Source: Companilactobacillus formosensis (GTDB lineage: Bacteria; Bacillota; Bacilli; Lactobacillales; Lactobacillaceae). From it: a stretch of 64,000 nucleotides of DNA. A program made the translations under genes and the position numbers. The DNA lies in the NCBI RefSeq assembly GCF_005405305.1, contig NZ_BJDU01000006.1, positions 1-64,000 of the forward strand. Reading direction: 5' to 3'. Of the stretch, positions 1-64,000 are shown piece by piece; the first letter of the stretch is position 1, and every line of letters begins with the position of its first letter. The notes under the pieces were generated by a model. The model was not told the origin of the DNA and searched no databases. It saw only the letters and a program-made list of their open reading frames with translations.

Positions 1-68
1 TAAAACTTTGTTCAGTTTTCAAAGGTCTACCAGCTGATTAAGCGCTTACGCTCATCAGCGACTTAATT
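1..68 (-). other. 16S rRNA leader (rRNA gene itself outside window)
   Basis: Read on the minus strand, bases 30 to 1 give CTTTGAAAACTGAACAAAG, the sequence commonly found in the leader just before 16S rRNA in lactobacilli and bacilli. The rRNA operon would therefore run leftwards out of the window. No rRNA gene sequence lies inside the window, so this is inferred from the leader and the stacked promoters behind it. Confidence 0.75.
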
Positions 69-97
69 ATTTTATCAAGCTGACAAGTTAATGTCAA
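69..97 (-). promoter_or_regulatory. rrn promoter, proximal
   Basis: On the minus strand TTGACA (97-92), a 17-base spacer and TAAAAT (74-69) form a near-consensus sigma-A promoter. Consensus -35 boxes in tandem, as here and at 183-211, are typical of rRNA operons. Confidence 0.8.
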
Positions 98-182
98 GAG
101 CTTTTTAAAATAATTTTTCTAACAATTTAATGAAAAGATTCATCAAATTGTTAGCTCGTTGCTCTTACGAGTCAACTTAATT

Positions 183-211
183 ATCATAACAAGTTCATAA
201 CTCAATGTCAA
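183..211 (-). promoter_or_regulatory. rrn promoter, middle
   Basis: Minus-strand TTGACA (211-206), 17-base spacer, TATGAT (188-183). The flanks resemble those of the proximal promoter: both have a TTAAA-rich stretch upstream and a TAATTAAG run after the -10. This suggests the promoter unit was duplicated. Confidence 0.8.
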
Positions 212-298
212 GAACTTATTTAAAATAATTATTTCAACTTTCAAGCAAATATCTTGCTTAACCGTTGAAGCTGTTGACCTCTCGTGACAACAGGTAAT

Positions 299-327
299 AT
301 ATTACCGTTTATGGTAAACCAATGCAA
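299..327 (-). promoter_or_regulatory. possible third, distal rrn promoter
   Basis: Minus-strand TTGCAT (327-322), 17-base spacer, TAATAT (304-299). The -10 lies inside a perfect 14-base palindrome, GGTAATATATTACC (293-306), and a related GGTTTACC lies just before it. It could drive the rRNA operon or be regulated separately. It is weaker than the two promoters downstream. Confidence 0.5.
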
Positions 328-355
328 GCATTTTTTCATTTTTTTTTGAAAATAG

Positions 356-1900
356 CTAATTTTCTTTTATTTTTTCAATATCCAAGACCTTATCAATCCA
401 ATCACTACTATAGAAATCCTCTTCGTGAGTAACTAGAATCATTGATCCATCGTAGTTTTTGAGTCCTTTACGTAAAGCTGCTTTACTCTCATCGTCCAAG
501 TGGTTTGTAGGTTCGTCCATGAATAGAAAATTAGTGTTGTCGAACATCAAATCAGCAATCTTGACCTTAGTTTGTTCTCCACCAGATAGAGAACGTAGCG
601 GCGACATGATCTGTTGGTTAGTTAATCCAGTTCTAGCGAGAACACGTCTAACCTCCTTGCCACCTTCCTCAGAATGCTTATCACTAATATATTGGAATGG
701 TGACTCTAAGTTATTCTTCCAAACTAGATCCTGCTTGAAGTAGCCTATCTTTGTAGTCTCTGAGAATTCAAAGTTACCATCGATTGGCTTAAGGATATTC
801 AATAATGTTTTGATCAACGTAGACTTACCGATACCATTGAATCCCTTAATGACCATTTTCTCTCCACTAACAATGGAGAAATTTAAGGCTTTATCAAAGA
901 GGGCTTTCCCATCATATCCTACTTTTAGATTGTTAACATCCAACATCATACGAGAACTAGGTACTTCAACATATGGAAAGGCGAAACTTGCAGCTGTTTT
1001 ACTCCCTGGAGGTGTTAAGACATCCATATGAGCTAATTGCTTCTCCCTACTCTTGGCACTCTTAGAACGAGAGCCAGCCTTAAACTTTCTAATATAGGCT
1101 TTAGTCTTAGAGATCTTTTCTTGTTGCTTGACGTAAGCCTTCATATAAGTTTCTTGATTAGCGGCTTTTTGTTTAAGAGCTTGCTTCAAAGATCCCGTAT
1201 ATTTAGTAATCTTGCCGAATTCAAAATCAGCCACACAATTAATGATCCGATCTAGGAAGTTATAATCGTGGGAAATAACGATGAAGGCACCATTAAAGTT
1301 ATTCAAATAATCAGCCAACCAGTCAATGTGGTTAGTATCTAGGTAGTTTGTTGGCTCATCCAATAAAATCATATCTGGTTGTTCTAGCAAAATTTTAGCC
1401 AAAATGATCTTAGAACGTTGACCACCACTAAGTTTTGAGACATCGTGATCATAACCAATAGCATCTAGTCCCAAACCTGTCGCAACTTGCTGAATTTTGG
1501 TATCTAACTCGTAGAAATCGTTGGCATCTAAGATTTCTTGGAGTTTTCCAGCTTTTTCAAGATCCTCATCTGTCGGATTATTCATGTAAATCTCGTTTAG
1601 CTTATCGCTTGTTTCATATAATTTTGAAAACGCTGTCTTTAAATATTCGTAGATGGTCATCCCTGGTGCTAATCTAGCTTGTTGATCCAAATAACCAATT
1701 GTTAAATGCTTCTTCCAAGTGATTTTTCCTTCATCTGGTTCAATTTGACCAGTTAAAATCTTAATAAAGGTAGACTTACCTACTCCATTTTGACCAATTA
1801 TTCCTAAATGATCCTCTTTATTAACTTGTAGATTGGCAGAATCATACAATTTCTTATCCAAAAATTGCTGACTTAAATCATGTACCTCTAAAACACTCAT
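356..1900 (-). CDS. ABC-F family ATPase (ribosome-associated type)
   Basis: 514-residue protein with two fused ABC ATPase domains and no membrane segments, the layout of ABC-F proteins that act on the ribosome in translation or antibiotic protection. The first domain has Walker A GQNGVGKST (about residue 37) and signature LSGGQ. The second has Walker A GFNGIGKST and signature LSGGEQ followed by Walker B. Between them is a basic inter-domain linker (RKFKAGSRSKSAKSREK). The start is the ATG at 1900, preceded by AAAGGAGAT; an in-frame ATG 141 bases upstream lies inside the LCP gene and is rejected. It follows the LCP gene after a terminator, so it probably has its own promoter. The subfamily (YkpA-like housekeeping or drug-protection type) cannot be decided here. 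Confidence 0.9.
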   Translation of the reverse strand: MSVLEVHDLSQQFLDKKLYDSANLQVNKEDHLGIIGQNGVGKSTFIKILTGQIEPDEGKITWKKHLTIGYLDQQARLAPGMTIYEYLKTAFSKLYETSDKLNEIYMNNPTDEDLEKAGKLQEILDANDFYELDTKIQQVATGLGLDAIGYDHDVSKLSGGQRSKIILAKILLEQPDMILLDEPTNYLDTNHIDWLADYLNNFNGAFIVISHDYNFLDRIINCVADFEFGKITKYTGSLKQALKQKAANQETYMKAYVKQQEKISKTKAYIRKFKAGSRSKSAKSREKQLAHMDVLTPPGSKTAASFAFPYVEVPSSRMMLDVNNLKVGYDGKALFDKALNFSIVSGEKMVIKGFNGIGKSTLIKTLLNILKPIDGNFEFSETTKIGYFKQDLVWKNNLESPFQYISDKHSEEGGKEVRRVLARTGLTNQQIMSPLRSLSGGEQTKVKIADLMFDNTNFLFMDEPTNHLDDESKAALRKGLKNYDGSMILVTHEEDFYSSDWIDKVLDIEKIKEN

Positions 1901-1922
1901 ATTTATCTCCTTTATACATAAG

Positions 1923-1951
1923 AAAAGACTGAAACTATTGTCCCAGTCTTT
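1923..1951 (-). terminator. intrinsic terminator after the LCP gene
   Basis: The arms AAAGACTG and CAGTCTTT form a hairpin, with a T-rich run on the minus strand. It lies between the LCP stop and the ABC-F start. Confidence 0.75.
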
Positions 1952-1958
1952 ATCCAAA

Positions 1959-3116
1959 TTATTCTGACGTTTGATCTCTTGTAAAGATTGTATAGTTTTG
2001 ATTTGTAGTCCCACTGTCAAATGAGAATCCTCTAGCTTCATTCAATGTGTTTAATCTAGTTTCTTCATTATTCAGTTGTTCTTCAGAAAGGCCTAGTTGC
2101 TTTCTTAATTTATTTGATACTCGACGCAATTCTTTAGTTGGAGCCACTTCATATGAAGAACCATTAATCATTGAGCCATATCCTTGAACGTGATCAGAAT
2201 CAATGTTCTTGGCAGCTCCACGATAATTAAAGAAGACTGACTGCATATCACTAAAACTCAAATTAGTAGTCATTGAACTAGAAATACTATTCAAAACTTT
2301 TTGATAGTGCGTAAACGTATTGGCACTAGCAGCACTCTTAATAATCGCCGTGATAACTTGACGCTGTCTCTTTTGACGGCCATAGTCACCTTCAGGATCC
2401 TCATAACGCATTCTTGAGTAATCTAGTGCTTGCTTACCATTCAGATGCATCTTACCCTTCTTGAAATGAGATTCTTTCTCACCAGTATCACCGTAAGAGA
2501 AACTAAATGGTACATTAACATCTACTCCACCAACAGCGTTAACAATCTGCTTAAGTGAGTTAAAATCTACTTTAACATAGTAGTCAATTGGCACATTCAA
2601 CAATTTCTCAGTTGTTGCCACCGCACTACCTTCATTGCCGATGTTGTAAGCTGAATTGATTTTTTGAATTTTTTTGGTGTTATTAGTACTGCTCTTCCAA
2701 ATTTGAGCCATTGTATCACGTGGAACGGAAACCATTGTCGTCTTGTTAGTTTTAGGATTAACCGTTACAACGATCATCGTATCCGAATTCCCTCGATAAT
2801 TAGTTTCTGTATCTCTAATTCCGTTATCAGTCGTATCAACTCCCAATAAAAGAATTGAGATTGGCTTTTTATCATTGATTCTTGTTGAAACTTTTTTACC
2901 ATCAATAGCTTTATAAGTCTTACCCAATGAATTTTGAGCTTGAGCATAAAGTCTAAATCCATAAGCACCCATGACAAAAATCATAACTAAGAATACTAAT
3001 CCTAGAATCTTAACAAATGGACGTTTAATCTTTCCACCGTTATTAGAAGCTAAGGCACTGTTACGAGATCTTTGCCGATGCTGCCTAGACATATTGTCGT
3101 TCTTATTGTTATCCAT
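1959..3116 (-). CDS. LCP (LytR-CpsA-Psr) family cell-wall glycopolymer transferase
   Basis: 385-residue membrane-anchored enzyme of the family that moves teichoic acid or other anionic polymers from a lipid carrier onto peptidoglycan outside the cell. A short basic cytoplasmic N-terminus (residues 1-34) is followed by one membrane helix (about 35-55) and the LCP catalytic domain from about residue 85 to 255. Typical blocks are visible: LLLGVDTT, RGNSDTMIVVTVNP, SVPRDT, and DYSRMRYEDPEGDYGRQKRQ with its arginines for pyrophosphate binding. The Asn/Thr-rich C-terminus has no clear domain. The start ATG has GGAG eight bases upstream. It is divergent from the APC permease at 3391. The exact glycopolymer is unknown. 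Confidence 0.92.
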   Translation of the reverse strand: MDNNKNDNMSRQHRQRSRNSALASNNGGKIKRPFVKILGLVFLVMIFVMGAYGFRLYAQAQNSLGKTYKAIDGKKVSTRINDKKPISILLLGVDTTDNGIRDTETNYRGNSDTMIVVTVNPKTNKTTMVSVPRDTMAQIWKSSTNNTKKIQKINSAYNIGNEGSAVATTEKLLNVPIDYYVKVDFNSLKQIVNAVGGVDVNVPFSFSYGDTGEKESHFKKGKMHLNGKQALDYSRMRYEDPEGDYGRQKRQRQVITAIIKSAASANTFTHYQKVLNSISSSMTTNLSFSDMQSVFFNYRGAAKNIDSDHVQGYGSMINGSSYEVAPTKELRRVSNKLRKQLGLSEEQLNNEETRLNTLNEARGFSFDSGTTNQNYTIFTRDQTSE

Positions 3117-3360
3117 AATAAACTCCGATTAATTTGCTATCTACCTTAAAAACAAATTCTCTCTATATTATAGTAGATAGGATGCAATTATACAGCTTAA
3201 TTCAATTGAATTAAAATTAAATTTTAAATAGCCGCATTCCTAAATTATAATTTTTTGACACAATCTGTCAATTTTACAAAAAATATTTTTCTTATTTATT
3301 AATTAAAACATAAGCGAATATCTATCTCATTATTTAGAACTTTTTCTTGTATATTTCATG

Positions 3361-3382
3361 TATAATTTCTTCCGTAGGAGGA
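3361..3382 (+). promoter_or_regulatory. -10 element and Shine-Dalgarno of the APC permease
   Basis: TATAAT at 3361-3366 is followed closely by TAGGAGGA (3375-3382) and the ATG at 3391. No good -35 lies at 16-18 bases. The transcript would have a very short leader. Confidence 0.5.
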
Positions 3383-3390
3383 TTTGAATA

Positions 3391-4842
3391 ATGTCAGATG
3401 CAAGTAATGCAAAGACGTTTAGATGGTGGAACATTGCCTTGTTAGGTTTTACCACCGTTTGGGGTCTTAATAATGTTATCAACAACTTTGCTAATCAAGG
3501 TTTAGCCGTTGTAACATCATGGATTTTAATCATGGTTCTTTATTTTGTTCCATACACTTTAATGGTGGGACAATTGGGATCCGCTTTTCAAGAGGCTGGT
3601 GGAGGAGTTAGTTCTTGGGTTAAAGCTCTTTCTAATAATAAACTGGCCTACTTTGCTGCCTGGACTTATTGGGTAGTGCACGTTCCATATCTTGCTCAAA
3701 AACCACAAATCATCATGGTTAGTTTGAGTTGGTTATTCAAGGGAAATGGTTCTTTCATCAAAACTGCTTCACCACTAGTTGTACAAGGTGCAAGTTTAAT
3801 TATCTTCTTGCTCTTCGTCTGGTTAGCTAGTAAAGGAACTGCTACCTTGAATAATCTTGGTAGTATTGCTGGTATTGCAATGTTTGCTATGTCAATGCTA
3901 TTTATCATCTTAGGTGTCAGTGCTCCATTTATCACTCATGTCCAAATCGCTACACCAAACATGACTGATATCCACACTTATATTCCTAAGTTTGATTTCC
4001 AATACTTCACGACGATCTCTATGTTAGTCTTCGCCGTTGGTGGTTCGGAAAAAATTTCACCTTATGTTAATAAAACTAAAAATGCTTCTAAGGAGTTCCC
4101 ACTCGGTATGATCGTCTTAGCCGTGATGGTAGCTGTTTCTGCAATCTTAGGATCATTTGCTATTGGTATGATCGTTAACTCAAATCACATTCCAGCTGAT
4201 CTGATGGCTAACGGTGCTTACCAAGCTTTCCAATTTTTAGGTAATAGTTTCCACGTTGGTAACTTATTCGTTTGGGCTTTTGCCATTACCAACACAATAG
4301 CTTCAGCTGCTGCTCTAGCTATTTCCATCGATGCACCATTACGTATGCTTTTAGGTGATGCTGATAAGAGATTCATCCCTAAAGGACTTTTGAAGAAAAA
4401 CAAACGTGGCGTTGCCATCAATGGTTACAAGTTAACAGCAATTTTGGTTTCTATCTTAATCATCGTTCCTGCCCTTGGAATCAACGGAATGAACGATTTA
4501 TACAACTGGCTATTGAACTTAAACTCAATCGTTATGCCTATGCGTTACCTTTGGGTATTCTTAGCCTACATGATGCTTTGTCGTCAACTAGATAAATTTA
4601 AGTCAGACTACATGTTTGTTAAGAACAAATACGTCGGCTTTGGTTTCGGACTATGGGCTTTCTTCTTAACAGCCTTTGCCTGCATTCTAGGTATGGTGCC
4701 TAAGATGAATATGGCAACTGATCCATCATCATGGTGGTTCCAACTAGCACTTAATATCATCACACCAATTGCCTTGATTGCTTTGGGATTGATTTTACCT
4801 GCTATTGCTAAACGTACTAATTCTGAATTAGATGAAATATAG
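3391..4842 (+). CDS. APC superfamily amino acid permease
   Basis: 483-residue integral membrane protein with about 12 predicted helices, starting WWNIALLGFTTVWGLNNVINNF, the glycine-containing first helix of APC transporters. It has no periplasmic or ATPase domain, so it is a secondary transporter taking up or exchanging an amino acid. The C-terminal part resembles glutamate/GABA-type carriers used in acid resistance, but no decarboxylase gene is next to it and substrate cannot be read from sequence. The start is well supported by AGGAGG nine bases upstream. It is a single-gene unit: divergent from the LCP gene and closed by a strong terminator at 4872. Confidence 0.85.
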   Translation: MSDASNAKTFRWWNIALLGFTTVWGLNNVINNFANQGLAVVTSWILIMVLYFVPYTLMVGQLGSAFQEAGGGVSSWVKALSNNKLAYFAAWTYWVVHVPYLAQKPQIIMVSLSWLFKGNGSFIKTASPLVVQGASLIIFLLFVWLASKGTATLNNLGSIAGIAMFAMSMLFIILGVSAPFITHVQIATPNMTDIHTYIPKFDFQYFTTISMLVFAVGGSEKISPYVNKTKNASKEFPLGMIVLAVMVAVSAILGSFAIGMIVNSNHIPADLMANGAYQAFQFLGNSFHVGNLFVWAFAITNTIASAAALAISIDAPLRMLLGDADKRFIPKGLLKKNKRGVAINGYKLTAILVSILIIVPALGINGMNDLYNWLLNLNSIVMPMRYLWVFLAYMMLCRQLDKFKSDYMFVKNKYVGFGFGLWAFFLTAFACILGMVPKMNMATDPSSWWFQLALNIITPIALIALGLILPAIAKRTNSELDEI

Positions 4843-4871
4843 TTAATATCTACTGCACGGATATTAAACTA

Positions 4872-4906
4872 AAAGATCCTCTAGAAATCAATCTAGAGGG
4901 TCTTTT
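4872..4906. terminator. bidirectional terminator (permease / PBP1A)
   Basis: The arms AAGATCCTCTAGA and TCTAGAGGGTCTT enclose a 6-base loop, with T-run on the plus side and A-run at the other end. It serves both convergent genes. Confidence 0.9.
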
Positions 4907-7573
4907 TTAGTTTGTAGTAGAAGTTGAGTTGGAATTGCCATTACTATCGATTTTTAGATCCGGAACATTCCCACCGTAACTTCTAATTTCATTCATGATA
5001 TCGATCAGTTTTTGCTTTTGATCTTCTTTATCAGAATCATTATTCTTGTAGGCATCTTTTACTTTTTGAAGCTGCGAATTGTACTGTGGCATTAATTTAT
5101 CCACCATGTTCTGACGTTTCTTCTCACGTTGTTCCTCAATAGCCTCTTTTTCAGATTCAAACTGGGCTACCTTCTTATTATCTTTAGCAGCTTGGAACAT
5201 CGCTTGACTCAAGTTCAAGTCCTTTTGAAGCTGTAAAATCTGCTTGTTAAAGTCATTCTTTGCACTTTGACGTTTAACATTACTATTCAAATAACGAATC
5301 TTTTGTAGCTCATCTAATTTCTTATTGTACTGTGATTCCTTAATGATTGGATTGTCGTTGTATTTATCAATTGCCTTTTGAACTTTTCTTTCTCGTTTGA
5401 ATTCTTCTTTCTTCGTCAAATGATAAATGATTCGATAATCAAGATTGTACAAACGATTTTCATTCTTATTAGCTTGATTAGTATTGTATTTAGAAAAATC
5501 ATTATCGATGATATCTTGAATGCTTGGTTTTTCAGCCTTAGTGTTAACTGACAAGTTACTACCACTGACTGTTACAGTACTTGGTTTCTTGAAATCAACA
5601 TCCTTTTGCTTCATTTCATCAACTAAGTACTCGCCAACCGATTTAAAAGCTTTCATAGCAAGCTGACGTTCAGAAGCATTCAGACTATCTTCTTTTTTAT
5701 CATCACCAGTCCAATTAGCGATTGTAAAGTCTGGTGTCATTCCAACGAAATATGAATCATAATTATCATCAGTTGAACCAGTTTTACCAGCCGTGTACTT
5801 GTAATTATCTAAAGCAGCATCTTTCCCTAGCCCATCACTAATAACTGACTGCATCGTATTGATCATCATATAACTAGCATTCTTAGTGTAGACGTCTTTT
5901 TTCATATGAGTATTTTGATAAATATAGCGATCATTATCATTATCGTAAATACTAGAAATATTGCTAGGATGAATGAATTGCCCACCACGTGAAAATGAAC
6001 TATACGCTGAAGCCATTTCGGTTGTTGTTACACCATTTCTAAAGGAACCAATTGCTAATCGTGGATCCAATTTTTGGGTTGGCGACAATCGAGCAAATTC
6101 CATTTTGACCATATCATTATAGTAAGTGCCATTAGTATCTTGAGCCGCTAACTTATAAGCGACGGTATTGATTGAATTTTCCAATGCATGACGAACCGTT
6201 GTACTACCAGTATAGCCACTGTACCAGTTATGAACGACAGGATTACCTACAGTCGAATCAATGACAGTACTTTGTGGTAAATATCCTCTTTCAAAAGCTG
6301 GTGCATAAGCCACGATTGGTTTAGCAGTTGAACCTGGTTGATGATACCCATTTATCGTTCGATTAAATTGATCCCCATCAGTAGTTCGACCACCAACTAC
6401 CGCTATAACGTCGCCAGTTTTGTTATCCACTACCGTACTAGAAACTTGTGGAGTCAACTTCCCATTGGCTGTTCGGCCAGTATAAGGAGAATAAACTTGC
6501 TTGATTAAGTCTTCAACTTTATTTTGTACGTCCATATCAATCGTTGTCTGAATCGTGTAACCACCATCCATTAATTGACCGTGAGCACGTTCATATTCTT
6601 GTTGATACTTCGTATCATATGCCTGGCGATCAGCTGCATTTTTAAAATCATAACGCATCGTAAATCCAGATGATTTCATTAATTCTTCTGTCGCTCCGTA
6701 GACTGCGTAACTCAGAGCATAATTATTAGAAACATCATTATCATATTTCTTTTCGTTTAGTTTCAATCCTAAAGGTTTCTTACGAGCTGCTTGATAAGTC
6801 TTTTTTGAAATCAAACCTCTTTGATTAAAGATATACAAAATCATATTCCGACGTTTCTTTGTTCGCTCCGGATATTGAACAGGATCATAATAGACTGGAT
6901 TGTTGGGAATACCGACTAGCATAGCTATTTTATCAATCGATAAATCATTTTGATCTTCCGAGAAATAGTAATCAGACGCCGCACTAAATCCATATGAACC
7001 GTGACCCATGTAGACATTGTTAATATAAAACTCCAAAATCTGCGACTTAGTAAATTTCTTCTCTAATTGTTGTGCAATAACCATTTCTTTGAGCTTACGC
7101 GTTAGGTTTTGGGATTGATCTTGTAAGATAACATTCTTAACTAATTGTTGTGTCAGTGTTGAACCACCTTCAGTCCGGCGATGCAAAATAGTTGAACCGA
7201 CTGAACGCATAATAGCGTAAAGATCGACCCCATGATGAATATAGAAACGTTGATCTTCAACGTCCACCAAGCCTTTACTTATCTTAGTGTTGATCTTACT
7301 AATTGGTGTGTAATCTGAACTTGATTGAGCCAATTTTTTAATAACCTTACCGTTACGATCATATATAACGGTCGAATTACGGGGATGAAAATCAGATTTT
7401 TTCAAGCCTTGGCTATAAGAATAACCGTCAGCAATCGTATTTTTAATTTCATACCCATATTTCCACCAAAAAGCTCCGACACTTAAAACGATTAATAAAA
7501 CTAATGTCAAAAGAATCCAGGGCCATTTTTTTCTTTTCTTGATTAATTTATGTTCCATTTTTTTCTTACGCAT
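4907..7573 (-). CDS. pbp1A: class A penicillin-binding protein 1A (glycosyltransferase/transpeptidase)
   Basis: 888-residue bifunctional peptidoglycan synthase. A lysine-rich cytoplasmic tail and one membrane helix (about 18-40) precede the GT51 domain, with EDQRFYIHHGVD carrying the catalytic glutamate, then EGGSTLTQQLVKN and the RKLKEMVIAQQLEKKF block. The transpeptidase has the SxxK motif in GSTAKP, the SxN motif SIN in ALENSINTVAYKL, and KTGS. After the catalytic part comes an unusual charged tail of about 190 residues (from about residue 690) rich in Lys, Gln, Asn and Glu, probably a coiled coil, ending in a Ser/Thr/Asn stretch. The ATG at 7573 has AGGGG placed over the stop of the upstream gene, so the two are probably translationally coupled. 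Confidence 0.95.
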   Translation of the reverse strand: MRKKKMEHKLIKKRKKWPWILLTLVLLIVLSVGAFWWKYGYEIKNTIADGYSYSQGLKKSDFHPRNSTVIYDRNGKVIKKLAQSSSDYTPISKINTKISKGLVDVEDQRFYIHHGVDLYAIMRSVGSTILHRRTEGGSTLTQQLVKNVILQDQSQNLTRKLKEMVIAQQLEKKFTKSQILEFYINNVYMGHGSYGFSAASDYYFSEDQNDLSIDKIAMLVGIPNNPVYYDPVQYPERTKKRRNMILYIFNQRGLISKKTYQAARKKPLGLKLNEKKYDNDVSNNYALSYAVYGATEELMKSSGFTMRYDFKNAADRQAYDTKYQQEYERAHGQLMDGGYTIQTTIDMDVQNKVEDLIKQVYSPYTGRTANGKLTPQVSSTVVDNKTGDVIAVVGGRTTDGDQFNRTINGYHQPGSTAKPIVAYAPAFERGYLPQSTVIDSTVGNPVVHNWYSGYTGSTTVRHALENSINTVAYKLAAQDTNGTYYNDMVKMEFARLSPTQKLDPRLAIGSFRNGVTTTEMASAYSSFSRGGQFIHPSNISSIYDNDNDRYIYQNTHMKKDVYTKNASYMMINTMQSVISDGLGKDAALDNYKYTAGKTGSTDDNYDSYFVGMTPDFTIANWTGDDKKEDSLNASERQLAMKAFKSVGEYLVDEMKQKDVDFKKPSTVTVSGSNLSVNTKAEKPSIQDIIDNDFSKYNTNQANKNENRLYNLDYRIIYHLTKKEEFKRERKVQKAIDKYNDNPIIKESQYNKKLDELQKIRYLNSNVKRQSAKNDFNKQILQLQKDLNLSQAMFQAAKDNKKVAQFESEKEAIEEQREKKRQNMVDKLMPQYNSQLQKVKDAYKNNDSDKEDQKQKLIDIMNEIRSYGGNVPDLKIDSNGNSNSTSTTN

Positions 7574-7581
7574 AATTACCC

Positions 7582-8877
7582 CTAATTAACAAAGAATGTC
7601 GTTCCTGTAGAAACTTGTGACATCAAATCAGATAAATCTGATGAACTAATTTGCATACCATTGTTATAGCTAGTTGACCCGGCATAAATGAAACCAATCG
7701 TTGAATTGTCACCAAAGTAAATTGAACTAGTCAAAGCTGAATTATTCTTGAACCAGAAGACCGGTGTAGCCGAATTAAAGTCAGTTGTCGTATTATCAGG
7801 ATCGGTTAAGCCCATCGAAGTTAATTCGCTGATGCTTGCATTATTGATATATTGTCCAAAATCACTATTATCACTATCGGTAACAATAGCATCGGAACTA
7901 TTAGCATCCACAAGCTTTTTAACAGTATATTTACCCGAATTTACTTTGGAACTAATAACATTGCTATAACCATCTTCAGCAACATATTTGCCAGAAACCC
8001 TCGTCATCAAAGCTAAAGTATTCTTGCTAGAATTGTAATAAAGCACATTCTTGCTAGTAATACCAGCTTGATCCAACGCATCTGAAGCTCCGGTTGTTGA
8101 ATTCATACTTGAAACAATATCAACACTAGCTGGTGTATATTTTTCCGTCAAAGGCGAATTTTTTAAAGCTTCCAATTCTTCTTTAGCCGCAGCTACCCTA
8201 GAACTCTCACCTTTATTATTGGCAAAGTAATTATCCATTTGATTAACCGCTTGGGTCCAGTGATTCTTGGATGTTTTATTTTTGATCAATTTGTAATAAG
8301 TATTAACCATTGAAATCTTTTTAAAACTCAAACTACTCTTATCAGAATTAAAACCATCCCAAGTTTTACTCAAATATTTATCGGCATCTTGCGTCTGTTC
8401 ATACCAAATTTGAATCGTATCGAGTTTATTACGTAATTTCTGATAGACATCTTGGTTTTTTTCTTTCAATAGGCTTTTATCTAAGTCATTGATTTTAGTT
8501 TCAGTAACGTCATCCTTATAGTGACTTTTACCGTCATAAAAGGAATTAACCTCCTTAGAACGGTCTTTTCTAGCTTGAATATAGGCTTCAAGTTCTTGAT
8601 ACTTCTTCTCATTATCGGGAGTAATGATGACTCCATCACTAACATCAATCAATTTACCAATGAAATCTAAAGTCTTATAATTCAAATCAGTTTTAAGAAC
8701 TTCTAATTCCTTATCTTGATACTGACTAGATATTTTAGACGTAACAACTGCATTGACGACACCTCTTGAAAGCATGACAAAGAAAATGATGGCAGTGATC
8801 ACACCGACGATTCCGGCACCCATCAATAAATATCGTTCAGATTTAGTTTTAGTCTTTAAATCTTTCTTATCTTTCAT
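7582..8877 (-). CDS. membrane-anchored extracellular protein of unknown function, coupled to PBP1A
   Basis: 431-residue protein with a basic N-terminus, one membrane helix (about residues 17-40) and a long Ser/Asn/Lys-rich external part; no catalytic motif recognised. The middle (about 60-230) is charged and helical, and the C-terminal 150 residues are Ser/Thr/Asn-rich, like beta-strand surface domains. The ATG at 8877 has TTGGGG eight bases upstream and is preferred to the in-frame TTG 12 bases earlier. Its TAG stop merges with the Shine-Dalgarno of pbp1A, eight bases before that ATG. This arrangement suggests a partner or regulator of PBP1A in wall synthesis or division (inference). The overall layout recalls division-site proteins such as MapZ, but no similarity could be established. 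Confidence 0.75.
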   Translation of the reverse strand: MKDKKDLKTKTKSERYLLMGAGIVGVITAIIFFVMLSRGVVNAVVTSKISSQYQDKELEVLKTDLNYKTLDFIGKLIDVSDGVIITPDNEKKYQELEAYIQARKDRSKEVNSFYDGKSHYKDDVTETKINDLDKSLLKEKNQDVYQKLRNKLDTIQIWYEQTQDADKYLSKTWDGFNSDKSSLSFKKISMVNTYYKLIKNKTSKNHWTQAVNQMDNYFANNKGESSRVAAAKEELEALKNSPLTEKYTPASVDIVSSMNSTTGASDALDQAGITSKNVLYYNSSKNTLALMTRVSGKYVAEDGYSNVISSKVNSGKYTVKKLVDANSSDAIVTDSDNSDFGQYINNASISELTSMGLTDPDNTTTDFNSATPVFWFKNNSALTSSIYFGDNSTIGFIYAGSTSYNNGMQISSSDLSDLMSQVSTGTTFFVN

Positions 8878-8950
8878 AATTTTCCCCAAATATCTAGTTC
8901 ATCTTGTTATTATATATAGTAAATTATCCTGCAAATAAAGGGTGAACATT

Positions 8951-9877
8951 TTGAAAAAATTAAACAAAACATATATAAAATGGATCGTTATTCTTCTGCT
9001 ATTAATCGCCATTATTTTCTCATACGCCCTTAACTTAGGAAAAATCAAAGACAAAACAATCAATGGCATCTCAAGTCTAACCATCCCGTTTTCTTTGATC
9101 GTTAATCCTAACAATATTGACGAAGACATTGCACCTAAGGCTATCTCGTTGAAAGCTGACTTAAGCAATTCCAAAACGCAGGCTTTGAATCTAATCAGCT
9201 CCATCAATGATGACTATGATAATACAAAACAGCTGTCATTTTTATCCAATGACCAAGAAGAATCTTTATTAAAGAAGGTTCATCAGAAGCCACACCGTTA
9301 TATCGGTAAAATGACCTTGTTAAATTTCGGTAAAGATAGCCATGGAAAGTACATTACCGTTAGTTGTAATCGTTATGACGATACGAAGAACATCGTTAGT
9401 TACCGTTACCGACTTTATTACAAAAACGACACAATCACTTCAGCCAAATATCTCAATACTAAGTCTAACAAATATCCACCAAAATACGTCTTTAAAGATA
9501 TTGAGCTAGGCAAGTTTGGTACGACCGAAGCAGACGCCTTCATGCAACGATTAAAGACAGCTATCATCAATTCTAATTTAACTGACACCAACGCTAACGA
9601 GCCTGGTAACTTCAACCAGATCTCTATCAATTTAGGTCTGAATCCCGATAAAAGCAATGTTGGTTTGTATACTTTAGCTAAAAATTCTAATTCACGAGTC
9701 AGCAATTCCAGTATCGTCGGTTATCAAGTTTCCGATGTCCCTCGTTATACTAGAATTTATATTAAACAGTTAAATAAAGACAATAGTTATTACTATACGT
9801 TAACTTTCAGTCGTAATAGTGGACGTTTCATCAACTTACAACGCGGCATTATTTCGACCGATTCTAAAAATCAATAA
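8951..9877 (+). CDS. membrane-anchored secreted protein of unknown function
   Basis: 308-residue protein with an N-terminal helix (about residues 9-27) that is a signal anchor or uncleaved signal peptide, followed by about 280 mostly polar residues rich in Asn, Ser, Tyr and Lys. No known motif is seen. The best start is the TTG at 8951 because AAGGGTGA lies five bases upstream; a GTG at 8942 has no ribosome site. It is divergent from the anchored protein at 7582-8877 with only about 70 bases between, so the two may share a control region. Both look like surface proteins. A converging terminator at 9877 closes it. Confidence 0.75.
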   Translation: MKKLNKTYIKWIVILLLLIAIIFSYALNLGKIKDKTINGISSLTIPFSLIVNPNNIDEDIAPKAISLKADLSNSKTQALNLISSINDDYDNTKQLSFLSNDQEESLLKKVHQKPHRYIGKMTLLNFGKDSHGKYITVSCNRYDDTKNIVSYRYRLYYKNDTITSAKYLNTKSNKYPPKYVFKDIELGKFGTTEADAFMQRLKTAIINSNLTDTNANEPGNFNQISINLGLNPDKSNVGLYTLAKNSNSRVSNSSIVGYQVSDVPRYTRIYIKQLNKDNSYYYTLTFSRNSGRFINLQRGIISTDSKNQ

Positions 9878-9918
9878 AATAAGCCCGATCAGAATTTGTT
9901 CTGACCAGGCTTATTTTA
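9877..9918. terminator. bidirectional terminator
   Basis: Long hairpin: AAAATAAGCC pairs with GGCTTATTTT and TCAGAA with TTCTGA. It separates the plus-strand surface protein from the converging Rrf2 gene, whose stop lies in its edge. Confidence 0.9.
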
Positions 9919-10350
9919 TTTTTTCTTCTCATTATTACGTAAGATACCATCAATAATATCCTGCAAACTCACTTGTGACATGCTTTCTTCAGCATCATTT
10001 TGGACTTTTTGATAAACCTCACGCAAGGTATCCTGAATATTGCCACCAACGATACATTTGGGATTGGTTTTTTCATCAACGTGGAGCAAGTTTTGATTGT
10101 CTTCAATGGCTCGATAAACATCCAACAACGTTATCTCAGAAGGCTTTTTAGACAATTTAGGAGCAACTTTTCCAGGGGCGCTCTGTAACAAACCAGCTTT
10201 TTTCAATCTCGACATCATCCGTCGAACTAAACTGGGGTTGGACTCGATACTACTGGCGATTGCCGCACTTGAAAGATCACCATCTTTACAAATATCAACA
10301 TATGCCAAAATATGCACGCCATCACTCAATTTACTGGAAAACTTCAACAT
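9916..10350 (-). CDS. Rrf2 family transcriptional regulator
   Basis: 144-residue winged-helix regulator. The N-terminus LKFSSKLSDGVHILAYVDI and the recognition region SNPSLVRRMMSRLKKAGLL are typical of Rrf2 proteins, as is the wing region ending in SEITLLDVYRAIED. Only one cysteine (NPKC) is present, so it is not an iron-sulfur IscR/NsrR type; a single-cysteine redox sensor such as YwnA is a closer model. The ATG at 10350, five bases after GGAG, is preferred; the next ATG at 10353 and an upstream ATG at 10404 are less likely. It lies 57 bases downstream of an NAD(P)H-dependent oxidoreductase on the same strand, so it probably controls that operon. Confidence 0.88.
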   Translation of the reverse strand: MLKFSSKLSDGVHILAYVDICKDGDLSSAAIASSIESNPSLVRRMMSRLKKAGLLQSAPGKVAPKLSKKPSEITLLDVYRAIEDNQNLLHVDEKTNPKCIVGGNIQDTLREVYQKVQNDAEESMSQVSLQDIIDGILRNNEKKK

Positions 10351-10407
10351 CATCACTCCTTCACACTTCTTAATATCATAAGGTACAAAGCAGGTCTTTG
10401 ACAAACA

Positions 10408-11244
10408 TTATTTACCAACGATTGTTTCGAGTGCTTCTGACAATGGTGTCAATTCTCTACCTAAAACCTCTGGCAAGTCGGTTGTATCTTCCGTTAAATT
10501 ACCTTGAGTAATCAAATCTTGAATGGAGAGAATCACTTGAATTGTTCCTTCATCCATCCCTGATTTTTGCAATAATTGACTATATTCTGCATCGCTCAAT
10601 TTCGTAGCTTTAACCTTTAAGGCATCGGCCAAATCTTGATAAGTTCTGCTCTTTCCTGCAAATTCATAAATTTTCTTAGGGTTATTTTGGGCCAATACTA
10701 AAGCAGCAGCTTCTGAATATTCTGATTCCAAGGCCCAACCGACTTTGCCATCGGCTGAATATACTAATCCCTGTGTTGCAGCAGTTTTTAACGAATCAAC
10801 CTCATTTTCCAAATACCAATTATTACGCAAGAACGAATAAGCAATTCCTGATTCTTTGATCAATTTCTCAGTCACCTGATGATCGCTTGCTAAAGGAGCT
10901 GTAGCTGTATCAGCATGTGGAAAACTTGTATAGGCAATGTACTTAACTCCAGCATTTTTAGCAGCAGCAACGACATTTTCATGTTGAGTAGCACGGGCAA
11001 CTTTTCCACCAGGTTGTGAGGAAATGAAGAGTAATTTGTCGATACCTTGAAGTGATTTAGTTAATTGTTCTGCATCGTTATAGTCACCTAAACGTACTTC
11101 CACACCTTCAGGTACGATTGCTTGTGCTTTTTGAATGTTACGAGCCAAAGCTACTACATCTGTGGCAGGAACCAATTCAACTAATTTTTTGAGCGCATTT
11201 TGACCAAAGTGACCAGTTGCACCTGTGATTGCATATTTTGTCAT
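10408..11244 (-). CDS. NAD(P)H-binding NmrA/QorB-like oxidoreductase
   Basis: 278-residue atypical short-chain dehydrogenase. The Rossmann motif GATGHFGQ (residues 7-14) and a following ALARN segment bind NAD(P)H. SFLRNNWYLEN and the strand pattern match the NmrA-like group that includes quinone oxidoreductase QorB (YtfG). The likely role is NADPH-dependent reduction of quinones or electrophiles, or redox sensing, in the cytosol. The ATG at 11244 has GAAGGA six bases upstream; the longer frame beginning 24 bases earlier lacks such a site. It is transcribed together with the downstream Rrf2 regulator, an association common for thiol or quinone stress responses. The substrate is not known. Confidence 0.87.
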   Translation of the reverse strand: MTKYAITGATGHFGQNALKKLVELVPATDVVALARNIQKAQAIVPEGVEVRLGDYNDAEQLTKSLQGIDKLLFISSQPGGKVARATQHENVVAAAKNAGVKYIAYTSFPHADTATAPLASDHQVTEKLIKESGIAYSFLRNNWYLENEVDSLKTAATQGLVYSADGKVGWALESEYSEAAALVLAQNNPKKIYEFAGKSRTYQDLADALKVKATKLSDAEYSQLLQKSGMDEGTIQVILSIQDLITQGNLTEDTTDLPEVLGRELTPLSEALETIVGK

Positions 11245-11284
11245 AAAAAATCCTTCTTCCATAAACATTTGTTTTATATGTTAC

Positions 11285-11335
11285 TTTATTATTAACTTGT
11301 ATTTATTATATTAACATGTATAATTTTGAAAGCAA
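11285..11335 (-). promoter_or_regulatory. control region of the oxidoreductase-Rrf2 operon with direct repeats
   Basis: Read on the minus strand it holds ACATGTTAATA and ACAAGTTAATA as direct repeats, with TATAAT beginning inside the first. The repeats surrounding a -10 make them candidate binding sites for the adjacent Rrf2 protein. The -35 is poor, which would fit a regulated promoter. Confidence 0.4.
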
Positions 11336-11362
11336 GAATTTAGATTTTTCAAACACAATGAC

Positions 11363-11396
11363 AAAAAAAGCCACCAAGCATTACGCTCAGTGACTT
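11363..11396 (-). terminator. terminator of the purA transcript
   Basis: A 12-pair stem (AAGTCACTGAGC with GCTTGGTGGCTT, including G-U pairs) is followed by seven T on the minus strand, 12 bases after the purA stop. Confidence 0.9.
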
Positions 11397-11407
11397 AGAA
11401 TTTATAA

Positions 11408-12694
11408 TTAGTTTTTCCAAACATCATTTACTTCAATAGTTTGTTCACGATCAGGACCAACTGAAACAGTAGCATATTCAACGCCTAATTGGTCTTTGAT
11501 AAAGTCAAGATAGTCTCTAGCTTGTTGTGGCAACTCGTTGAGACTCTTAGCTTGAGTCATATCTTCAGTCCAACCCTTGAAGGTCTTGTAAACTGGTTTG
11601 CACTTAGCCAAAACGTTCAAGTTAGCAGGATATTCATCGATAATCTTGCCATTTAAGTCATAGCCAGTGCAGACTTTGATTTCGTCTAAACCAGTCAAAA
11701 CATCCAAACAGTTCAATGACAAGTGTGTCACACCAGCCACGTTACATGAATGCTTCAAAACAACCAAATCAATCCAACCAACACGACGAGGGCGATGTGT
11801 AACAGTTCCATATTCATGACCTGCTTCACGCAAGAAATCACCCGTATCATTTAGTTGTTCAGTAGGGAATGGACCAGCACCGACACGTGAAGTATAAGCC
11901 TTAACGACTCCAATCACGTTATCGATCAAAGGAGCACCAACCCCAGCACCAGTAGTTACACCACCAGCAGGATTTGAAGAAGTAACATAAGGATAAGTAC
12001 CATGGTCGATATCAAGCATGATTCCTTGTGCACCTTCAAATAGGACATTTTTGCCATTCTTTAATTCTTTATTCAAATAAGCAGAAGTATCAATGACACG
12101 ATCTTTTAAGTCTTGACCAATTTGGTAATATTTTTCAAAAATATCATCAAACTTCATTGGTTCAGCACCGTAAATTTTAGTAAACAATGCATTCTTTTGT
12201 TCAAGATTTTGTGTTAACAATTCTTTGAATAAGTCTTTATCAAGAATATCAGCCATTCTAATACCAACACGTGAAGCTTTGTCAGTATATGCAGGTCCAA
12301 TTCCTCGGTTAGTTGTACCAACTTTAGAATCACCCTTAGCTTGTTCTTGCAACTTATCTAATTGAATATGATAAGGCAAAATCAATTGAGCGCGGTTAGA
12401 AATCTTCAAGTTAGTTGTATCTACTCCTTGTTCGTGGAGACGATTCAATTCTTCTTGAAGTGATTCGAGGTTTAAAACAACCCCATTTCCAATAACACTA
12501 GTTTTATCTGAATACAAAATACCTGAGGGAACAGATCTTAATTTGTAAACGTTGTTATCGATATTCAAAGTGTGGCCGGCATTATCTCCACCTTGGTAAC
12601 GTGCAATAATATTAGCTTCGCCACTGAAATAATCGGTAATCTTACCTTTACCTTCATCGCCCCATTGGGTACCTACTACAACAACTGTCGTCAT
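11408..12694 (-). CDS. purA: adenylosuccinate synthetase
   Basis: 428 residues, the normal length for PurA, which joins IMP and aspartate using GTP in the first step from IMP to AMP. The N-terminal GTP loop [12 protein letters not shown] (residues 12-23), the GDNAGHT segment and the [14 protein letters not shown]-like block (here [17 protein letters not shown]) are all present. The ATG at 12694 is 20 bases after the dnaB stop, so it is probably cotranscribed with dnaB. This gene order (rplI-dnaB-purA near the origin) is common in lactobacilli. No PurBox-like site is seen directly in front of it. Confidence 0.97.
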
Positions 12695-12714
12695 TTCTTC
12701 TACACCTACACTAT

Positions 12715-14088
12715 TTAATTTTCTGGAATATTCGCTATCGATGAAAACTTATTATAAGATTTCACGAACAATAACTTGGCCGTTCCACGTGGACCTGAAC
12801 GGTTCTTACTGATGATTACTTCAACTTCACCGACATCTTGGTCTTCAGGTTCTTCCTCGTTATTGTCATCCCCATCTTCATCACGATAATAATCATCACG
12901 ATAAAGAAAGGCAACGATATCCGCATCCTGTTCAATTGAACCAGATTCACGGATATCTGACAACATCGGTCTTTTATCCTGACGAGCTTCGACACCACGG
13001 GAAAGCTGTGATAATGCGATTACTGGCACATGAAGTTCTTTCGCTAATTTTTTCAAATTACGAGAAATAACTGAAACTTCTTGTTGTCGATTTTCTTGAC
13101 CAGTTCCTTCGATTAATTGCAAATAATCGATAACTACTAAGTCCAAATGCCCACTTTCTTTCAAAAGTCGACGACATTTAGATCTAATTTCTGCCATCTT
13201 AATACCAGGAGTGTCATCAATGTAAATATTAGTCCGGGATAAACTTCCCATAGCTACTACTAAACTATTCCATTGATTCTCGTCCAATTTACCCGTTCTC
13301 AGAGCGTTTGCGTCGATACTACCCTCAGAACATAGCATACGGTTAACTAATGACTCAGCACTCATTTCTAGCGAAAACATCGCTACCGTAGCATTGGATT
13401 TAGTAGCTGCATTTTGAGCTACATTTAAAACAAAGGCTGTTTTACCAACACCAGGACGAGCAGCTAGAATAATCAATTCATCTTTGTGCAAACCAGTTGT
13501 CATCGCATCAAGATCTTTGTAGCCAGTGGAAAGTCCAGTAACATCACTATCTTGGTCATACAATTTATCGATTTCTTCAAAAGAAGCTTTAACAACATCT
13601 GAGATACGACGGAACCCTTTATGATTCCGATTCTCAGACACATCCATAATTTCTCTTTCAGATTGGTCGATGATACTGTCAATATCTTCGTCTTCATCAA
13701 AACTGCGTTGGACGATACCAGTCGCAGCATTGATCAAGCGTCTCAAAGTTGATTTATTCTTAACAATCTTGGCGTAATAAGTCGTATTAGCAGCTGTTGG
13801 TACAGCATTAGCCAATTCGGCCAAATAACTAACTCCACCAATATCTTCAATTTGATTTGCTCGATCTAATTCATTTTGAACTGTTACGACATCAACCGGT
13901 TCTTCGGCATCGTTTAAATTCATCATCGCTTGAAATACTAGTTGATTGGCGTGTTGATAAAAATCATCTGCTTCAACGTATTCCATCGCTTCAATTAGAG
14001 CATCTTGACTTAGAAAAACCGCTCCTAATACGGCTTGCTCAGCATCCTTATCATTGGGCGGTATTCTTGAAGTTATTTCATTATTCAT
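12715..14088 (-). CDS. dnaB: replicative DNA helicase
   Basis: 457-residue DnaB-family hexameric helicase that unwinds DNA at the fork and recruits primase. The N-terminal domain starts [15 protein letters not shown]. The RecA-like C-terminal domain has Walker [11 protein letters not shown] (about residue 205), Walker [13 protein letters not shown], and the arginine-containing [15 protein letters not shown] block. A short acidic insert ([15 protein letters not shown]) precedes the last strand. It starts eight bases from the rplI stop and belongs to the gdpP-rplI-dnaB-purA run. Confidence 0.97.
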
Positions 14089-14095
14089 TTATATC

Positions 14096-14551
14096 CTACT
14101 TCTTTTCAGCAACGTGAACTCTGATGGTAGCTTCGACACCTTCGAACAACTTCACAGGTACATTGATGTATCCTAGTGATTTGACGCCGTCAGAAAGTAC
14201 CATCTTGTGCTTATCAACTTTGAGTCCATATTGTTTATTTAATTCTTCGGCAATCTTCTTAGTTGTTACTGAACCAAAGAGACGGCCATCAGTTCCAGCT
14301 TTAGCCAAAATTTCAACAACTGTCTTGTCATCTTCAATTTGGACTTTGATTTTTTTAGCTTCTTCTTTTTCAGCTTCATAATCCTTAGCTTCACGATTTT
14401 GTTCAGCTTTTAATTTAGCAACATTTTGTTTAGTTGCTTCAATAGCCTTCTTATTTTTAATCAAAAAGTTTTGGGCATAACCGTCAGCGACATTTTTTAG
14501 TTCACCCTTTTTACCTTTACCTCTTACGTCTTCTAGGAAAATAACTTTCAT
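14096..14551 (-). CDS. rplI: 50S ribosomal protein L9
   Basis: 151 residues. The N-terminal RNA-binding domain ([30 protein letters not shown]) is joined by a long charged helix to the C-terminal domain ending in VHVAEKK. Full length for L9. It lies 13 bases after the gdpP stop, so gdpP-rplI-dnaB form one transcript, as in many Firmicutes. Confidence 0.97.
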
Positions 14552-14564
14552 TCTTAGTCCTCCT

Positions 14565-16565
14565 CTATTTCTTCTCCGAATCAGTCAAAACTGCAACTAA
14601 TTGTTCCTTGGCTTGGGCTACCGTAGCATCAGAAATTTGTGTTGCGGCATCAGACAAGTGTCCACCACCACCAAGTTTTTCCATAATAACTTGTACATTA
14701 ACATTACCCAAACTTCTAGCCGAAATCCCTACTCGACCATCGGGACGTTTGCTAATGACAAATGATGCTTCAACATTATCTAATGACAACAATGTGTCAG
14801 CGGCTTGGGCTACGATGACAGGATCATAAGTCTTGTCTTCTTCACCGAAACATACTGCCATATTACCATTGACCATCGTAATTGTTTCAATCAAATGACT
14901 CTTCTGGATGTATGAATCAACATTCTCTTTCAAAACGTTTTGGATGACAGCTTCGTCAGCACCCACAGAACGTAGGTAACTAGCAGCATCAAAGGTTCTT
15001 GTACCAGTTCTAAGTGAGAATGACTTCGTATCGACTGTAATTCCGGCTAACAATGCTGTAGCTTCGATTTTTTCGATAGCCTTCTTATTCTTAGGTTGAT
15101 ACTCAAGCATTTCAGTGATCAATTCACTAGTTGATGAAGCATATGGTTCAATATAGATCAACATTGGATTCTCTGGGAATTCCTCACCACGTCTATGGTG
15201 ATCGATGACGACGACCTTATTATTATCACCGTCAATCAAATTAGGATTGATTGAGATACTCTGCTTAGAATGGTCGACCATTACGATTAAAGTCTTTGAC
15301 GTCTTCATTGCAACTGACTCATCTGGCGAAATAATATCCTTTTGAATATCTGGTTCTTCTTTAGCCATTGCCAAAAGACGACTGACATCAGAATGCAACG
15401 TATTAGGATTGATGACGATCTTACATGGTGTGTTGTTCATCAAGGAAATCCGTCTAATACCTAAAGACGATCCTAAAACATCCATATCGGGATGTGAGTG
15501 ACCCATAACGATAACTTGATCGCTATCTTTTAATAATTCTTGCAAGGCTTCACTGATCATTCTAGCCCGGACACGAGTTCTCTTTTCCATTGGGTCAGTA
15601 TTGCCACCATAGAAACGAGCTTTTTCACCGATTTCCTTAACAACAACTTGATCGCCACCACGACCTAATGCCAAGTTAAGGTTTTTTTGCGCTTCAGTGT
15701 TCAATTTATCCAAATCATCGACACCGTAAGAAAAGCCCATACTCAAAGTCAAAGGCACATTTTGTTGCGAAGTATATTCACGAATCGTATCAAGAATTTT
15801 AAAACCATTTTTCTCCATTGTAAAGATTTTACCTGTGTAAGCCATAATGAAGAAATGATCATCATCAATTCGTTTCAAGAACATTTGCTGATCAAAGGCC
15901 CAATTCGACAATTCGTTAGTAACGTAGTTGTCCAAATTAGAAATATCCCGATCACTCATTGATTGAGTAATTTCGGCATAATTATCCAAATAGACTTGAC
16001 CAATGACCGAACGATTATCTTCATATCTTTTTTCAATTTTAGAATAATGCGTAATATCAAACAAATAGATTACTTTTAGCTCTGGTTGAATCTGAACTAG
16101 GAAATCTTTGTCATCAATTTGAATAGTACGACTATCTGCATGACCTACATCATCGACCAAATTAGATAGTTGAGCTGATATATCAGCAATAGTCATACTG
16201 TTAGATGGGTTAAAGCCTGTCTTTTCGACAAAATAAGGATTCACCCATTGAATTTGTTTATCAGTATCGTATAAAAGTATGCCCAAAGGATACTCAACGA
16301 AACTATTGTCTGTTCCTCGATCAATTCGATATTGCAGATTGTTAGTATACTTACCTGCCTTCTCACCTAATAAAAGGAAGAGATAAACAAATAAAATCAA
16401 CGAAATAATCACCAAAATAGCTTGGATATATCCGGCAATAGAACCGTGAATCAAGCCGACGATTAATATCGAAAACAACATCACAATCAAAGAGATCGCT
16501 GTTAATTGAGTTGAATGATCAACTCGAGAAAGGAAGAATTTCAGATTAGCTTTTATCTTTTTCAT
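14565..16565 (-). CDS. gdpP: cyclic-di-AMP phosphodiesterase GdpP (DHH family)
   Basis: 666-residue membrane enzyme that hydrolyses c-di-AMP and so affects potassium balance, osmotic control and wall stress. Two helices (about 20-62) are followed by a PAS-like domain (about 85-150), a degenerate GGDEF domain (about 170-300) and the DHH/DHHA1 phosphodiesterase. Metal-binding residues are visible in [17 protein letters not shown] and [10 protein letters not shown], and [10 protein letters not shown] in DHHA1. The ATG at 16565 follows AGAGGGGAT. It is the first gene of gdpP-rplI-dnaB. The kup gene at 51613 encodes a potassium transporter of a kind often linked to c-di-AMP, though not adjacent. 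Confidence 0.96.
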
Positions 16566-16672
16566 AAATATCCCCTCTTAGATATACCCTTTAATTTTAT
16601 CACAGCCGACTTCTTCTTTCTTCTATATATTACATCGAAAATCAAGTCATAAAATCATTAGCTTTTAGAAAC

Positions 16673-16716
16673 AAAAACATCAGAATTCCTAACATAGTTT
16701 GAGAATCCTGATGTTG
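16673..16716 (-). terminator. terminator after the XRE-membrane protein pair
   Basis: AACATCAGgATTC pairs with GAATtCTGATGTT and is followed by TTTTTG on the minus strand, just after the stop of the 97-residue membrane protein. Confidence 0.8.
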
Positions 16717-16721
16717 ATTAT

Positions 16722-17015
16722 TTATTCGTCATCTTTGACGGTTTTTACATGTCTTCTTTCATAAGAAGTCATAAAAAATGTGAAAAAGATTGTGAAAATT
16801 AAAGCTGAAATTATCTCTTTAAAACTGAATAAAGAATGCAAAATCCAAAAGCCAACACTGATCCCAAATCCAAATACTAATTCAAAGACAAACAAAATAA
16901 ATACTGTTCTCGTAGCAAAAATTCCAACTTCTTTTTGAATTCTTTCATCTACGAAGACGTTTTTCCCAATGAACCATTTGATGAGTTTTTTATCTAGCTT
17001 TTGCATGTGTTCCAT
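16722..17015 (-). CDS. small membrane protein paired with an XRE regulator
   Basis: 97 residues. A basic N-terminal segment (KLDKKLIKWFIGKNVFVDERIQKE) precedes two hydrophobic helices (about residues 32-54 and 62-85) and a short charged tail. The family is not recognised with certainty; such proteins are often found next to short YozG-like XRE regulators in Firmicutes. It starts 21 bases after the regulator stop, so the two form an operon. The ribosome site is weak (TTGAGAGA), and the second in-frame ATG four codons on could be the start. The function is unknown; sensing membrane state for the regulator is one possibility. Confidence 0.65.
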   Translation of the reverse strand: MEHMQKLDKKLIKWFIGKNVFVDERIQKEVGIFATRTVFILFVFELVFGFGISVGFWILHSLFSFKEIISALIFTIFFTFFMTSYERRHVKTVKDDE

Positions 17016-17036
17016 TCTCTCAACTTTAGGTATACT

Positions 17037-17237
17037 TTAACTTTTTTCTTTATCTCTCCAAAATAATGTATTCAAGTCTGTGTCCAATTCCCAGGCCAAT
17101 TTTAAACATAAATCTAACGATGGATTGTATTTATCATTTTCAATTAGATTGATTGTCTGACGAGCTACATCGACTTTTTCCGCCAGTGCCATTTGCGATA
17201 ACTTCTTAGCACGACGATATTCACGAACGTGATTCAT
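17037..17237 (-). CDS. XRE family transcriptional regulator (short)
   Basis: 66 residues, almost only a helix-turn-helix domain: VREYRRAKKLSQMALAEKVDVARQTINLIENDKYNPSLDLCLKLAWELDTDLNTLFW. This matches the YozG/YgzD type of compact Cro/CI regulators in Firmicutes. It is the first gene of a two-gene operon with the membrane protein. Its promoter (17265-17329) lies between two perfect inverted 14-base arms, the expected picture for autoregulation. Confidence 0.88.
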   Translation of the reverse strand: MNHVREYRRAKKLSQMALAEKVDVARQTINLIENDKYNPSLDLCLKLAWELDTDLNTLFWRDKEKS

Positions 17238-17264
17238 AACTACACCTTTTTTCTTTTAAAAAAA

Positions 17265-17329
17265 TGTCATATATATTTTACATTTATAGTATACGATCCG
17301 ATTCTTTATTTTATCAAATATATATGACA
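17265..17329 (-). promoter_or_regulatory. promoter of the XRE operon between inverted operator arms
   Basis: TGTCATATATATTT at 17265-17278 is matched by its exact reverse complement at 17316-17329. Between the arms, on the minus strand, TTGATA (overlapping the first arm), an 18-base spacer and TATACT give a promoter for the XRE gene. The second arm lies near the transcription start. Two half-sites bridging a promoter suggest repression by looping or cooperative dimers. Confidence 0.65.
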
Positions 17330-17382
17330 TATTTTGGTAAGCGATATCATAGATACCATTGACTATTCATCTTAAAGAATAT

Positions 17383-17430
17383 AAAAAAAGCATCTTTTAA
17401 ATTGAGATTCCTCTCTTTCTAAAAAGATGC
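17383..17430 (-). terminator. orphan minus-strand terminator
   Basis: GCATCTTTTTAG and TTTAAAAGATGC form a stem with TTTTTTT after it on the minus strand. No coding gene lies between it and the rpsR terminator upstream, so it seems to end a short non-coding transcript or read-through product containing the 17433-17600 repeats. Confidence 0.7.
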
Positions 17431-17432
17431 AG

Positions 17433-17600
17433 AATGTGCTCTAAGTGGCAAAATCTAAGTAATGGTTCGCAAGCTGACCAATGTCCCTTGCATAATGCGC
17501 TCTAAGCGGCAAGGCCAAAATCAATGGTTCGCAAGTCGACACAAGGTCGCTTGCATAATGCGCTCTAAGCGGCAAAGCCGCAAAGAGCGCATAAAAAAAA
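17433..17600. repeat. tandem non-coding repeats, 61 and 63 bp units plus a partial
   Basis: Units begin at 17433, 17494 and 17557 with AATGYGCTCTAAGYGGCAA. The two full units share ATGGTTCGCAAG in the middle and CTTGCAT at the end. The third is partial and runs into the inverted arm GCCGC-AA-AGAGCGCA, which makes a hairpin with GCGCTCT and GCGGC. On the minus strand each full unit folds GCAAG...GAC...GTC...CTTGC, with differing loop bases but conserved pairing. No reading frame spans the array. See findings. Confidence 0.7.
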
Positions 17601-17622
17601 GACCACCATCAAAGTGATCTTT
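17593..17622 (-). terminator. terminator of the rpsF-ssb-rpsR transcript
   Basis: AAAGATCAC and GTGGTCTTT pair around TTTGATG and are followed by eight T on the minus strand, 17 bases after the rpsR stop. Confidence 0.9.
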
Positions 17623-17638
17623 AATTAACTGCGAAGAA

Positions 17639-17875
17639 TTAGTCTTCAGCAACGAATGGTAATAGAGCCATGATTCTTGCTCTCTTGATAGCTACAGTAA
17701 GCTTACGTTGGTTCTTAGCACTTGTACCTGTAACACGTCTTGGCAAAATCTTACCACGTTCTGAGATAAATCTCTTAAGTAATTCTGTATCTTTATAATC
17801 GATGTATTCGATGTGGTTAGCAGCGATGAAGTCAACTTTACGTCTTCTACGTCCGCCTCTTCTTTGTTGGGCCAT
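17639..17875 (-). CDS. rpsR: 30S ribosomal protein S18
   Basis: 78 residues, full length, with the typical [47 protein letters not shown] core. The N-terminus is arginine-rich ([11 protein letters not shown]). It lies 21 bases after ssb in the classical rpsF-ssb-rpsR operon. The S6:S18 pair is known to autoregulate this operon in many bacteria through the leader. Confidence 0.97.
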
Positions 17876-17896
17876 TATAGATTGCTCCCTTCTATA

Positions 17897-18472
17897 TTAA
17901 AATGGTAAATCATCATCAGAAATGTCAATCGGTTTGCTGTTGTTAGCAAAAGGATCGCCACTATTATTGTTAGAATTGTTAGATTGATTATTGTTATTAG
18001 AATTGTTGTTACTATTATCGAAATTACTGTTGCCAGCGTTATTTCCATAATTGTTATTATTATTTCCAAATGGAGACTGATTTGATTGATTATTGTTATT
18101 GTAGCTAGGCGCTTGATTGGAATTGTTACCGGAGTTTCTCTTTTCACTTTCGGCACGAGATTCTAACAAGGAGAAGTTTTCTACAACTACTTCTGTTACA
18201 TATACTCGTTGTCCTTGTTGGTTTTCATAGTTACGTGTTTGAAGACGTCCATCAATACCTACAAGAGAACCTTTATTAGTGAAATTAGAAAAATTCTCGG
18301 CAGCTTTTCTCCAAATGACACAATTGATAAAATCGGCTTCACGTTCACCTTGAGAATTAGTAAATTGTCTGTTTACAGCAACTGTAAAACTAGCAACCGC
18401 TGCTCCATTAGCAGTGTATCTTAATTCTGGATCACGTGTCAGGCGTCCAACTAAAACTACTCGATTAATCAT
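17897..18472 (-). CDS. ssb: single-stranded DNA-binding protein
   Basis: 191 residues. The OB-fold occupies residues 1-108 ([35 protein letters not shown]...). A linker of about 70 residues, very rich in Asn, Ser and Gln, follows, and the conserved acidic tip DISDDDLPF recruits partner proteins. The asparagine-rich linker explains the low-complexity DNA at 17930-18120. Second gene of rpsF-ssb-rpsR. Confidence 0.97.
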
Positions 18473-18509
18473 TTATCTGCCTCCTTAAATTGTTTCACGT
18501 GAAACAAGA

Positions 18510-18806
18510 TTAGTCTTCGCGTCTAACGATCATGTGACGAAGAATGTTATCTTCAATCTTTGAAAGACGGTCGAATTCGTTAATTGCTTCATCGTTTTCA
18601 GCATCTACATTGATAATGTGGTAGATACCTTCTTTATAATTAGCAATTTCATATGCTAAACGTTTCTTTTCCCAGTCTTTTGAGTCGATTACTTTGGCGC
18701 CGTTGTCAGTAATGATCTTATCGAAACGATCGATCAATGCCTTCTTTGCGTCTTCTTCCATATCAGGTTTAATGATATATGTGATTTCGTAATGTGCTTC
18801 AGCCAT
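18510..18806 (-). CDS. rpsF: 30S ribosomal protein S6
   Basis: 98 residues, typical S6 ([24 protein letters not shown] ... [26 protein letters not shown] ... [11 protein letters not shown]). The strong AAGGAGGTG site is followed by ATG at 18806. First gene of rpsF-ssb-rpsR, with its own promoter at 18890-18918 and a leader hairpin that pairs with the ribosome binding site. Confidence 0.97.
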
Positions 18807-18816
18807 GACTGTACAC

Positions 18817-18860
18817 CTCCTTATGGTCTAATGGTTCTCTCTTTTTGAAAGAACAAGGAG
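18817..18860 (-). promoter_or_regulatory. rpsF leader hairpin sequestering the ribosome site (putative S6:S18 autoregulatory element)
   Basis: On the minus strand CTCCTT (18860-18855) is complementary to the Shine-Dalgarno AAGGAG (18822-18817). An inner 8-pair stem (GTTCTTTC with GAGAGAAC) stacks above, with an asymmetric bulge ACCATTAGACCAT on the 3' side. Position and architecture fit the known S6:S18 leader motif, where the protein pair blocks its own translation. Assignment to that family is from memory. Confidence 0.6.
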
Positions 18861-18889
18861 CATAAATTAACTACATTTTATACTCACGA

Positions 18890-18918
18890 AGTATAAGTTT
18901 ATCATAAACTTTCTCCAA
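18890..18918 (-). promoter_or_regulatory. promoter of rpsF-ssb-rpsR
   Basis: TTGGAG (18918-18913), 17-base spacer, TATACT (18895-18890) on the minus strand, about 85 bases before the rpsF start. Confidence 0.7.
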
Positions 18919-18934
18919 TTACTAGAACTAAAAA

Positions 18935-19002
18935 CAAAAAAATCGTTTCTGCCTGACACGCATCCCTGTTTGGATACATTATCAAATTACGCAGAAACGA
19001 TT
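18935..19002 (-). terminator. terminator after gyrA
   Basis: A perfect 12-pair stem (AATCGTTTCTGC with GCAGAAACGATT) encloses a 38-base loop and is followed by T-run on the minus strand, directly after the gyrA stop. The loop is unusually long. Confidence 0.8.
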
Positions 19003-19007
19003 ATTTT

Positions 19008-21500
19008 TTAATCTTCTTTATTTTCAGTAGTTTCATTTGCCGTTTCAGTTGGATCGTCATCATCAGAATCTGATTCATCTTCAGCAATCTTAGTCATAGT
19101 TGAAACAATTGAATCATCGTCAACTTTGATCAATCTAACACCTAATGTTGCACGACCAGTTTGAGAAACGCTCTGAACTTCAAAACGAATCATGACACCC
19201 TTATCTGTAATCAACATAATGTCTTCATCACCATTAACGACCATTAATCCAGCAATTGGACCATTCTTTTCAGTAACGTTGGCAGTCTTGATACCTTTAC
19301 CACCACGACCTTTGACTGGATATTCTTCAACAGAAGTTCTCTTACCATAACCTTTTTCAGAAATAGTTAAGACTTCTTGACCAGCTTCAGCAATTGAAGA
19401 ACCGATAACGTAGTCTTCATCACGAAGTTTAATACCACGAACGCCGGCAGCAGTTCTTCCCATTGGACGAACATCGCTTTCCTTAAATGTTACGGCATAA
19501 CCTTTGTGAGTACCAATAACGATAACTTTTTCACCATCAGTTAAGAAGACATTAGTTAATTCATCTTCGTCTTTTAGAGTAATAGCACGAAGACCAGAAT
19601 GTCTGATATTGGCAAAATCAGTTACAGGTGTACGTTTTACAGTTCCTTGTTTAGTAACGAAGAACAAGAATGACTTCTCTGGATCAACATCTTTGTCGAC
19701 GTTGATAACAGTTTGAATCTTCTCGCCTTTTTCAATATTCAACAAGTTAATAACTGGAATACCCTTGGCTGTTCGTCCATATTCAGGAACTTCATAACCT
19801 TTGATACGGTAAACTTTACCAGCATTAGTGAAGAATAATAGACGGTCATGAGTTGAGGTATAAATCATTTGTTCAATGAAATCATCATCATGTACACCCA
19901 TTCCTTGAACACCACGACCACCACGATTTTGAACACGGAATTCATCCGCTGACAAACGTTTGATGTAACCATTGTGTGTCAAAACGACTAGGATGTTTTC
20001 TTCTTCAATCAAATCTTCATCTTCGATGTTGGCAACTTCACTAGCACGGATTTCAGTTCTTCTGTCGTCACCAAATTTTTCTTGAATTTCAAGCAATTCG
20101 TCGTAGATGATTTTATCAACACGTTCAGGTGTAGCCAAAATATCTTTGTAGTCAGCAATTTTAACTAACAAATCTTGGTATTCAGCTTCAACTTTGTCAC
20201 GTTCCAAACCTGTCAAACGAACCAAACGCATATCTAGGATAGCTTGTGATTGTTTATCAGATAGTTTGAACTTGTCCATCAAAGTTTGCTTAGCAACAGC
20301 TGACGTTTGAGAACCACGGATGATCTTGATGATTTCATCAATGTGATCCAAAGCAATTCTCAAACCTTCAAGAATATGAGCTCGAGCTTGAGCACGTTTT
20401 AATTCATATTCAGTTCTTCTTCTGATAACAACTTCTTGGTGCTTCAAGTATTCAACCAAAACGCCTTTTAGTGAGAAGACTTTAGGTGTCTTACCAACGA
20501 TAGCAACCATATTGATACCATAAGAAATTTGAAGTTGTGTCAACTTATAAAGATTGTTTAAAACAACGGATGCACTCATATCACGACGAAGATCGATAAC
20601 GATACGCATACCTTCACGATCGGATTCATCGTTTAGATCAGTGATTCCTTCAATCTTCTTTTCACGTGCTAAATCAGCGATTCTTTCAACTAATTTGGCT
20701 TTGTTGACCATGTATGGAAGTTCAGTCACGATGATTTGTTCAGCGCCACTCTTCTTCGTTACAACATCAACCTTGGCACGCAAGATAATTGTTCCGCGAC
20801 CATGTTCATAAGCTTTTCTGATACCAGAACGACCCATGATGATACCACCAGTTGGGAAATCTGGTCCGGGAATTGCCTTCATCAAGTCAGCGACTGTTGC
20901 ATCTTTGTTTCTCATCAAAATGTGCAAAGCATCGATAACTTCTTTTAAGTTGTGTGATGGAATGTTAGTTGTCATACCAACGGCAATCCCAGTAGCTCCG
21001 TTAACCAAAAGATTAGGGAATCTAGCTGGCAAAACAGTTGGTTCTTTTTCTTCACCATCGTAGTTAGGAATAAGATCAACAGTATCTTTGTTGATATCAC
21101 GCAACATTTCCACTGCCATCTTACTCATTCTAGCTTCTGTATAACGCATAGCAGCAGGTGGATCACCATCGATTGAACCAAAGTTTCCGTGTCCATCAAC
21201 TAGTGGATAACGATAACTGAAATCCTGCGCCATTCTAACCATTGATTCATAAATAGCGGAATCACCGTGGGGGTGATATTTACCCATGATGTCACCAACG
21301 AAACGAGCACTCTTTTTATATGGTTTATCAGGTGTAACACCCAACTCATTCATACCATAAAGAATACGACGATGAACTGGTTTGAGGCCATCACGAACGT
21401 CTGGTAGCGCACGTGACACGATAACACTAGCAGCGTAGTCAACGAAGGAATTCTTCATGACTTCTGTCAAGTTAACATTTTCTATTCTATGATCTGCCAT
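19008..21500 (-). CDS. gyrA: DNA gyrase subunit A
   Basis: 830 residues. The N-terminal breakage-reunion domain has the quinolone-determining region [20 protein letters not shown] and the catalytic tyrosine in [10 protein letters not shown]. The C-terminal beta-pinwheel contains the GyrA box [10 protein letters not shown]. The Ser and Glu at the two main quinolone-resistance positions (GDSAIYE) look wild type. The C-terminus is acidic ([17 protein letters not shown]). It follows gyrB by 16 bases in the yaaA-recF-gyrB-gyrA operon. Confidence 0.98.
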
Positions 21501-21516
21501 TAAATTGCCATCCTCC

Positions 21517-23466
21517 TTAATAATCTACTTCTGCATAACGTGCATTTGCTTCAATGAATTCTCTTCTAGGTTCAACCTTATCACCCATCAACATTGAGAA
21601 AATCTTGTTAGCTTCAATCGCATCATCCAAGTTAACACGGTCCAATCTTCTCTTTTCTGGGTCCATAGTTGTTTCCCACAATTGATCAGCATCCATTTCA
21701 CCAAGACCCTTGTAACGTTGAATCTTTGGTTCTGGCTTTGGTGGCAATTGTTCAACAAAGTCATCTTTTTCTTTATCAGTATCAAAGTATCTCATCATCT
21801 TACCTTGACGAACTTGATACAAAGGTGGCTTAGCGATATAAACGTATCCTGCATCAACGACCGGACGCATGTATCTATAAAGCAATGTCAACAGCAAGGT
21901 TCTAATGTGAGCACCATCAACATCGGCATCGGTCATGATAATAACTTTGTGATATCTAGCTTTAGAAATATCAAAGTCTTCTCCAAAACCAGTCCCCATA
22001 GCTGTAAAGAGGGTTCTGATTTCTTCGTTAGCTAAAATTTTGTCCATTGAAGCTTTTTCAACGTTCAAAATCTTACCTCTAATTGGCAAAATAGCCTGAG
22101 TCAAACGGGAACGACCAGTTTTAGCAGAACCACCGGCAGAATCACCCTCGACGATAAATAATTCAGAAATTTCTGGATCTTTACTTGAGTTATCGGCTAA
22201 TTTACCAGGAAGATTACTAATTTCTAGACCATTTTGCTTTCTAGTTACTTCACGTGCTCTCTTAGCAGCCAAACGTGCTTTAGTAGCAAGTGAACCTTTT
22301 TCAACAATCTTCTTAGCAATATCAGGATTTTCCATCAAGAACTTAGAGAAATGCTCACTGAAAAGACGATCAGTAATAGTTCTAGCATCAGAATTTCCTA
22401 ATTTTGTCTTAGTTTGACCTTCGAATTGTGGATCCGGGTGTTTGATAGAAACAACAGCTGTCATTCCTTCACGAACATCTTCACCAGACAATTTTTCAGT
22501 ATCTTTTAATAGTTTATTTTTGTGAGCGTAATCGTTAATAACACGTGTCAAAGCTGTCTTAAAACCAACTTCATGAGTACCACCTTCATAGGTGTGAATG
22601 TTATTAGCGAAAGTCATCAAATTAGTATGGAATTCGTCTGTATATTGCAAGGAAACTTCAACTGTGATTCCGTCTTGAACACCTTCAAGATAGATTGGTT
22701 GATCGAATAGAACGTCCTTTTCCTTATCCAAATATTCAACGTAACTTCTAATTCCACCTTCGTAGTGGAAAACTAATTTTTCAGCTGTATCGGCTCTTTT
22801 ATCAGTAAATGTAAGTTTTAATCCCTTATTTAAGAAAGCCAATTCACGAATTCTAGTTGTCAAAACTTTGTCATCGTAAACAGTAGTTTCCGTAAAGATA
22901 TCTGGATCGGGTACGAAATGAACACGAGTTCCGTGATCGAATTCGCCGGCATCACCTAAGACGTGCATTGAGTGCTTAACTTTTCCACGTTCAAAATCGA
23001 TTCCGTAACGTTTACCACCACGGACAACTTGAACATCTAGTTCACTACTCAAAGCATTAACTACGGAAGCACCAACACCGTGCAAACCACCAGAAACTTT
23101 GTATCCGCCACCGCCGAATTTACCACCGGCATGCAAGATAGTATAAACAGTTTCTAGAGCTGGTTTTCCGGTTTTCTTTTGAATATCGACAGGAATACCA
23201 CGACCATCATCAGTTACGGTAATGGAATTATCTGGTTCAACAGTCACTTCGATTTTTGTAGCAAAACCAGCTAAAGCTTCATCAATACCATTATCAATAA
23301 TTTCCCAAACAAGATGGTGTAAACCTTGTTTACTAGTCGACCCGATATACATACCAGGACGTTTACGAACAGCCTCTAGTCCTTCAAGAACTTGAATTTG
23401 ACTTGCATCATATTCTTCGACTTGTTCTTCTCTTTTTTCTAGCTCAGCTTTTCTGTCTTCAGCCAT
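21517..23466 (-). CDS. gyrB: DNA gyrase subunit B
   Basis: 649 residues. The GHKL ATPase domain includes IDEALAG and [10 protein letters not shown]. The transducer follows, and the TOPRIM domain has [15 protein letters not shown] and [15 protein letters not shown], which bind the catalytic metal. The ATG overlaps the recF stop by one base (TAATG), which shows translational coupling. Forms A2B2 gyrase with GyrA and introduces negative supercoils. Confidence 0.98.
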
Positions 23467-24587
23467 TAAATCTCCTCCTGTTGAACTTTGCCATTATTAA
23501 TATTTAAAATATTAGGATTTTTAACTAATTCTGGATCGACATCGTCAATTGAAGTCGTCGTAATGAAAGTTTGAATACCTTCCTTAATGGACGACAACAA
23601 ATGAGTTTGTCTCTTATGGTCTAATTCGGATAAAACATCATCCAGTAACAAAATTGGATAATCCCCTACCTGATCTTTGATTAACTCGACTTCGGCTAAC
23701 TTCAAACTCAATGCAACTGAACGTTGTTGACCTTGAGAACCGAAATCTTGGACATTTTTCTCATTGACTAAGAATTTAATATCATCACGATGTGGTCCAA
23801 ATAAGGTCACACCACGTTTGATTTCTTTTTGATAGTTTTGTTTGAAATTGTCTTTGAAAACATCGTAAATATTTTCAAGAGTTTTTCCATCGGTATTGAA
23901 AAATGTATTGTAAACAATTTTGAGATTTTCATTGTCCTCAGTTATATTTGCATGAATCTTTTCAATATGGCTTTGCAATTTTTGTAAGAATTGTAAACGC
24001 GAAAAAACAACCTCAGCACAGTAAGCCGAAAATTGATCCGACAAAACGTCCAAATAAATCATGTCGTTAGCTTGATGATGCTGAAGTTTTTTCAAATAGG
24101 CATTTCTTTGCTTTAAAACCGCTTTGAATTGGCTCATTGTCTTCAAATATTGTGCAGACATTTGACCAAATTCCATATCAATGAACTTGCGGCGGATTCC
24201 GGGATTGCCTTTAACTATCGAAAGGTCCTCCGGCGAAAAAAGAACAACATTCAAATTACCGATATAACTGGATAACTTACGTTGTTCTAAATTATTCAAT
24301 TTCGCTTTTTTACCTGACTTGCTAATGACCAAATCCAACTTCAAACGACTGGAATTATCTTTGATCACTGTCCCAGAAATCCTGGCAAAATCACTGCCCC
24401 ATCTAATTAAATCCTTGTCATTGCTAGTCCGATGACTTCTCGTCAGAGCTAAAAAGTACATAGACTCTAATAAATTGGTCTTGCCTTGAGCATTCTCTCC
24501 CAAAAAAACATTGATAGCGGGTGAAAAATTGACGTTTAAGGATTCGTAGTTGCGATAATTTTGAAGTCTTAGTTCTTTGACAAACAT
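23466..24587 (-). CDS. recF: DNA replication and repair protein RecF
   Basis: 373-residue SMC-like ATPase that helps load RecA at gaps with RecO and RecR. Walker A is [13 protein letters not shown] (about residue 30), the signature region is [19 protein letters not shown] and Walker B is [13 protein letters not shown]. It starts immediately after the yaaA stop (TAAATG) and overlaps gyrB by one base. Confidence 0.97.
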
Positions 24588-24797
24588 TTATTCAATTTCA
24601 AAAGTTTGCTCACCAACAACTACAACATCTCCAGAGCGTAACTTTTTACCACGGCGATCTTCAGGACTGCCATTAAGTAATACTGAATTTTCTCGTAAAA
24701 ACCACTTGGCTTGACCGCCAGTAGCAATGACTCCGGTATCTTTCAATAATTGACCTAAAGTAATGAATTCAGTTTCTAGCTTAATTTTTTCAGACAT
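24588..24797 (-). CDS. yaaA: S4-domain RNA-binding protein YaaA
   Basis: 69 residues, made almost only of an S4 RNA-binding domain: ITLGQLLKDTGVIATGGQAKWFLRENSVLLNGSPEDRRGKKLRSGDVV. This small protein sits between dnaN and recF in most Firmicutes; a role in ribosome assembly or tRNA handling has been proposed but is not settled. It is the first gene of the yaaA-recF-gyrB-gyrA operon, with its own promoter at 24843-24871. Confidence 0.95.
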   Translation of the reverse strand: MSEKIKLETEFITLGQLLKDTGVIATGGQAKWFLRENSVLLNGSPEDRRGKKLRSGDVVVVGEQTFEIE

Positions 24798-24842
24798 AGT
24801 AACACCCTATTTATTAGATTTATCCATTAATGACATAACAAT

Positions 24843-24871
24843 ATTATAGTTGTTTTCACAATAAAAGACAA
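24843..24871 (-). promoter_or_regulatory. promoter of yaaA-recF-gyrB-gyrA
   Basis: TTGTCT (24871-24866), 17-base spacer, TATAAT (24848-24843) on the minus strand, 46 bases before yaaA. Confidence 0.75.
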
Positions 24872-24984
24872 CTTAGAACGAAATATCAGGCGATTTAAGC
24901 AATTTTTCAAATAATCAGTATCCACCCACTAAAATCACTTGAAAAAAGTCCAATCGCTAATATACCGTCTTTAAATTTAAAATA

Positions 24985-25023
24985 ACAAAAAAAATAGACC
25001 AAACCGAAAGTTCAGTCTATTTT
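24985..25023 (-). terminator. terminator after dnaN
   Basis: AAATAGAC and GGTCTATTT pair, with inner GAAC/GTTT, and are followed by eight T on the minus strand, 12 bases after the dnaN stop. It separates dnaA-dnaN from yaaA-recF-gyrBA. Confidence 0.85.
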
Positions 25024-25035
25024 GAGTTATTCACA

Positions 25036-26172
25036 TTAAAATGTTCGTACTGGCGTGATAAGTTGAACGAAATTATCGCGATCTTCCACTGGTCTTAAAG
25101 TAAATGGATGCAATGGAGAAGTAAAACTCATTTCAATATTTGTGTTACTTCCGAATGATCTTAAAGCATCCTTTAGGTAATCAGGGTTGAAGGAAATTTC
25201 TAAATCATCGCCTTCGATATTTTCGCAATCAAGAACTTCTTCTACGGTACCAACTTCTGGTGAGTTTCCGTAAAGTGTAGCTTTTTTATCAACAGCTTTG
25301 ATTTCTAGTTTGATAACATTGTTTCTACTTTCATGAGAAAGAAGTGAAGCACGTTCAACTGAAGCTAGGAAACTTGATGAATCAAAAGTTAAACGAGTAT
25401 TGGATTCGTCAGGAATCAAGCGATCAGTTTCAGGATATCTTCCATCGAGTAGTCTTGAGTAGAACATGATGTTATCAAAACTGAATAGAACTTGATTTTC
25501 TGAAATTGACATTGAGATTTCTTTGACTGAATCGCTGATAGTTCTAACTAATTCAGTCAAACTCTTACCAGGAATAATCAAATTGTAATCTTCGTCGCTG
25601 GTGATATTGATCTTTCGTTGTGAAAGACGATGACTATCAGTTGCAACTGCTGTTAGGCCTTCACTTGTGATTAAGAAATTGACACCAGTTAGAACTGGAC
25701 GACTTTCTTGAGTTGAAACGGCAATAACTGTTTGGTTAACAACTTCTTTGAAAACATCAGTTGGTAAAACTAATTGGTTATCAGTTTCTACTTCTGGAAG
25801 ATGTGGATAATTTACTGCATCTAAGCCGTTAATAGTAAATTCTGAAACTCCAGATTTAATTAAAGTCTGATTGTTGTTTAAAACTTCTAATTCAAAATTG
25901 TCTCCTGGAAGTTTTTTGATGATTTCATTGAAAAATCTAGCAGGTAAAACAATTGAACCTGTGCTTTCGATTTTTAAATCATTATCACTATCATCTTTGG
26001 AAATAAATGATGTGATAGAAATATCTGAATTACTTCCTGTAATTGTTAAGCCTGATTCCGAAAGATCTAATTTCATTCCTGTCAAAATAGGAATAGTTGT
26101 CTTTGTCGAAATTGCTCTTTGAACGTTACTAGTTTGATTAATGAACTTTGATCGATCAATAGAAAATTTCAT
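25036..26172 (-). CDS. dnaN: DNA polymerase III beta subunit (sliding clamp)
   Basis: 378 residues, normal length for the ring-forming processivity clamp. The start MKFSIDRSKFINQTSNVQRAI and the end FVQLITPVRTF are typical, and three repeated clamp folds are expected. AGGGAG precedes the ATG at 26172. It lies downstream of dnaA with a 157-base gap that contains origin elements (26179-26299). Confidence 0.97.
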   Translation of the reverse strand: MKFSIDRSKFINQTSNVQRAISTKTTIPILTGMKLDLSESGLTITGSNSDISITSFISKDDSDNDLKIESTGSIVLPARFFNEIIKKLPGDNFELEVLNNNQTLIKSGVSEFTINGLDAVNYPHLPEVETDNQLVLPTDVFKEVVNQTVIAVSTQESRPVLTGVNFLITSEGLTAVATDSHRLSQRKINITSDEDYNLIIPGKSLTELVRTISDSVKEISMSISENQVLFSFDNIMFYSRLLDGRYPETDRLIPDESNTRLTFDSSSFLASVERASLLSHESRNNVIKLEIKAVDKKATLYGNSPEVGTVEEVLDCENIEGDDLEISFNPDYLKDALRSFGSNTNIEMSFTSPLHPFTLRPVEDRDNFVQLITPVRTF

Positions 26173-26178
26173 AGGTAA

Positions 26179-26299
26179 CTCCCTTTTTAATTAATTAATA
26201 TAAAGATAGAAGTAGTAGTAGGCACTGTTAAAATTGTGGAAAACTCTTCTGATAGTTGATTCTCATTGAAAAATGCATGTTATTAACAGCTGTGGATAA
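26179..26299 (-). other. oriC: origin unwinding element between dnaA and dnaN (DnaA boxes, DnaA-trio, AT-rich DUE)
   Basis: Read on the minus strand: TTATCCACA (26299-26291), then TTTTCCACA (26243-26235), then CCTACTACTACTTCTATC (26222-26205), then an AT-only stretch to 26179. The trinucleotide series TAC/TTC after a DnaA box is the DnaA-trio of the basal unwinding system described in Bacillus subtilis, in the same position (dnaA-dnaN gap). Strand opening would begin here. Confidence 0.8.
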
Positions 26300-26329
26300 C
26301 TGTGGGAAAAACTTAAAGTTATTAACATG

Positions 26330-27706
26330 TTAATTTCTGAGGTCATCTTTTAGTTCGTTGACTGACCGTTTCAAGTCAGCATCTTTAATGAGCAATTCGG
26401 ATATTTTATCACAAGAATGCATTACTGTCGTGTGATCCTTACCACCAAATTCCATTCCAATCTGTGGTAGAGACTTATCAGTTAATTCTCTAGATAAATA
26501 CATCGCGATTTGTCGTGGAACAACGATTGATTTTACACGTTTCTTGCCCTTGATATCTTGAACAGTCACGTGATAAAATTTGGCAACTTTGTTTTGAATC
26601 TTACTGATTGAAAGTCCGTTGCGATCGCTGGTTCGTTTGAAATCTCTTAAAGCATCGGCAGCGACTGACTTAGTAATATCAGTATTTTGAGTCGTTGAAT
26701 AAGCTTGAACGCGAATAAGTGCACCCTCAAGTTCACGTACATTCGTGTCAACTTGCGCTGCAATGTAAGATAATGTGTCATTTGGAATTTCTAGATGTTC
26801 GGCTTTTGCCTTGTTGCGTAGGATTGCGATTCTAGTTTCAAGATCCGGTGCTGTAATATCAGCTGAAAGACCGCTAGTAAATCTGGAAACTAAACGTGCT
26901 TGCAATTCCGGGATTTCTTTTGGCAAACGATCTGAAGTCATCACGATCTGCTTGCCATTTTCGTAAAGCTCATTAAATGTATGGAAGAATTCTTCTTGAG
27001 TCCCCTCTTTTTTAGCGAAAAATTGAACATCATCTATTAATAGTAGATCGACGTTTCGGTATTCCTGTCTAAATTCATCTTGAGTTCTCGTTTGAATTGA
27101 ATTGATAAAGTCGTTCGCGAAGGTTTCGCTAGTCACATATTTAACCTTGGCCAATGGATCTAATTTGATCATTTGATGACCAACGGCTTGCATTAAATGC
27201 GTCTTTCCTAAACCAACGCCTCCATAAATAAAGAGTGGATTGTATACTCCACCTGGATCTTCGGCAGCTGCAAGTGCGGCCGCATGTGCCATCTGATTAC
27301 CACTACCAACAATAAAAGAAGAAAAAGTATACTTCGGATTTAAATGTGAATTATGAAAGACATGTTTGGGTTGAGCAGAAGTAGTTTCTGGTTCAACGTG
27401 GGGAGCAATTGTTTGTTCCTCTTTTTTTGTCGATTCTTCATCATTTTCAATTATTGGATTTAGTTCAGTTCCATTTAATTCATATGAGTAAATAGCAATT
27501 TTTTCCGTGTAGTTACGTTCCCAATAATCTTTATGAAGTTTAGTAGGTACAGAAATAAAAATGTTATTTCCATCAATGTATAAGGGATTAGCACTTTCAA
27601 CCCAAGTCGAATAACTGACTGGAGTTAATTGGGATCTTAACTTATTAGTAAAGAAATCCCAAAATTCAGTCAGTTTTGGATCTGTTGAGTTATTAATATT
27701 TTGCAA
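26330..27706 (-). CDS. dnaA: chromosomal replication initiator DnaA
   Basis: 458 residues. The helicase-contacting N-terminal domain is at 1-85, followed by a variable linker. AAA+ Walker A is GGVGLGKTHLMQAVG and Walker B is LLLIDDVQFF. The C-terminal DNA-binding signature is GGKDHTTVMHSCDKI. The start codon is TTG (27706-27704), preceded by a run of six G at about eight bases, which is notable because most dnaA genes start with ATG or GTG. Flanked on both sides by DnaA boxes. Confidence 0.97.
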   Translation of the reverse strand: MQNINNSTDPKLTEFWDFFTNKLRSQLTPVSYSTWVESANPLYIDGNNIFISVPTKLHKDYWERNYTEKIAIYSYELNGTELNPIIENDEESTKKEEQTIAPHVEPETTSAQPKHVFHNSHLNPKYTFSSFIVGSGNQMAHAAALAAAEDPGGVYNPLFIYGGVGLGKTHLMQAVGHQMIKLDPLAKVKYVTSETFANDFINSIQTRTQDEFRQEYRNVDLLLIDDVQFFAKKEGTQEEFFHTFNELYENGKQIVMTSDRLPKEIPELQARLVSRFTSGLSADITAPDLETRIAILRNKAKAEHLEIPNDTLSYIAAQVDTNVRELEGALIRVQAYSTTQNTDITKSVAADALRDFKRTSDRNGLSISKIQNKVAKFYHVTVQDIKGKKRVKSIVVPRQIAMYLSRELTDKSLPQIGMEFGGKDHTTVMHSCDKISELLIKDADLKRSVNELKDDLRN

Positions 27707-27728
27707 TTATTTCCCCCCAATCTGTAGT

Positions 27729-28130
27729 TGTGGATAAGTTTTTCCCTAAAATGACAATTTATAGTTTATCATTCTAAGTAATAGTTTTCCACAGAACACA
27801 CGTTTAAATTTAGAAGAAATAACAACAGGTAATTTCTTAATACACATCCTTGTGGAAAAGCCAACCTGTGGATAATTATTAACAACTTTGTTCACAGTGG
27901 ATAACTCACAGAAGACACTAATACCAGGTGTTACAGAGAAAAAACAAGAAGTAAACAAGCCTGTGGATAACTAAAACACAGTAAAAATCCACAGGGCAAA
28001 ACTCTGTTAAAACGTCTGTGGATAAAAAAGGTTATGAAAGTTTTATTTTTTTATCCACAATTGAAATTGCGAAAAACTTTCTAAAAAAAACTTGTATTTA
28101 TAGGAAATTAGTTATTTAAAAAATCGTCAT
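27729..28130. other. oriC: oriC DnaA-box cluster between dnaA and rpmH
   Basis: Exact 9-mer boxes TGTGGATAA at 27729, 27867, 27962 and 28017, and TTATCCACA at 28051. Near matches lie at 27785 (TTTTCCACA), 27851 (TGTGGAAAA), 27896 (AGTGGATAA) and about 27985. Four of the five exact boxes point the same way. An AT-rich stretch with long A and T runs lies from about 28030 to 28130. Genes point away on both sides (dnaA leftwards, rpmH rightwards). No gene is present in 27707-28204. Confidence 0.92.
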
Positions 28131-28204
28131 AACATGATATGCTAGTTAAGCAATTGTCTGAAGAAGTGAATTTTAATTAAATATAAGAGTCAGGAGGTTT
28201 ACTG

Positions 28205-28345
28205 ATGACTACAAAGAGAACATTTCAACCAAAGAAGCGTCACCGTGAACGCGTCCATGGTTTCATGAAGAGAATGAGTACAAGTAATGGTCGCAAAGTT
28301 TTAGCAAGACGCCGTAAAAAGGGTCGTAAAGTATTATCAGCTTAG
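28205..28345 (+). CDS. rpmH: 50S ribosomal protein L34
   Basis: 46 residues: starts [20 protein letters not shown] and ends [11 protein letters not shown], the normal short, arginine/lysine-rich L34. CAGGAGG precedes the ATG by nine bases. It is the first gene to the right of the origin and heads the rpmH-rnpA-yidC group. Confidence 0.97.
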
Positions 28346-28351
28346 TTTTGA

Positions 28352-28382
28352 AGGATCACTAAACATTTGGTGGTCTTTTTTT
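28352..28382 (+). terminator. terminator between rpmH and rnpA
   Basis: GATCAC and GTGGTC pair around TAAACATTTG and are followed by TTTTTTT. It probably lowers rnpA expression relative to rpmH by partial read-through. Confidence 0.75.
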
Positions 28383-28411
28383 ATTACAAAACGAGAGTAG
28401 ACTGGTGACAT

Positions 28412-28753
28412 ATGAGAAAAAGCTATCGAATAAAAAAAGAAAATGAGTTTCAATATGTCTATTCCAACGGGGCTTCAGTTGCAAATCGCAATTTTGTCTT
28501 ATACAAAATGCCTAAAGAGGGACAAAAACATTTTCGTGTAGGACTTTCAGTCGGAAAGAAAGTTTCACATACAGCAGTTGGTCGTAATCGTATTAAGAGA
28601 TATGTACGCCAATCACTATTAGAGTTGAAGCCAGAGCTTCCTGCTGAATTGGATTTCTTGATTATAGCTAGAAAACCGGCAGTAGATTTAGATATGTTTG
28701 AGACGAAAAAAAATATTGTACATTTATTGAAATTAGGTAATGTATTAAAATAG
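28412..28753 (+). CDS. rnpA: ribonuclease P protein component
   Basis: 113 residues, the small basic subunit that helps the RNase P RNA mature tRNA 5' ends. The family signature [11 protein letters not shown] lies at about residues 56-66, and the N-terminus [19 protein letters not shown] is typical. The ribosome site is weak (TGGTGA). Order rpmH-rnpA-yidC is conserved. Confidence 0.97.
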
Positions 28754-28783
28754 AGTTAAAAAATATGACTAATAGGTGTAAAA

Positions 28784-29626
28784 GTGAATAAAAAAAGCTT
28801 AAAGAAATACATAGGTGTTGCTCTACTGCTTAGTGTTGTCTTAGTTTTAGCTGGATGTTCAAACCTAAACGAGCCAATCACAAGCAATAGTACGGGATTC
28901 TGGGATCATTACGTTATTTATAGTTTTTCTAGATTCATTCTTTGGTTAGCTTCATTAGTAAATAACAGTTATGGTTGGGCCATCATAATTTTCACTATTT
29001 TAGTGAGAGTTATCTTGTTGCCACTTAACTGGTACCAAATCAAGAGTATGAATAAGCAAATGAAGATCCAACCTCAAATGCAGGCTCTTCAAAAGAAATA
29101 TTCTGCTAAAGATGTGGATACTCAACAAAAACTACGTGATGAGACACAAAAACTTTATAGTGAGGCGGGAGTAAACCCTGTAGCTGGATGTTTACCATTG
29201 GTAATCCAACTACCAGTTATGTTTGCTTTGTATCAAGCTATTTATAAGACAACTCAACTTCGTAATGGTAGTTTCTTATGGATGCAACTTGGTAAAGCTG
29301 ATCCATATTACATTATGGCTATTTTAGCGGCTGTATTTACTTTCTTAAGTACTTACATTTCTAGCTACTCACAGCCAACACAAAATTCGACGACAAAGAT
29401 CATGACTTGGGTCATGCCAATCTTTATCTTCGTACCAGCATTAACGTTCCCATCAGCTATTACAATTTACTGGGTAGTAACTAATGCGTTCCAAGTTCTC
29501 CAGACATTGGCTTTCCAAAATCCGTTCAAGTATCGTCGTGAACAAAGAGAAGCTGCGGAAGCTGAGAAAGAAAAACAACGTCGACTTAGAAAAGCTAAGA
29601 AGCGTATTTATAAGAATCGAAAATAA
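28784..29626 (+). CDS. yidC: membrane protein insertase YidC (lipoprotein type)
   Basis: 280 residues. A lipoprotein signal peptide has lipobox LAGC at residues 22-25. Five membrane helices of the Oxa1/YidC fold follow, with VNPVAGCLPLVIQLPVMFALYQAI characteristic. A basic C-terminal tail (RREQREAAEAEKEKQRRLRKAKKR) contacts the ribosome. The start is GTG with AGGTG upstream. The jag/khpB gene that usually follows in this order is not present; a terminator follows instead. Confidence 0.96.
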   Translation: MNKKSLKKYIGVALLLSVVLVLAGCSNLNEPITSNSTGFWDHYVIYSFSRFILWLASLVNNSYGWAIIIFTILVRVILLPLNWYQIKSMNKQMKIQPQMQALQKKYSAKDVDTQQKLRDETQKLYSEAGVNPVAGCLPLVIQLPVMFALYQAIYKTTQLRNGSFLWMQLGKADPYYIMAILAAVFTFLSTYISSYSQPTQNSTTKIMTWVMPIFIFVPALTFPSAITIYWVVTNAFQVLQTLAFQNPFKYRREQREAAEAEKEKQRRLRKAKKRIYKNRK

Positions 29627-29699
29627 TTGACAATTTTAAAAAATCTCGTTAAGATATTTTTTGAAATTATTCATATATCGTATATAGAAAAGTAGTCAA

Positions 29700-29741
29700 G
29701 GTGCTTTTCCGTCAAACATTGGCGGATTATGCACTTTTTTT
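29700..29741 (+). terminator. terminator after yidC
   Basis: AGGTGC pairs with GCACTT and CCG with CGG in an interrupted stem, followed by TTTTTTT. The mnmE gene begins 30 bases later. Confidence 0.7.
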
Positions 29742-29770
29742 ATGCTCAAAAACAAGGAAGGAAATAATTT

Positions 29771-31162
29771 ATGCCAAGTTCAGTAACCGAATATGACACT
29801 ATTGCTGCAATTTCGACGCCTCCTGGGGAAGGTGCAATCTCAATCGTTAGGATGTCGGGAGATCAAGCAGTCGATGTCGCTAAAAAAGTTTTCAAGGGAC
29901 GCGATTTAGCCAAAGTTGCTAGTCACACGATCAATTATGGTCACATTTATGACCCTAGCGATAATTCTTTGGTCGATGAAGTTATGGTCTCCGTAATGCG
30001 AGCACCAAAGACTTTTACACGCGAAGATATCATTGAAATAAATACCCACGGGGGTATAGTTGCAACCAATAAAGTTCTCCAATTATTGTTGGCTTATGGC
30101 GCTAGAATGGCCGAACCAGGTGAGTTTACTAAGCGAGCCTTTTTGAATGGTCGAATTGATTTGACACAAGCTGAATCTGTGATGGATTTGATCCGTGCTA
30201 AGACTGACAAGGCTATGCAAGTGGCTGTTAATCAATTGGATGGAAATTTGCATCATTTGATTTCTAATTTGCGTCAAGAAATTTTGGATTCATTAGCTCA
30301 AGTTGAAGTTAATATCGATTATCCAGAATACGATACTGACCAGATGACAACCAAGATGCTTTTGGAAAAAGCTAAAACTGTCAGCAAGAGTATCGATGGT
30401 TTATTGAAGACAGCTGATAGTGGTGAAATTTTGCAACATGGTTTAGCTACAGCGATTGTTGGAAAACCTAATGTTGGGAAATCTAGTTTATTAAATCGAC
30501 TTTTGGATGAAGACAAGGCTATCGTTACTGATGTTGCCGGAACAACTAGAGATGTTGTGGAACAATACGTCAATATCGATGGTGTACCTTTGAAACTGAT
30601 CGATACTGCTGGTATTCGTGACACTGACGATAAAGTTGAAAAAATTGGTGTTGAACGTTCTAAGGCGGCACTAAAGGGTGCAGATTTGGTGATCTTAGTC
30701 TTAGATTCCAGTCGTGAATTAGAAGAAGATGATTTGGAATTACTTGACGCTACTCAAGATAAACGTCGAATCGTGATTTTTAATAAAGTTGATTTGATGC
30801 CAATCATTACTCCAAATTCAGTCGTGCAATTGAAAGCTGACGATGTGATCTTGAAGACTTCAGCTATCAAAAATGATGGGATTGAAACAATCAAACAAAC
30901 TATCAGTAAATTGTTCAATGCCGGAATTGAGGATAACAGTAGTAGCAATGTTATTATCACTAGTGCTCGTCAGGCCGGATTGCTCCGTAAGGCCAAAAAT
31001 AGCCTCAATGACGTTATTTCTGGAATTGAAGCAGGAATGCCTATCGACTTAGTACAAATCGATATGACGGCTTGCTGGGACACTCTCGGAGAAATTACGG
31101 GTGAAAGTTATCAAGATGAATTGATTACGCAATTATTCTCACAATTTTGTTTAGGAAAATAA
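29771..31162 (+). CDS. mnmE: tRNA modification GTPase MnmE
   Basis: 463 residues. The N-terminal domain binds folate and dimerises. The inserted G domain has [32 protein letters not shown] and NKVD. The C-terminal motif CLGK includes the catalytic cysteine. With MnmG it makes the 5-carboxymethylaminomethyl modification of wobble uridine in several tRNAs. AAGGAAGG precedes the ATG. It is followed by mnmG after 19 bases, its usual partner. Confidence 0.97.
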
Positions 31163-31181
31163 GTATATAGGTGAATAAAGA

Positions 31182-33089
31182 ATGGATATTAAGGAATTTG
31201 ATTCAGAGACTTATGACGTCATCGTTGTAGGTGCCGGTCACGCTGGTTCAGAAGCTGCTTTGGCTGCTGCCAGAATGGGCCAAAAAACGCTTTTAATTAC
31301 TATCAACTTGGATATGGTTGCTTTCATGCCATGTAATCCTTCTGTTGGTGGTCCTGCTAAGGGAATCGTCGTTCGTGAAATCGATGCCTTAGGTGGAGAA
31401 ATGGGTCGTAACATTGATAAGACTTACATTCAAATGAGAATGCTCAATACTGGTAAAGGTCCAGCAGTTAGAGCTTTGCGTGCTCAAGCTGATAAGAATA
31501 TGTATCACCGTATGATGAAAGACGTTCTAGAAGACGAACCTAATTTGACATTACGTCAAGGAATCGCCGAAAAATTGATCGTTGAAGATGGCGTCTGCAA
31601 AGGTATCATCACCGCTACAGGTGCTAGATATCATGCTAAGTCAGTTGTTTTGACAGCTGGTACTTCTTCACGAGGAAAGATTATTATTGGGGAATTGATG
31701 TATTCATCAGGTCCTAATAACAGCATTCCTTCAATCAAACTTTCAGAAGATCTTGAAAAGCATGGTTTTAAATTGACACGTTTCAAGACTGGTACACCTC
31801 CACGTGTTAATAAAAACACAATTAACTTTGACAAAACGATTGAACAACCTGGTGATAAAGAACCAAATCACTTCTCATTTGAGACGCCAGATTCAAATTA
31901 CTTACAACATCAAATTTCTTGCTGGATGACTTATACAAACGCTGATACTCACAAAATCATCCGTGAAAACCTTGATCGTGCACCAATGTTCTCCGGTGTG
32001 ATCAAGGGTGTGGGACCAAGATATTGTCCTTCAATCGAAGATAAGATCGTTCGTTTTGCTGATAAGCCAAGACATCAAATTTTCTTGGAACCAGAAGGTA
32101 AGGATACTAAAGAATACTACGTTGGTGATTTCTCAACTTCAATGCCTGAAGAAATCCAATTGAAGATGTTGCATTCCGTTGCTGGATTGGAAAATGCTAA
32201 GTTGATGCGTCCTGGTTATGCTATCGAATATGATGTTATCGAACCTTGGCAATTGAAATTGAACCTTGAAACTAAGATCGTTAAGAACCTCTTTACAGCT
32301 GGTCAAATGAACGGTACTTCTGGTTATGAAGAAGCTGCTGGACAAGGAATCATGGCTGGTATCAATGCTGCTTTGCGTGCTGAAGGTAAGGATCCATTTA
32401 TCTTGCGTCGTGATGAAGCTTATATTGGTGTTTTGATTGACGACTTAGTTACTAAGGGAACTAACGAACCTTATCGTTTGTTGACTAGTCGCGCTGAATA
32501 TCGTTTGATTTTACGTCACGATAATGCCGACTTACGTTTGACGGATTATGGCTACAAGCTAGGTTTGATTAGTGACAAGCGTTATGAAGCCTTCAAAGAA
32601 AAGCGTCAAACTATCAAAATGGAATTAAATCGTCTTTCACGTAAGATGATCACACCTAAGATGGCCTTACCTTTCTTACAGGCCCATGATTTGAAACCAT
32701 TAAAGGATGGAATCTTGGCTGACCACTTCTTAAGAAGACCAGAAGTACACTATACAGATATCATTGATATGGTTGGAGAAGCTGATTATCCAGTTGATCG
32801 TCGTGTAGCCGAACAAGTAGAAATCGCTACTAAGTACGCAGGCTACATCAAGAAAGAAAAAATGCGTATCGAACGTTTGAAGAAGATGGAATCGAAGAAG
32901 ATTCCTGAACGTATCGATTATACAAAGATTGATAGTTTAGCTACTGAAGCTGTTCAAAAGCTAAGCAAGATCAATCCTCAAACAATTGCTCAAGCTAGTC
33001 GTATCAGTGGTGTCAATCCAGCTGATATTGGAATTTTGAGTGTTTATATTGAACAAGGTAAAATTGCTAAGTTACCTGAAGCAAAATAA
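31182..33089 (+). CDS. mnmG: tRNA uridine 5-carboxymethylaminomethyl modification enzyme MnmG
   Basis: 635 residues, full length. The FAD-binding motif [17 protein letters not shown] lies at about residues 17-33, [22 protein letters not shown] follows, and the C-terminal helical domain recognises MnmE and tRNA. Forms a complex with MnmE. AGGTG precedes the ATG. Its terminator at 33100 ends the right arm of the origin block. Confidence 0.97.
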
Positions 33090-33099
33090 TTAAAAAAAT

Positions 33100-33136
33100 G
33101 TCATTGGGATGTAAAAATCCTAATGGCTTTTTTTTT
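33100..33136 (+). terminator. terminator after mnmG
   Basis: GTCATTGGGAT and ATCCTAATGGC pair around GTAAA and are followed by nine T. Confidence 0.9.
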
Positions 33137-33318
33137 GCACAATTTTAGCGCTATAGCGTTATGAACAACTATAAATTAAATTTTGACAATGTGTATTGTA
33201 CCGATATTTATTTTTCTGAAATAAATGAACTTTCTGAATGAAAATCCTTTGTTAGTAGTGTTCGTTCAAATGAATAAAAAAATATTAATTTTAAGAATTC
33301 ACTTGATTTTATATTTTA

Positions 33319-33366
33319 CGAACGATAAAAAATAAATTATTGACATTGTTCGTGTTTTAGTATAAT
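33319..33366 (+). promoter_or_regulatory. promoter with paired PurBox-like operators before the permease-ade operon
   Basis: CGAAC (33319-33323, in TTTTACGAACGAT) and inverted GTTCG (33348-33352, in ATTGTTCGTGTTT) are separated by 24 bases. This is the spacing between cores of two PurBoxes in Bacillus pur promoters (consensus AWWWCCGAACWWT, recalled from the literature). The second box matches 11 of 13 positions and the first 10 of 13. TTGACA (33340-33345) and TATAAT (33361-33366) overlap the second box; the spacer is only 15 bases. A weaker third core lies at 33260-33264. From 33137 to 33318 nothing else is recognised apart from the palindrome GCGCTATAGC at 33149. Confidence 0.6.
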
Positions 33367-33404
33367 TTGTTGTGTATCAGATCAAATAGAAAGGTTGAAC
33401 AATT

Positions 33405-34241
33405 TTGAAAAGATCTACCACTTTTCTTTTATTGCCGGGTTTATTAATTATTATTATTTTATTGATATATCCAGTGCTAAGAATGTTTATTCCAACTTTT
33501 ACTAGTGGGAATTCTTTGTTTGAAAATTATCAATTATTCTTTTCAAGCAGTAATAACTTAAAAGTCATTTACCGAACATTAATGATTGCTGTGATTACAA
33601 CGTTAGTAACTTTAGGTTTGGGATTGCCGACTGCTTATTGGATTTCGCGCTTGAATGGAAATTGGCGAAAACTAGTTAGTATTATCGTTCTTTTTCCAAT
33701 ATTAACTAATGCAGTCGTGAGAAACTTTGCTTGGATAATGATTCTTGGTAAGAACGGAGTGATCAATAATTTCCTAATAAAGCTTCACTTGATCAATGCA
33801 CCATTAACGCTACTTTATACGAATCTTGCCATCATTATTGGAGCGGTCTATTTATTTCTACCAATCATGATTACCTCATTAGTCAGTTCTTTTTCACAAT
33901 TGAACGGTGAGATAGAAGAGGCTGCTGAAGTCTTGGGAGCTAGGCCGATAGTTGTCTTTTTTAAAGTTATCTTGCCACAAGTATCTTTGGGAATATTTAC
34001 TGGTTCGATTTTGGTTTTTGTAGGAGCACTAACTGCTTATACCACGCCACAATTATTAGGTGGAAATAAAAACATGGTTCTAGCTACTTTATTGCAACAA
34101 CAATCGATCACTCTAGGCAACTGGACTAGTGCCAGCGTGATAGCAATTGTTTTGACGGTTATCGCTGTTGTAACGATGTTTGTTTTGAATAAGGTTTCTA
34201 AGATGCTAGATCGGAGGAATAATCTTGAAATCAAAAATTAG
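33405..34241 (+). CDS. ABC transporter permease (PotB-like)
   Basis: 278 residues with about six membrane helices and the inner-membrane EAA motif EEAAEVLGARPIVVFFKVILPQV (about residues 170-192) that contacts the ATPase. It belongs to the spermidine/putrescine/iron/thiamine permease family (PotB/PotH-like). TTG start with AAAGG upstream. First gene of a five-gene operon (permease, permease, ATPase, binding lipoprotein, adenine deaminase). The order differs from canonical potABCD, and the deaminase and PurBox-like promoter point to a purine-related substrate (inference). Confidence 0.85.
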   Translation: MKRSTTFLLLPGLLIIIILLIYPVLRMFIPTFTSGNSLFENYQLFFSSSNNLKVIYRTLMIAVITTLVTLGLGLPTAYWISRLNGNWRKLVSIIVLFPILTNAVVRNFAWIMILGKNGVINNFLIKLHLINAPLTLLYTNLAIIIGAVYLFLPIMITSLVSSFSQLNGEIEEAAEVLGARPIVVFFKVILPQVSLGIFTGSILVFVGALTAYTTPQLLGGNKNMVLATLLQQQSITLGNWTSASVIAIVLTVIAVVTMFVLNKVSKMLDRRNNLEIKN

Positions 34242-35007
34242 ATTTTCATCAGTGATAGGTTTCATTGTTTTGCTGATATTAATTTTGCCACTGATGATAG
34301 TCATAATTACTTCTTTTGGAACGGAGACAGCAATATCTTTTCCAATTAAAGGTTTCACACTGAATTGGTATCACAATGTATTTCAACAACCAGATTTCGT
34401 TGATGGAATGAAAATGAGTTTTATAGTTGCCATTTTGGCGGCGGCAATTGCCTTGTTAATTGGGATCCCGGCCGTTTATGCATTAACCCATTTTCAGATT
34501 CATCATAAGAGTTGGTTCCAAAATATCTTCTTGAGTCCAGCTTTAATACCAGAAATTGTTATTGGTTTTGCACTTTATCAAACACTAGTGATTAGTTTTG
34601 GTTTACCACTGTTTTTGAGCTTATTAATTGGACATTGCTTATTGTGCTTGCCATACGTCATTCGTTTATTGACAGCAGGGATGATGGATTTCGACAATCG
34701 AATTGAAGAAGCTGCTTGGATGGTTGGGTATAACAAAATCGTGACATTTTTCAAAGTCGTTATTCCTAATATTAAACAGAGTATTTTGGCAGCGTTTATC
34801 CTCTCATTTATTACTTCTTTCAACAATATTCCAATTACTTTATTCATGAATGGACCATCGTTGAACATGCTACCAACTTCCATTTTGAATTATTTGGAAA
34901 ACAATTATGATCCAACTGTATCAGCAGTATCAGTTATTTTAATGCTCATCACAGCCGCTTTGATGATGATTGCTGAGAAGTATTTGGGATTAAACAAACT
35001 AACTTAG
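34225..35007 (+). CDS. ABC transporter permease (PotC-like)
   Basis: 260 residues, about six membrane helices, with EAA motif EEAAWMVGYNKIVTFFKVVIPNI (about residues 160-182). It is the second inner-membrane subunit, PotC/PotI-like. The start is TTG with CGGAGG eight bases upstream; the gene overlaps the first permease by 17 bases. Expected to form a heterodimer with the preceding permease. Confidence 0.85.
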   Translation: MKSKIRFSSVIGFIVLLILILPLMIVIITSFGTETAISFPIKGFTLNWYHNVFQQPDFVDGMKMSFIVAILAAAIALLIGIPAVYALTHFQIHHKSWFQNIFLSPALIPEIVIGFALYQTLVISFGLPLFLSLLIGHCLLCLPYVIRLLTAGMMDFDNRIEEAAWMVGYNKIVTFFKVVIPNIKQSILAAFILSFITSFNNIPITLFMNGPSLNMLPTSILNYLENNYDPTVSAVSVILMLITAALMMIAEKYLGLNKLT

Positions 35008-35017
35008 GAGACATATT

Positions 35018-36019
35018 TTGGCACAAATAAAAATAGAAGATCTAACTCTTTCGTATCAAAAAAATAAACAAATTCTAAAAGATTTGTCGCTGGAAATTAA
35101 TGATGGTGAATTGTTATCGATTTTAGGACCTAGTGGTTGCGGAAAAACGACCATGTTAAGGCTGATATCGGGACTGTTACCGATTCAAGGTGGTTCTATT
35201 AAAGTTTCTGGAAGAGACATTTCCAAAGTACCAGTTTACAAGCGAAATTTCGGAATGGTTTTCCAAAGTTATGCTTTATTTCCTCATATGACAATTTTTC
35301 AAAATGTAGCCTTTGGATTAAAGCGTAAAAAATTATCTAAAGAAATAATTTCAGAAAAAACTGTCAGTATTTTGAAAACGACCGGCTTGATAGATTTGAA
35401 AGATAGAATGCCAAGTGAATTATCTGGTGGACAGCAACAACGAGTTTCTTTAGCCCGTGCTTTAGCTATTAATCCTGATGTTTTATTGTTAGATGAACCT
35501 TTGAGTAATCTGGATGCTAAGTTGCGAATAGAAATGCGTGAAGAAATTAGTCGCTTACAAAAAAAGATGAAAATGACAACAATTTTTGTAACTCATGATC
35601 AAGAAGAGTGCTTCGCCATTTCAGATCGTGTGGCGGTAATGAATAAAGGCAAGATTGAACAACTTGATACGCCTGAACGAATTTATCAACATCCAAAGAC
35701 ACGTTTTGTAGCTGAATTTATTGGTTATGACAACTTTATCTCTAAGGAGTGGGCTACGGAACATAGTTGGAGTTATAACGATACGAATTCAGGTAAGTAT
35801 CTGACAATTAGACCCGAGAACATCAAAGTGGGTACGGGAAACAATACTTTAAAGGGCAAGATAACAGCCCGTAATTTTTTAGGTGATTGTTATCAATATA
35901 TCGTTGAGACAGAATTAGGTCGAATGAAAGTTGATACTGACAATAGGGACTATCAAATAGGCTCTGAACTAACTTTATATTTTGATAAACAATCACTAAT
36001 TGAATTAGAGGATAAATAA
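35018..36019 (+). CDS. ABC transporter ATP-binding protein (PotA-like)
   Basis: 333 residues. Walker A is GPSGCGKTT (about residue 39), the Q-loop lies in FGMVFQSYALFPHM, the signature is LSGGQQQRVSLARALA and Walker B is VLLLDEPLSNLD, followed by the H-loop THDQEE. The C-terminal regulatory TOBE domain starts around residue 245 (TIRPENIKVG). It resembles PotA of polyamine importers, but the same subfamily carries many substrates. TTG start after TAGGAG, 10 bases after the preceding permease. Confidence 0.88.
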   Translation: MAQIKIEDLTLSYQKNKQILKDLSLEINDGELLSILGPSGCGKTTMLRLISGLLPIQGGSIKVSGRDISKVPVYKRNFGMVFQSYALFPHMTIFQNVAFGLKRKKLSKEIISEKTVSILKTTGLIDLKDRMPSELSGGQQQRVSLARALAINPDVLLLDEPLSNLDAKLRIEMREEISRLQKKMKMTTIFVTHDQEECFAISDRVAVMNKGKIEQLDTPERIYQHPKTRFVAEFIGYDNFISKEWATEHSWSYNDTNSGKYLTIRPENIKVGTGNNTLKGKITARNFLGDCYQYIVETELGRMKVDTDNRDYQIGSELTLYFDKQSLIELEDK

Positions 36020-36036
36020 AATAAATAGGTGGAAAT

Positions 36037-37098
36037 ATGAAAAAATTTGCAAAGATTTTAACTATCGTTACAACGCTTTTGATTGCATTGACAGTTGCTG
36101 GATGTGGAAAAACTGCCAATAAACAATTAACTGTTTCAACTTTTGGTTTAGCAACTAAACAAATGACTAGAGATGTTTTTAATCCATTTGCTAAAGCTAA
36201 CAATTTAACAGTTAAGAGTCAGTTCGGGGACAGTTCTTCTAGATTCACGCAAATCTCACACAATCCAAATTCTGGCGTTGATGTCATTGAATTGGCTCAA
36301 AATAATGCCGTTGCTGGTAGTAACAAGAATTTATTCAAGAAACTTGATTTCAGTAAGATTAAGAATTTCAAATATCTTTCAAAAGATCAACAAAAATTAG
36401 CTAAGGAAACTAATAGTGTTCCTTATACAGTCAATAGTATCGGGATTATTTACAATCCTAAAAAGATTGGCAAAATCACTTCCTGGGATCAACTTTGGGA
36501 TAAGAAATTAGAAGGTAGAATTGCTATTCCTGATATTGCAACAACATTTGGTCCAGCGATGGTTTATATTGCTAATCAACATGCTCAAAATCTTCAAGCA
36601 AGTTCCAGTTTTGTAGACAACGGAAAGGTTGATGAAAAACAAGCCTTCGCACAATTGAAAGCTTTGAAACCGAATGTAGTAAAGACTTATGCTAAATCTT
36701 CTGATCTAGCCAATATGTTTAAATCCGGTGAAATCGATGCTGCCGTTGTAGGTGACTTTGCTGTTGGGATGATCAAGAATGCTGCTCCTGATGTTGAATA
36801 CATGGTTCCAGAATCAGGCACATATGCTAACTATGATACAGTTTCAATTTTGAAGAATAGTAAAAATGAAGATGCAGCATACAAGTACATCGATTACCGT
36901 ATCAGCAAAGCTTCTCAAGCTAAAGTTGCTGAATCAAATTCATTAAATAATGCTCCAGTTAATTCATCAGTAACATTGAAAGATCCACAGTATATGACTT
37001 ATGGCGATACTGCTAAACGCGCTAAGATGATTGATTTCAATTATGTTAACAAAGAATTGCCATCATGGATCAAACAATGGAATCAAACTATGAACTAA
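36037..37098 (+). CDS. substrate-binding lipoprotein (PotD/thiamine-iron family) of the ABC importer
   Basis: 353 residues. The lipoprotein signal has lipobox VAGC (cysteine at about residue 23). The mature part is a two-lobe binding protein: LTVSTFGLATKQMTRDVFNPFAKANN, SVPYTVNSIGIIYNPKKIGKITSWDQLWD, EGRIAIPDIATTFGP, FKSGEIDAAVVGDFAVGMI. These blocks match the PotD/AfuA-type group (solute-binding cluster D). The ligand pocket cannot be read reliably. Its place between the ATPase and an adenine deaminase suggests a nucleobase-like or other purine-derived ligand rather than a polyamine. Confidence 0.85.
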   Translation: MKKFAKILTIVTTLLIALTVAGCGKTANKQLTVSTFGLATKQMTRDVFNPFAKANNLTVKSQFGDSSSRFTQISHNPNSGVDVIELAQNNAVAGSNKNLFKKLDFSKIKNFKYLSKDQQKLAKETNSVPYTVNSIGIIYNPKKIGKITSWDQLWDKKLEGRIAIPDIATTFGPAMVYIANQHAQNLQASSSFVDNGKVDEKQAFAQLKALKPNVVKTYAKSSDLANMFKSGEIDAAVVGDFAVGMIKNAAPDVEYMVPESGTYANYDTVSILKNSKNEDAAYKYIDYRISKASQAKVAESNSLNNAPVNSSVTLKDPQYMTYGDTAKRAKMIDFNYVNKELPSWIKQWNQTMN

Positions 37099-37112
37099 AA
37101 AGGAAGTTGAAA

Positions 37113-38789
37113 ATGCAAGTAGATACGTTGATTGAAAACGGACTAGTTTTTAATACTTTTTCACAAAAATTTGAAAGAAAAGATATTGCAATTGAAAACG
37201 GGAAAATCTTAATGGTTGGAGTTAATTTACAATTTGACGCTAAAAAAATCGTCGATGCGCATGATCGTTATATTATCCCTGGTTTGATCGATTCGCATAT
37301 GCATATAGAAAGTTCCATGACTGATCCCGCTCATTTTGGAAATGAAGCCGTTAAATTTGGAACAACGACGGTCATCGCCGATGCACATGAGATTTCAAAT
37401 GTGGCTGGAATCAAAGGTTTAAAAGATTTCATGGCTCAAAAGAGCATTATTGATGTCTTTTATGCGCTACCTTCTTCAGTTCCTTCAACTAGAACTGAAA
37501 TGGAAACTACTGGCGGCGTGATTGGACTAAAAGAGACGGAAGAATTACTTAAAGATCCTAGAATCGTTTGTTTAGGTGAAGCGATGAACTTTAAGGGAAT
37601 AGTTTCACAACCAGAATCTTTAATTAGACAGCTTATTAAGCTATGTAAAGAACTCAGACCAACGATGCCTCTAGAGGGACACTGTCCTCAATATTCTGGC
37701 TTAGACCTAGCTAAATTTGCTGCTAGTGGAATTACATCTGATCATACGTATCAAACGCCAACTAGTATTGTTGAACGAATCAACAATGGCATGTTTATCC
37801 AGTTCCAAAAGAAATCAATGTCAAAAGAAAACATGCAGACGATTATTGATCACAATTTCTATGAATATGCAGCTTTTGTAACTGATGATGTGATGGCTGA
37901 CGATTTGGTTAATGGACATTTGAACGTTATCGTTAAAGAAGCCATTGATATGGGAATGCCAGCAGAAAAAGCTATTTACATGGCAACTTACACTCCTGCT
38001 AGAAGGATGTCCTTGAATGACCGTGGTGCAATTGCTCCAGGTAGAGTAGCTGACTTGATCTTTTTAGATGATCCACAACGATTTAATATTCAAGAAGTTT
38101 ATAAATCCGGTCAATTAAGCACTGATATAACGCCGTTACAACCAGAATTTCCGGCATCATTGAAGAACTCAGTTAAGGTTAAAAAAATAACGACGGCTGA
38201 TTTAGAATTATCAAGTGACAAAACTAGTGTTTTAGCTAATGTAATTGAAATAAACCAACAAGGTACTTTTACAAAACACGTTCAAGAAAGATTAGCAGTT
38301 AAGAATGGTTTAGTAGATTGGCAAAGTGCAGGTTTGTCGTTACTGATGGTTCAAGAACGTTACGGTAAAAATGGCAATATTAGTTTTGCTTTGGTAAAAA
38401 ATGCTTTGAATAAATCTGGAGCTATTGGAACAACTTGGGCTCACGATCATCACAACTTAATGGTTATGGGGACTGACTTAGAATCAATGGTCGTAGCCCA
38501 ACACAAATTGATGGATGAGCAAGGTGGCTACGTTGTAGTAAAACATGGTCAATTAGTTGCGAATGCGCTATTAAATATTGGTGGAATCATTAGTTCAAAA
38601 CCAGTAGCTGAATTAGCAGAGGAGATTAAACAAGTACGTACAGAAATGCAAAACTTGGGATATCACAATTTCAACGAAATAATGTCCTTCTCGACAATCT
38701 CACTTTTAGTTTCTCCAGAATTAAAGATTTCTGATGTAGGGATGTTTGATGTTAAATCACAACGTAAGGTCCCACTCTTTGAAGAATAA
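37113..38789 (+). CDS. ade: adenine deaminase
   Basis: 558-residue amidohydrolase that converts adenine to hypoxanthine and ammonia for purine salvage. Metal ligands are seen in GLIDSHMHIESS, ADAHEISNV and EGHCPQYSG, and in the conserved TDDV and TYTPARRMSL segments. The C-terminal AHDHHNLMVMG block is typical of bacterial Ade. The ATG at 37113 follows AAGGAAGTTG; an ATG 48 bases earlier inside the lipoprotein gene is rejected. It closes the importer operon, 14 bases after the binding protein, and a terminator follows. Confidence 0.95.
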   Translation: MQVDTLIENGLVFNTFSQKFERKDIAIENGKILMVGVNLQFDAKKIVDAHDRYIIPGLIDSHMHIESSMTDPAHFGNEAVKFGTTTVIADAHEISNVAGIKGLKDFMAQKSIIDVFYALPSSVPSTRTEMETTGGVIGLKETEELLKDPRIVCLGEAMNFKGIVSQPESLIRQLIKLCKELRPTMPLEGHCPQYSGLDLAKFAASGITSDHTYQTPTSIVERINNGMFIQFQKKSMSKENMQTIIDHNFYEYAAFVTDDVMADDLVNGHLNVIVKEAIDMGMPAEKAIYMATYTPARRMSLNDRGAIAPGRVADLIFLDDPQRFNIQEVYKSGQLSTDITPLQPEFPASLKNSVKVKKITTADLELSSDKTSVLANVIEINQQGTFTKHVQERLAVKNGLVDWQSAGLSLLMVQERYGKNGNISFALVKNALNKSGAIGTTWAHDHHNLMVMGTDLESMVVAQHKLMDEQGGYVVVKHGQLVANALLNIGGIISSKPVAELAEEIKQVRTEMQNLGYHNFNEIMSFSTISLLVSPELKISDVGMFDVKSQRKVPLFEE

Positions 38790-38802
38790 TCGAGATAGTG
38801 AA

Positions 38803-38850
38803 TAAGACTCTATTAGAATATATTTTTTATTCTTTTAGAGTTTTATTTTT
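38803..38850 (+). terminator. terminator after ade
   Basis: AAgACTCTA and TAGAGTtTT with inner AGAAT and ATTCT pair and are followed by a T-rich tail. Confidence 0.75.
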
Positions 38851-38851
38851 A

Positions 38852-38881
38852 AGTTTTATTTATCATATGATAAATAAAACT
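38852..38881. promoter_or_regulatory. perfect 30-bp palindrome
   Basis: AGTTTTATTTATCAT is followed directly by its exact reverse complement, with no loop. It may be an operator for a dimeric regulator or a cruciform-forming site. It lies directly after the ade terminator. Confidence 0.6.
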
Positions 38882-39051
38882 GATAGGCGTTATAACGTGA
38901 AAAACATAGCAGGATTGATCATCCATTTTTAAATAAGCATTTAGCAAACTACACAAAACAAGGAAATTATCGAGTGATAATCAAAAACGTAACGACGTTA
39001 TGATTAATGAAAAGACTTTAAAATAATGCCAATATGGATTCATTTAATTGA

Positions 39052-39171
39052 TTTGGATTCGAAGAAACTATCATTGGTGGTAAAATTGTTTCAATAGATG
39101 TTTCGAAAACGATTACAGATAATCCTTTGGATTTGTTCGAAAGATATCTCAGGAAATATTTTAAGAGGTGA
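39052..39171 (+). pseudogene. possible C-terminal remnant of a lost gene
   Basis: A frame without start codon reads GFEETIIGGKIVSIDVSKTI and continues ...DNPLDLFERYLRKYFKR before a TGA at 39169. The composition and amphipathic end look protein-like, but the frame is closed by TGA at 39049 and only about 39 codons long. The family is not recognised. The rest of 38882-39051 has small palindromes (CGTTATAACG at 38888; ATTATCGAGTGATAAT at 38967) and no gene. Confidence 0.3.
39104..39117 (+). promoter_or_regulatory. candidate cre (CcpA) site
   Basis: CGAAAACGATTACA matches the consensus TGWAANCGNTNWCA at all but the first position. It lies about 60 bases before the Gfo/Idh gene. A poor promoter (GATAAT at 39117-39122) overlaps it, which would fit catabolite repression. 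Confidence 0.45.
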
Positions 39172-39175
39172 TAGT

Positions 39176-40087
39176 ATGGAAAAAATTGGAGTCATCGGTC
39201 TAGGAAATATTGCACAAAAGGCTTATTTACCAGTTATGGCTACATTACAAGATAAATTTGAGTGGCATTTAACTACTAGAAATGAACAAAAAGGTAAAAT
39301 GTTGGAAACTAAGTATGGTTTCAAGCACTTCCATCAAACACTTGATGAATTGATTGCTGAGAAACCATTGGCAGTTTTTGTACATACGCCAACTAAAACT
39401 CATTATGAAATCATTAAACAGCTGCTAAATAATGATATTAATGTTTATGTTGATAAGCCAATTTCTGAAGATTTGGATCAGGTTGAAGAATTGTATAAAT
39501 TAGCTGAAACCAGGGGTCTGATGCTAACTTGTGGCTTCAACCGCCGTTTCGCACCATTTGATCAAAAATTGAAACAAATTTCTGATAAGCGAACAATTGT
39601 CTCAGAAAAAATTCGTGAGAATTCGCCCCAACCAGCAGAATTTGCTATTTTTGATTTGATGATTCATTCAGTAGATACGGCTCTTTATTTGATGGATGAA
39701 AAAATTGAACGAGTGAATAACTTTGTAGTAACTAATGACGAAGGTGATTTGGAACAAGGTTATATCACAATTGAAGGTCAAAAGAGTCACGTTCAGGTAA
39801 TTACGAATATGGTCGGCGGCAGCAACTTGGAATTGTCGACTGTTCAAGGATCAACAACACGTCAAACAGTAACGAACTTGAATCTTTTGGAAACTTTCCA
39901 AACTGGGATGACGACACAAACTTCACGTCCAGATTGGGAAGAGACTTTAGTAACAAGAGGCTTTGATCCGATTATTCGTGCCTTTCTAAAAGCTGTGAGT
40001 GAACATTTAGATAATCCAGTAAGTCCAGAATCGTCCATTTTAAGTCATAAATTATGTTTTGATTTGGTGAAATCCTTACAAAAATAA
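39176..40087 (+). CDS. Gfo/Idh/MocA family oxidoreductase
   Basis: 303 residues. The N-terminal Rossmann fold is KIGVIGLGNIAQKAYLPVM and the conserved lysine motif is VYVDKPISED. The C-terminal alpha/beta domain binds the sugar-like substrate. Members use NAD(P)H to oxidise or reduce sugars, inositols or related compounds; the exact substrate is not visible. Several lactobacilli have such stand-alone proteins. The ATG at 39176 has AGAGGTGA nearby and replaces a longer frame starting at 39098. A cre-like site upstream suggests carbon control. Confidence 0.88.
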   Translation: MEKIGVIGLGNIAQKAYLPVMATLQDKFEWHLTTRNEQKGKMLETKYGFKHFHQTLDELIAEKPLAVFVHTPTKTHYEIIKQLLNNDINVYVDKPISEDLDQVEELYKLAETRGLMLTCGFNRRFAPFDQKLKQISDKRTIVSEKIRENSPQPAEFAIFDLMIHSVDTALYLMDEKIERVNNFVVTNDEGDLEQGYITIEGQKSHVQVITNMVGGSNLELSTVQGSTTRQTVTNLNLLETFQTGMTTQTSRPDWEETLVTRGFDPIIRAFLKAVSEHLDNPVSPESSILSHKLCFDLVKSLQK

Positions 40088-40129
40088 TTGACCCAATATC
40101 TTGGGGTAGATATGAATTTTGCTACAAGA

Positions 40130-40145
40130 TGTTCCATGTGGAACA
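40130..40145. promoter_or_regulatory. inverted repeat TGTTCCA-TG-TGGAACA
   Basis: A perfect 7-base arm pair with 2-base spacer lies in the 330-base gap between the Gfo/Idh gene and the CLC gene. No T-run follows, so it is more like a protein-binding site than a terminator. CCCAA...TTGGG at 40092 could be a weak hairpin. Confidence 0.35.
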
Positions 40146-40248
40146 AATTACAATAAAAGCTTGATGTAGTAAGATCGAAAACTCTTGAAGATTGAAAAAG
40201 AATCCGATTTTTTAAATGAGAAGTAACTAATTGTAGTTTAAAAAATAA

Positions 40249-40278
40249 TTGACTTGTACTAGGAAAGCATGTCATACT
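40249..40278 (+). promoter_or_regulatory. promoter of the CLC leader
   Basis: TTGACT (40249-40254), 18-base spacer, CATACT (40273-40278) with TG one base before it (extended -10). The start of the RNA would be near 40285, right at the 5' side of the leader stem. Confidence 0.6.
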
Positions 40279-40283
40279 ACTGG

Positions 40284-40384
40284 CGGTGCCAAACCTAGAT
40301 AAGGGAATTTGGTTGGCGCATTAGCGTTTGGAAAATCGATGCACCTTATCACGAAGACTTCACATTTTATGTGGAGTTTTTTTT
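40284..40384 (+). ncRNA. structured leader with terminator before the CLC gene (candidate riboswitch, class unassigned)
   Basis: GGTGC (40285-40289) can close a domain with GCACC (40341-40345). Inside, CCAAA pairs with TTTGG (40308-40312), or in a competing fold GCCAAACC pairs with GGTTGGC (40311-40317); CGC-ATTA-GCG forms a small hairpin. A 9-pair terminator (ACTTCACAT/ATGTGGAGT, 40357-40377) with eight T follows directly. An aptamer-like part, a terminator and then a transporter gene is the usual riboswitch layout. The sequence does not match the fluoride, guanidine, T-box or other classes known to me. Confidence 0.55.
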
Positions 40385-40415
40385 ATAATTTTATAAATTT
40401 TTAAAAGGCGTACAA

Positions 40416-41633
40416 ATGACAAAAAGAATAGCATTAGTTAGTTATGGATTGATTTTAAGTGCTGTTATCGGTGTGATTGCAGCTTTATTTTTAATAATTG
40501 AAAATTTATTGTCGGAGTCAGTTTGGATGACAAATAATCAATTACTTTGGATGACAAATAATCAATTACTACAGATTTTGTTGGTAGTAGTTGGTAGTTT
40601 TATTTTGTATTTTCTTTTGAAAAAATGGCCAAATCTTCCTAAAACAGCTCATGATTCAATAGTAGAGTTAAAAACCAGTCAAACAATTGATTATCAAGAT
40701 GTCTTCGTTAATTTATTGATTACTTTGGTTATTTTAACTTTTGGAGCTGGAGTTGGACCAGAAGCGGCCTTATTAAGCGCCATTATTTCGCTGTCAATTT
40801 GGCAAGCTGATAATTTACGTTACTTATATTTTCACTACGATGAATTAAAACAGCTTCAAGTTAATGAACGCATGCAACGATTGTTCAATCCTTTTGCATA
40901 TCGACAAAAATATGATCAAAAAATAGCTCCCAAAGCTACCAAAATCGTTAGACAGAAGAAAATATTGTATGGAATATTCGCTCTCAACGGTGTCATTAGT
41001 TTCGGATTATTATTACGTCAAACTGATCAACCATCATTTGTGACCAAGCTAGGGCAAACTAATTGGAATGTAAAACAAATTTGGATTGTACCGGTATTAA
41101 TGATTTTCGGAATGATTTTTGCTCGAATTTGCAAGTGGGGAGATCGTGTTTTTACTAAGCAAATGTCCAATATTTCTTTGTCCTTGTCAGTGAAAGTAGC
41201 AATTGGAGCTTTAGGAATCATAGTTATTGTTTTATTAGAGCCAGAATTACTATTTTCAGGTCAACATAGTTTGCATCTATTGGTAGGTGACTGGTCACAA
41301 AGGACAGCTTTATTTTTGATTGGAATGGCAATTTTAAAACTGATTTTCCTCGCTTGGTGTTTAAATTTCAATTGGCGTGGAGGAGATATTTTTCCATTAA
41401 CTTTTGCGGCAATGACTTTAGGTTTTGCGGCAGCTCAGTTGCTACCAAACTTTGATAAATTGCTGATTGTAGCAGTAGTGGCTACGACATTTTTGTCAGA
41501 AATGGTTTCACCAATCATTGGCGGAATTTTCTTGATATTTTTCTTTCCGATTCAGTTATGGGTAATTATCTTAGTGGTAGCTGGATTACTATACGTAATT
41601 AATAAAAAAACTGCTTCTGTACGACAAAAATAG
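40416..41633 (+). CDS. CLC-type chloride channel/antiporter family protein
   Basis: 405-residue membrane protein with about 10 helices. The segment FGAGVGPEAALLSAIISL matches the CLC selectivity motif (G-x-G-P-E) on the third major helix; a later NWRGGDIFPLTFAAMTLGFAAAQLL corresponds to the second half repeat (usual GGxFxP). It likely moves chloride or another anion, possibly with protons, helping pH control. It lacks typical CLC-F fluoride features I could identify. The N-terminal loop contains an in-frame duplication of eight residues (WMTNNQLL twice). Expression is probably controlled by the leader at 40284-40384. Confidence 0.82.
   Translation: MTKRIALVSYGLILSAVIGVIAALFLIIENLLSESVWMTNNQLLWMTNNQLLQILLVVVGSFILYFLLKKWPNLPKTAHDSIVELKTSQTIDYQDVFVNLLITLVILTFGAGVGPEAALLSAIISLSIWQADNLRYLYFHYDELKQLQVNERMQRLFNPFAYRQKYDQKIAPKATKIVRQKKILYGIFALNGVISFGLLLRQTDQPSFVTKLGQTNWNVKQIWIVPVLMIFGMIFARICKWGDRVFTKQMSNISLSLSVKVAIGALGIIVIVLLEPELLFSGQHSLHLLVGDWSQRTALFLIGMAILKLIFLAWCLNFNWRGGDIFPLTFAAMTLGFAAAQLLPNFDKLLIVAVVATTFLSEMVSPIIGGIFLIFFFPIQLWVIILVVAGLLYVINKKTASVRQK
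40522..40569 (+). repeat. perfect 24-bp in-frame tandem duplication inside the CLC gene
   Basis: TTTGGATGACAAATAATCAA followed by TTAC occurs twice in direct succession (40522-40545 and 40546-40569), giving WMTNNQLLWMTNNQLL in the protein. No base differs, so the event looks recent. It falls in a predicted loop after the first helix. Confidence 0.9.
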
Positions 41634-41640
41634 AATTTTG

Positions 41641-42231
41641 TTATTTTTTAAATTTTCTCACTATCATAATTACTAAAAGACCAGCAAATATTCCTGTGAA
41701 AAGGCCAGAGAATTTATATTCATTAGCAAAGTAGAGTATTAAAGCAGCAATTAAAGATAGAACGGTTAGAAAAGGCACCATTTTCAAAGCGATAGATTGA
41801 TTGTTGGACCTTTCTTCAATTTTATTTTTAAAACGAGCAAGAATAATCATAGCGGTAATGTTTAAGAGTCCCATTATAAAAATGATTATGCTGACTAAAG
41901 CTGTTAGCTTGATAATATCGAACAGGCTCAGCATGAGAAAGCCCAGGAATATAATGTCGATTGCTGTCAAGATCCAAATGATGGGTCTAATGCTTTGCAA
42001 GATTTCTTGTTTTTTCAAATATTCGGTCATACCAGTATCCTCCTTGAGAAGTTGATCTAATGAAACCTGGTAGTAGTCACTCAAACGAATCAGACTATCA
42101 ATATCGGGATAGCTGTGTTCAGTTTCCCAACTGGAAATAGTTTGTCGAGAGACATGTAAATCTTGTGCTACTTTTTGTTGAGTAAATTTACGTTGTAGTC
42201 GTTCTTGTTTCAAATGATTGCCAAATTTCAT
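41641..42231 (-). CDS. XRE regulator with C-terminal membrane domain
   Basis: 196 residues. An N-terminal helix-turn-helix (FGNHLKQERLQRKFTQQKVAQDLHVSRQTISSWETEHSYPDIDSLIRLSDYYQVSLDQLL, about 1-60) is followed by four hydrophobic helices (about 80-195). Such membrane-attached regulators are common in lactobacilli and often sense envelope stress, but the signal is unknown. It converges on the CLC gene with eight bases between the stops and no clear terminator. The ATG at 42231 follows AGAGGAGAT. Confidence 0.85.
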   Translation of the reverse strand: MKFGNHLKQERLQRKFTQQKVAQDLHVSRQTISSWETEHSYPDIDSLIRLSDYYQVSLDQLLKEDTGMTEYLKKQEILQSIRPIIWILTAIDIIFLGFLMLSLFDIIKLTALVSIIIFIMGLLNITAMIILARFKNKIEERSNNQSIALKMVPFLTVLSLIAALILYFANEYKFSGLFTGIFAGLLVIMIVRKFKK

Positions 42232-42318
42232 CGTTATCTCCTCTTTTCAATTTTGATATTAAACTTATGGTTGCTGGAAACCTAGCAAAGATTCTAAGCA
42301 TAGTAAATAACACAAAAA

Positions 42319-42350
42319 TACCCTCAAAGTTAGAACAACTTTGGGGGTAA
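42319..42350 (-). terminator. terminator after lacAB
   Basis: TACCCcCAAAGTT and AACTTTGaGGGTA pair and are followed by TTTTTG on the minus strand, 25 bases after the lacB stop. Confidence 0.85.
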
Positions 42351-42375
42351 AATTCAAATATAATTAATTTTTTAG

Positions 42376-42969
42376 TTAGTCGTGATAAATGCCTTGAGCC
42401 CATTTCTTATTTTCACTGTCGAAGAAATTAGGGTTGTCAGTTTGATCAGGATTTGGTGTAGCAATCTTGTTGATTCTATCAATCAAATCTTTATTGTGAT
42501 CGTCTGGCTTGTACTTAGCATTTAAGTAATAATCAACGATATCGAAAACAAAATCACGTCCTAAAACAATTCCGGCAAAGGCCAAAACGTTAGCATTCAA
42601 TTGTTCCTTGGCATAAACAGCTTGAGCAATATTACCAACGATTGCAGCACGGATACCGTCATTTTTATCTGCAGCAGTACCGATACCAATACCAGTACCA
42701 CAAAGAACGATAGCACAGTCAGCACGGCCGTCGTTTACTGCATCAGCAGCACGTTTACCATAAATTGGGTAGTGAGTTCTTGTATGATCGTAAGTTCCGA
42801 CATCTAAGACCCGATAGCCTTCAGACTTTAAGTGATCAGAAATCAACATCTTTAGATCAGTTACGATGTGATCATTAGCTAAAGCAACAATAGTGTGCTT
42901 ATCAATTTTTGGATCAACGTACTCAGGTTGAGCTCTATCTTCATCATAGTCATATTTATCAGTAGCCAT
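42376..42969 (-). CDS. lacB: galactose-6-phosphate isomerase subunit LacB (RpiB/LacB family)
   Basis: 197 residues. The core [85 protein letters not shown] matches LacB of the RpiB/LacAB fold, with the active-site cysteine in VLCGTGIG. It normally works as a heteromer with LacA, converting galactose-6-phosphate to tagatose-6-phosphate. An N-terminal extension of about 24 residues precedes the usual start. It lies three bases after lacA. No tagatose kinase or aldolase gene is nearby, so the true substrate may differ. Confidence 0.85.
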
Positions 42970-42971
42970 AA

Positions 42972-43400
42972 TTAAATCATCTCCTCAAGCATATTTAGAC
43001 GTACTTGGTGTCTACCAGCAGCATAATCAGTCTTTAAGTAACGGTTAATAATTGATAAAGCTAATTGTGGTCCGACAATTCCAGAACCAATGGCAATTGC
43101 TTTAGCACCATTATGTAAAGCTGTCATATGGCCAGTACGTTCTTCCTCAACGTTGGCTGTAACCATACCTTTAACTTTATCGGAAGCCATAGTACTACCG
43201 ACACCATAAGCATCAAACATAATTGCTTTTTTAATACCGCTTTCAAGAACCTTATGAGTAACTGCCAATGAGGATTCAATAAAGTCCTTAGCAGGAGTAG
43301 GTGTAAGATCGATTACATCGTAGCCTTGCTTAGTCAAATTATTCTTAACGAATTCTTTTAGTTCAAATCCGTCTTTATCAGAACCTAAAACTACTTGCAT
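42972..43400 (-). CDS. lacA: galactose-6-phosphate isomerase subunit LacA (RpiB/LacA family)
   Basis: 142 residues. [33 protein letters not shown] is the typical LacA start; the position of the LacB active cysteine is replaced by [16 protein letters not shown], as in LacA. Pairs with LacB in the tagatose-6-phosphate pathway. The ATG at 43400 follows GAGGAAG, and a longer frame from 43442 is rejected. An operator-like palindrome and a divergent Rrf2 regulator lie about 130 bases upstream. A minus-strand promoter candidate is TTGTCT, 16 bases, TATGTT around 43485-43512. Confidence 0.87.
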
Positions 43401-43527
43401 ATTTACTTCCTCTTTTCCACGAACTATTATTGTTATGTGCATTAGAAGTGTTCATTTGACCCCTCAGAAACACTTTCTAATCAACATATTAGATGATAAA
43501 ATTAAGACAAATGTTTAATCAAATCAT

Positions 43528-43550
43528 TTAGGGATATAATGTATCCCTAA
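43528..43550. promoter_or_regulatory. palindromic operator overlapping the -10 of the Rrf2 gene
   Basis: TTAGGGATA, 5 bases, TATCCCTAA: perfect 9-base arms. TATAAT (43535-43540) lies inside, so binding would shut the plus-strand promoter of the Rrf2 regulator. The divergent lacAB promoter is about 20-40 bases away and could be controlled by the same site. Confidence 0.75.
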
Positions 43551-43584
43551 TAACGATAATAGTTTTATGAAGAAGGTGTGTCAA

Positions 43585-44058
43585 GTGAAAATATCATCAG
43601 GTTGGGAACAATCTATTTATGTTTTGTTAATCTTATCTCGGCTACCAAAGGGCAAGCATATCAACTCTTTGGCACTAAGTGAACGGCTTCATGTATCACA
43701 CTCGTATTTGAAAAAAACAATTAAATCACTAGTAAAGGAAGGATTAGTAAAATCGTCTCCTGGTAAGCTAGGTGGTTTTTCTTTGGCAATACCACTTGAT
43801 GAAATTGATTTTTATAAGGTCTTTATGGCTATCGAAGGTCGAGAAAAGGTTTTTGCTAGTCAACACTTGCTGGTGCAGTTCTTAAATAAAGACAAGCCTA
43901 AATTAGAGCCTTGTGCGGTTAGTTCGGCGATGGATAATATTGAGAATACTTTAAAAACAACAATGAATAGCATTACTTTGAATACGATGATGAAACAGAT
44001 TCAAGAAAATTATGATATTGATGATTTGGATGAATGGATTAAGACTGTCGCTAAATAA
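43585..44058 (+). CDS. Rrf2 family transcriptional regulator
   Basis: 157 residues. The winged-helix part SGWEQSIYVLLILSRLPKGKHINSLALSERLHVSHSYLKKTIKSLVKEGLVKSSPGKLGGFSLA is typical of Rrf2 proteins; FYKVFMAIEGRE forms the wing exit. Cysteine content is low (EPCAV only), so no classical iron-sulfur ligand triad. The GTG at 43585 has GAAGGTGTG upstream; an ATG 18 bases earlier has no ribosome site. It is divergent from lacAB across a palindromic operator. Targets and signal are unknown. Confidence 0.83.
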   Translation: MKISSGWEQSIYVLLILSRLPKGKHINSLALSERLHVSHSYLKKTIKSLVKEGLVKSSPGKLGGFSLAIPLDEIDFYKVFMAIEGREKVFASQHLLVQFLNKDKPKLEPCAVSSAMDNIENTLKTTMNSITLNTMMKQIQENYDIDDLDEWIKTVAK

Positions 44059-44172
44059 TACTTAAAAGAATCTCGCTTTTAGTTAGGTTACTGTTAGACG
44101 TCGTCGTCCGTTACGTTTTGTGGATGCTCAGTACCGACTATAACGTTTTTATTATTTATTTCGTGCAATTCA

Positions 44173-44239
44173 AAAAGCATCTACTTTAGATATATAGTGT
44201 GTATCGCATGCTGCACACTTTATCTAAGTAGATGCTTTT
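44173..44239. terminator. long hairpin between convergent genes
   Basis: A 14-pair perfect outer stem (AAAAGCATCTACTT with AAGTAGATGCTTTT) continues through AGATA/TATCT and AGTGTG/CACACT. The total is about 67 bases with a small loop containing GCATGC. T-rich ends on both sides fit a bidirectional terminator for the Rrf2 gene and the APC permease. The remaining 44059-44172 and 44240-44332 contain no gene; AACCGTTATAACG occurs at about 44313. Confidence 0.75.
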
Positions 44240-44332
44240 AATTTATTGATATAAGAAATAAAACCTCTAGTCCGGAATGGCAAAACACATTTGAGGACTT
44301 TACTCGGATTTAACCGTTATAACGATACGGTC

Positions 44333-45706
44333 TCAGTTGACCTTTTTGTATCCGTAAGTGAAATAGACAACTACACCAATTGCAAACCAACCGATGAAGG
44401 TTATCCAAGAATTGATACTTACTTGAGTCATCAATAAAACACAAAGAATAACTGAAATGATTGGTAGCCAAGGATAGAAGGGAACTTTGAATTCACTATC
44501 GGGAACATCTTTACGATGACGTAATTTGATGATCCCTGAAGCTACGAACGTAAAGGAAACTAAAGTTCCGATATTAACTAAACTAGTTAATTCGTTAAGT
44601 GATACGAAACCACCTAATAAAACTGCCAAGATAGTAATCGTGTTGAGAGATAAAATAGGCATCTTAGCTTTTTTATCGATTTTACCGAATGCTTCTGGAA
44701 TCATTTTGTCACGGCCCAAAGCATAAATTAGACGTGAACCACCGTAGACTGTGTTGAGCATCATAGTAAACATCCCTGCCAAAGCTCCAATAGTAATCAA
44801 GAAGGCTAATTTACCTAATTTGACATAATTCAAAGCAAATACTACAGGATCAGCATAATTGAGTGATTTATAATTGACCATTCCGGTCAAAACAAAAGAT
44901 AAAAGAACGTACAAGAATGCACAAACGGCTAATGAAATCATGATACTGATAGGAATGTTTTTTTGAGGATTTTTAACTTCCGGTGCTGATGATGGAATGA
45001 CATCAAATCCTAAATAAGCGAAGAAAACTAAGGCAGCTCCTTTGACAACACCAAAACCTCCCATTGGGAAGTAAGGATGATAATTGGCTGGCTTAATGTA
45101 AAACAAACCTACGCCGATAAAGGTTAAAACAACGGCGATTTTGACGAAAACCATAACGGTGTTCATTCTTGTCGAAGCTTGAATACCACGACGCAAAAGA
45201 AAATAAATCAAAAGTAGAACGATTATTGCTGGTAGATTAATAAAACTACCGTGACTAGGATCAAATGGTCCAACGAGACTTTTAGGAAGGATGATGCCAA
45301 AACTGTTGAACAGACTGACAAAGTAAGCCGAAAATCCTGAAGAGACAGCTGATACTCCTAAAATGTATTCCAAACACAAAGCCCAACCAATCAGCCAACC
45401 GGGAAATTGACCGAAGATAATACTGCCGTATGAATAAGTACTACCGGCTACAGGAAAGGTCGAAGATAATTCTGCAAAACACATCGCTGTCAAAATACAG
45501 ACGATTGCGGCTAGGATAAAGGAAACCGTAATTCCCGGTCCAGCAGTTCCATAGGCGACAATACCGGGTAGAATGAAGATTCCTGTCCCGATAATGGCTC
45601 CGATTCCCATGGAGATCAAATTGTTTCGCGTTAAAACTTTTTCAAATTGAGCATCGCCAGCTACAAATTGTTTGTAGTCGGCTTTTTTAAATAATTTTTC
45701 TTTCAT
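44333..45706 (-). CDS. APC family amino acid permease (YfnA/CAT-like)
   Basis: 457 residues, about 12 helices. The N-terminus LTRNNLISMGIGAIIGTGIFILPG is the hallmark of this APC group, with the unwound first helix GIGAIIGTGIF that binds the amino-acid backbone. Closest in memory are the cationic amino acid transporter (CAT)/YfnA proteins; the substrate is not certain. The start is the ATG at 45706; GGTGG lies upstream at some distance. It stands alone and is divergent from the dxs-like gene. Confidence 0.88.
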   Translation of the reverse strand: MKEKLFKKADYKQFVAGDAQFEKVLTRNNLISMGIGAIIGTGIFILPGIVAYGTAGPGITVSFILAAIVCILTAMCFAELSSTFPVAGSTYSYGSIIFGQFPGWLIGWALCLEYILGVSAVSSGFSAYFVSLFNSFGIILPKSLVGPFDPSHGSFINLPAIIVLLLIYFLLRRGIQASTRMNTVMVFVKIAVVLTFIGVGLFYIKPANYHPYFPMGGFGVVKGAALVFFAYLGFDVIPSSAPEVKNPQKNIPISIMISLAVCAFLYVLLSFVLTGMVNYKSLNYADPVVFALNYVKLGKLAFLITIGALAGMFTMMLNTVYGGSRLIYALGRDKMIPEAFGKIDKKAKMPILSLNTITILAVLLGGFVSLNELTSLVNIGTLVSFTFVASGIIKLRHRKDVPDSEFKVPFYPWLPIISVILCVLLMTQVSINSWITFIGWFAIGVVVYFTYGYKKVN

Positions 45707-45859
45707 AATCCATAAATACCACCTAAAAAATTAACACAACTTTACTAGGTTACTTGTCGTTAAGATATTTTGTCAATAAGCTTTGATTTATTTCTTGACC
45801 TAAAGTTAGGTTTAGGGCCTAGAATTAATTTATCGATATTTAAAGAAACGAGGAAACTA

Positions 45860-47594
45860 ATGGAAACACCAATTTTAAATACAATTAGCGAACCAGCTGA
45901 TTTGAAGAAACTATCACTTGAACAACTAACAAAATTAGCTGCTGAAATACGTTACGTACTATTAAATAAAGTTAGTCAAACCGGAGGACATGTCGGACCA
46001 AATTTGGGTGTGGTTGAGTTGACGATTGCTTTTCATACAATCTTTAATTCACCAATCGACAAAGTTGTCTGGGATGTTTCACATCAGTCTTACACTCACA
46101 AGATTTTGACAGGTAGAAAACAAGCATGGCTTGATAAGAAACATTTTGATGATGTCAGTGGCTATACGGAACCGGAAGAAAGTCCTCATGATTTCTTCAA
46201 TATTGGTCATACTTCAACTTCGATAGCTTTAGCAACCGGTATGGCTAGTGCTAGAGATTTGCAAGGTGAAACTGGTAACGTTATGGCGGTGATCGGTGAC
46301 GGCTCATTATCTGGTGGCTTAGCTTTGGAAGGATTGAATATTGCTGCTACTTTAAAATCTAATCTGATTATTTTAGTCAACGATAATGGCATGGCAATTG
46401 CTGAAAATCACGGTGGTCTTTATGAAGGACTCAAGGAATTACGTGAAACTAACGGTCAAAGCTCTCACAACATCTTTAAAGCTATGGGACTTGACTATCG
46501 TTATGTTGAAAAAGGTAATGATCTAGAAACGATGTTAGAGACGTTCAAAGAAATCAAGGACATTGATCACCCTATCGTTTTACACGTTCACACGGAAAAA
46601 GGACATGGTTATCAACCAGCTGTCGATCACAAAGAAGCCTTTCACTGGCATGTACCATTTGATCTAGCTACTGGAAAAACTTTACATCCAGTAACTGGAG
46701 AAACATATACTGATGTGATTCACGATCAACTAGAAAAAGAATTTACAGCAGGTACACCAATTACAGCTATTACAGCTGCCATTCCTGGAATGTATGATTT
46801 GAAACGCTTTGGCAGAAAACACCCTAAGAATTATTTTGATGTTGGTATTGCTGAACAAGAATCAATTACTTTGGCTGCTGGTCAAACAAAGATGGGATTA
46901 CGTCCAATTGCTTTTGAATCAGGAACATTTTTGCAAAGGGCTTATGACCAATTGTCACATGATTTAGGTATCAACAAATTGCCAGTTACGATTATGGTTT
47001 CTGGGGGAAGTATCAGTGCTGGAGACCCAACTCATCAAGGAATTTTTGATTTAGCAATGTTGAGTAATATTCCTGGTTTAACTTACTTAGCTCCAACAAC
47101 TAAAGAAGAATTACAAGCTATGATGCATTATGCTTTGCACCAAAATAATGGTCCAGTTGCAATCAGAGTTCCAAGTAATGATGTTCATTCGGCACCATTA
47201 GCTGATTTTGATGCACATAGAATGAATATTTTGCATTCTGGTCAAAAAGTCGCAATTCTAGGTGTCGGCAGTTTGTTGCCTTTGGCTGAAGAAGTTCAAC
47301 AACAGCTTGACGTTGATGCAACAGTGATCGATCCACGTGATGTTTCAGAGTTAGATGAAAAAACGTTAACTGATTTGGAAAAAAAATCATCAACTAGTAG
47401 TTACTTTAGAAGAAGCTAGCTTGAGCGGTGGTTTTGGTGAAAAAGTAAGTCGTTTCTATGGCAATACTAAGATGCGTACTCTAAACTTTGGTGCTGCTAA
47501 ACGATTCAATGATCATGAAACTACAGATGAATTGTGGCATGAATTTAAATTGACGCCAGAACAAATCGTTACAGAAATTAAAGCTAATTTATAA
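45860..47594 (+). pseudogene. dxs: 1-deoxy-D-xylulose-5-phosphate synthase-like gene with a frameshift
   Basis: Thiamine-diphosphate enzyme of the DXS family. Upstream of the shift: GGHVGPNLGVVELTIAFHTIFN, the cofactor motif GDGSLSGGLALEGLNIAA...NDN, and FDVGIAEQESITLAAG in the pyrimidine-binding domain. An A8 run at 47379-47386 puts the frame off: reading stops at 47417-47419 (TAG). If the run had seven A, translation would continue EKNHQLVVTLEEASLSGGFG to the TAA at 47592-47594, giving 577 residues, a normal length for the short lactobacillar form. The ATG at 45860 follows GAGGAAA. It may be a sequencing error, a real inactivation or slippage-dependent expression. No other MEP-pathway gene is visible. 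Confidence 0.85.
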
Positions 47595-47605
47595 TGATAG
47601 ACAAA

Positions 47606-47637
47606 AAGTATTGATAATAATTATCAATGCTTTTTTT
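47606..47637 (+). terminator. terminator after the dxs-like gene
   Basis: AGTATTGATAA and TTATCAATGCT pair around TAA and are followed by seven T. Confidence 0.85.
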
Positions 47638-47641
47638 GCGA

Positions 47642-47675
47642 AAAAAAATAGCCCTAAAATTAATTAGGACTATCG
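47642..47675 (-). terminator. terminator after nagB
   Basis: ATAGTCCTAATT and AATTTTAGGGCTAT pair and are followed by eight T on the minus strand. It lies back to back with the plus-strand terminator, so each gene has its own. Confidence 0.85.
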
Positions 47676-47688
47676 TTATATTTATCAA

Positions 47689-48393
47689 TTATTTAAGTTT
47701 TGATGCAGCAGCTTCATCAACGATGATTGTTACATCTGGGTGGTTTTGTAAAGCACTTGCTGGGCAGTCTTCAGTAACAGGACCGTCAACAGTAGCAGCA
47801 ATAGCGTCAGCTTTGTTTTCGCCGTAAGCTAGAAGAACGATCTTCTTAGCTTTCATGATTGAGCCGATACCCATTGAGTAGGCAAAGCGTGGAACGTCTT
47901 TTTCATCATCAAAGAAACGAGTGTTAGCTTCGATTGTTGATTCTGTCAAACCAACTTTTCTAGTCTTGCCATCAAATGGTGAGCCTGGTTCGTTGAAACC
48001 GATGTGACCATTTCTACCAATACCAAGAATTTGAAGGTCAATAGGGTTGTCTTCGATAATCTTGTCGTAAGCCTTTGTAGCAGCTTCTGCGTCAGGATTT
48101 GAACCATCAGGAACATATGAATTCTTAAAAGGTTTCTTGCTGAATAGGTGTTCATTCATGAAGTAGTGGTAACTTTGTTTGTTATCAGCTTCTAGACCAA
48201 CGTATTCATCCAAGTTAACAGATGTCATATTTGAAAAATCGATGTCGCTGCTTGTCATTTCGTTGTAAAGTGTAATTGGGCTACTACCTGTTGCTAATCC
48301 CAAAACTTTTGCACCATTTTCGATATCAGCTTTAACTAAGTTGAAAGCTTCTTTTCCACCCATTTGTTGATCTTTTACTTTAATTATGTTCAT
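47689..48393 (-). CDS. nagB: glucosamine-6-phosphate deaminase
   Basis: 234 residues, the usual short Gram-positive NagB. It converts glucosamine-6-phosphate to fructose-6-phosphate and ammonia, linking amino-sugar use to glycolysis. Motifs: [16 protein letters not shown] (phosphate binding), VNLDEYVGL with the catalytic aspartate, and [18 protein letters not shown] with the active histidine. It is monocistronic, with a promoter overlapped by a GntR-type operator at 48421-48432. Confidence 0.96.
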
Positions 48394-48420
48394 CTTATTA
48401 ATCTCCCATCTCTATCTTTC

Positions 48421-48460
48421 TGGTCTAGTCCAATCTAATTCATTTTTAGTAAATTGTCAA
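48421..48460 (-). promoter_or_regulatory. nagB promoter with NagR/DasR-like operator
   Basis: Minus strand: TTGACA (48460-48455), 17-base spacer, TAGATT (48437-48432), directly followed by TGGACTAGACCA (48432-48421). The latter resembles the GntR-family NagR/DasR sites (TGGTCTAGACCA) with 10 of 12 symmetrical positions. Its place over the transcription start fits repression that is relieved by amino-sugar phosphate. Confidence 0.7.
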
Positions 48461-48572
48461 TAAAATAGTGTCATTAAATAAAAATAAATTAAAAATTTCT
48501 AGAATCAATGCAAAATCTTCACAAGTTAGGTATATTTTTTAATAAGAGAAAAAACTAAAGAGGCAGAAAAAT

Positions 48573-49433
48573 TTGGAAAAAATATTATCTACATCTGAGG
48601 GCAGTGTAAACACAAATCTAATTAGAGGCATCAATACTAAGAGTATTATCGTTCTAGTACCCGGTCTTGGTGGTTCCCTTGAGTATTTCAACTCAATTAT
48701 TCCCTATCTAAAAGACAAATATACCGTTGTAGCACTTGATTTATTAGGTCAAGGCAAATCAACTAAGGCTAAAAATGATCACTATACGATCGATGCAGAA
48801 GCATGGAACATGTTAGAGTCGATCGCTAGATTAAAGATTACTGATCAATTAGTTATCTTTGGTTATGGTGTCGGTGGTTTAGTTGCCGTAAATATGGCAG
48901 AATTGCGTGGCTTTACGATTTCTAAGCTAGTCCTATTAAATACACCTGCTAACGATAAATACGCTGACATGGACGCTCATTCGTCTGTAGCAAGTATTCC
49001 ATTATTAGGTAAGCTTGCTAAATCGCCAGTAAAATCTGCTTTGTACTTTGATAAGGATTTTGACCGTAGCAGTTTGGAAAATCCTAAAATCGTTGATGAA
49101 GCGGCTAATTTGGTCGATCACAAGACAGCTAAGTTCTTGCAAAAAATGCCAATGGATTATTTGGAAGAAAAAGCTTTAAATAAACGTTTGCGTGCAGTTA
49201 AGATTCCGACGCTAGCCATGTTTGGTGAAGGGGACCAAATCTTAACAGAAAATGGAATCAAAGATGCTAAAGCTTCAATCGGTCGTGTACCTGATTTACA
49301 AATAGAAGATATCAAGGGTGCCGGTCATTTAGCTATGATGGAAAAACCTCAAGAAATTGCCCAAAAGATTATCACATTCGATGAAACAACAACTAAGAAA
49401 AAAGAAGAAGAGAGCGAGAACGACGCTGATTAA
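48573..49433 (+). CDS. alpha/beta hydrolase fold protein with altered nucleophile elbow
   Basis: 286 residues. The fold is clear: LVPGLGGSLEYF (oxyanion region), VALDLLGQGKSTK, an elbow at FGYGVGGLVAVNMAEL, a cap, then GEGDQIL and GAGHLAMMEKP. The acid (Asp221) and base (His252) are present, but the nucleophile position in the usual G-x-S-x-G is glycine (G97-Y-G99-V-G101; codon GGT at 48867). It would not have classic serine hydrolase activity unless another residue substitutes. The C-terminus is highly charged. TTG start with AAAGAGG some 10 bases upstream. It is divergent from nagB. Confidence 0.82.
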   Translation: MEKILSTSEGSVNTNLIRGINTKSIIVLVPGLGGSLEYFNSIIPYLKDKYTVVALDLLGQGKSTKAKNDHYTIDAEAWNMLESIARLKITDQLVIFGYGVGGLVAVNMAELRGFTISKLVLLNTPANDKYADMDAHSSVASIPLLGKLAKSPVKSALYFDKDFDRSSLENPKIVDEAANLVDHKTAKFLQKMPMDYLEEKALNKRLRAVKIPTLAMFGEGDQILTENGIKDAKASIGRVPDLQIEDIKGAGHLAMMEKPQEIAQKIITFDETTTKKKEEESENDAD

Positions 49434-49439
49434 CTTTTT

Positions 49440-49469
49440 AATCCTAGATGATAAATCTGGGATTTTTTT
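49440..49469 (+). terminator. terminator after the hydrolase gene
   Basis: AATCCTAGAT and ATCTGGGATT pair around GATAA and are followed by seven T. Confidence 0.85.
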
Positions 49470-49532
49470 ATTGCCTAATTTTTGTCCCAAATTAAGGATT
49501 AAGTGATATTGTCTAAGTATGGAGGGTGCGTT

Positions 49533-50348
49533 ATGAAACTAAGATACTTACTGGCAATGTTGTTAGCTTTTATCGGTATTTTGTATTCGACACAGGATGT
49601 ACAGGCGGATGGGCTTGGTGGACCTAATACAGGTGACTACGTTTATGAAAATAGAGAATTTATCACTAATGCTCAATATGACCAGCTTGATGCAATCAAC
49701 GATGATATTTATACTGGCGTTCATCCACAAAAACTATACGTTTTGATTTTTGACGATTCAACTGATATCAATGATTTTGTGCAAATGACTGGTGCTGAGG
49801 TTGATTCACGTGATGCATCCTCTAATATTATTGGCAACATTGGCACTAACATAGGTTATCTCCTGTATGGCCGAGAAAAATACATCGATATGCGTTTAGA
49901 CAATGACGATATTGATAATGAAAGCAATTATTTAATTTTAGATTTAAAAGATAAAAAGATCTTTTTCAGTGCGTCTGAACAAGCTGATCGTTATGTGACT
50001 GATTTAATGTTTTGGAAACTGAGAAGAGGATTGGCAAATGATTTTAAATCCAATAATAAGGACACACAAGTGAAAGCTTTATTTGCGTTAGCAGCTCGGT
50101 TGGAACCTAAGTTGCAAGATGTTGCTCAGAGTTCGAAGAAACTAAAATCTAAAGAAATTGCTGATATAAAACGAGTTAGAAATAGAATTTTATACACATT
50201 GGGAACAATAGTTGTCATCCTTGCTATTTACTTAATTTGGAAGTATATGCATAATCATCCCGGTAGTGGTTCAGATTTAGGCAATAGTGATTATGATGCT
50301 GGGTTCGACGAAGGTTATTATATGGGCAGAAATGATCCCTTTATGTAA
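49533..50348 (+). CDS. secreted, C-terminally membrane-anchored protein, TPM-domain-like
   Basis: 271 residues. A signal peptide (about 1-24, ending VQADG), an external alpha/beta domain (ITNAQYDQLDAINDDIY...KLYVLIFDDSTDINDF...NYLILDLKDKKIFFSA), a helical stretch and one membrane helix (about 223-243) precede a Gly/Asp/Tyr-rich cytoplasmic tail (YDAGFDEGYYMGRNDPF). The order resembles proteins with the TPM (YgcG-like) domain, but sequence conservation is poor and the call is tentative. The ATG at 49533 has GGAGGG upstream; a longer frame from 49503 is rejected. Its function is unknown. Confidence 0.65.
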   Translation: MKLRYLLAMLLAFIGILYSTQDVQADGLGGPNTGDYVYENREFITNAQYDQLDAINDDIYTGVHPQKLYVLIFDDSTDINDFVQMTGAEVDSRDASSNIIGNIGTNIGYLLYGREKYIDMRLDNDDIDNESNYLILDLKDKKIFFSASEQADRYVTDLMFWKLRRGLANDFKSNNKDTQVKALFALAARLEPKLQDVAQSSKKLKSKEIADIKRVRNRILYTLGTIVVILAIYLIWKYMHNHPGSGSDLGNSDYDAGFDEGYYMGRNDPFM

Positions 50349-50376
50349 AAAAAAACGACCAAATTGGTCGTTTTTT
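50349..50376. terminator. bidirectional terminator
   Basis: AAAAAACGACC and GGTCGTTTTTT pair around AAATT, between two convergent surface-protein genes. Confidence 0.9.
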
Positions 50377-50884
50377 ACTTTGTACTGACGAGTTTGATTA
50401 AATTGCGATTTTTTTGCGAGCTGGCTACTGGAACGAATGATTTACCATCTTTGTAGACAAATTGTATAACATCATAATTGTTGTCCAGTTTCTTAGCTTG
50501 ATTGGCGACGATATTTTGTAAAGCACGAATATAATCTTTTTGGTCGTCAGTTGCTTGGTTATTTTGGACTGCTTCAAAAGAAGCCTTTAAATACTTTTGA
50601 GTCTGCTTGTCAGTTAGGCGAACGACAATAACGGTGTGGGGATGCTTGCTCGTATCGTCATTGATGTTGTGATCCTCTTTGATCGTGACGACTTTGCCAT
50701 TTTGATTGAATTTGTGATCAAGACTTTTTCTGATAGCTTTGTATTCAGTCGTTGGTGCCTTGGTAGTAGCTTGATTAGATGTTTTAAAAGTGAAAACAGA
50801 TAAGACAGTTGCGAAAATTAATACGGCAACCAATGAAATAATTAAATATTTTTTATTGATAGGTTCACGATATTTTCTATGCAT
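50375..50884 (-). CDS. membrane-anchored extracellular protein of unknown function
   Basis: 169 residues. A basic cytoplasmic start (MHRKYREPINKKY), one membrane helix (about 13-33), then a polar external domain with alternating strands and helices (VVTIKEDHNINDD, TVIVVRLTDKQTQKYLKASFEAVQNNQ). No family is recognised. It converges with the TPM-like protein gene. The ATG at 50884 follows GAGGCTAGGGGCG. Function unknown. Confidence 0.7.
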   Translation of the reverse strand: MHRKYREPINKKYLIISLVAVLIFATVLSVFTFKTSNQATTKAPTTEYKAIRKSLDHKFNQNGKVVTIKEDHNINDDTSKHPHTVIVVRLTDKQTQKYLKASFEAVQNNQATDDQKDYIRALQNIVANQAKKLDNNYDVIQFVYKDGKSFVPVASSQKNRNLIKLVSTK

Positions 50885-50965
50885 GATTTAACGCCCCTAG
50901 CCTCTAATTAGAGTGATTATAACACAGGTTTGAATGTAAATTTTTTTTACAAAGAGTTGGATAAA

Positions 50966-50994
50966 TTGACTTCTGAATACTTATTTTGAATAAT
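50966..50994 (+). promoter_or_regulatory. promoter of pncA
   Basis: TTGACT (50966-50971), 17-base spacer, AATAAT (50989-50994), about 40 bases before the start codon. Confidence 0.6.
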
Positions 50995-51033
50995 TTTGAT
51001 ATAACTAAATACTTAGAAGAAAGTAGGAAAATT

Positions 51034-51588
51034 ATGTCTACACATCAAGCATTACTGATTATCGACTATACGAATGATTTTGTAGCTGATGATGGGGCTT
51101 TGACTTGTAAAGAGCCAGGTCAGGCAATTGAATCCAAGATCTTCGATTTAGCAGAAAGAATGTATCAAAATAATGATTTCGTTTGGTTCCCGACTGATGT
51201 CCATAAACCAAACGACCCATATCATCCGGAAACAAAACTTTTCCCACCTCACAATGTTCGTGGAACTTGGGGACGAGAATTATACGGTAGTCTAAAAGAT
51301 TGGTATGACGAACATAGCGATGGTGAGCAAGTTAAGTTATTTGATAAGACCCGTTATAGCGCCTTTGCCGGAACTGATCTTGATATTAGATTACGTGAAA
51401 GAAAGGTTGATACACTACATCTAGTTGGCGTTTGTACCGATATTTGTGTTCTACATACGGCAATTGACGCCTACAATTTAAACTACAATATTATCGTTCA
51501 TGAAAATGCTGTGGCATCATTTAATCAAGCTGGACACGAATGGGCTTTAGGTCATTTCAAAGCCAGTTTAGGCGCACAAGTATTATAA
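51034..51588 (+). CDS. pncA: nicotinamidase (isochorismatase family)
   Basis: 184 residues. The enzyme converts nicotinamide to nicotinate for NAD salvage. The catalytic triad is visible: Asp in LLIIDYTNDF, Lys in DKTRYSAFAGTDL and Cys in VGVCTDICVL. TDVHKPNDPYHPE carries the metal-binding Asp and His residues of PncA. The ATG at 51034 follows TAGGAAA; an upstream in-frame ATG at 50986 lies in the promoter region and is rejected. Lactobacilli commonly depend on this salvage step. Confidence 0.92.
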   Translation: MSTHQALLIIDYTNDFVADDGALTCKEPGQAIESKIFDLAERMYQNNDFVWFPTDVHKPNDPYHPETKLFPPHNVRGTWGRELYGSLKDWYDEHSDGEQVKLFDKTRYSAFAGTDLDIRLRERKVDTLHLVGVCTDICVLHTAIDAYNLNYNIIVHENAVASFNQAGHEWALGHFKASLGAQVL

Positions 51589-51614
51589 AAAAGAGACCAT
51601 TTGGTCTCTTTTTT
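51587..51614. terminator. bidirectional terminator (pncA / kup)
   Basis: AAAAAAGAGACC and GGTCTCTTTTTT pair around ATTT, shared by two convergent genes. Confidence 0.9.
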
Positions 51615-53628
51615 ATTTAACATTATGACGAATTTCTTTTTCAGTTAAGTATTGGTCAGTGTGATTGCCCAAGAATAGTGGGACTTTTTCTTCAACCACA
51701 TCACTAAATTCCAGACCATACCAAAGGGCAGGAGGAACGGTAATGTTTTGAAGTAGGAGTCGGCCACCAATTAACATTCTGTCGAGACCGCTCATATAAA
51801 CCTGTGCTCCAAGGTCTTGGAATTGTTGGTTTTGAATGACGAATTTAAAGGAACCAACACGACGATTGGGCATCATCGAATAAGTTGGTGCTTGTTGGTC
51901 GATGATGTTTTTGTCCAATAGACTGTTAATAATTTGGCGAATATAAATATTGACGTGTTGCGACTTCTTGAAACCAAGATTTAAGGTAACATTGACGACG
52001 TTTCTCGTATTCATCATATCAACTGAGTAATTGCACTCATAAGGGGCAGCGGTTTGGTTGACAGTAATGAACCAGTATACTTTGGCTCGTTTGGGATCTT
52101 GATCCAAAATCGAATAAATAATCGAACGTTTGATGGAATAATCCTTGCCCAATTTTGTCATGTAAACGAGATTCGTGGCGTAAGTGGGAATTGAAGAATC
52201 TTGACTGAGTTTTTCCAATTGAGGGATGAAGTCGAGTAGATTGACGTTTTCACTTTCAGCCATATGAGCATCACGGCGTTTATTACCAAAGTACCAAATA
52301 ACCATGATTGCTAGAATTGCCATCGTTATGATTACTGTAACGTATCCACCATGGATGAATTTGACCAAACTGGAAATCAAGAATAATCCTTCAATGGCAA
52401 AGAAAACAACTAGGAAAATGTTTGCTCCAAGAGGGTGCTTTTTCATAATTAAGAATTGGTGCAAGAGTAAAGTCGTCATTAGCATTGTCAAAGTGATTGC
52501 TAAACCGTAAGCGGCTTCCATGTGTTCCGAAGTACCAAAGCCCCAAACGATGCTAATGGTAATGGCACAGAGCAACCAATTAACTGATTCAATATAGAGT
52601 TGGCTTTGCACTTTACCAGGGAATTTAACTTTGAGACGAGGTAATATTTTCAAACCAATTGCTTCTTGAACTAAGGTATAGGAACCAGTTATCAAAGCTT
52701 GAGAGGCAATGATGGCAGCTAAAGTAGCGATGATAATGGCAAAGATTTTGAAATCGCTAGGCAACATTTCATAAAAAGGATTGATGCCAGAAATATGGTT
52801 GTACTGTTTATTCTGAAAATTAGCGATGACCCAAGCTGCTTGTCCCAGATAGTTCAACATCAACATTGTATAGACGAAAGGCCAAGTAGCGTAGATATTG
52901 TGTTTTCCAACTTGTCCCATATCAGAATACAAGGCTTCAGCACCAGTTGTGGCTAAGAAGACACTGCCGAGAATAAAAATACCAGTCTTATTGACAGGAC
53001 TGAATAAAACTTTAATAGCGTAGACTGGCGAAAGAGCTTTGAGGACACTTAAATTACCTAACAAATTGAATAGTCCTGCTAATCCGATAAAACTAAACCA
53101 AATGAGCATGATTGGACCGAATGAACGACCAATCTTTTCAGTACCAAATTTTTGAATGATAAAGATGGTTAACAAGATTATCGTTACGATGACTAAAACG
53201 GTCGATTGTTTGTTAGAGAAAATGAAATTGCCAAATTGTTGTCCTTTGACACCTTCCATAGCGGAAGTAACGGTAACAGCAGGGGTCAATGTACCATCAG
53301 CAAGTAAGGCAGAACCACCAATCAAGGCAGGGATGATCAACCATTTTTTTGTTTTGACTAAGGCGTAAAGAGCAAAGATTCCACCTTCATTGTTGTTATC
53401 AGCTTTCATAGCTATTAAAACGTATTTTAATGTGGTAATTAGCATCAATGTCCAAAATATCAATGAAACGCTGCCCAAAATATACTCTGGTTTGGTATCA
53501 GCCATCGTGCCAGCGTCATTGATAATGGCATTCATAACGTAGAGTGGCGAAGTCCCAATATCGCCATAAACGATACCTAGAGTAATCAACATACCCAAGG
53601 TAGACAGTGATGACATTCTTTTATTCAT
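51613..53628 (-). CDS. kup: KUP-family potassium transporter
   Basis: 671 residues. [15 protein letters not shown] (about 12-26) is the hallmark of the KUP/HAK/KT family. About 12 helices fill the first 450 residues, followed by a C-terminal cytoplasmic domain of about 215 residues. It takes up potassium, probably with protons. The ATG at 53628 follows GAAGGAG; the TTG five codons earlier is rejected. In lactococci and other Firmicutes, Kup proteins are inhibited by c-di-AMP; the c-di-AMP hydrolase gene gdpP is in this window, but direct control is only inference. Confidence 0.95.
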
Positions 53629-53812
53629 GATGTGCTCCTTCAAAATTCATCATATGTGTTTATACAAGTTATATTATAGTTTTTTTATAACTATTTAAAA
53701 ATTATTATGATTTTGTCATTTTTTAGTAATTCTTTTTGTTATACATGAAATAAAAAACGTAATACAATACTGAAAATAAATAGTTAATTTCAGTGAAAAG
53801 AATGTGATTTCT

Positions 53813-54988
53813 ATGAATGTAGTATTTATGATACTTTCAACTATGTTGGTTTGGATAATGGTACCTGGCATTGCTGTTTTTTACAGTGGCTTTGTACCAC
53901 ACAAAGATGTTACCCGAATTTTATTCGACAGTTTTTTGATGTTTGGATTAGCAGGAATATTGTGGATCATCGTTGGATTTTCAGCTTCATTTGAAGGAGA
54001 TAATTTAGGGTTAATAGGTAATTTCAGCCATCTCTTTTTGAGAGGAATAGACTTATCGTCTACTTTTGGTCAGACGGGATTGCCAACTGCAGTCTATTTA
54101 CTTTTTCAAATGATGTTTGCAATTTTGACACCAGCATTATTTTTAGGGGCAATGGCTAGTCGTGTAAAGATTAGATTCGTCATCCTGTTTGTTTTATTGT
54201 GGTCGCTTTTGATTTATTATCCATTAGCTCACATCGTTTGGTCGAGTAGTGGTTTTCTAGCTAAGTTAGGTGTATTGGATTTTGCAGGAGGAACAGTTAT
54301 TCACATTGACGCTGGTATTACAGCGTTGATTTTGGCAATTACTTTACGTGGACCATATCAATATAAGCAACAAGTTAAAGGTAATCCGTTATGGATACTG
54401 TTGGGAACAGTCCTTTTATGGATCGGTTGGTACGGCTTCAATGCGGGGAGTGCTTTAAAAGTTAATTTCCAAGCTATCAATGCGTTCTTTACGACTACGG
54501 TGGCAGCTTGCAGCGCTCTAATTACCTGGATTTTTTTGGAAGAGATGTATAAAGGCAAAGTTACTTTGAGTGGTATTTGTACAGGTAGTATTTGTGGCCT
54601 AGTGGGAATTACTCCGGGTACTGGATATGTAACGGTTTTAGGATCGTTTTTAATTGGAATAATTTCTTCTATCAGTAGTTTTTATTTTATGAATTTCTTG
54701 AAATATCAATTGCATCTAAATGATTATCTGGATATCTTTGGATGCCATGGTGTCAGTGGGATAATTGGTTCAATTTGTGTTGGCTTATTTGCAACTAAAT
54801 CGGTTAATGAAAACGTCGTTACGAATGGTCTATTTTACGGTGGTGGATTTAAATTGTTAGGCTTACAAATATTCGGCGTTATATTTACGATTGTTTTCGT
54901 AGCAGTACTGGGTGTAGTAATTGTAACGGTTCTGAAAAAAGCTTTGAAAGATGACGTTGGAATCAGACCAGAAATTAAATTAGCTTAG
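53813..54988 (+). CDS. amt: ammonium transporter (Amt family)
   Basis: 391 residues, about 11 helices. The two pore histidines are in FAGGTVIHIDAGITALI and DIFGCHGVSGIIG; the TLLLWIGWYGFNAGSAL block is typical. It starts directly with a membrane helix. No glnB/glnK gene follows, so regulation by a PII protein is not evident. The ATG at 53813 is used; a GTG nine bases earlier is possible, and the ribosome site is weak in both cases. Confidence 0.95.
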   Translation: MNVVFMILSTMLVWIMVPGIAVFYSGFVPHKDVTRILFDSFLMFGLAGILWIIVGFSASFEGDNLGLIGNFSHLFLRGIDLSSTFGQTGLPTAVYLLFQMMFAILTPALFLGAMASRVKIRFVILFVLLWSLLIYYPLAHIVWSSSGFLAKLGVLDFAGGTVIHIDAGITALILAITLRGPYQYKQQVKGNPLWILLGTVLLWIGWYGFNAGSALKVNFQAINAFFTTTVAACSALITWIFLEEMYKGKVTLSGICTGSICGLVGITPGTGYVTVLGSFLIGIISSISSFYFMNFLKYQLHLNDYLDIFGCHGVSGIIGSICVGLFATKSVNENVVTNGLFYGGGFKLLGLQIFGVIFTIVFVAVLGVVIVTVLKKALKDDVGIRPEIKLA

Positions 54989-54991
54989 ATT

Positions 54992-55036
54992 AAAAGGGCT
55001 CTACTAAAATAAATTTATTTTAGTAGAGCCCTTTTT
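54992..55036. terminator. bidirectional terminator (amt / DUF1003)
   Basis: Near-perfect inverted arms AAAAGGGCTCTACTAAAATA and TATTTTAGTAGAGCCCTTTT meet around AATT, a stem of about 20 pairs. Confidence 0.95.
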
Positions 55037-55040
55037 GTGC

Positions 55041-55802
55041 TTAGTTTCGACTGGGATGTCTAGTATTACGTTCTTTTTTAGGCTTATTTTCGGCTCGTAA
55101 CGATTGAATCTCATTTTCGATTTCGCTGAGAACTTCGATTTGCATCTTTTGAATATCTAAAATATGAGGCCATTGAACTTCATTTAGCTGGTCGATTTTT
55201 TCATGAAGAATACGAATTTCCATTTCTGATTTAGTGTTAGTTTTATAATCATTTTCGGAATCAAAGCGATCACGTTCAGCTTGACGGTTTTGACTCATCA
55301 TGATGATTGGTGCCTGAATAGCTGCTACACAACTGAGGAATAGATTCAATAAAATAAATGGGTAGGGATCAAAATTCACTCCGAAAAGATGAATGACGTT
55401 AATGGTCATCCAAACTATCAGAATGACAGTAAAGGCAATGATAAAGCCCCAACTACCACCAAATTTAGCCACGCCATCAGCCAATTTTTGTCCTTTAGTA
55501 CGTTTTCCATAGACGGTATCATTGATATTTTTGATGACATAGGTTTCTTTGGCCAATTCCTTTTTGAGTTTATCGCTCATTTCATGGTCAATTTTTAAAT
55601 CATCATCGATAACGTCTTGCATTTTGGAAATACGTAATTTTTGTAGATCCTTTAAACAAATAAACGATGATTCTTTAGCATAACTGTTAGTATGAATGAC
55701 TTGTTCTTTTAATAAATCGCTAAGATCTCTTAAGAAAAGACCTTCCATGATAGTAAAACGATTGCCACAGATTGCACAAATTTGATTCTTTTTAATTGCC
55801 AT
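55041..55802 (-). CDS. DUF1003 domain membrane protein
   Basis: 253 residues. The N-terminal part contains CAICGN with a second cysteine later, perhaps a small metal site. KLADGVAKFGGSWGFIIAFTVILIVWMTINV and a second helix (about residues 150-170) form the membrane part. IIMMSQNRQAERDRFDSENDYKTNTKSEMEIRIL is the DUF1003 signature, followed by a coiled-coil tail. The function is not established. The ATG at 55802 follows AAGGGGTG; a GTG nine bases earlier is rejected because it overlaps that site. Confidence 0.88.
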   Translation of the reverse strand: MAIKKNQICAICGNRFTIMEGLFLRDLSDLLKEQVIHTNSYAKESSFICLKDLQKLRISKMQDVIDDDLKIDHEMSDKLKKELAKETYVIKNINDTVYGKRTKGQKLADGVAKFGGSWGFIIAFTVILIVWMTINVIHLFGVNFDPYPFILLNLFLSCVAAIQAPIIMMSQNRQAERDRFDSENDYKTNTKSEMEIRILHEKIDQLNEVQWPHILDIQKMQIEVLSEIENEIQSLRAENKPKKERNTRHPSRN

Positions 55803-55907
55803 AATTAACACCCCTTGGAGTTATTCAGTGTCAGTATATTATTGAGATGTTTGTAAAGCAAAAATAAAACAATTCTAGATTAAATATAAATAATGTTTAA
55901 AATGAAT

Positions 55908-55921
55908 GGTAAGCGATTGCA
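55908..55921 (+). promoter_or_regulatory. candidate cre (CcpA) site before the sigma-54 activator gene
   Basis: GGTAAGCGATTGCA matches TGWAANCGNTNWCA at 12 of 14 positions and lies 24 bases before the ATG at 55945. It would give glucose repression of the regulator. Confidence 0.45.
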
Positions 55922-55944
55922 AAAATTGAGGAAAGGAAGTAGCA

Positions 55945-58713
55945 ATGAGGAGAATAGAGAAAGTCTTTAATGAAATACTAGATGTTTATAAAGATTCCAC
56001 TAAAGAATCAATCATTAAACAAGGTGGAGTTTCTGCGACTGAATTAGCAACAAAAATGCATTTAAATCGACCTAACGTTAGTTCTGATCTCAATAAATTG
56101 TATCGAGACGGAAAAATCATAAAAATTAAATCATATCCTGTTGGTTACATAGGTTTAAAAACAATTGAAGATGTTTTTGGGATTAGGGATTTAACCAAGC
56201 ATGAATTTGATGATATTAAAGATTTGCAAAATGTAAATAACAGAGTTGAAGAACATTTAACTAAAAATAAAGATCCATTTGAAGGCATTATTGGTTTTGA
56301 TGGCAGTTTAAAGAAACCAATATCCCAAGCGAAAGCAGCAGTTTATTATCCACCACATGGATTGCATATGTTGTTGTTAGGGCCAACTGGTTCTGGTAAA
56401 ACTTTTTTCGCTAACAAAATATATGAATATGCTAAATATGAGCATATCTTGCCTGAAGACGCACCATTTAAAAGCTTTAATTGTGCTGACTATTATCAAA
56501 ATCCTCAATTACTATTATCACAATTATTTGGGTATGCGAAAGGCGCTTTTACTGGTGCTGATTCAGACCATAAAGGATTGGTTGAAGAGGCTGATGGAGG
56601 AATTCTGCTTCTAGATGAAGTACATCGGTTAACTCCCGAAGGACAAGAAATGCTGTTTTATTTTATCGACAATGGCTTGTTTAGTAGGTTAGGTGAAAAT
56701 GGTACGAAGAGAAAAGCCAATGTTTTGATTATTTGTGCTACCACCGAGAATCCTAATTCAACGATGTTAGAAACTTTTTTAAGACGTATTCCAATGACCA
56801 TACAAATTCCATCTTTAAAAGATCGGAGTATGAAAGAAAAGGTCGAGTTAATCAAATTTTTGATGTTGAATGAATCGAAACGAGTCAAAAAAGCTTTTCG
56901 AGTTGATATCGATGTTATCAATGCCTTGATTCATTCAGTTAATTATGGAAATGTTGGTCAACTGAAATCGCAAATTCAATTAACTTGTGCCCAGGCCTTT
57001 TTAAATAATCTTTATCAGAACGATGAAATAAAAATTGGGATTAAAGATCTGCCAGAAGAGATTCGAGACGACTGGATTTCAAGTAGCCAAAATATTCAAA
57101 GGTCTAAGGAAATTTCAAAATATGTTGATGTTGTAACGTTAATTTCACCGGGAAAATTTAATAATGAAACTTTGGATAGATACGATGATTCTAATATTTA
57201 TAACATGATTGAGGAAAAATATAATTATTTACAAAATAAAGGTATGGATAAAGAACAAATCTATAAATATGTTTTGAATGATTTGAAATTACATGTAAAT
57301 AAATTTATTTCCAACAACAATGTCAATTATCACTTATTAAAATTCATTGATCCCAAAGTTTTTGCGGTTACTTTGAAATTAAAAAATATTGGTGAAAAAG
57401 CATTAAAAGTTAAATTTGACCGTCGCTTCCTGTATTATGTCGGAATGCACGTGGATTCTTATTATAAAAGGGATAAGCAAGAGAGTAATGTTCAAAATAT
57501 TAATATTCATGATGTCAAAACTAAGTATTCAAATGAATATCACGTTGCTCAGACTTTTGCCCAGGTAATTAATAATGATTTAGGGATTGAGTTACCAGAG
57601 ATGGAAATAATTTATTTGACCATGCTAATTAATTCCATAGAAAACTTTAATGACAATAAGAGTGTTAGTGTTTTGGTTGCGGCTCACGGAAACTCAACAG
57701 CTAGTTCAATGGTTGAAGTGGCTAAAGATCTATTAGGAACAGCGCCGGTTTATTCATTGGACATGCCTTTAACTGTTACACCTCAAGAATTATTTGAGAG
57801 TTTAGTGAAGAAATTAAAAAAAATAGATAACGGCATGGGTGTTTTAATGTTAGTTGATATGGGTTCTTTGAATATGATGGAATCAAAACTAAGTATGAGA
57901 ACCGGTATTGAACTAAAAACTATTCCCAATGTAACGACAAGTATTGTTTTAGATACTGTTAGAAAAATTAATTATATGAATCTAGATTTAAATGGTATTT
58001 ATGAATCAGTTTCTAAAGATTTTTCAACTGCCAATAAAATAGCAACTAGTGGTAAGAGCAAGGCTATTTTATCCATTTGTACAACGGGTGAAGGTACCGC
58101 CAAAAAGATTGAAGAATTGTTGGAAGATATTATTCTCCATTCATCTGAAACTGATGTAAAAGTTATTCGGTTGTCAGCCTTGCATTTAAAAGAGCCAGTT
58201 GCTAAAGCCGTTAAAAATTATCAAGTAATAGCTAGTGTTGGGACAACGAATCCAGAAATTAGTGCACCATTTATATCCTTGGAAAGCTTGATTTCAGGAC
58301 ATGGTGAAGCAGAACTTCGTAGTATTTTAGGTATTAAGAAAGGTAAAAAAGATACTGTTTCAGGAAGAAGAGTTGTTAGTGATATTTGCTTAGATACACT
58401 TAATAAATACTTGATATATTTAAATCCACATCGAATCATTACCATGTTGATGGATTGGATAAAAGAATTACAAATACGTTTAGGAAAAACATTCAATAAT
58501 GCCACGATAATTAAATTGGTCGTGCATACAGCATTTTCTTTTGAACGCAGTAGCAATGACAATCCGATCAACTACGATGATGAGGTAAAACCAGATGTTG
58601 AAAAATATATGTCTTTAGTCGATGAAACATTGCTACCAATGGAAAGAAAATTAGATTTATTTTTAAATAAAGATGAAAAATTATTCATTTGCGAGATTAT
58701 AAAAGATATTTAA
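55945..58713 (+). CDS. LevR/ManR-type sigma-54-dependent activator with PTS regulation domains
   Basis: 922 residues. An N-terminal winged helix (about 1-75) is followed by the AAA+ domain (about 110-350) with Walker [12 protein letters not shown], the sigma-54 contact loop GAFTGAD and Walker [17 protein letters not shown] follows (about 455-560), then an EIIA-Man-like domain with phosphorylatable His in [11 protein letters not shown] (about 570-700), an EIIB-Gat-like stretch around [21 protein letters not shown] (about 700-800) and a second PRD at the C-terminus. It senses PTS phosphorylation and opens the sigma-54 promoter at 58833 in front of the PTS genes. GAAAGGAAG precedes the ATG. Confidence 0.93.
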
Positions 58714-58716
58714 AAC

Positions 58717-58765
58717 AGTGTATTGAAAGTGTATTAAAAGTCATTTAAGAGTGTATTGAAAGTGT
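58717..58765 (+). promoter_or_regulatory. direct repeats, likely upstream activating sites of the LevR/ManR protein
   Basis: AGTGTATTGAAAGTGT occurs exactly at 58717-58732 and 58750-58765, 33 bases apart (about three helical turns). A related AGTGTATTAAAAG overlaps the first, and an inverted CTTTAATACACT lies at 58819. They lie 70-115 bases before the sigma-54 promoter, the normal place for an enhancer-binding protein. Confidence 0.75.
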
Positions 58766-58832
58766 TTCATTCTTAAGTGGTTTTTATTTTTTTTGCCTTA
58801 ATATCAATGGATAGATGCTTTAATACACTTAT

Positions 58833-58848
58833 TGGCATGGATATTGCT
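58833..58848 (+). promoter_or_regulatory. sigma-54 (-24/-12) promoter of the PTS operon
   Basis: TGGCAT, 5 bases, TTGCT: GG at 58834-58835 and GC at 58846-58847 have the required 10-base gap, and the sequence fits consensus TGGCAC-N5-TTGCW at nearly all positions. The IIA gene starts 28 bases after it. Confidence 0.88.
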
Positions 58849-58875
58849 TATATAAAAGTGAAAGGGGCAAAGGAA

Positions 58876-59310
58876 ATGACAAAGATTGTAATTAGTGGAC
58901 ATGGGAAATTCTCATTAGGAATGCTAAGTGCGTGTGAAATGATTTTTGGTCATAGCGATAACGTCGTAGCTATCCCATTTATTCAAGGAGATACCATTGA
59001 TGAATTAAAAGCTAAATATCAAGAAGTTTTAGATAAATGTGACGATGAAAATGAATATTTGTTTTTAATTGATCTTTTTAGTGGAACTCCTTATAACGCT
59101 TTAGCGCAATTAATTTTGGAAAAAGAAAATGTTGATATGGTAACTGGTACGAACCTACCAATCTTATTAGAAGCCGTATCAAAAAGTGATAATAAATTAA
59201 AAGAAATAACGGATGATTTGAAGAACTCAGCTCCAGAATCAATCAAGATTTTTTCAGAAGAAAAGGCAAAACAACTTGATGAAGATTCTGATGACGATAT
59301 TTCTTTGTAG
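58876..59310 (+). CDS. PTS mannose-family IIA component
   Basis: 144 residues. Starts MTKIVISGHGKFSLGMLSACEMIFG; His9 in SGHG is the phosphorylation site. The fold of EIIA-Man is visible up to about residue 125, followed by an acidic tail (LDEDSDDDISL). It receives phosphate from HPr and passes it to IIB. The ATG at 58876 follows AAAGGA; longer frames upstream run through the promoter and are rejected. First gene of IIA-IIB-IIC-IID-GH95. Confidence 0.93.
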   Translation: MTKIVISGHGKFSLGMLSACEMIFGHSDNVVAIPFIQGDTIDELKAKYQEVLDKCDDENEYLFLIDLFSGTPYNALAQLILEKENVDMVTGTNLPILLEAVSKSDNKLKEITDDLKNSAPESIKIFSEEKAKQLDEDSDDDISL

Positions 59311-59325
59311 AAGGGATGGATTAAT

Positions 59326-59796
59326 ATGGCAATTAAGTTTGTAAGAATTGATGACAGATTGGTACATGGACAGGTTGTAACTACTTGGGTCAAGAAGAAC
59401 GACATTGAACAAATAATTATTGTGAACGATAAGGTTATGGAGAATAAAGTTCAACAATCAGTTTTGAAAATGACAGCTCCATCTGGGGTTAAAATCGTAA
59501 TCTTCGGTGTCGAAAAGTTTATTCGAGTTTATAAGAAGAATCCTATCAAGAGAACGACAATGTTGATTTTCACTAATCCAAAGGATGTTTTTGAATGTGT
59601 CGACAATGGTGTAGAAATACCATATTTGAACGTCGGCCAAATGGGTGCTAACGAAGAACGTGAAAAAGTAACTGCTGGTGTTGCTTTGGATGATGAGGAT
59701 CGTAAGTACTTCAGGAAGATTTTGGATGATAATGTTGATGTTCAAATTCAGATGGTTCCAAATGACAGCATTACAGACATTAGTAAATTTCTATAG
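59326..59796 (+). CDS. PTS mannose-family IIB component
   Basis: 156 residues, with the typical start [20 protein letters not shown]; the histidine of LVHGQV is phosphorylated by IIA and hands the group to the sugar. Matches EIIB-Man/Lev/Sor families. GAAGGGATGG precedes the ATG. Separate IIA and IIB genes (instead of fused IIAB) are typical of levan, sorbose and various glycan PTS systems. Confidence 0.93.
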
Positions 59797-59813
59797 AGGG
59801 GAATGAATCAATT

Positions 59814-60629
59814 ATGTTTGTTAAAGCAATTTTATTGTCGCTGATAACAGTTATTGCGACGGTTGATTATAATGGTCCATTGTTTCTAATCCATAGACCT
59901 CTAATAACAGGTGCTATGGCAGGACTAGTTATGGGTAATTTTACTCAAGGTTTAATTATTGGTGCCACATTGGAATTAATGTGGTTAGGTGTAACGGGTA
60001 TTGGTGGATACACACCACCTGATACTATTACTGGTGCTATCGTCGGTACAGCCTTTGGTATTATGTCTGGAAAAGGTGCTACCGCTGGTGTTGCGATTGC
60101 GGTTCCTATTGCGGTCGTTACACAACAATTGGATGTTTTAGCTAAGACAGCCGATATCTACTTCCTAAATAAAGCTCAAAAAGATGCTGAAGTTGGTGAT
60201 ATCAGTCGAGTAGGTTTGTATCATTACTTGAGTTTGGCAACAATTGTTGTCTTTAAAGTTGTTCCTGTTTTCTTAGCCGTAATGCTAGGTGGGGAATACG
60301 TTTCAGCACTATTTGATAAGATTCCTGATGTTGTAATGACTGGATTATCTGTTGCCGGTGGTATTTTACCAGCTATTGGTTTTGCGATGTTGTTAAATAT
60401 GATGCTCAAAAAAGGTATGTGGGTCTTCTTGCTTATTGGATTTGTTTGTTCAGCTTTCGGAAATATGCCAACTGTAGGTATTGCTTTGATTGGTGTAATC
60501 GTTGCTTATGCTTATGATCTTATCAAATCAAATAAGGCAGAAGCTCAACCAGCTGCAGAATCAGAACCAGATACGTCGGAAGATAAGACTGACGATAATG
60601 ATGACGATGAGGAGGATTACGACCTATGA
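59814..60629 (+). CDS. PTS mannose-family IIC component
   Basis: 271 residues, about seven helices. Conserved blocks GPLFLIHRPLITGAMAGLVMGNFTQGLIIGATLELMWLGVTGIGGYTPPD identify EIIC of this family. The C-terminus carries an acidic, disordered tail of about 35 residues (EPDTSEDKTDDNDDDEEDYDL), an unusual addition. It forms the membrane channel with IID. Its end overlaps the IID start by four bases (ATGA). Confidence 0.92.
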   Translation: MFVKAILLSLITVIATVDYNGPLFLIHRPLITGAMAGLVMGNFTQGLIIGATLELMWLGVTGIGGYTPPDTITGAIVGTAFGIMSGKGATAGVAIAVPIAVVTQQLDVLAKTADIYFLNKAQKDAEVGDISRVGLYHYLSLATIVVFKVVPVFLAVMLGGEYVSALFDKIPDVVMTGLSVAGGILPAIGFAMLLNMMLKKGMWVFLLIGFVCSAFGNMPTVGIALIGVIVAYAYDLIKSNKAEAQPAAESEPDTSEDKTDDNDDDEEDYDL

Positions 60630-61456
60630 CATCAAAAGAATTGAAAAAAACTAATGATAAGCTTATTGGCAAAAAAGAACTGAATAAAGTTTTTGCTAGA
60701 AGTTTCTTTTATGGAGCTTCTTGGAATTATGAACGTATGCAAAACTTAGGATTTTTATATACGATTACTCCTGTTTTGAAAAAGCTTTATGGTAAAAGTA
60801 AGACAGCAATGTCTCAAGCTATGAAGAGACATCTAGAATTCTTCAATACGCACCAATCAATGGCACCATTTATTCTCGGTGTTACTTCAGCATTGGAAGA
60901 AGAAGATGGAAACGATCATGCTGAAACAACTACAGGTATCAAAATTGGTTTGATGGGTCCATTATCAGGATTAGGTGATAGTTTAATTTGGCTAACTTTG
61001 GTCCCTATCTGTATGAGTTTGGGAGCTTCATATGCCAAGACTGGTAATCCATTAGGCTTGATAGTTTCTTTAGTATTGTTCAATGCCATTAATATTCCCT
61101 TGAAATATTTCGGATTAAAAGCAGGATATACTGGTGGGTCTGAATTGATTCAAAAGAGTTCTAGCAAAGGTACATTGGATAGAATTACCAATATGGCGAT
61201 TGCTTTAGGCCTAGTTTTAGTTGGTGGTTTGATTCCACAAATGGTAACAGTTAATTTGGGCGTTAAGTTTGTCCAAGGTGGATTGACAATTTCTCTAAAC
61301 AAGATTATCAATGACATCTTCCCTAAGATTTTGCCTTTATTAGTTACACTAGGAATTTACAAATTGATTCACAAAGGTAAGAATCCAGTTATTTTGATTT
61401 TTGCCATCATGGCTCTATCTATTCTCTTAGTTTGGTTACATATTTTAGCAAAGTAG
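60626..61456 (+). CDS. PTS mannose-family IID component
   Basis: 276 residues. Starts with a cytoplasmic part (LNKVFARSFFYGASWNYERMQNLGFLYTITPVLKKLYG), then the conserved FNTHQSMAPFILGVTSALEEE and TTGIKIGLMGPLSGLGDSLIWLT blocks; helices follow to the C-terminus. It completes the IIC-IID membrane unit. Start overlaps the IIC stop, so translation is coupled. The next gene, GH95, begins 13 bases after the stop. Confidence 0.93.
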   Translation: MTSKELKKTNDKLIGKKELNKVFARSFFYGASWNYERMQNLGFLYTITPVLKKLYGKSKTAMSQAMKRHLEFFNTHQSMAPFILGVTSALEEEDGNDHAETTTGIKIGLMGPLSGLGDSLIWLTLVPICMSLGASYAKTGNPLGLIVSLVLFNAINIPLKYFGLKAGYTGGSELIQKSSSKGTLDRITNMAIALGLVLVGGLIPQMVTVNLGVKFVQGGLTISLNKIINDIFPKILPLLVTLGIYKLIHKGKNPVILIFAIMALSILLVWLHILAK

Positions 61457-61468
61457 GGGAGTAAAGTT

Positions 61469-63772
61469 ATGAAATTATGGTATAAACAAAGCGCTAAAAA
61501 CTGGAATGAGGCTTTGCCACTTGGGGATGGACATTTAGGTGCCATGGTCTACGGCAATATTAAAGACGAAGTAGTTAGCCTTAATAATGAAACTATTTGG
61601 TATCGTGGTGCCGTTGATCGTAATAATCCCGACTCCGGTAAGTATTTGTCCAAAGTTCGGCAATTGTTGATGGAAGATAAAGTGTCAGAAGCTGAAGAAT
61701 TAATGAAATTGACGATGTTTGGAACTCCTAGAGATCAAAGTCATTATGAATTCATGGGTGAATTGTTTATTGATCAAATCGATGTTGATTCTGAGTCGGT
61801 CAAAAATTATCACCGAGAATTAGATTTAGAAAATGCGACTTTATCAGTTTCTTATACGGTAAATGATGTTAATTATCAAAGAATCTATTTCATTAGTAAG
61901 AAACTGCATACATTGGTAATCCAATATAAAAGCTCGCAACCTGAGAAACTTAATTTAAATATTCAACTTGGTCGAGAAAAGCGTTTCAGTGATAAAGTAG
62001 AAAAATTTTCTGATCAAGGTATCGTAATGAGTGCCAGTGCTGGTGGCGTAAAAGGAACTAAATTCAAAGTTGGTTGTCTGTTAGAAACTGACGGTCAGAA
62101 AAAAGTTTTGGGCGAAACGATAGTTGGCAGAAATATGACTAAAGCAACTATCTTGTTGACCTCCGCAACTGATTATTATCGAGCCAATGATGATCAAAGA
62201 TGCTTTGATTATTTGCAAAAGTTATTGGCATTCAATTTTAAAGATGAATTAGATAGTCATATTAATAATTATCAAAAATTGTTTAATAGAGTTTCATTAA
62301 ATATTGCAGATCCAATAGATGATTTGCCAATAGATGAACGTCTAAAACGAGTTAAAAGTGGCAAAGAAGATAATTATTTACTCAATTTGTATTTTAATTA
62401 CGGTAGATATTTACTGATTTCTTCTAGCCAACCTGGTGGTTTACCGGCCAATTTGCAAGGAATTTGGTCTGAAAACACTAACCCGATTTGGGGTTCTAAA
62501 TTTACTATTAATATCAATACGGAAATGAACTATTGGATGGCTGGTCCTTGTGACTTGTCAGAAATGGAAGAACCATTATTCGATTTATTAAATAATTTAC
62601 GTCCACATGGTCGAATCACGGCCCAAAAAATGTACAACGCCAGAGGATTCACGGCTCATCACAATACGGATGCATTTTTTGATACAGCACCTCAATCACA
62701 TGCTATTGCAGCGGCTATTTGGAATACAACTGTGCCTTGGCTATGTACGCATATTTGGGAACATTACTTGTTTACCGGAGACGAAGATTTCTTGAAAAAG
62801 AATTATCCGGTAATGAAAGAAGCAGCTGAATTTTACGAAGATTACTTATTTGAATTTAAAGGTCACTTGGTAACAGGTCCTTCAGTATCTCCAGAAAATA
62901 AATATCGCCTACCCAATGGAACTGAAGGTAATGTTTGCCTGTCACCAACGATCGATAACCAAATTTTGCGTTACTTTTTCCAATGTGTCATCGAAAGTGC
63001 CAAAGTTTTACGAGTTGACAAAGATTTTGTCGATAAGATTGCACAAATGAGAGCTAAATTACCAAAAACTAAGATTGGTAAACACGGTCAAGTACAAGAA
63101 TGGCTTGAGGATTACGATGAAGTTGAACCAGGACATAGACATATCTCCCCCTTATTTGGTCTATTCCCTGGACATGAAATAAATGAAGAAGAAACTCCAG
63201 AGTTAATCAATGCGGCTCAAGTCACAATTAAGCGCAGACTAGAGAATGGTTCTTATTTGGATAGCAAATCTCGAGAAGATGCTATTAATGGTTGGACTAA
63301 GACTGGTTTTGTTGGTGGCAAGAGAACCGGTTGGAGTTCGGCTTGGCTAGTTAATTTCTTTGCACGATTGCATGATGGTCAAAAAGCCAATGAAGAACTT
63401 TATGGGATGTTAAGGAATTCTACTTTGAATAATCTTTTTGATGATCATCCACCATTTCAAATTGATGGAAACTTTGGTGCTGTGAGTGGAATTTGTGAAA
63501 TGTTAATTCAAAGTCAAAATGGATTTGTAGAATTATTACCTGCTTTGCCAAAAGAATGGAAAATTGGTAATTATCGTGGTTTAAGAGTGCGCGGTAATGT
63601 GAAAGTCGACGTTTCTTGGAATGACGGTAAAGTTAAAACAGTGACACTTCACGGTGCCCCAAATAAAGAAATAACTTTGAAAATTAAATCAGAGAGAATG
63701 AATGATAATCAAGCTTTTGATCAATCTATCGTTTTGGATGATTCCGGTAAGAAAAAAATCGAATTTAAATAA
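61469..63772 (+). CDS. glycoside hydrolase family 95 (alpha-L-fucosidase / alpha-L-galactosidase family)
   Basis: 767 residues, no signal peptide, so cytoplasmic. The GH95 start LWYKQSAKNWNEALPLGDGHLGAMVYG, the (alpha/alpha)6-barrel block FTININTEMNYWMAGPCDLSE (about residue 350; the Asn pair that activates water in family members), SPEN at about 470 (family acid) and PFQIDGNFGAVSGI (about 663) are visible. Family members remove alpha-1,2-linked L-fucose or L-galactose. It is cotranscribed with a mannose-family PTS, which suggests that the imported, phosphorylated glycoside is split inside the cell. AGGGGAG precedes the ATG. Substrate is inferred only. Confidence 0.9.
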   Translation: MKLWYKQSAKNWNEALPLGDGHLGAMVYGNIKDEVVSLNNETIWYRGAVDRNNPDSGKYLSKVRQLLMEDKVSEAEELMKLTMFGTPRDQSHYEFMGELFIDQIDVDSESVKNYHRELDLENATLSVSYTVNDVNYQRIYFISKKLHTLVIQYKSSQPEKLNLNIQLGREKRFSDKVEKFSDQGIVMSASAGGVKGTKFKVGCLLETDGQKKVLGETIVGRNMTKATILLTSATDYYRANDDQRCFDYLQKLLAFNFKDELDSHINNYQKLFNRVSLNIADPIDDLPIDERLKRVKSGKEDNYLLNLYFNYGRYLLISSSQPGGLPANLQGIWSENTNPIWGSKFTININTEMNYWMAGPCDLSEMEEPLFDLLNNLRPHGRITAQKMYNARGFTAHHNTDAFFDTAPQSHAIAAAIWNTTVPWLCTHIWEHYLFTGDEDFLKKNYPVMKEAAEFYEDYLFEFKGHLVTGPSVSPENKYRLPNGTEGNVCLSPTIDNQILRYFFQCVIESAKVLRVDKDFVDKIAQMRAKLPKTKIGKHGQVQEWLEDYDEVEPGHRHISPLFGLFPGHEINEEETPELINAAQVTIKRRLENGSYLDSKSREDAINGWTKTGFVGGKRTGWSSAWLVNFFARLHDGQKANEELYGMLRNSTLNNLFDDHPPFQIDGNFGAVSGICEMLIQSQNGFVELLPALPKEWKIGNYRGLRVRGNVKVDVSWNDGKVKTVTLHGAPNKEITLKIKSERMNDNQAFDQSIVLDDSGKKKIEFK

Positions 63773-63776
63773 TAAG

Positions 63777-63814
63777 AAAAGAGGTACTTTGCTAGATAAA
63801 GTATCTCTTTTTTA
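63777..63814 (+). terminator. terminator after the GH95 gene
   Basis: AAAGAGGTACTTT and AAAGTATCTCTTT pair around GCTAGAT and are followed by TTTT. The next gene starts 10 bases later, so read-through is possible. Confidence 0.8.
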
Positions 63815-63823
63815 GGAGGAAAA

Positions 63824-64000
63824 ATGGGTGCAATATTATTATCGTTAGTTCCCGCATTAGGTTGGGGAGCACAATCGTTAGTTATGCAAAAAGTGGGTGG
63901 CAAATTCACCAATAAGGTAATGGGCATGGTTCTAGGGACGATGATTTTTTCTTTAGTGATCTTGCTTTTTAGAGGTCTACCTAATTTTTCATTCAATTTA
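63824..64000 (+). CDS. GRP family sugar uptake protein (start only, cut by window end)
   Basis: The first 59 codons are visible: MGAILLSLVPALGWGAQSLV followed by MQKVGGKFTNKVMGMVLGT, then a second hydrophobic stretch. This is the start of the GRP/RbsU/GlcU family of 10-helix sugar transporters (glucose or ribose uptake). TAGGAGG precedes the ATG. It follows the GH95 gene after a terminator and could import a monosaccharide related to the same pathway. The rest lies outside the window. Confidence 0.82.
   Translation, partial: MGAILLSLVPALGWGAQSLVMQKVGGKFTNKVMGMVLGTMIFSLVILLFRGLPNFSFNL

Follow-up and report, generated by a model that had tools for sequence, protein, structure and literature searches.

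A five-gene operon of Companilactobacillus formosensis probably specifies a PurR-repressed ABC importer for purine nucleosides or nucleobases, together with an amidohydrolase serving salvage. The operon lies in the first 64,000 nucleotides of contig NZ_BJDU01000006.1 (the window). There is good support, all of it by inference, for purines as the cargo: the operon bears the DNA signature of the purine regulator and is accompanied by purine-type enzymes, so that uptake of purine nucleosides or bases is probable. The preliminary description had suggested purine-related uptake from linkage, and comparison across genomes agrees with this, as purine-type enzymes are linked to the importer across Bacillota and PurR-type sites accompany it across Lactobacillales.

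Layout of the operon

The gene order, read directly, is B-C-A-D-deaminase (33405–38789; Table 1) in a Companilactobacillus near C. futsaii. All five open reading frames are on the + strand and are joined by overlaps or short gaps; the amidohydrolase frame is open from 37065, with the ATG at 37113 as the preferred start. A terminator-like hairpin lies between the operon and an upstream mnmG-like gene (named by eye). Pfam and NCBIfam agree with the initial assignment of two permeases, an ATPase and a lipoprotein to the PotABCD superfamily. Pfam matches of the lipoprotein are confined to SBP_bac_8 and three more SBP_bac families, and a search of its own genome at E values up to 1 returned no second match to it.

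Table 1. Features of the operon and its flanks (positions in the window).
Feature	Position	Strand	Remarks
Terminator-like hairpin and T run, 3′ of mnmG-like gene	33100–33127	+	1 found; shuffles mean 0.0
Third, weaker CGAAC box (GTTCG 33260–33264)	33256–33269	−	Score 14.5, below threshold 16
PurBox 1, TTTTACGAACGATA	33314–33327	+	
−35-like hexamer TTGACA	33340–33345	+	Absent from promoter-scan output (scan requires spacer 16–18)
PurBox 2, CATTGTTCGTGTTT on +	33344–33357	−	Within core promoter
−10-like hexamer TATAAT	33361–33366	+	15 bases past −35-like hexamer
ABC permease, PotB-like	33405–34241	+	TTG start; Pfam BPD_transp_1
ABC permease, PotC-like	34225–35007	+	TTG start; Pfam BPD_transp_1
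ABC ATPase with TOBE domain, PotA-like	35018–36019	+	Pfam ABC_tran and TOBE_2
Substrate-binding lipoprotein D	36037–37098	+	Pfam SBP_bac_8; closest solved structure 4edp (C. perfringens)
Adenine-deaminase-like amidohydrolase, importer-linked Thr/Gln clade	37113–38789	+	Pfam Amidohydro_1 and Adenine_deam_C
Remnant (3′ end) of another substrate-binding protein gene, a second one that C. futsaii (L060) has	38899–38967	+	

PurBoxes at the promoter and in other genomes

Two inverted CGAAC boxes 24 bases apart had been reported at the promoter, and their coordinates match (CGAAC 33319–33323, GTTCG 33348–33352); this distance equals a 16-bp spacer between the inverted 14-bp PurBoxes 1 and 2. According to PMC8789054, PurBoxes of B. 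subtilis are 14 bp long, share a CGAA core and are separated by 16 or 17 bp, and the operon promoter fits this Bacillus-type PurR rule. The C. formosensis genome encodes one PurR above cut-off (360 vs. 258.7 bits). Further boxes lie ahead of purE and of a GMP-reductase-like gene. Of the five genes for xanthine/uracil-family permeases, three have a box before them or before the gene that leads them, one lacks a comparable box, and in one the box sits only just past the ORF start. In the same genome the bare pattern ACGAAC-N(10-30)-GTTCG has 13 matches, against 17 for a reversed control pattern, so the bare pair is not enriched genome-wide. Among its eight distinct sites a gap of 24 or 25 bases (spacer 16 or 17) occurs in two, the operon promoter and one preceding the GMP-reductase-like gene (named by eye). 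Spacing and conservation alone set the operon pair apart from chance.

To score boxes elsewhere, a matrix was made by hand from the PurBox consensus, AWWWCCGAACWWT, and from inspection of upstream regions; the matrix and its threshold of 16 are thus not independent of the data. With the same matrix, other windows, shuffled sequences and the spacing between boxes were used as controls, alongside a simple count of words. Conservation of the boxes in relatives had been named earlier as a check, and a high-scoring PurBox was present within 300 bases upstream in 38 of the 40 importer-carrying genomes from other Lactobacillales (20 of 21 genera), as compared to a mean of 1.87 and a maximum of 6 of 40 in 100 dinucleotide shuffles of the 40 upstream regions. 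A partner box scoring at least 9 was found at spacer 16 in eight of these 38 and at spacer 17 likewise in eight of the 38, versus 0 to 2 at each of 26 other spacers tested. CGAAC or GTTCG occurs 84 times in the 40 regions of 300 bases, whereas each of four control words occurs 5 to 7 times; 15 of the 84 come from a word conserved at −21 in 15 loci, whose score is under threshold.

When all loci were scanned, including near-copies, a PurBox was detected at 49 of 52 Lactobacillales loci (L059, L101 and L103 lack one at threshold 16) and at 1 of 15 loci from other Bacillota, the expectation from other windows of the same loci being 1.4 of 67. At six of these 15 (L137–L139, L141, L142 and L144) the scan was upstream of D, the first gene, and not of B. 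PurBoxes outside Lactobacillales are therefore unsupported, and control by a purine riboswitch was dropped, as none matched at Rfam gathering scores in the window or at 19 other loci. Hence, the evidence for PurR covers one order.

Genes linked to the importer

A shared five-gene order in relatives had been put forward as a further check. Across the 40 other Lactobacillales genomes, B-C-A-D is kept in every one and the deaminase gene in 37, while a second, COG0402-type deaminase occurs in 38, including all three without the first. Distribution of the lipoprotein is patchy: it occurs in 41 of the 295 genomes of the order and in 14 of the 36 of the genus, and five relatives have it as an orphan, with no importer. 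Every one of the 38 order genomes whose importer-type deaminase is unbroken also has the lipoprotein. From one set of 11 loci, the count of named relatives leaves out L053 (the L064 locus), L061 (at a contig end) and L063 (no operon, and a match of 35 residues).

Fifteen loci in 14 other Bacillota genomes carry a deaminase-like gene in 14 cases (that of L143, lost to the overlap rule in the linkage count, was added from a separate search), a nucleoside phosphorylase-like gene in eight and a nucleoside hydrolase-like gene in five. The order D-hydrolase-B-C-A-deaminase was observed in all of five more genomes of the class, a hand selection among 27 not encountered earlier that have the importer-type enzyme. 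The hydrolase and phosphorylase genes of these relatives favour nucleosides over bases as cargo. Their best models are RihC and uridine phosphorylase, both under cut-off, which makes pyrimidine nucleosides a possible cargo in those lineages.

A pyrimidine nucleoside is one form of an explanation that we consider improbable, in which the cargo is some other nitrogen heterocycle or a ureide and is hydrolysed by the amidohydrolases. The amidohydrolase superfamily is versatile, and an M20 amidohydrolase gene adjoins one distant locus, which together with the uridine phosphorylase match would suit such a cargo. PurR-type sites throughout Lactobacillales argue against it, as does the second deaminase, whose nearest models are N-ethylammeline chlorohydrolase and 5′-deoxyadenosine, 8-oxoguanine, MTA/SAH and guanine deaminases, and whose best solved relatives are 3lnp (no function in its name) and, second, the MTA/SAH deaminase 4f0r.

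The importer compared with polyamine transporters

Annotation as a polyamine system, anticipated in the preliminary description, is indeed what Pfam and NCBIfam return, though the PotD pocket residues are mostly replaced: NCBIfam labels the importer PotA/B/C/D-like, its gene set is two permeases, a TOBE ATPase and a binding protein, and polyamine and opine proteins rank among the top structure matches of the lipoprotein. These similarities would be expected of a polyamine importer that stands next to the deaminase by chance and was recruited into the PurR regulon. We regard this as highly improbable, given the linked deaminases and nucleoside enzymes and given that all four subunits score below the polyamine equivalog cut-offs (PotB 164/348, PotC 132/326, PotA 323/482 and PotD 57/582 bits). 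For 4edp, the 29-sequence lipoprotein profile gives 499 bits, and Foldseek gives an E value of 4.6e-37 at 45% identity.

The pocket comparison comprised PotD D168, E171, W229, W255 and D257 (S83, Y85 and Q327 were left out), of which W229 and D257 are presumably polyamine contacts by equivalence to PotF W244 and D278. None of the first four is kept in any of the 29 aligned lipoproteins, which have I/F/V/L, T, G/A/M/L/S/V/Q and N/V/S there, respectively, and this also speaks against a polyamine cargo. The D257 position holds Asn in 25 and Asp in four, with Asp in the window lipoprotein. PMC8666671 lists D168, E171 and W255 as polyamine-contact residues.

The amidohydrolase

The enzyme had been called an adenine deaminase. 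It has the Adenine_deam_C domain and the metal-site residues of that family, with H62, H64, E156, H211, D258 and D259 kept in 79 of 79 rows (a count without the L141 and L145 deaminases, and with L173 set aside as broken). Other features depart from it. The score on the adenine deaminase model TIGR01178 is 372.1 bits, under the cut-off of 472.5, and three same-clade relatives score 368.7–397.4; three of four non-cluster relatives reach 640–665, while the fourth (L174) is also below cut-off at 399. In a tree of 58 of the 69 deaminases (11 near-copies left out), the importer-linked enzymes form a separate clade on a long branch, supported at 100/100 without the unsurely placed long rows L143 and L146; support for the non-cluster group is only 83/84.

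At two positions occupied by Glu and Arg in 20 of 20 non-cluster relatives, the cluster-linked copies have Thr and Gln (59 of 59). The Thr replaces the Glu that follows a metal-site His, and Gln232 falls on Arg260 of Atu4426 in the alignment to 3nqb (a numbering offset of 3 was deduced from His94); published models have this Arg contacting the substrate. Judged by its sequence, the enzyme is adenine-deaminase-like and no canonical adenine deaminase, and the separate clade, sub-cut-off score and Thr/Gln change leave the earlier claim of adenine deamination inside the cell unsupported as stated; adenine may still be a substrate.

The same features weigh on a simpler account, which we think rather unlikely: adenine itself would be imported, the enzyme would just be a diverged adenine deaminase, and the two would stand in for the canonical Ade and purine permease of sister species. 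Consistent with this, two Companilactobacillus genomes without the importer-type enzyme (L174 and L175) have an Ade gene of the other kind next to a gene for an AzgA-like permease (named by eye), no second full-length Ade was found in the C. formosensis genome, and the metal-site residues are kept. The distinct clade, the low TIGR01178 score (shared by L174) and the invariant Glu-to-Thr and Arg-to-Gln changes argue otherwise, as do the co-occurrence of both deaminase kinds in seven of 38 order genomes and the retention of a COG0402 deaminase by all three importers of the order sample without the importer-type enzyme. Mutual exclusion of the two kinds is unsupported, as about 10 genomes with both are expected under independence (from 80 of 295 order genomes with the other kind; the E cut-off of 1e-60 may miss some).

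Proposed function

We propose that this importer of the polyamine/opine-type family takes up a purine, either nucleoside or base, which is probably adenine- or adenosine-like, whether plain or modified; import would be the direction usual for lipoprotein-dependent ABC systems. The intracellular amidohydrolase would strip the amino (or alkylamino) group from the cargo, leaving hypoxanthine or a base akin to it for salvage. PurR, via the two inverted PurBoxes overlapping the promoter, would repress the operon when purines are plentiful, and high PRPP would release this repression.

We also put forward, tentatively but as a real possibility, that importer and deaminase constitute a dedicated salvage route, dispersed among Bacillota, for a purine other than adenine or N6-methyladenine (a modified or unusual nucleoside or base), with the Glu/Arg-to-Thr/Gln change as its signature. 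In that case the cargo would be of a class new to the polyamine-type ABC family, and the substrate of a class new to the adenine-deaminase family. The sequence-based labels spermidine/putrescine transport and adenine deaminase are probably both wrong in detail in lactic acid bacteria and other Bacillota. If confirmed, the PurR-controlled ABC route for purines would be an addition that alters metabolic models of such bacteria, and the solved structure 4edp would gain a short list of candidate cargoes.

Comparison with known systems

Published comparisons draw on PMC3616900, PMC8789054, PMC12133300, PMC13296781 and PMC8666671. In the literature searched, with RegPrecise tables and supplements outside its scope, no purine importer of the polyamine-type ABC family was found; for the PurR regulon of lactic acid bacteria, an excerpt of PMC3616900 names purB, guaB and prsA and no such importer.

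The importer shares two permeases, a TOBE-type ATPase and the binding-protein fold with PotABCD, PotFGHI and the wider polyamine-opine-phosphonate ABC family. Unlike PotABCD and PotFGHI, it falls under all polyamine cut-offs, has most of the compared pocket residues replaced, and is accompanied by PurR-type sites and adjoining purine-type enzymes. The C. perfringens ABC substrate-binding protein 4edp, whose title names no cargo, belongs to the same family as the lipoprotein. Systems of the BmpA-NupABC type are nucleoside ABC importers with a Bmp-family lipoprotein; the proposed cargo class is the same, but the present operon has an SBP_bac_8 lipoprotein and BPD_transp_1 permeases.

The amidohydrolase resembles adenine deaminases (TIGR01178; Atu4426, 3nqb; E. 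coli AdeC) in its Adenine_deam_C domain and metal-site residues, and differs from Atu4426 and AdeC in having Thr for Glu, Gln for the substrate-contacting Arg, a clade of its own and a score under cut-off. Like YerA/Bh0637 (N6-methyladenine/N6-methyladenosine deaminase), whose substrate preference is described in the literature as departing from that of AdeC, it is a divergent COG1001 branch. YerA Arg252, which contacts the substrate in a docking model, would correspond to the Gln of the importer-linked clade, an equivalence taken from the literature and not from our alignment; the true substrate of YerA is debated, with adenosine also named (PMC12133300). The operon is also like the Ade and AzgA-like permease pairs of sister Companilactobacillus in joining a transporter to a deaminase, although those pairs have a secondary permease and the Glu/Arg kind of enzyme.

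Operon layout and promoter

The preliminary description had placed two permeases, an ATPase, a lipoprotein and a final adenine deaminase gene in one operon, and this five-gene arrangement was present as described (see table). Because a terminator-like hairpin lies between the operon and the upstream gene, the operon probably has a promoter of its own, with -35-like and -10-like hexamers 15 bases apart. The inverted CGAAC boxes reported here are indeed separated by 24 bases; taken as 14-bp PurBoxes they have a 16-bp spacer, which upholds the claim of Bacillus-type PurR-site spacing, as B. subtilis PurBoxes are described as 14 bp long with a CGAA core and a spacer of 16 or 17 bp (PMC8789054). 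PurBox 2 takes in the last bases of the -35-like hexamer and continues into the sequence behind it, a position that would fit a repressor site.

Features of the operon region and coordinates in comparison loci
Locus	Feature	Position	Strand	Remarks
Window	Terminator-like hairpin	33100-33127		Downstream of mnmG-like gene (named by eye)
Window	Third CGAAC box	33256-33269		Weaker; starts 58 bases upstream of PurBox 1 start
Window	PurBox 1	33314-33327		14 bp; CGAAC at 33319-33323
Window	-35-like	33340-33345		TTGACA
Window	PurBox 2	33344-33357		14 bp; GTTCG at 33348-33352
Window	-10-like	33361-33366		TATAAT
Window	Five-gene operon	33405-38789	+	In order: ABC permease (two), ABC ATPase with TOBE domain, SBP_bac_8-type lipoprotein, amidohydrolase with Adenine_deam_C domain
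Window	Match to second lipoprotein of L060	38899-38967
Window	RpiB/LacAB-like sugar-phosphate isomerase ORFs	42376-43442	-	Two side by side (by eye only)
L060	Second lipoprotein gene	8935-9885		C. futsaii; downstream of deaminase
L150	Orphan lipoprotein gene	5989-7074		Genome G715
L151	Orphan lipoprotein gene	5887-6855		Genome G692
L152	Orphan lipoprotein gene	5992-7041		Genome G703
L153	Orphan lipoprotein gene	5914-7020		Genome G705
L154	Orphan lipoprotein gene	5992-6969		Genome G710

Additional CGAAC words were also seen upstream in four comparison loci (L054-L056 and L062).

The PurBoxes exceed chance

The bare pattern was not enriched in the window's genome (13 matches vs. 17 for the reversed pattern). 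Conservation of the boxes in relatives, proposed earlier as a check, was observed: in the 300 bases preceding the first permease gene, 38 of the 40 further importer-carrying Lactobacillales genomes had a box scoring at least 16, and these 38 span 20 of 21 genera, as against a mean of 1.87 and a maximum of 6 (of 40) in 100 dinucleotide-preserving shuffles. An inverted partner box scored best at spacers of 16 and 17 (means 3.7 and 3.3, with scores of at least 9 in 8/38 at each); the remaining 26 spacers between 8 and 35 gave means of at most 0.63 and counts of 0 to 2. Among all loci scanned, near-copies included, 49/52 from Lactobacillales and 1/15 from other Bacillota had a box, where other windows of the same loci give an expectation of 1.4/67. 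The boxes therefore exceed chance by their spacing and conservation, not by bare pattern count.

The same genome has one PurR gene above cut-off (360 vs. 258.7 bits), and boxes of this kind lie upstream of purE (found by PF00731) and a GMP-reductase-like gene (by eye). Among its five xanthine/uracil permease-family genes, a box directly precedes two (L159, L160), precedes the gene leading a third (L158) and falls only just inside the ORF start of a fourth (L156); the fifth (L157) had no comparable box. At L158, a purine-type deaminase-like ORF (2709-3767, by eye) and then the permease stand behind the PurBox, a further transporter-deaminase pair.

Gene order in relatives

The lipoprotein is patchily distributed, occurring in 41/295 Lactobacillales and 16/398 Bacillota genomes (E up to 1e-30) and in 14/36 genomes of the genus, Companilactobacillus (E up to 1e-20), the window's genome being counted in the first two; its lipoprotein shares 99% identity with the C. 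futsaii protein (L060). The five-gene order, likewise put forward as a check, held: leaving out the window's own locus, the two permeases, ATPase and lipoprotein (B-C-A-D) were found in 40/40 Lactobacillales loci and the deaminase in 37/40. A COG0402-type deaminase was the next gene in 38/40, the exceptions being the two Lactobacillaceae loci, and all three loci without the first deaminase retain this second one. In eight named relatives whose loci were usable (Companilactobacillus, Schleiferilactobacillus, Lactobacillus), the order is B-C-A-D-deaminase, and the second deaminase is absent.

Outside Lactobacillales, B, C, A and D were present in all 15 loci from 14 other Bacillota genomes and a deaminase-like gene in 14/15, with nucleoside phosphorylase-like (8/15), nucleoside hydrolase-like (5/15) and COG0402 deaminase (1/15) genes. 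Among the matches listed, 32 genomes of the class outside the order have the importer-type enzyme, 5 of them already examined; five picked by hand from the remaining 27 all have the order D-hydrolase-B-C-A-deaminase. In Schleiferilactobacillus L057, a RihC-type hydrolase lies 423 bases upstream. All seven auxiliary proteins tested (deaminases, hydrolases, phosphorylases) scored under the cut-off of the nearest model, so their names do not fix exact substrates; an M20 amidohydrolase adjoining L143 was above its subfamily cut-off.

Several neighboring features were also recorded. A MATE-type efflux gene (by eye) lies immediately 3′ of the deaminase in two class genomes (L205 4478-5881, L209 4473-5831), and a similar gene ~4-6 kb further along in L206 and L207. 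The ATPase match is in two overlapping pieces in L083 (4876-5888) and L136 (4831-5881), possibly through a frameshift or assembly error. Five Companilactobacillus loci (L150-L154) carry, at the same place adjoining mnmG, a lipoprotein gene with 33-46% identity to the one in the window, with B, C, A and deaminase absent from these 13-kb loci; it is an orphan binding protein, diverging fast. A UvrA-like gene (~843-866 codons, by eye) separates the operon, or the orphan lipoprotein gene, from an oxidoreductase gene in L064 (= L053), L150 and L152-L154, and is missing at that place in the window and L151. Since the window matches only ~23 of the final residues of the second L060 lipoprotein (65% identical), most of that gene appears to have been deleted here. 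Searching with the window lipoprotein gave no second match in its own genome at E up to 1.

The lipoprotein and the polyamine question

All four importer subunits scored under polyamine cut-offs. Spermidine contacts in PotD include D168, E171 and W255 (PMC8666671). In an alignment of 29 lipoproteins, these positions are occupied by I/F/V/L, T and N/V/S, respectively, and W229 by G/A/M/L/S/V/Q, in every case; D257 is Asp in 4, including the window lipoprotein, and Asn in 25. The window lipoprotein keeps D257 but has replaced the other four residues, and by sequence the importer is not of the polyamine type. The predicted lipoprotein structure (mean pLDDT 90.7) was closest to 4edp, a C. perfringens ABC substrate-binding protein (E 4.6e-37), followed by Salmonella stm0429, presumably a phosphonate-type binding protein. 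Further matches were polyamine-, opine-, GABA-, iron- and pyridoxal-phosphate-type proteins, a mixture which means that the fold alone leaves the cargo unfixed.

Proposed function

The operon parts are all from known families, and the importer probably carries a purine. From the conserved context, the lipoprotein would capture an extracellular purine nucleoside or base, the permeases and ATPase would import it, and nucleosidases (in relatives) with one or two deaminases would turn it into a salvageable base; ample purines would lead PurR to shut the operon. A modified or unusual purine is a tentative candidate, and plain adenine, combined with an enzyme that really deaminates adenine, is another that seems only slightly less likely. 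The openly licensed literature searched yielded neither a purine cargo for this polyamine-type ABC family nor the deaminase clade with Thr and Gln described below, weak evidence that both may be new; the targets named in the relevant parts of a paper on the lactic acid bacteria PurR regulon are others (PMC3616900).

The deaminase compared with known enzymes

The plain label "adenine deaminase" did not stand. Against the adenine deaminase model TIGR01178 the window enzyme scored 372.1 bits (cut-off 472.5), and of four non-cluster relatives three scored 640-665 and one 399. Enzyme matches in the 295 Lactobacillales genomes separated into a higher-identity set (49-100%), from 38 genomes that all encode the lipoprotein as well, and a lower-identity set (29-35%). 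In genome G049 the importer-type enzyme is broken and the lipoprotein has no match; the locus there (L173, ~4071-6490) is a decaying copy of the cluster in which the deaminase is in broken pieces and a COG0402-type deaminase is split, and no importer genes were seen by eye in this 12.6-kb stretch. Two genomes of the genus (L174, L175) lack the importer-type enzyme; their Ade is of the Glu/Arg kind and has an AzgA-like permease gene and an adenosine-deaminase-like gene as neighbors (both named by eye).

In a tree, 42 importer-linked rows, the two most distant left out, formed one group with support of 100/100. Thr212, right after a metal-site His, and Gln232, in place of Arg, were found in 59/59 cluster-linked rows vs. 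Glu and Arg in 20/20 non-cluster rows; judged on these residues and the model score, the enzyme is no canonical adenine deaminase. Published work describes YerA as active on N6-methyladenine and N6-methyladenosine (PMC12133300, PMC13296781), and on adenosine according to one report cited in PMC12133300, and E. coli AdeC as active on adenine, not N6-methyladenine (PMC12133300, PMC13296781). In published models, Arg260 of the adenine deaminase Atu4426 and Arg252 of YerA contact the substrate (PMC12133300). Gln232 aligns onto Atu4426 Arg260, so a third specificity beside those of YerA and AdeC is plausible, with adenine as a further candidate substrate.
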